Assembly: GCA_903930515.1 (NCBI GenBank)
Contig: CAIYYW010000025.1
Span: forward strand, 1-13,983
Source: an uncultured delta proteobacterium
Lineage (GTDB): Bacteria; RBG-13-61-14; DRUE01
Reading direction: 5' to 3'
DNA length: 13,983 nucleotides
Both the position numbers and the translations under genes were made by a program. Positions 1 through 13,983 of the stretch are shown here, one piece after another. Numbering within the stretch: position 1 is the stretch's first letter; each line of letters opens with the position of its first letter. The notes beneath the pieces were generated by a model, which searched no databases, was not told where the DNA came from, and saw nothing but the letters and a program-made list of their open reading frames with translations.

Positions 1-245
1 AAAATCAAACTGCGCGCGGCGTCCTCGTCATAGATCGCCATAAAATAGCAGAGGCTCACCGCGACCAGGATCAGGCTCAGCATCCGGATGAAATATGGAT
101 TAAAAGCCTCCCCCGCCGGAACTGAAATCCCGATCAGGTCCGAGAGCACGGCCGGGATCAAGAACATGCCCAACCCGGCTCCGGAGGTAATCAGAAATCC
201 CGCCCAGCAAAATACCGTAATCCATTTCCCTCTTACACCGTTCAT
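1..245 (-). CDS. Small integral membrane protein, 3' end cut by the window
   Basis: Reading leftwards from the ATG at 245 gives 81 codons open to the window edge. The start is well supported: AAGGAGG lies 9 nt upstream (AAGGAGGATAAAGAAGATG) and a good promoter lies about 75 bp further up. The protein begins MNGVRGKWITVF and has a hydrophobic segment at about residues 8-38, then a short polar loop, then NPYFIRML followed by a second hydrophobic segment at about residues 54-70, ending with an acidic stretch (YDEDAAR). The layout resembles small four-helix membrane proteins of unknown function that occur in many bacteria, but I cannot name a family. It has its own promoter, so it is probably not part of the sulfur operon to its right. 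Being a real gene is fairly sure; function is unknown. Confidence 0.7.
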   Translation of the reverse strand, partial: MNGVRGKWITVFCWAGFLITSGAGLGMFLIPAVLSDLIGISVPAGEAFNPYFIRMLSLILVAVSLCYFMAIYDEDAARSLI

Positions 246-317
246 CTTCTTTATCCTCCTTGCCTTTAGCCCGGCCTGCTTCCCGGTTTTTCCCCCCTAT
301 TTGTAGCCTATAAATAA

Positions 318-344
318 TTTATACCTTTTCCCGAGCCAAGTCAA
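318..344 (-). promoter_or_regulatory. Sigma-70-type promoter for the membrane protein gene
   Basis: On the minus strand TTGACT (339-344) is followed 15 bp later by TATAAA (318-323); TAAATT, 17 bp away, is an alternative -10. A purine-rich leader of about 65 nt then runs to the SD site and ATG at 245. The spacer ends GGGAAAAGG, much like the promoter at 7267-7294. Confidence 0.6.
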
Positions 345-491
345 GTTTTGGGGAATAGCTATGAAAAAACTTTAGCGTCTTAAGCAAGGGCTGTATACTT
401 TTTTCAGGGAATGAATAAAATTACGATTCCAGCCGACATTTTGACCCGGAACTCCGCGATTTGATTTGAAATTTTATCTGAGACCTGAGAT

Positions 492-1766
492 TTACTTCAG
501 CAGCTCCGGCGAATATCCGAGGTTTTTGACGGTCTCCAGGATTTTTTCCGGATCGGCATCGGGTTTGGTCCTGACCATCACCTTTTTGTTTTTCAGATCA
601 ATATCCACCGCTTCCACACGGTCCAGGTTCTTGAGGGCATTCCCGATGGTTTGCTCACAATGGACGCAGGTCATATCCGGGACTTTGAGCGTCAGGGTAT
701 GGTTGTTTTCCGCCATTTTTTCCGCCTCCTTGAATTTTCTGCTCTTGAGCCAGGGCCGGATTTTTCCGACGGCCAGCGCCAGGACCAGGGCATAGAAACT
801 GAGATGATAGATCGGGGAATGATGCATCATCCGGTGGGCGTTCGCCGTGGCCGTGAAATCAAAATTGAACGGGATCAGGTCCAGCAAAAGCGCAAAGCCG
901 ATGGCGCCGAAGAAAATGGTCGCGAGATATATGATCAAAGATTTGACGCCCAGTATTTTCCGGACCGTGGCGATGGCCACGGCGTTGGTGGCCGGGCCGG
1001 CGATCAAAAAAGCCAGGGCGGCCCCGGGGGTGAACCCCTTGAGCATCATCGCCGCCGCGATCGGGATGGACCCGGTGGCGCAGACATAGAGGGGGATCCC
1101 GATCAAAACCGCGATCAGGATTCCGAGCAGGCTGGTGTTCATTGATCGGCCGAACAAATCTTCCGGGACCAAAGCCGTGATCAATCCTCCCACCAGCAGG
1201 CCCACGATCAGGGAATTGCCCATACTCTGGGGCAGCTCGGAAAAGGCGTGAACAAAAGCCCTCCGGATTTTGCCGCCCACCTTCTTTTCGGCTCCGCCCA
1301 GCTCGCAACTCTCGCAGGCGCCGGCGGTTTCTTCCGGGGGCTTCTCCCGGTCCGGCGAGAGGATGGAAATGATCCCCGCGGCAAGCCCCAGGACAAAGGA
1401 AGCAATGATCCGGGCGATGGTGAAGACGATCCCGAGCACGCCGGCGGTGGCGATAATGGAATCAATCCCGGTGACCGGGGTGGTGATCAAAAAGGACAGG
1501 GTCGGACCTTTGCCGGCGCCGGATTGACGCGCCGAGACCGCCACCGGCAGCACCCCGCAGGAACAAAGGGGAAGGGGGATTCCGATCAACGAGGCCCGGA
1601 CCACCGACCATACCGTCTCGCCTCCCATAAACCGCGCGATCAGGCCCGGGGGCAGGAAGGTGGATAATAACCCGGCCACCACGAAACCCATAAGTAAAAA
1701 AGGGGACATTTCCAGGCTCAGATGCCAGGTTCCCGCCAAAAACTTTACCATAAAATCATAGATCAT
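492..1766 (-). CDS. SO_0444/DUF318-type permease with C-terminal HMA domain, probable Cu/Zn efflux
   Basis: This 424-residue inner-membrane protein has the two-fold permease layout of the YraQ/ArsP-like (DUF318) family. Repeat one carries PLPLCSCGVLP (residues 65-74, Cys68 and Cys70) and LITTPVTG. Repeat two carries GIPLYVCATGSIPIAAA (223-239) and LIAGPATNAVA. A cytoplasmic loop between them holds a CESC pair (Cys151, Cys154). After the last helix a 70-residue heavy-metal-associated domain follows, with MTCVHC at 365-370. This combination is the one annotated as SO_0444-family Cu/Zn efflux transporter, so metal export is the likely role; the substrate is inferred, not shown. The gene starts 3 bp after the mnmA stop, and its SD (AAGGGG) lies inside the last codons of mnmA, so the two are co-translated. 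No clear terminator is visible downstream. Confidence 0.85.
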   Translation of the reverse strand: MIYDFMVKFLAGTWHLSLEMSPFLLMGFVVAGLLSTFLPPGLIARFMGGETVWSVVRASLIGIPLPLCSCGVLPVAVSARQSGAGKGPTLSFLITTPVTGIDSIIATAGVLGIVFTIARIIASFVLGLAAGIISILSPDREKPPEETAGACESCELGGAEKKVGGKIRRAFVHAFSELPQSMGNSLIVGLLVGGLITALVPEDLFGRSMNTSLLGILIAVLIGIPLYVCATGSIPIAAAMMLKGFTPGAALAFLIAGPATNAVAIATVRKILGVKSLIIYLATIFFGAIGFALLLDLIPFNFDFTATANAHRMMHHSPIYHLSFYALVLALAVGKIRPWLKSRKFKEAEKMAENNHTLTLKVPDMTCVHCEQTIGNALKNLDRVEAVDIDLKNKKVMVRTKPDADPEKILETVKNLGYSPELLK

Positions 1767-1769
1767 TCT

Positions 1770-2906
1770 TCAACCCCTTTTTATAGGATAATCATTCCCG
1801 GGGTTCCGATCCATTCTTTCATCCCCGGAGTTCCCGATGGTCCCTCCCCCGAGCACCAGATCGTCTTGATAAAAGACCACGGCCTGTCCCGGGGTGACGG
1901 CCATCTGGGGCTGATCGAAGGTTACCCGGACCAGAGCTCCCTCCGGAACAACCTCCGCCTCCGCTTCCCGATGCTGCTGCCGGATCCGGCCGCGGGCCTT
2001 GAAATTTTCCGTCGGCCTCTCCATCGCGATCCAGTTGAGGTTTACCGCCCTCAGTTCGCGCTGGAAAAGTTTTTCCCTAGGCCCCGCGATCACGGCGTTT
2101 TTTTCCGGGTCAATCCGGATCACATAGAGCGGCTCCTTCGCGGTGATCCGCAATCCCTTCCTCTGGCCGATGGTGTAGAACATAATCCCCCGGTGCTCTC
2201 CGATCTGGTTCCCGTCCTGATCCAGGATCGGACCGGGATGACGCTCTTGCGGGAAAAGAATGGAATAGTCCGACCCGGCGATAAAGTCCTGGCTTTCCTT
2301 TTTAAAAGCCACCGGCAGACCCAACTTTTCCGCGATCTTTCTCACTTGCTCCTTGCGCAAGTCCCCGAGCGGGAACAAGGTCCGGCTTAACTGATCCTGG
2401 GAGAGATGGTAAAGGAAATAGGTCTGGTCCTTGCTTAAATCCAGAGCCTTTTTCAGCAAATATCTTTTCCGGCCGGGATCATATTCCACCCGGCTGTAAT
2501 GACCGGTGGCGAAGAAGTCAAACTCAATCCCGGCCTCGGATATTTTCCGGGGCAGCTCCCCGAATTTCATTTTATGGTTGCAGATCACGCAGGGATTGGG
2601 GGTCCTTCCGCAAAGGTATTCCCGGCAAAAAGGATCCAGCACCTGCTCATTGTAGGCCCGGGACAGGTCCAGGGCGAAAAATTTTATCCCCAAAAATTCG
2701 GAAACCTTCTGCGCGTCCGAAAGGTCTTCCAATTCCCCGGGGCCGTAGCAGGAATGGCCCGCCCCCTCCTCCGGCAATTTCCTCCCGTCCCAGATTTTCA
2801 TCATCGCCCCGATCACTTCATAACCCTGTTCCAGGAGCAAGGCCGCGGCCACCGACGAGTCCACCCCGCCGCTCATTCCGACCACTACTCTTCGCTTCCG
2901 AACCAT
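1770..2906 (-). CDS. mnmA: tRNA-specific 2-thiouridylase MnmA, CxxC variant lacking the second catalytic Cys
   Basis: MnmA activates U34 of Lys, Glu and Gln tRNAs with ATP and inserts sulfur to give 2-thiouridine. The N-terminal PP-loop is clear (SGGVDSS, residues 12-18), as are CYGPGELED (53-61), GRTPNPCVICN (100-110), FATGHYSR (132-139), SKDQTYFLY (158-166) and the C-terminal barrel (TIGQRKGL). In E. coli the pair is Asp99/Cys102 with a second Cys199 in a GICFIG context. Here the first site is Cys106-x-x-Cys109, and the second site reads KKESQDFIAG: the Ile-Cys dipeptide is absent. Start: an upstream in-frame ATG at 2945 would add 13 residues, but the PP-loop normally sits near residue 10, so I chose 2906 (378 aa); AGGAG is only 2 nt away, so the start is not settled. 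The gene lies 162 bp after thi4 and 3 bp before the permease. Confidence 0.93.
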   Translation of the reverse strand: MVRKRRVVVGMSGGVDSSVAAALLLEQGYEVIGAMMKIWDGRKLPEEGAGHSCYGPGELEDLSDAQKVSEFLGIKFFALDLSRAYNEQVLDPFCREYLCGRTPNPCVICNHKMKFGELPRKISEAGIEFDFFATGHYSRVEYDPGRKRYLLKKALDLSKDQTYFLYHLSQDQLSRTLFPLGDLRKEQVRKIAEKLGLPVAFKKESQDFIAGSDYSILFPQERHPGPILDQDGNQIGEHRGIMFYTIGQRKGLRITAKEPLYVIRIDPEKNAVIAGPREKLFQRELRAVNLNWIAMERPTENFKARGRIRQQHREAEAEVVPEGALVRVTFDQPQMAVTPGQAVVFYQDDLVLGGGTIGNSGDERMDRNPGNDYPIKRG

Positions 2907-3068
2907 CACTCCTATTCTAATATATTCCGCGCCTATTGCACGCATTTGGAATTCGGAATTTCCACCACAAAGACCGGGACAAGAAAATAATTTTTGGCTC
3001 TTGGTTCAGCGCCAGCGACTTGACCCTGGCGGTGTATCCAGAGTAATTTTCCATTAACGGTGAACACG

Positions 3069-3863
3069 CTAACTTCCTCCGAGCTTGTCCTTGAGATCTT
3101 TGGCGGCCTTGCGGCCGGAGAGCAGCATGCCGCCGAAGATCGGCCCCATCCGGTGCGAACCCATCACCGCGTTCGCGGCCATACCGACCACGAACAGGCC
3201 GGGAGCGATCTCGACGGTGTTGTCCATGATCACGGTCTCGCCCAGCTCCGCGTTCATCGAGCGTTCGCCCTCGATTTTGCCGGACGGCGTGGCCAGTTTC
3301 AGCCCGCACTTGGTGATGACTTTGTTGATCACCATCATCTCGTGGCCGGTGGCGTCAATCACATATTTCGCCCCCACCGAGACCGGGTCAACATGGTATT
3401 TGCCCACTTCGATCGGCCGCCAGTTGATTACCACGCCGCAGACCCGGCAGTCCGAACTCAACATCACATCCTGAAAGGCGATCAGGTTGTAAATAGAAAC
3501 GCCGGCTTTAAGCGCTTTCAGAATCAAGGTGGACATGGTCTCGAGCGAGTTCGCGGTGTAATAACCGGGCGCGTATAACTCGGTCCCGATCTCCAGTTCG
3601 TCCAAGATCGGCTTGGCCGCGTCCTGGATGACAATGTAATTGTAGCCAAATCCGCCACCCCACATGCCGCCGCCCGGAGCGAGGTTTCTTTCGAACACCA
3701 CGGTCTTGACGCCGCTACGGCCCAGGTCATACGCGGCCATCAGCCCGGCCGGACCGGCGCCCACGATGGCGACCTCAACCTCGGTGTCGGACAGGAATTT
3801 CTTGTGCCAGGTCTCTACAATCGCCCGGGTAACCATCACATCATTGATCTTCACACCGCTCAT
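3069..3863 (-). CDS. thi4: Thi4-family thiazole synthase, sulfide-dependent (His) type
   Basis: Thi4 builds the ADP-thiazole precursor of thiamine from NAD, glycine and sulfur. The FAD/NAD-binding motif VGAGPAG (34-40), GGGMWGGG (64-71), VIDATGHE (168-175) and the C-terminal GSHRMGPIFGG (235-245) are all present, and the 264-residue length fits archaeal and anaerobe forms. At the position of the yeast suicide Cys205 this protein has His157 (KYHVDP), as in the Methanococcus enzyme, which takes free sulfide with iron and turns over repeatedly. So a catalytic, sulfide-using enzyme is expected, in the cytosol of an anaerobe. Start: an in-frame ATG at 3893 would overlap cysK, whereas the ATG at 3863 has GAGGAGG 5 nt upstream, in the 16-bp gap after cysK. 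No TPP riboswitch fits in that gap, so control probably comes from the operon promoter. Confidence 0.95.
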   Translation of the reverse strand: MSGVKINDVMVTRAIVETWHKKFLSDTEVEVAIVGAGPAGLMAAYDLGRSGVKTVVFERNLAPGGGMWGGGFGYNYIVIQDAAKPILDELEIGTELYAPGYYTANSLETMSTLILKALKAGVSIYNLIAFQDVMLSSDCRVCGVVINWRPIEVGKYHVDPVSVGAKYVIDATGHEMMVINKVITKCGLKLATPSGKIEGERSMNAELGETVIMDNTVEIAPGLFVVGMAANAVMGSHRMGPIFGGMLLSGRKAAKDLKDKLGGS

Positions 3864-3879
3864 CAGATCCTCCTCGAAA

Positions 3880-4827
3880 TTATTGATCTCCAAACAGCCA
3901 GGTGGACAGGTAACGCTCCCCGGTGTCCGGAAGAATGACGATGATCATCTTGCCCTTATTCTCCGGCCGGCTCGCCACCTGGATTCCGGCCCAAGTTGCG
4001 GCGCCCGAAGAAATCCCGGCCAGGATTCCCTCTTCCCTCGCCAATCTCCGGGCGGTTTCTCCCGCATCCTCGTTCCGGACCTGGACGATCTCGTCAATGA
4101 TCCTGGAGTTCAAAACCTGCGGAACAAACCCGGCGCCGATCCCCTGTATTTTGTGCGGACCCGGCTTGCCCCCGGAAAGCACCGGAGAATCCACCGGCTC
4201 CACCGCCACCACCTTGAAGCTCGGCTTCAACTTCTTGATCGCTTCCCCGACCCCGGTGATGGTTCCGCCCGTGCCCACCCCGCTCACCAGGATATCCGCC
4301 TTCCCATCGGTGTCCTCCCAGATCTCCAGGGCCGTGGTCTTGCGGTGAACCTCCGGGTTGGCCGGGTTCTGGAATTGCTGGGGGATGAAATAATCCTTGT
4401 GCAAGGAAGCAAGCTCCTCCGCCTGCTTGATCGCCCCCTTCATACCCTCCGCGCCCGGGGTCAAAATCAACTCCGCCCCGAAAACCTTCAGCAGTTTCCT
4501 CCGTTCAACGCTCATCGTATCCGGCATAGTCAAGATCAGCGGGTATCCCTTGACCGCGGCCACAAACGCCAGCGCGATCCCGGTATTACCGGAGGTCGGC
4601 TCAACCAGGGTCATCCCCGATCTGAGTTTGCCGTCCTTCTCAGCCGCCTCAATCATCGCCAGCCCGATCCGGTCCTTGATACTGGAAGCCGGGTTGAACA
4701 TCTCCAGCTTGGCGACCAATTCCCCGGCCAGGCCCTTGCCTATTTTTTTCAACCGAGTCAGAGGCGTGTTGCCGATCAATCCGGTGATATCTTCCGCGAT
4801 CCCGGGGCTCAATTTTCTTTCTGACAT
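3880..4827 (-). CDS. cysK: Cysteine synthase A (O-acetylserine sulfhydrylase)
   Basis: CysK makes cysteine from O-acetylserine and sulfide using pyridoxal phosphate. The 315-residue protein has normal length and all landmarks: IGNTPLTRL (18-26), NPASSIKDR with the PLP lysine at Lys51, the substrate loop TSGNTG (78-83), the phosphate-binding GTGGTITG (186-193), [11 protein letters not shown] (226-236) and GISSGAA (271-277). Start: ATG occurs at 4833 and at 4827; AAAGGAGG lies 6 nt before the second, so 4827 is chosen. The gene follows the Rrf2 regulator by 45 bp and precedes thi4 by 16 bp. An Rrf2 protein beside cysK recalls Bacillus/Staphylococcus CymR, which binds CysK to sense cysteine supply; whether that happens here is inference. 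No serine acetyltransferase gene is seen in the window. Confidence 0.96.
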
Positions 4828-4872
4828 TGTCATCCTCCTTTTCTTGGTTCAAATATTATGGCCGCTGCCGGT

Positions 4873-5316
4873 TCATAAATAATACATCGTGGCGCCGTGT
4901 TCCAATTTGTTCCCCTGACGGTCCGCCAGCTCCTGCAGCGTGGTCTTGCGAAGCAGGCCGATCACCGCCTCGTTCAGCTCGCTCCAGAATTCAAACGCCA
5001 CGCAATTATCGCTCCGCCGGCAACAGGTCGGATCATTGACGCAATCAACAAAAGTGGGCGGGCCTTCCAGAGCCACCGCGATCTCCTCAACCGTGATCTG
5101 ATCCATCGGCTTCGCCAGCAGATAGCCCCCCTTGGCCCCTCTCAAACTCCGCGCCAAGCCCGAACTCTTCAATCCCACCAGCAGATTATCCAGATACTTC
5201 TTTGAAATCTCCTGCCGTTTGGCGATGTTCTTAACCAGCACCGGCCCCTCATCCTGATGAAGGCTGATGTCTATCATCGCCCGCAACCCATATCTCAGCT
5301 TCGTGGATATCTTCAT
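4873..5316 (-). CDS. Rrf2-family transcriptional regulator with IscR-like cysteines
   Basis: The 147-residue protein starts MKISTKLRYGLRAM and has the Rrf2 winged helix (about 1-75), including the recognition region EISKKYLDNLL and the wing RGAKGGYLL. The C-terminal part carries Cys92, Cys98, Cys99 and Cys105 (DCVNDPTCC then DNC), nearly the spacing of the [2Fe-2S] ligands Cys92/98/104 of E. coli IscR. It is therefore likely an Fe-S or redox-sensing repressor, though CymR- or CysR-like cysteine sensing is also possible from the genes it leads. AAAGGAGG sits 6 nt before the ATG. It is the first gene of the operon, behind a strong promoter with a dyad over the likely transcription start, so self-repression together with cysK, thi4, mnmA and the permease is expected. 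Confidence 0.92.
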   Translation of the reverse strand: MKISTKLRYGLRAMIDISLHQDEGPVLVKNIAKRQEISKKYLDNLLVGLKSSGLARSLRGAKGGYLLAKPMDQITVEEIAVALEGPPTFVDCVNDPTCCRRSDNCVAFEFWSELNEAVIGLLRKTTLQELADRQGNKLEHGATMYYL

Positions 5317-5412
5317 CTATTCCTCCTTTTGTACATATCCTTTATTCACTTCCTTAACCACTTGATATTATTTGTTTTATAGAGCGCCTTCCTTCTATAC
5401 CATCCAAAACTA

Positions 5413-5428
5413 GCCTAATTCTATAGAC
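5413..5428 (-). promoter_or_regulatory. Candidate Rrf2 operator (imperfect dyad)
   Basis: On the minus strand GTCTA-TAGAAT-TAGGC is an inverted repeat with one mismatch in five. It resembles the GACTA...TAGTC core of IscR-type sites but with a 6-bp centre. It touches the 3' edge of the -10 box and covers the predicted transcription start, a classic repressor position. No binding evidence is available. Confidence 0.35.
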
Positions 5429-5456
5429 ATAGTATCTCATATTTCAACTTTGTCAA
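5429..5456 (-). promoter_or_regulatory. Promoter of the rrf2-cysK-thi4-mnmA-permease operon
   Basis: On the minus strand a perfect TTGACA (5451-5456) is followed after 16 bp by TACTAT (5429-5434). Transcription would start near 5422, giving a leader of roughly 105 nt before the Rrf2 start codon. Confidence 0.7.
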
Positions 5457-5492
5457 TAGGGGGACTAAATTTTTGAATGCCCGACAGTAATT

Positions 5493-5511
5493 TGCGAGCG
5501 GTATTCCGCGA
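5493..5511. repeat. TGCGAGCG hairpin repeat, left edge of the island (first copy)
   Basis: TGCGAGCGG-TATT-CCGCGA forms a hairpin with a GCGG/CCGC stem. A further copy of the octamer TGCGAGCG lies at 5539-5546. The same octamer recurs at 5674-5681 (reverse), 8316-8323 and 8366-8373, all in non-coding spacers on either side of the sulfatase and MNT/HEPN genes. Confidence 0.55.
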
Positions 5512-5667
5512 GTCCTGCGTAGCCTTGGCGGAGCAGAATGCGAGCGAGTTCGTGTGCTGAGCTTGCCTAACTGCCGAGCCAATGCGCGATTTCAGATGCT
5601 TATGCAAATCAAACTCGGAACACTCCGGTAGTGTCAACAACAAAGAAGGAGGTTGTCAAATCATAAC

Positions 5668-5681
5668 GCGAGTCGCTCGCA
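5668..5681. repeat. GCGAG-TCG-CTCGC hairpin, reverse copy of the octamer
   Basis: A perfect 5-bp stem with a 3-nt loop (5668-5680); its right arm plus one base is the reverse complement of TGCGAGCG. It lies between a strong but ownerless SD sequence (AAGGAGG, 5646-5652) and the sulfatase start. Confidence 0.5.
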
Positions 5682-5704
5682 CAGGGTGGCCAAGGGATGC
5701 GCCC

Positions 5705-5732
5705 TTGATGAAGGCGGGTTTTGTGATAGATT
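5705..5732 (+). promoter_or_regulatory. Possible promoter for a leaderless sulfatase transcript
   Basis: TTGATG (5705-5710), 16 bp, then TAGATT (5727-5732), each matching consensus at four of six positions. The -10 box ends 7 nt before the ATG at 5740, so the mRNA would begin at or next to the start codon, consistent with the lack of a good SD. Confidence 0.35.
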
Positions 5733-5739
5733 AAGGCTG

Positions 5740-7068
5740 ATGAAGCTTCTGAAGAAGGTGTTGGTGACGCTGGCATTATTTTTATTCATCAGCGATATTT
5801 CCTGGTCCAAGCCGAATTTGATTCTGATTTCAGTGGACACTTTGCGGCAGGACCATCTCGGGATTTACGGCTATGATCGGAACACCTCCCCCAACATAGA
5901 CCGCTTGCTCAAATCCGGGGCCTGGTTTGATAAAGCCGATTGCAATGTCCCGCTCACCACCCCCAGCTTCGCATCCCTGATGTCCAGCCGATACCCGCAC
6001 GAAACCGGCGCCACCCGCAACGGCATCCCGATGCTGGACGGAATGGAGACCCTGTCTGAAATCCTTAAACAAAACGGATACTCCACCGCGGCCATCCTCT
6101 CCAACTGGCCCCTCAAGAAGAACCTCTCCAACCTCCAGAAAGGCTTTGACCTTTATGACGATAAATTTTATGAGAAACGCTGGCTATTTTTCAACGACGA
6201 GCGCGACGCCAAGGAAGTGACTTCCCTTGCGGCCTCCTGGCTGGAATCCAAGCCCAAGCCGCCCTTCTTGCTCTGGGCGCATTACTCGGAGCCTCATTCC
6301 CCATATCAGTTCCATCGCGGGTTTGTCTTCAACGAGCCCAACCGGCCGGACACCGAGACCCAGACCAAAATTGACGCCTATGACAGCGAGGTCGCATACG
6401 CGGATAGTCAGATCGGGATATTGCTCAACAAGATCCGGGAGCTGAAGCTGGACCAAAACAGCCTGATCGTGTTCATCGCAGACCACGGCGAGAACTTGGG
6501 AGAGCACGGCTACCTCGGCCACGGAAGATACCTCTATCAGGAGTCCATCCGAATCCCCTTCGGAGTCTCCGGTCCCGGAATCCCCTCCAACCAAAAAATT
6601 GAATCCCAGGCCGAGCTTCTGGATTTTGCCCCCACCGCCCTCGGATACCTCGGCATACCGCCTGGTAAAATGATGCGCGGAAGAAATTTGATCCAGCCCA
6701 TCAAGGGAGAAATACCCTGGGAAAAAAACCGCCTGATATATCTGGAAACCTTCCCAGGAGCCGTGCGCGGGGAAGGAGCGCAAAATTTGGCCAATACCAA
6801 AAAACCGATCTGGATCGGCTTCCAGCTCAACGAGGTCAAACTCCTCTATTACATCCCCGGATCAAGATGGCAAATGCTTAACCTCAATGCCGACCCACAA
6901 GAACTCAAAAACCTCGCCGACCCCGCAAACCAGAACTTCATCCTCTATTCCGACCATCTCCTCAAATGGTTCCATTCCTGGGAACATTCAATCGCCCAGG
7001 GAAATACCGACGCCCTGACCGAATCAGACCGCAAGAAACTGGAAGCGCTCGGATATTTGAATAAATAA
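5740..7068 (+). CDS. Exported sulfatase-superfamily hydrolase with Thr in the nucleophile position
   Basis: The 442-residue protein starts with a signal peptide (MKLLKKVLVTLALFLFISDISWS). The alkaline-phosphatase/sulfatase fold follows: ISVDTLRQDHLG with metal ligand Asp33, the active-site region PLTTPSFASLMSSRYPHETG (71-90), AHYSEPHSPY (180-189) and the second metal site ADHGENLGEHG (247-257). Sulfatases need Cys or Ser in CxPxR, converted to formylglycine; here the site reads Thr73-Thr-Pro-Ser-Phe, so neither the convertible residue nor the Arg is present. It may instead be a phospho- or other ester hydrolase, or a transferase, acting in the periplasm. The C-terminus KKLEALGYLNK is typical of this group. 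Start: an in-frame extension to 5653 has no workable start and reads through repeat DNA, so 5740 is chosen just before the signal peptide. It stands alone on the plus strand. Confidence 0.85.
   Translation: MKLLKKVLVTLALFLFISDISWSKPNLILISVDTLRQDHLGIYGYDRNTSPNIDRLLKSGAWFDKADCNVPLTTPSFASLMSSRYPHETGATRNGIPMLDGMETLSEILKQNGYSTAAILSNWPLKKNLSNLQKGFDLYDDKFYEKRWLFFNDERDAKEVTSLAASWLESKPKPPFLLWAHYSEPHSPYQFHRGFVFNEPNRPDTETQTKIDAYDSEVAYADSQIGILLNKIRELKLDQNSLIVFIADHGENLGEHGYLGHGRYLYQESIRIPFGVSGPGIPSNQKIESQAELLDFAPTALGYLGIPPGKMMRGRNLIQPIKGEIPWEKNRLIYLETFPGAVRGEGAQNLANTKKPIWIGFQLNEVKLLYYIPGSRWQMLNLNADPQELKNLADPANQNFILYSDHLLKWFHSWEHSIAQGNTDALTESDRKKLEALGYLNK
7033..7068 (+). repeat. 36-bp direct repeat, copy 1 (3' end of sulfatase gene)
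   Basis: The last 36 bases of the sulfatase gene, from AAGAAACTGG to the TAA stop. A second copy with one mismatch lies at 8197-8232. The two bracket the MNT/HEPN module. Confidence 0.9.
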
Positions 7069-7266
7069 AATCCTCCGGATCCCGATAAAGATTCATCTTT
7101 GCCCTCGCCCTAATGACCGCCCCTGACATTGAATTATGCTAAAATCTGATCCAGAATTAGCTTAGCTCGGCAGCCTGGACAGTAGCCGGCGAAAAGGGCA
7201 AAAAGAATCGGGCCAAGGGTTTGAATCCGGCGATCCCGCGAGGCGGGACGAGCCGCGCCCCTTCTT
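7069..7266. other. Non-coding spacer with a small hairpin
   Basis: Between the sulfatase stop and the next promoter I see no gene. TCCCGC-GAG-GCGGGA (7234-7248) is a perfect 6-bp stem with a 3-nt loop, not followed by a T run. A T-arm-like stretch (GGGTTTGAATCC, 7217-7228) is not part of a foldable tRNA. Confidence 0.5.
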
Positions 7267-7294
7267 TTGACTGGCAAGATGGGAAAGGTATAAT
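7267..7294 (+). promoter_or_regulatory. Strong sigma-70-type promoter of the MNT/HEPN pair
   Basis: TTGACT (7267-7272), 16 bp, then a perfect TATAAT (7289-7294). The predicted start near 7301 leaves a leader of about 128 nt before the nucleotidyltransferase ATG, containing two very short reading frames. Confidence 0.75.
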
Positions 7295-7349
7295 TCGGTA
7301 AAGGGATGAGAGGAAGAGATGCCGGAGAATAAGAAAGATTGGGAGTGAT

Positions 7350-7436
7350 TTGAGCAAGTTTGCGATCCAGGTTACGCGGATGCGGTTATTGGATCTTCAT
7401 AATAGTAAAGCTTTGCTGGAGGCCAAGGATGAATAA
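7350..7436 (+). other. 28-codon reading frame in the MNT leader, gene remnant or leader peptide
   Basis: A TTG codon at 7350, preceded by GGGAGTGAT, opens a frame that ends at 7434-7436, overlapping the nucleotidyltransferase start by 8 bp. It reads SKFAIQVTRMRLLDLHNS after the start, then KALLEAKDE. It looks more protein-like than random spacer, and TRMxLLxL faintly recalls the beginning of V-type ATPase subunit D, but the match is too short to claim. Just before it, ATG at 7319 with a GAGGAAG SD opens a 9-codon frame (MPENKKDWE) ending at 7348. This could be a scar of an older gene, or a translated leader coupling ribosomes into the MNT gene. Confidence 0.25.
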
Positions 7437-7764
7437 TAGAGAAGAAAAATCCATTTCCGAGATCAAAGCCGGGATTTTGAAAATCCTGGAGGAGATGGGG
7501 GTTAAGGCGGAAAAGATCATCCTTTTCGGCTCCCGGGCCAGAGGGGATTTCAGCGGTCAGAGCGATTGGGATTTCTTGATTATGGTTAGAGAGCGGCTGG
7601 CGCGGGAGGAAAAGAGAAGGATCGCGCATCTGGTTCGGAAAAGATTAGCCGAGTTGGAATTGGATTGCGATGTGATAGTGAGGTCCGAGGCAGAGGTTGA
7701 GGGGAGGAAGAATGTGATCGGAAGCGTAATTAAAAGCGCGCTGGAAGAGGGGCTGACCCTATGA
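7429..7764 (+). CDS. MNT-type nucleotidyltransferase (MntA-like antitoxin candidate)
   Basis: This 111-residue cytosolic protein has the minimal nucleotidyltransferase signature: GSRARGD (34-40), the acidic pair Asp46/Asp48 in SDWDFL, and a third acidic residue in LDCDVIV (Asp81). In MntA/HepT pairs such a protein adds AMP to a tyrosine of the HEPN partner and silences it; the role here is inferred from the family and the adjacent gene. Start: ATG at 7429 has GGAGG 6 nt upstream; an in-frame start at 7360 has no SD and adds a non-homologous stretch. Its TGA overlaps the start of the HEPN gene by ATGA, so the two are translationally coupled, with a strong promoter 135 bp upstream. Confidence 0.88.
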   Translation: MNNREEKSISEIKAGILKILEEMGVKAEKIILFGSRARGDFSGQSDWDFLIMVRERLAREEKRRIAHLVRKRLAELELDCDVIVRSEAEVEGRKNVIGSVIKSALEEGLTL

Positions 7765-8189
7765 CTGACCCGGAAGTGACAAAATGGCTGATTAAGGCGA
7801 TGAATGACTACCGGACCGCGGAAAAGTTGATCCGGGATCCAGCCGAGGAAATCATTACCGACACTCTATGTTTTCACGGCGAGCAGTTTGTGGAAAAGGT
7901 TTTAAAGGCGTATCTCCTTTCTCAAAAGGTGGATTTCAAGCGAACCCATAATTTGGAATACCTGGTGAAACTGAGCGCGGAGCGGGATCCGGAATTTGAA
8001 TGGCTGGACGAGGCGGCGGAAAAGCTCACGGAATATGCGGTGGAGATCAGGTATCCGGATGATTTTTACCTGCCCAGTTTGGAGGAAGCCCTAGAGGTGT
8101 TTGAAATAATCAAGCGGGTCAAGGAGTTTGTTTTTAAAAAATTGGGGATCCAGGACTCGGATTTAAAAAATCCGGTAAGTAAGGGGTAA
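7761..8189 (+). CDS. HEPN-domain protein paired with the MNT gene
   Basis: A 142-residue helical protein. Features of the PF05168-type HEPN family are FHGEQFVEKVLKAYLL (38-53), RTHNLEYLV (61-69) and EYAVEIRYPDDFY (91-103). The RNase motif of active HEPN toxins, R-x4-6-H, is not met: Arg97 is followed by YPDD and then Phe102, with no His. The RYPD form is common in this branch, whose activity is poorly known. It may be a toxin using other residues, or a non-nuclease partner. Tyr98 and Tyr103 are possible AMP acceptors by analogy with HepT. It overlaps the MNT gene by 4 bp. The last 15 or so residues (QDSDLKNPVSKG) look low in conservation. Confidence 0.85.
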   Translation: MTDPEVTKWLIKAMNDYRTAEKLIRDPAEEIITDTLCFHGEQFVEKVLKAYLLSQKVDFKRTHNLEYLVKLSAERDPEFEWLDEAAEKLTEYAVEIRYPDDFYLPSLEEALEVFEIIKRVKEFVFKKLGIQDSDLKNPVSKG

Positions 8190-8196
8190 GGTTCAA

Positions 8197-8232
8197 AAGA
8201 AACTGGAAGCGCTGGGATATTTGAATAAATAA
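8197..8232 (+). repeat. 36-bp direct repeat, copy 2 (orphan sulfatase tail)
   Basis: 35 of 36 bases match 7033-7068, including the codons for KKLEALGYLNK and the TAA. No open frame leads into it; the HEPN stop lies 8 bp upstream. It is a leftover of a second sulfatase gene or a duplication scar. Confidence 0.9.
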
Positions 8233-8395
8233 TTTCAACCTTATCTTACCACCGAGGCAGAGGGAGCACGGAGAAAATTCGGGGCGCAGACCCTCTTGCT
8301 TGCATGCCCTTTTTATGCGAGCGAAGCGAGTCCCGTGGATGCCTGCGGGGCAGGCCGAGGCGGGATGCGAGCGGCTTAAGCCGCGATTCATCTTT
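8233..8395. other. Spacer rich in hairpins and repeat DNA
   Basis: It contains a CACCGAGG/GGGAGCACGGAG stretch of the kind often seen between genes. The direct repeat GCGAG-CGAA-GCGAG lies at 8317-8330. A nested hairpin has outer arms TCCCG (8331-8335) and CGGGA (8361-8365) around GCCTGC-GGG-GCAGGC (8341-8355). A perfect 14-bp palindrome GCGGCTTAAGCCGC lies at 8371-8384. No gene is visible. Confidence 0.55.
8316..8386. repeat. TGCGAGCG repeat cluster, right edge of the island
   Basis: Two copies of TGCGAGCG (8316-8323 and 8366-8373). The second sits in GCGAGCGG-CTTAAG-CCGCGA, which shares its arms with GCGAGCGG-TATT-CCGCGA at 5494-5511, about 2.9 kb away on the other side of the island. Confidence 0.55.
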
Positions 8396-8581
8396 TCCCG
8401 CATCTGGGACGCGCGCGGTTTGCAACCGCACCGGGTGAAGCGCTTCAATCTGTCAAAGGACCAGCGCTTCGTGGAGAAGCTGACCGATGTGGCGGGGTTT
8501 TACTTGAACCCGCCGGACAAATCGGTGGCGCTGTGCGTGGACGAGGAATCTCGGATCCAGGCGTTGTACCGGAGAAACCCT
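8396..8581 (+). pseudogene. Fragment of an IS630-family transposase
   Basis: The frame reads SRIWDARGLQPHRVKRFNLS, then DQRFVEKLTDVAGFYLNPP, then VALCVDEESRIQALYRRNP. This is the middle of IS630-type transposases, ending just after the first catalytic Asp (usually in LCVDEKSQIQAL). The N-terminal DNA-binding part is replaced by hairpin repeat DNA. Everything after the first Asp, including the other two acidic residues, is gone, cut where the convergent peptidase gene ends at 8583. It cannot be active. Terminal repeats of the original IS are not visible. Confidence 0.85.
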
Positions 8582-8582
8582 T

Positions 8583-9659
8583 TTACCTGTTGTCCTTCAG
8601 AATAGGCTTTCCCTCGGTGAGCTGAAAAGCTTTCTCCAACGCGTAAAGGGTGGCGTCTCGGTCGTTTGCAATCCAGAAATCCAGGTTGATCGGGTTATAG
8701 GTCCAGAAACCTTCTTTATAAATGTTCGCGCTTCCGCTTCCGATTTTATCGGGCAGTTCTTTCTTGGCCGCGGATCGGTTTTTGCCGGTTTGTCCCAGTT
8801 CAATATCAATGGCCGGGGTTCCGTAAAACTGGTATTGCATATCTTCCATCTCGCCGGTGAAGGTATCAAAATACCGGGGCCAGTTCACATAGATATATCT
8901 CACCCTGGCCTGATGCGTTTGAAAGGCTTTTCCCATTTCCCGATGCAAGTCCGCGCAGGTTTTATTCTTGCAACGGGCCGGGAAGAGCACCCCGACCACG
9001 CTGTGGAAATTGATGCTGCCGACCAGGTCATGCTGGTCCAGGAAAGCTTTGATCGCCTGGGTTTCCGGCTCGCTCAAAGGGAACGGGCCGTAATAGTTGG
9101 CATTATCTTTCTTGGCCGACCCGGCCCAGTTGATGTTCAAGGTCCGGGGGCCGGGGAGCAGGAAATTTCGGTTCAGGTCAACATTGTCGGCGTTCTTGCG
9201 GTGCCCGGCAAAATTTCCCTTCTGATATAGCTCAACGGTTTTGAAATAACCGTCCGGGTTCACGCAGGGAAGGATCCAGAATTCCATCCGGTCCAGCAAA
9301 CCCTTGATCCACGGATCAGAATCGGCGCCTTTCCCCAGCCGCCAGGCCACCGCCATCGCCATCCGGTTCCCGATCATCTCGTTGCCGTGGATATTCCCCG
9401 CAACCATCATTGCCGGCCGGATCAAACCGTCCTTCCGATGAATATGCAGCGCCAGCATCGGCCGGTCTTCAACCGTCTTCCCGAACTGCTCAACCTCCGC
9501 CAGCATAGGATATTGATCCGCAACCTGGTAAATCTCGCTCACCATCCCGTCATAGTCCGGATACCCGGGAGCGAACTCCGCGGCCTTCGCGCCTGGCAAC
9601 GCAAAAATCAGCGTTGAAAAAACAACCGCAAGACCGGACAGAATTTTCACGGTTTTCAT
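8583..9659 (-). CDS. Exported M14-family zinc carboxypeptidase
   Basis: A 358-residue protein with a signal peptide (about 1-26, ending ALPGAKA) and an M14 metallopeptidase domain. Zinc ligands are His91 and Glu94 (GNIHGNE) and His219 (INFHSVVG); substrate-binding residues lie in DLNRNF (161-166), and the catalytic Glu is probably Glu287 (IDIELGQ). It should trim C-terminal residues of peptides, or peptidoglycan peptides, in the periplasm; which substrate cannot be told. The ATG at 9659 overlaps the stop of the alkaline phosphatase gene as ATGA, with GGAGGGGG as SD, so the two are coupled. Length and motifs look intact. Its 3' end abuts the IS630 fragment by 1 bp, so downstream sequence, including any terminator, may have been replaced. 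Confidence 0.92.
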   Translation of the reverse strand: MKTVKILSGLAVVFSTLIFALPGAKAAEFAPGYPDYDGMVSEIYQVADQYPMLAEVEQFGKTVEDRPMLALHIHRKDGLIRPAMMVAGNIHGNEMIGNRMAMAVAWRLGKGADSDPWIKGLLDRMEFWILPCVNPDGYFKTVELYQKGNFAGHRKNADNVDLNRNFLLPGPRTLNINWAGSAKKDNANYYGPFPLSEPETQAIKAFLDQHDLVGSINFHSVVGVLFPARCKNKTCADLHREMGKAFQTHQARVRYIYVNWPRYFDTFTGEMEDMQYQFYGTPAIDIELGQTGKNRSAAKKELPDKIGSGSANIYKEGFWTYNPINLDFWIANDRDATLYALEKAFQLTEGKPILKDNR

Positions 9660-10846
9660 TTGCCCCCTCCCTCAACCCCCAGGGCCCTTTGCATCACGCA
9701 AAAAACCTGGGTGTTGTCATCAGCCTTCTCAACCCCTTCCGATCCCGGCCCCTGTCCGAACAGCGCGACCTTCTGTCCGCTATGCAGAGCCGGGATGCCG
9801 GGCAAAAGTTTGGTGGTGTACTTGTAACCAACCTTGTCGCCTTTTTTATCGTCGGCCGGCACCACCTTCATCCCTCCGGTCTCGTGATCAGACGTGATCA
9901 GGATCAGGGTCTCGGGATTTTTCGCCTGCCAGTCTTTGGCAATTTTCACCGCCTGGTCCAGGGCGATCACTTCCTCAAGCATCCGGTTAAAATCTCCCTT
10001 ATGAGAAGCGTGATCAATCCGGGCGCCTTCCACCATCAGGAAAAATCCGTCCGGGTCCTGGGAGAGCAAGTCAAGCGCTTTTTGTGTCATCTGACCAATA
10101 TGCGGTTCAGGGGAATCGGCTTTCCGGTCCAACTCATAAGTCATTTCCTCTTCCGAGAAAAGCCCTAAAACCGGCAAGCTGGAAACGGAATCCAGTTGCT
10201 TGGCGTCTTCCACCACCAGATATCCCTGTTTCTTCGCCTGCTCCAGCAGGTCCGCGCTTCCGCTCTTTTTCTCAAACCATTCCTTGCCCCCTCCGAAAAG
10301 CAGGTCCGGCTTGACCGCCAGATATTCCTCGGCCAAAGTCCCGAAGGTGAACCGATCCCCCTGATGCAGGGAAAAACTTGAAGGAGTCGCGCCCACCACC
10401 ATATCCGTGGTGACCAGCCCGATTGATCGGCCCGTTTGTTTCGCCAACCCCACGATGTCCGCCAAGTCCTTGTCATCCGGCCCGGTGCCGATCCTGCCGT
10501 TGTAAGTTTTGGTCCCGGTGGCGAGTGCGGTCGCGGAGGCCGCGGAATCGGTCACCCCCGAGAGCGAGCAGGTCTTGACCAGGGTCTGACGCCGCATTTT
10601 TTCCAGCTCCAGCAAATCCTTCGGCCCGTTCCGATACACCCGCGCCGAGTAAATCGCGTTCAGGCCCATACCGTCCCCGATGAAGACAATTACATTTTTC
10701 GCGCGCCCGCCGCCGGAAAATTTGGAGCAATCCGCCTTGAGCTCCTGTTTCTTGTTGCAATCCGCGTTCACCACCTCGCCCGGCTCATAACTCAACCCGG
10801 CCCGGGCGAACAATACCAGCGCTATCACCATCATCCATCTCTTCAT
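9656..10846 (-). CDS. phoA: Exported alkaline phosphatase, PhoA family
   Basis: This 396-residue protein begins with a signal peptide (MKRWMMVIALVLFARAGLS). It has the PhoA landmarks: FIGDGMG with metal ligand Asp58, VTDSAASATALATG with nucleophile Ser101 (98-111), GATPSSFSLHQGDR with phosphate-binding Arg165, MVEGARIDHASH (Glu273, Asp278, His282), TSDHETGG (Asp320, His321) and ALHSGQ (His355). It removes phosphate from monoesters in the periplasm. Start: a GTG at 10855 is in frame, but AGAGGTGA is itself the SD, 5 nt before the ATG at 10846. It lies 17 bp after the zinc-ribbon gene and overlaps the peptidase gene by 4 bp. No Pho-box is visible nearby. Confidence 0.95.
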   Translation of the reverse strand: MKRWMMVIALVLFARAGLSYEPGEVVNADCNKKQELKADCSKFSGGGRAKNVIVFIGDGMGLNAIYSARVYRNGPKDLLELEKMRRQTLVKTCSLSGVTDSAASATALATGTKTYNGRIGTGPDDKDLADIVGLAKQTGRSIGLVTTDMVVGATPSSFSLHQGDRFTFGTLAEEYLAVKPDLLFGGGKEWFEKKSGSADLLEQAKKQGYLVVEDAKQLDSVSSLPVLGLFSEEEMTYELDRKADSPEPHIGQMTQKALDLLSQDPDGFFLMVEGARIDHASHKGDFNRMLEEVIALDQAVKIAKDWQAKNPETLILITSDHETGGMKVVPADDKKGDKVGYKYTTKLLPGIPALHSGQKVALFGQGPGSEGVEKADDNTQVFCVMQRALGVEGGGK

Positions 10847-10863
10847 TTTAGTCACCTCTTTTA

Positions 10864-11151
10864 TTATGGTTTCCTGAACAAATCTTCCGGTTTTCCCTTC
10901 ACCGCCGACCCGCCTTGATCCTTTTCCTTCCGGCCCATAAATTCAAAATAGCCGCACAGGTTCGCCTTTTCCTTTTCCACCACCCGCTCCGCCATTGTCT
11001 CCGAACATTGATTGTAAGACTTGGGATCGTAAAACCGGCACTGCACGCAGGAATGAAGGTCTTTCCCGCAGTTCGGGCATAAGTCCTTCCGAAAAACCTT
11101 GTCCGAAAACTCCAACTCCGCTCCGCAAAAATAACACTTGCCTTTGACCAC
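10864..11151 (-). CDS. Small zinc-ribbon protein with three CxxC motifs, function unknown
   Basis: A 95-residue cytosolic protein. Cys6-x-x-Cys9 and Cys25-x-x-Cys28 form a probable zinc ribbon. Cys35-x-x-Cys38, Cys49 and Cys66 may form a second metal site in the conserved stretch CVQCRFYDPKSYNQCSE plus ERVVEKEKANLCGYFE. I have seen this CRFYDP...ANxCxYF pattern in conserved hypothetical proteins, mostly of anaerobes, but know of no function. The start is GTG at 11151; the next codons upstream include a stop, and no SD is present, so a leaderless transcript is likely. It leads the operon with phoA and the M14 peptidase, which are exported while it is not. The transposase element was inserted 52 bp upstream of its start. 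Confidence 0.8.
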   Translation of the reverse strand: MVKGKCYFCGAELEFSDKVFRKDLCPNCGKDLHSCVQCRFYDPKSYNQCSETMAERVVEKEKANLCGYFEFMGRKEKDQGGSAVKGKPEDLFRKP

Positions 11152-11160
11152 AATTTTTTA

Positions 11161-11188
11161 TTTTTACCCACTATCGTCCGGATTGCAA
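11161..11188 (-). promoter_or_regulatory. Possible promoter of the zinc-ribbon/phoA/M14 operon
   Basis: On the minus strand TTGCAA (11183-11188), 16 bp, then TAAAAA (11161-11166), each four of six to consensus. The -10 box ends 9 nt before the GTG start, suggesting a leaderless or nearly leaderless mRNA. Confidence 0.35.
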
Positions 11189-11203
11189 GTTTGAAAAACC
11201 AAA

Positions 11204-11232
11204 TGGGGTCAGGGCTTTAGTTTAAAGTTAAC
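11204..11232 (+). repeat. Left 29-bp inverted repeat of the transposase element
   Basis: Begins TGGGGTCAGGGC and ends AAAGTTAAC; an exact reverse complement lies at 12204-12232. It holds a small hairpin CTTTA-GTT-TAAAG (11215-11227). The transposase stop codon (11217-11219) lies inside this repeat. Confidence 0.95.
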
Positions 11233-12167
11233 AACCGGATCCGCCTGGTTAGGCCCCGATCTTTCCGCATCCGCTTTCTAACCTCATTGATCCCGAGCGA
11301 AACTGCCGTTAAGCTTACGCCCATCACCCGGGCGGTTTCGGTCACACTTAAGCCGCAATTCTCCACCAAATGATAATATGCGACCAGGCGGGGCGGGAAA
11401 TTTCGGCGCCGGTGTTTCAAATCCTCAATTTTCACCTTGAAAATTTTCGCGATGCGGGCAATTTCTTCCTGGGGACTGATTTTCTTCCGGCTTGCTTTTA
11501 AAAAGGCGGGAACCGCTTTGGTCCTTCCCGCCGGGCGATATTTTTTAGTCAATGCTTCCAGGGTTTGGCGTGAGCCGATAATGATTCCGTTTTTCAGCTG
11601 TTCAATAAAGTCAGGCTTTTCACCAACGAATCCCAGACATTCCTGAGCGTAATGCCAATGGCAGGATGATCTGCTTCCGTAATGAGCGAGGATTTCCTCC
11701 CGCTGGAGCCAATCAAAGCGAGATTGTGCGCGAATATAATCCAGATAACTTGACCAGCGATAATCCGCCAGCCGCTCCACCAATCCCGCCCGAACCGGAT
11801 TTAAATGAAGATACATACTCAAATGCAGCCAATGATTATCTTCGGTAACCAATACGGATTTATATCGGTCTTGAAAAAGATGCCCGGAGCGGCGATTCTT
11901 CCAGTTAAAATAGCCGGCATAGGTGCCAACCAGCCAATGCATCGCCTGGCTCAGATTGCCCTCGGGCGTGCGCAGAAAAAGGTGAAAATGATTTCCCATC
12001 AGGCAAAACGCAAAAATCTCCAGACCAAAACGATGGCTCACCCGTTTGAGCAAATCCAGGAAAAAAGTTCGGTCCGCATCATCCAGAAAAATATCCTGCC
12101 GGTTGTTGCCTCGAACCGTGATATGATAAATCGCATCTTCAAACTGGATCCGCCAGGGTCGCGCCAT
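11217..12167 (-). CDS. REP-associated tyrosine transposase (Y1, HUH family) with DnaA-like C-terminal domain
   Basis: A 316-residue protein starting MARPWRIQFEDAIYHITVRG, the hallmark of RAYT/Y1_Tnp proteins. The HUH-type metal site is GNHFHLFL (His60, His62); the likely catalytic tyrosine is Tyr119 in MYLHLNPVRAGLV (118-130). From about residue 230, QEEIARIAKIFKVKIEDL followed by SVTETARVMGVSLTAVSLGINEVRKR matches the helix-turn-helix of DnaA domain IV, a common C-terminal addition in larger RAYTs that probably reads target DNA. Such enzymes nick and join single-stranded DNA at hairpin repeats. The stop lies inside the left inverted repeat, and the ATG is 36 bp inside the right repeat with a consensus promoter between. 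There is no SD. All motifs are intact, so it may be active. Confidence 0.93.
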   Translation of the reverse strand: MARPWRIQFEDAIYHITVRGNNRQDIFLDDADRTFFLDLLKRVSHRFGLEIFAFCLMGNHFHLFLRTPEGNLSQAMHWLVGTYAGYFNWKNRRSGHLFQDRYKSVLVTEDNHWLHLSMYLHLNPVRAGLVERLADYRWSSYLDYIRAQSRFDWLQREEILAHYGSRSSCHWHYAQECLGFVGEKPDFIEQLKNGIIIGSRQTLEALTKKYRPAGRTKAVPAFLKASRKKISPQEEIARIAKIFKVKIEDLKHRRRNFPPRLVAYYHLVENCGLSVTETARVMGVSLTAVSLGINEVRKRMRKDRGLTRRIRLLTLN

Positions 12168-12173
12168 AATGAA

Positions 12174-12201
12174 ATCATACCAGAAAACTGGATTTAGTCA
12201 A
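12174..12201 (-). promoter_or_regulatory. Promoter of the transposase gene
   Basis: On the minus strand TTGACT (12196-12201), 16 bp, then TATGAT (12174-12179). The -10 box ends 6 nt before the ATG at 12167, so the mRNA should start at the start codon. The promoter lies wholly inside the element. Confidence 0.7.
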
Positions 12202-12203
12202 GA

Positions 12204-12232
12204 GTTAACTTTAAACTAAAGCCCTGACCCCA
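12204..12232 (-). repeat. Right 29-bp inverted repeat of the transposase element
   Basis: Exact reverse complement of 11204-11232, with the same small hairpin at 12209-12221 (CTTTA-AAC-TAAAG on the plus strand). It ends 51 bp before the mnmG start codon. Confidence 0.95.
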
Positions 12233-12283
12233 AAATCTTATCCTGGCTTGCATCCCAACCCGTTCGCACGCAAAATAAAACTG

Positions 12284-13983
12284 ATGAAGGAAGAAAATAA
12301 GTTTGACCTGATCGTAGTCGGGGCCGGTCACGCGGGGATTGAGGCGGCTCTGGCCGGGGCGAGGATGGGGTTTAAGGTTCTGGTGCTGACCATCGTCCCG
12401 GAGATGATCGGGGCGATGAGTTGCAACCCCGCGATCGGGGGATTGGCCAAGGGTCAACTGGTTAAGGAGATTGACGCCTTGGGCGGAGAGATGGCCAAGG
12501 CGATTGACGCGACCGGGATCCAGTTCCGGATTTTGAATATGAGCAAAGGCCCCGCGGTCAGGAGCAGCCGGGCACAGGCCGATATGTTCCAATACCGGGT
12601 CTATATGCGGAAAGTTCTGGAGCAAGAGCCGAATATTCAAATCCGGGAGGGAGAGGCGGAAGCGGTTCTGGTATCGGGCGGAAAGGTTCGCGGGATTCGG
12701 CTCAAGGGCGGCGCCGAATTTTTTGCGCTGATGGTGATCCTCACCACCGGCACTTTTTTGCGCGGATTGATCCATATCGGTCTTTCCAGTTTCCCGGCCG
12801 GAAGATTGGGGGAGCCCCCTAGTGAAAAACTTTCCGACTCGCTCAAGGGTTTGGGGTTGGAGTTGGGCCGGCTCAAGACCGGGACCACTCCGAGGCTGGA
12901 CCGGAAGAGCATCAATTATGAAATCCTCCAGGCCCAGTCCGGGGACAACCCTCCCCGGCCGTTCAGCTTTGACACGGAAAAGATTGAACGCGCGCAAGTG
13001 GTCTGCCACATCACCTATACCAATGAGACCACGCACGCCCTGATCAGGACCGGGCTGGACCGGTCCCCGCTTTTCACCGGGGTGATCAAGGGGATCGGCC
13101 CGCGCTACTGCCCGAGCATAGAGGACAAGGTGGTGAAATTTCCCGACCGGACCCGGCACCATATTTTTTTGGAGCCGGAGGGTCTGGACACGGACGAGGT
13201 TTACCCGAACGGGATTTCCACCAGCCTGCCGATGGATCTTCAGGAAAAAATGGTCCATTCCATTGCCGGACTGGAATCGGCGAAGATTCTCAAACCCGGC
13301 TACGCCATTGAATACGATTTCGTCAAGCCCACCCAGCTTAAAGCCTCGCTTGAGACCAAGGCCATTGAAGGGCTGTTCACCGCCGGCCAGATCAACGGCA
13401 GCTCCGGATATGAGGAAGCCGCGGCGCAGGGGTTGATCGCCGGGATCAACGCAGGTCAAAAGTTGCGGGGAGAGAGTCCCCTGATCCTGGATCGGTCTCA
13501 GGCCTATATCGGGGTGCTGATTGACGACCTGGTGACCAAAGGCACGGAAGAGCCTTACCGGATGTTCACCAGCCGCGCGGAATACCGGCTGATCTTGCGC
13601 GAGGATAATGCGGACTTGCGGCTGAGGGAATCCGGACATCGGCTGGGCCTGGTCGGGGAAGAGTCCTATCAAAAATTCTTGCGAAAGAAAGGATTGTTGG
13701 AAAAGGAATTGGGAAGGCTGGAGCAGGCGATGATCTATCCGAGCGCGGAGATGGAGGAAAAATTTTCCCGGCTGGGCCTTGCCGCGATCAATCAGCCCTT
13801 GTCCTTGAAGCAGTTTCTCCGCAGGCCGGAATTGAGCTGGCGGATGCTCCGGGAGCTGGACGAAAATTTCGGCTTGCTTTTGGATTCGGTGGCGGAGGAA
13901 GTTGAGATCCAGGTCAAGTATCAGGGATACATTGAGCGGGAGCTTCAGGAGGTGGATCGGTTCCGGAGGCAGGAGCAGGAGAA
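12284..13983 (+). CDS. mnmG: tRNA U34 carboxymethylaminomethyl synthesis enzyme MnmG (GidA), 3' end cut by the window
   Basis: MnmG, with MnmE, uses FAD, methylene-tetrahydrofolate and glycine or ammonium to build the C5 group on the wobble uridine of several tRNAs; MnmA adds 2-thio to the same base. The frame is open for 566 codons; family members are about 620-630 residues, so roughly 60 are missing. Visible are the FAD site VVGAGHAGIEAA (11-22), SCNPAIGGLAKGQ, LKTGTTPRL, GQINGSSGYEEAAAQG and the C-terminal-domain signature RMFTSRAEYRLILREDNAD. The ATG at 12284 gives the usual short leader before the FAD motif; an in-frame TTG at 12248 is less likely. There is no SD; a weak TTGCAT-17 bp-CAAAAT (ending 12276) would place the mRNA start at the ATG. 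A long open frame on the opposite strand is a coding shadow. Confidence 0.95.
   Translation, partial: MKEENKFDLIVVGAGHAGIEAALAGARMGFKVLVLTIVPEMIGAMSCNPAIGGLAKGQLVKEIDALGGEMAKAIDATGIQFRILNMSKGPAVRSSRAQADMFQYRVYMRKVLEQEPNIQIREGEAEAVLVSGGKVRGIRLKGGAEFFALMVILTTGTFLRGLIHIGLSSFPAGRLGEPPSEKLSDSLKGLGLELGRLKTGTTPRLDRKSINYEILQAQSGDNPPRPFSFDTEKIERAQVVCHITYTNETTHALIRTGLDRSPLFTGVIKGIGPRYCPSIEDKVVKFPDRTRHHIFLEPEGLDTDEVYPNGISTSLPMDLQEKMVHSIAGLESAKILKPGYAIEYDFVKPTQLKASLETKAIEGLFTAGQINGSSGYEEAAAQGLIAGINAGQKLRGESPLILDRSQAYIGVLIDDLVTKGTEEPYRMFTSRAEYRLILREDNADLRLRESGHRLGLVGEESYQKFLRKKGLLEKELGRLEQAMIYPSAEMEEKFSRLGLAAINQPLSLKQFLRRPELSWRMLRELDENFGLLLDSVAEEVEIQVKYQGYIERELQEVDRFRRQEQE

Follow-up and report, generated by a model that had tools for sequence, protein, structure and literature searches.

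A gene cluster of probable sulfide use with an MnmA that lacks Cys199 in an uncultured sediment-type bacterium

Does the MnmA of a sulfur gene cluster work without a persulfide, and do its neighbours form a set that uses sulfide directly? The sulfur supply of MnmA is disputed, a persulfide on Cys199 being set against a [4Fe-4S] cluster together with sulfide, and a report that MnmA with a reconstituted [4Fe-4S] cluster thiolates using sulfide is itself disputed (PMC11784392). This dispute makes MnmA the point of interest of the operon described here, which lies in a window of 13,983 nucleotides (the whole stretch of DNA that was analysed) from an uncultured sediment-type bacterium and comprises rrf2, cysK, thi4, mnmA and a metal permease gene, all on the minus strand (Table 1). 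We lean, with slightly better than even confidence, towards a sulfide-use operon under Rrf2 control in a bacterium of anaerobic type, in which MnmA would work without the Cys199 persulfide step.

The gene cluster and its sulfide-using enzymes

An earlier sequence-only reading had placed five genes behind one strong promoter. All five genes were recovered by profile models, the permease narrowly (309.5 bits with the SO_0444 Cu/Zn efflux transporter model, cut-off 300) and with a C-terminal HMA domain which is extra to that model. Although five genes had been named, the span had been drawn to end at mnmA, whereas the operon runs on into the permease gene. The intergenic gaps are, in order, 39, 16, 162 and 3 bp and no terminator-like site was found on the minus strand between the five genes; they are probably transcribed as a single unit. 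As a separate observation, the 162-bp gap between thi4 and mnmA counts against the single-operon reading.

Table 1. Positions of genes, residues and regulatory features in the window
Feature	Position	Strand	Assignment or basis
rrf2	5316-4873	-	Rrf2-family regulator; Pfam Rrf2, 127 bits
cysK	4833-3880	-	O-acetylserine sulfhydrylase (cysteine synthase A); TIGR01139, 466 bits, cut-off 351
thi4	3863-3069	-	Predicted sulfide-type thiazole synthase; TIGR00292 'sulfide-dependent', 272 bits, cut-off 148
mnmA	2906-1770	-	tRNA 2-thiouridine(34) synthase; NF001138, 395 bits, cut-off 284
Permease, SO_0444-type, C-terminal HMA	1766-492	-	ArsP_1 + HMA; NF033936
Thi4 His157 codon	3393..3395	-	Alignment with 7rk0, 4y4m, 1rp0
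MnmA ESQD-(deletion)-F segment at the Cys199 place	2280..2300	-	Alignment
MnmA CxxC, Cys106 + Cys109, in PNPCVICN	2580..2591	-	Alignment
MnmA Cys53 codon, SCYGPGE	2748..2750	-	First of the three invariant Cys of the class
Sigma-70-like promoter TTGACA-16-TACTAT, upstream of rrf2	5429..5456	-	Consensus match alone
Candidate Rrf2 operator, imperfect dyad, over and past the -10 box	5410..5437	CTATAGAATTAGGCTAG minus strand, CTATAGACATAGTATCT plus strand	Matrix matches

CysK and Thi4 both scored above the cut-offs of their families, and Thi4 has no Cys at the sulfur-donor position. When aligned with 7rk0, 4y4m and the Arabidopsis enzyme (1rp0), it carries His157, in KYHVDP, in place of the sacrificial Cys, which lies in SCMDP in Arabidopsis; the alignment thus confirmed the His that had been noticed where suicide enzymes have Cys. 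Non-Cys THI4s of the His type are known sulfide users (PMC8454699), and the residues support the assignment of the window protein as a putative sulfide-using His form. Its gene starts at ATG 3863 behind GAGGAGG, with TTG 3893 as the alternative. As ThiG is absent from the genome, Thi4 is the only thiazole synthase found there. The earlier proposal of direct sulfide use for cysteine, thiamin and tRNA is well founded for CysK and Thi4, whereas for MnmA we infer it.

A class of MnmA without Cys199 and its sulfur source

In the window MnmA, ESQDFIAG aligns to DSTGICFIG of E. coli, and the Cys199 equivalent is gone together with one neighbouring residue. The claimed lack of the persulfide-receiving Cys is thereby borne out, and it is shared by a clade of 40 sampled proteins from at least three groups (SH-aLRT 97-99), with a single loss of Cys199 on the MnmA tree; the tree and the alignment support this as a real clade. 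The label 'Cys-poor' was imprecise, as C53 and the CxxC (C106, C109) are present. These three residues are invariant in 40/40 proteins of the clade, which also has the two-residue deletion at the Cys199 place. The CC motif has turned into CY or CF in 37 of the 40 (CY in the window protein) and the last Cys of CC-CxxC-C is missing throughout the clade. The window protein is thus neither of the Cys199-persulfide type nor of the C-type (CC-CxxC-C), of which it has the CxxC but not the last Cys. Its best Foldseek matches are 2hma and 2der, and residues 41-60 of its AlphaFold model have a pLDDT of 63-70.

That no desulfurase or sulfur carrier is encoded had been concluded from the contig, and for the desulfurase it is true of the contig only, because the genome encodes NifU and a NifS with its active-site Cys in SACASGS. 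TusA (PF01206), the one component of the Tus relay searched for, had no match in this genome (93.5% complete; E. coli control positive), and HcyBio was not found there either. G002, from the same order, shows the reverse pattern, with ThiG, no Thi4 and a canonical CC-CxxC-C MnmA. The idea that genomes of the class would lack a desulfurase was rejected by a NifS-like match in 38/40 of them. With NifS and NifU in this genome and NifS in nearly all genomes of the class, persulfide or desulfurase-derived sulfur could still be supplied.

This leads to an alternative to which we give a real, if minority, chance: the genes would be grouped by a shared need for reduced sulfur, while NifS would still feed MnmA, with the persulfide on C106 or C109. 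Both the NifS and NifU of this genome and the wide occurrence of NifS speak for it. B. subtilis has its desulfurase gene next to mnmA; here, however, cysK and thi4 stand in place of that neighbour and the desulfurase gene is missing from the contig. Moreover, none of the 22 Cys199-less mnmA genes of our first sample had nifS on its own strand within 2.5 kb, but in another phylum a few such genes do lie near nifS/iscU clusters (L276, L279, L281), and the generalization that they never do was dropped. B. subtilis YrvO, which passes sulfur directly to MnmA without Tus (PMC11784392), also counts for the NifS-fed alternative. When the first sample was split into 21 Cys199-less and 43 Cys199-bearing genes (L172, a Cys199-less mnmA, being counted among the latter on account of an unrelated Cys), nifS was near 0/21 and 25/43 and cysK near 7/21 and 11/43, a contrast for which a Fisher p-value is not trustworthy because the single loss of Cys199 provides one independent pair. 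Proximity to cysK was also considered as a separator of the MnmA types and does not separate them.

The regulator and the conservation of the neighbourhood

The promoter upstream of rrf2 does not deserve to be called strong: three promoter-like sites were found in the region and 2.6 are expected by chance, so that the promoter alone is weak evidence. Over it lies a dyad which contains the best two matches across the whole window to a matrix derived from 7 rrf2-cysK/hcyBio operons in genomes of the Desulfobacterota type. As shuffled upstream regions equal its score in 13/200 to 22/300 cases, this candidate Rrf2 operator is suggestive only. Upstream of rrf2, cysK and mnmA in L060, L048, L175, L134, L136, L138, L137 and L133 the matrix found no convincing site; L135 (Syntrophorhabdus) has one, upstream of cysK.

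The switch with IscR-like cysteines that had been proposed stands as far as the cysteines are concerned, three of which lie in the pattern DC-X5-CC-X5-C. An identity as IscR is ruled out by the missing equivalent of His107 (CVAFEFW at that place) and by a score of 110 bits, far under the IscR cut-off of 207.6. Alternatively, Rrf2 and CysK might form a cysteine sensor of the CymR-CysK type, in which CysK would act as co-repressor and O-acetylserine would be the signal, the regulon simply including thi4, mnmA and the permease gene. Such a sensor concerns the switch and would be compatible with a sulfide-use operon. In B. subtilis CysK acts as the co-repressor of CymR, the CymR model ranks second for the window protein, and rrf2 is directly followed by cysK in the window and in eight other loci (L060, L048, L188, L190, L191, L193, L196 and L200). 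However, the CymR score of 122 bits stays below the cut-off of 195, two aligned CymR sequences do not have the cysteines of the C-X5-CC-X5-C pattern, and the tree places the window protein apart from CymR (support 85) and groups it weakly with the Rrf2s of cysK/hcyBio operons. We regard such a sensor as less likely than not.

As the phylum of the window comprises three genomes only in our data, conservation was tested outside it. The sister genome L019 has kept the order thi4-mnmA-permease (95/65/63% identity), and as its contig breaks off within thi4, a single contig shows all four genes in their exact order. In the search for rrf2-cysK-thi4-mnmA the full order was not seen beyond the window contig among the sampled genomes, but partial orders recur in other phyla, namely rrf2-cysK-thi4 and the adjacency of thi4 or cysK to mnmA. 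Thus, L060 has rrf2-cysK-thi4-hcyBio-NIL/Fd-nifS-nadA-iscU-...-larE, L048 has thi4-rrf2-cysK-hcyBio-ArsP permease, and thi4 abuts mnmA in the Omnitrophota L070 and L049. An rrf2-cysK-hcyBio-NIL/ferredoxin-mnmA-larE operon is found in the Desulfobacterota-type L188, L190, L191, L193, L196 and L200 and partially in L186 and L187. The MnmA proteins of these operons retain Cys199, and the loss of this residue is thus not demanded by such a context.

The proposed coordinated set thus gains support from partly conserved neighbourhoods in the sister genome and other lineages. We found no description of a cluster of thi4, mnmA and cysK or rrf2 in the literature, our coverage of which is partial; to this extent the novelty claimed for Thi4 and MnmA under an Rrf2 regulator stands, but the theme of Rrf2 with cysK and mnmA (and thi4) exists elsewhere. 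That unrelated transcripts, rrf2-cysK-thi4 and mnmA-permease, lie side by side by chance would fit the gap upstream of mnmA and the complete order on a single contig, but is improbable in view of the order retained in the sister genome and the adjacencies in other phyla. It is still less credible that MnmA is decaying or acts on another substrate, for although the lost residue is essential in E. coli (PMC11784392), this is the sole MnmA of the genome, the PP-loop and CxxC motifs are retained across the class and the MnmG gene is also on the contig.

Proposed mechanism and comparison with known systems

In the sulfide-use operon that we favour, CysK would form cysteine from sulfide and O-acetylserine, His-type Thi4 would use sulfide for the thiamin thiazole and MnmA would form 2-thiouridine-34 without the Cys199 persulfide step. 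We infer that C106 and C109, probably with C53, ligate an oxygen-labile [4Fe-4S] cluster, the free iron of which might bind sulfide and hand it to adenylated U34; a mechanism of this kind has been proposed for TtuA/NcsA and Thermotoga LarE. Rrf2 may repress the operon at the operator over the promoter when the supply of sulfide/cysteine or Fe-S is sufficient, and the HMA-permease might handle a thiophilic metal.

Several Cys199-less mnmA genes neighbour genes of sulfide-using enzymes. A wider and more tentative suggestion, which we consider possible, is that of a widespread natural MnmA class that forms 2-thiouridine from sulfide via a three-Cys [4Fe-4S] cluster with no persulfide Cys, here coupled by a dedicated Rrf2 switch to the synthesis of cysteine and thiamin from sulfide; tRNA decoding capacity would then track the sulfide supply. 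Should the class indeed use sulfide, a persulfide on Cys199 would not be a general step, and in sulfidic habitats tRNA might be thiolated without any passage of sulfur through cysteine. A Cys199-less clade with three invariant Cys represents a natural experiment on the mechanism of MnmA and makes the dispute directly testable.

With the canonical MnmA of E. coli (Cys102/Cys199 persulfide, fed by IscS-TusA-TusBCD-TusE) the window protein shares the full-length family and the PP-loop, but Asp99 is replaced by Cys (giving the CxxC), Cys199 and its neighbour are deleted and TusA was not found in the genome. The C-type (CC-CxxC-C, proposed [4Fe-4S], e.g. Thermus) has the CxxC and the first-motif Cys in common with the class, which reads CY-CxxC-none, a type not named in a review of the field (PMC11784392). 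TtuA/NcsA and Thermotoga LarE, thiolases of the [4Fe-4S] sulfide type, share the three invariant Cys and the PP-loop thiolase fold but belong to a different subfamily, and the cluster is only predicted for MnmA here; larE adjoins the genes of several Cys199-less class members.

The MJ0601-type (His) and Thermovibrio (Met) THI4s are also non-Cys, with about 45% identity and no ThiG in the genome. The genes of these THI4s neighbour TRASH and Co/Ni genes (PMC8454699), whereas thi4 of the window neighbours rrf2, cysK, mnmA and the HMA permease gene, by which a metal link is kept. The DUF39(HcyBio)/NIL-ferredoxin genes, which serve sulfide-to-homocysteine conversion in Desulfovibrio and methanogens (PMC5764234), share a cysK/rrf2/mnmA/larE neighbourhood in related loci, but the window genome is without HcyBio. 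Finally, the operons cymR-yrvO(iscS)-mnmA of B. subtilis and rrf2/iscR-nifS-iscU-mnmA likewise place the gene of an Rrf2 regulator ahead of mnmA and a gene for a PLP sulfur enzyme; in the window, cysK and thi4 occupy the place of the desulfurase (and IscU).

Operon layout and neighbourhood

The window is the complete contig G000:C25 of a draft genome of 3.65 Mb (completeness 93.5%). As the sequence-only reading had stated, five same-strand genes stand behind one promoter, since rrf2-cysK-thi4-mnmA-permease all lie on the minus strand and the best promoter-like site of this strand precedes rrf2. A single transcript is likely, which is predicted from the intergenic gaps (39, 16, 162 and 3 bp, in order), good Shine-Dalgarno sequences upstream of rrf2, cysK and thi4, the position of the promoter-like site and the lack of terminator-like sites between the five genes in a minus-strand scan of the window.

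Features of the window and gene orders of compared loci (nilFd, NIL/ferredoxin)
Feature or locus	Position or gene order	Strand
Promoter-like site, TTGACA-16-TACTAT, upstream of rrf2	5456-5429	minus
Best motif match	5410-5426	minus
Best motif match	5421-5437	plus
rrf2	5316-4873	minus
cysK	4833-3880	minus
thi4	3863-3069	minus
mnmA	2906-1770	minus
Permease, SO_0444-type, fused to HMA domain; last operon gene	492-1766	minus
MNT-HEPN type nucleotidyltransferase-HEPN pair	7360-8189	plus
REP-associated tyrosine transposase family	11217-12167	minus
mnmG (GidA)	12248-13981	plus
L060 (different group)	rrf2-cysK-thi4-hcyBio-nilFd-nifS-nadA-iscU, larE a few genes further	
L048	thiE-thi4-rrf2-cysK-hcyBio-ArsP permease	
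L070, L049 (Omnitrophota)	thi4 and mnmA abutting	
L068	thi4 x2, rrf2, metY, cysK	
L188, L190, L191, L193, L196, L200 (Desulfobacterota-type phylum)	rrf2-cysK-hcyBio-nilFd-mnmA-larE	
L186, L187	the same in part; L187 with thi4	

Elsewhere on the contig, mnmG is truncated by the contig end; MnmG is the partner enzyme which modifies position 5 of the same U34 as MnmA. The nucleotidyltransferase-HEPN genes overlap at their ends and are likely a toxin-antitoxin pair, and a C-terminal stretch of the transposase family protein matches the DnaA model (E 1.6e-5). The HMA-domain permease fits a published association between non-Cys THI4s and non-iron metals (PMC8454699); in L048 an ArsP_1 permease likewise lies downstream of cysK-hcyBio.

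A Thi4 search using one genome per species (84,980 species) yielded 80 loci. Conservation of rrf2-cysK-thi4-mnmA held in part: the exact order occurred in the window only among the loci scanned, but partial versions exist in L060, L048, L070, L049 and a sister genome, which retains thi4-mnmA-permease (95, 65 and 63% identity, respectively) and in which rrf2-cysK is out of view because the contig stops inside thi4. The set includes just three genomes from the window's phylum. One of them, G001, shares the genus of the window genome and matches public contig CAIUDS010000442.1 ('uncultured delta proteobacterium', isolate AlinenSedimentsD2_bin-1424). In the Desulfobacterota-type phylum, rrf2/iscR-nifS-iscU-mnmA is commoner than rrf2-cysK-hcyBio-nilFd-mnmA-larE.

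Rrf2 and Thi4

The suggested sensor with IscR-like cysteines has C-X5-CC-X5-C, but lacks a His at the IscR His107 place and scores below the cut-offs of both the IscR and the CymR model. In the tree it joins the Rrf2s encoded in cysK/hcyBio operons with modest support (82) and stands outside the IscR group linked to nifS. Seven such rrf2 genes share a 17-bp motif, CTATAGAAAAAGTATAG, in their upstream regions; the two best matches in the whole window to the matrix built from these regions overlie the rrf2 promoter. A candidate operator at 5410-5437 is suggestive only, because about 7% of shuffles of the upstream sequence score as high. The motif is conserved between promoter and rrf2 in the strongly conserved operon of L188, L190, L191, L193, L196 and L200. 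This gene set, rrf2-cysK-hcyBio-nilFd-mnmA-larE, resembles a regulon for sulfide assimilation that has an Rrf2 type of its own.

Alignment confirmed that His157 of Thi4 occupies the sacrificial-Cys position of suicide enzymes, as in MJ0601-type enzymes, which are reported to use sulfide; His is present in 171 of 199 non-Cys THI4s (PMC8454699). Apart from Thi4, no thiazole synthase was found in the window genome, where a search detected no ThiG. The reverse holds in G002, of the same order: ThiG is present, Thi4 is absent, and MnmA is of the canonical CC-CxxC-C form. Thi4s of either sulfur mode occur in anaerobic-type genomes: a Cys-type, suicide-like Thi4 (ITCVDP) directly follows a His-type one in L068 (6026-7640), and another Cys-type Thi4 lies inside the hcyBio-nilFd-mnmA-larE operon of L187 (G354:C250:615-1298).

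An MnmA class lacking Cys199

The only MnmA of the window genome does lack the persulfide-receiving Cys, as ESQDFIAG replaces E. coli DSTGICFIG in the alignment; C53 and PNPCVIC (CxxC) are retained and the position of E. coli Asp99 is Cys. A profile search of 395 Desulfobacterota-type genomes and 35 of another phylum, followed by motif reading, revealed a class, to which the window MnmA belongs, with CY or CF replacing CC, CxxC and a two-residue deletion removing Cys199. In trees computed without the motif columns it formed one clade, first with all 22 members (SH-aLRT 99), then with all 40 (SH-aLRT 97). All 40 proteins carry C53, C106 and C109, and every other Cys column is occupied in at most 70%.

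All gene families involved are already known. In the literature searched, with subscription papers mostly beyond reach, we found no description of this class or of its link to sulfide-use operons, nor does the class come up in a critical review of how 2-thiouridine forms, where MnmA proteins are divided into D- and C-types (PMC11784392).

Sulfur source of tRNA thiolation

The class makes a disputed tRNA-thiolation mechanism testable. The proposed direct use of sulfide for cysteine, thiamine and tRNA thiolation stands for CysK and His-type Thi4, of which sulfide is a substrate; for MnmA it is a prediction. Its chief competitor is a model in which MnmA continues to be supplied by NifS, via C106 or C109. 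The question of whether the window genome lacks both desulfurase and TusA had a split answer: TusA was not found (the control search recovers it in E. coli), but contig C281 encodes a NifS with complete active site alongside cysE and NifU-type genes, and the start of another NifU lies at the end of contig C87. HcyBio was not detected in this genome. That the class lives without desulfurase is ruled out, as 38/40 of its genomes contain a NifS-like protein and, in the second phylum, a few of its genes lie close to nifS/iscU. In the first sample a same-strand nifS within 2.5 kb accompanied no Cys199-less mnmA, whereas 25 Cys199-bearing ones had it, and cysK was near 7 Cys199-less genes; these observations are not independent, because Cys199 loss is a single event on the tree. 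In a Syntrophorhabdus genome with two cysK-mnmA loci, a YedF-like TusA-domain protein is encoded downstream of Cys199-less mnmA in both (L135 6334-6921, L136 199-786).

In the favoured, sulfide-using reading, Rrf2 would tie the gene set to sulfur or Fe-S status, and Cys199-less MnmA would bind a [4Fe-4S] cluster via its three cysteines and thiolate using sulfide. It might thereby resemble NcsA (PMC10067955) and Thermotoga LarE (PMC9283937), for which such a mode of cluster plus sulfide has been proposed.
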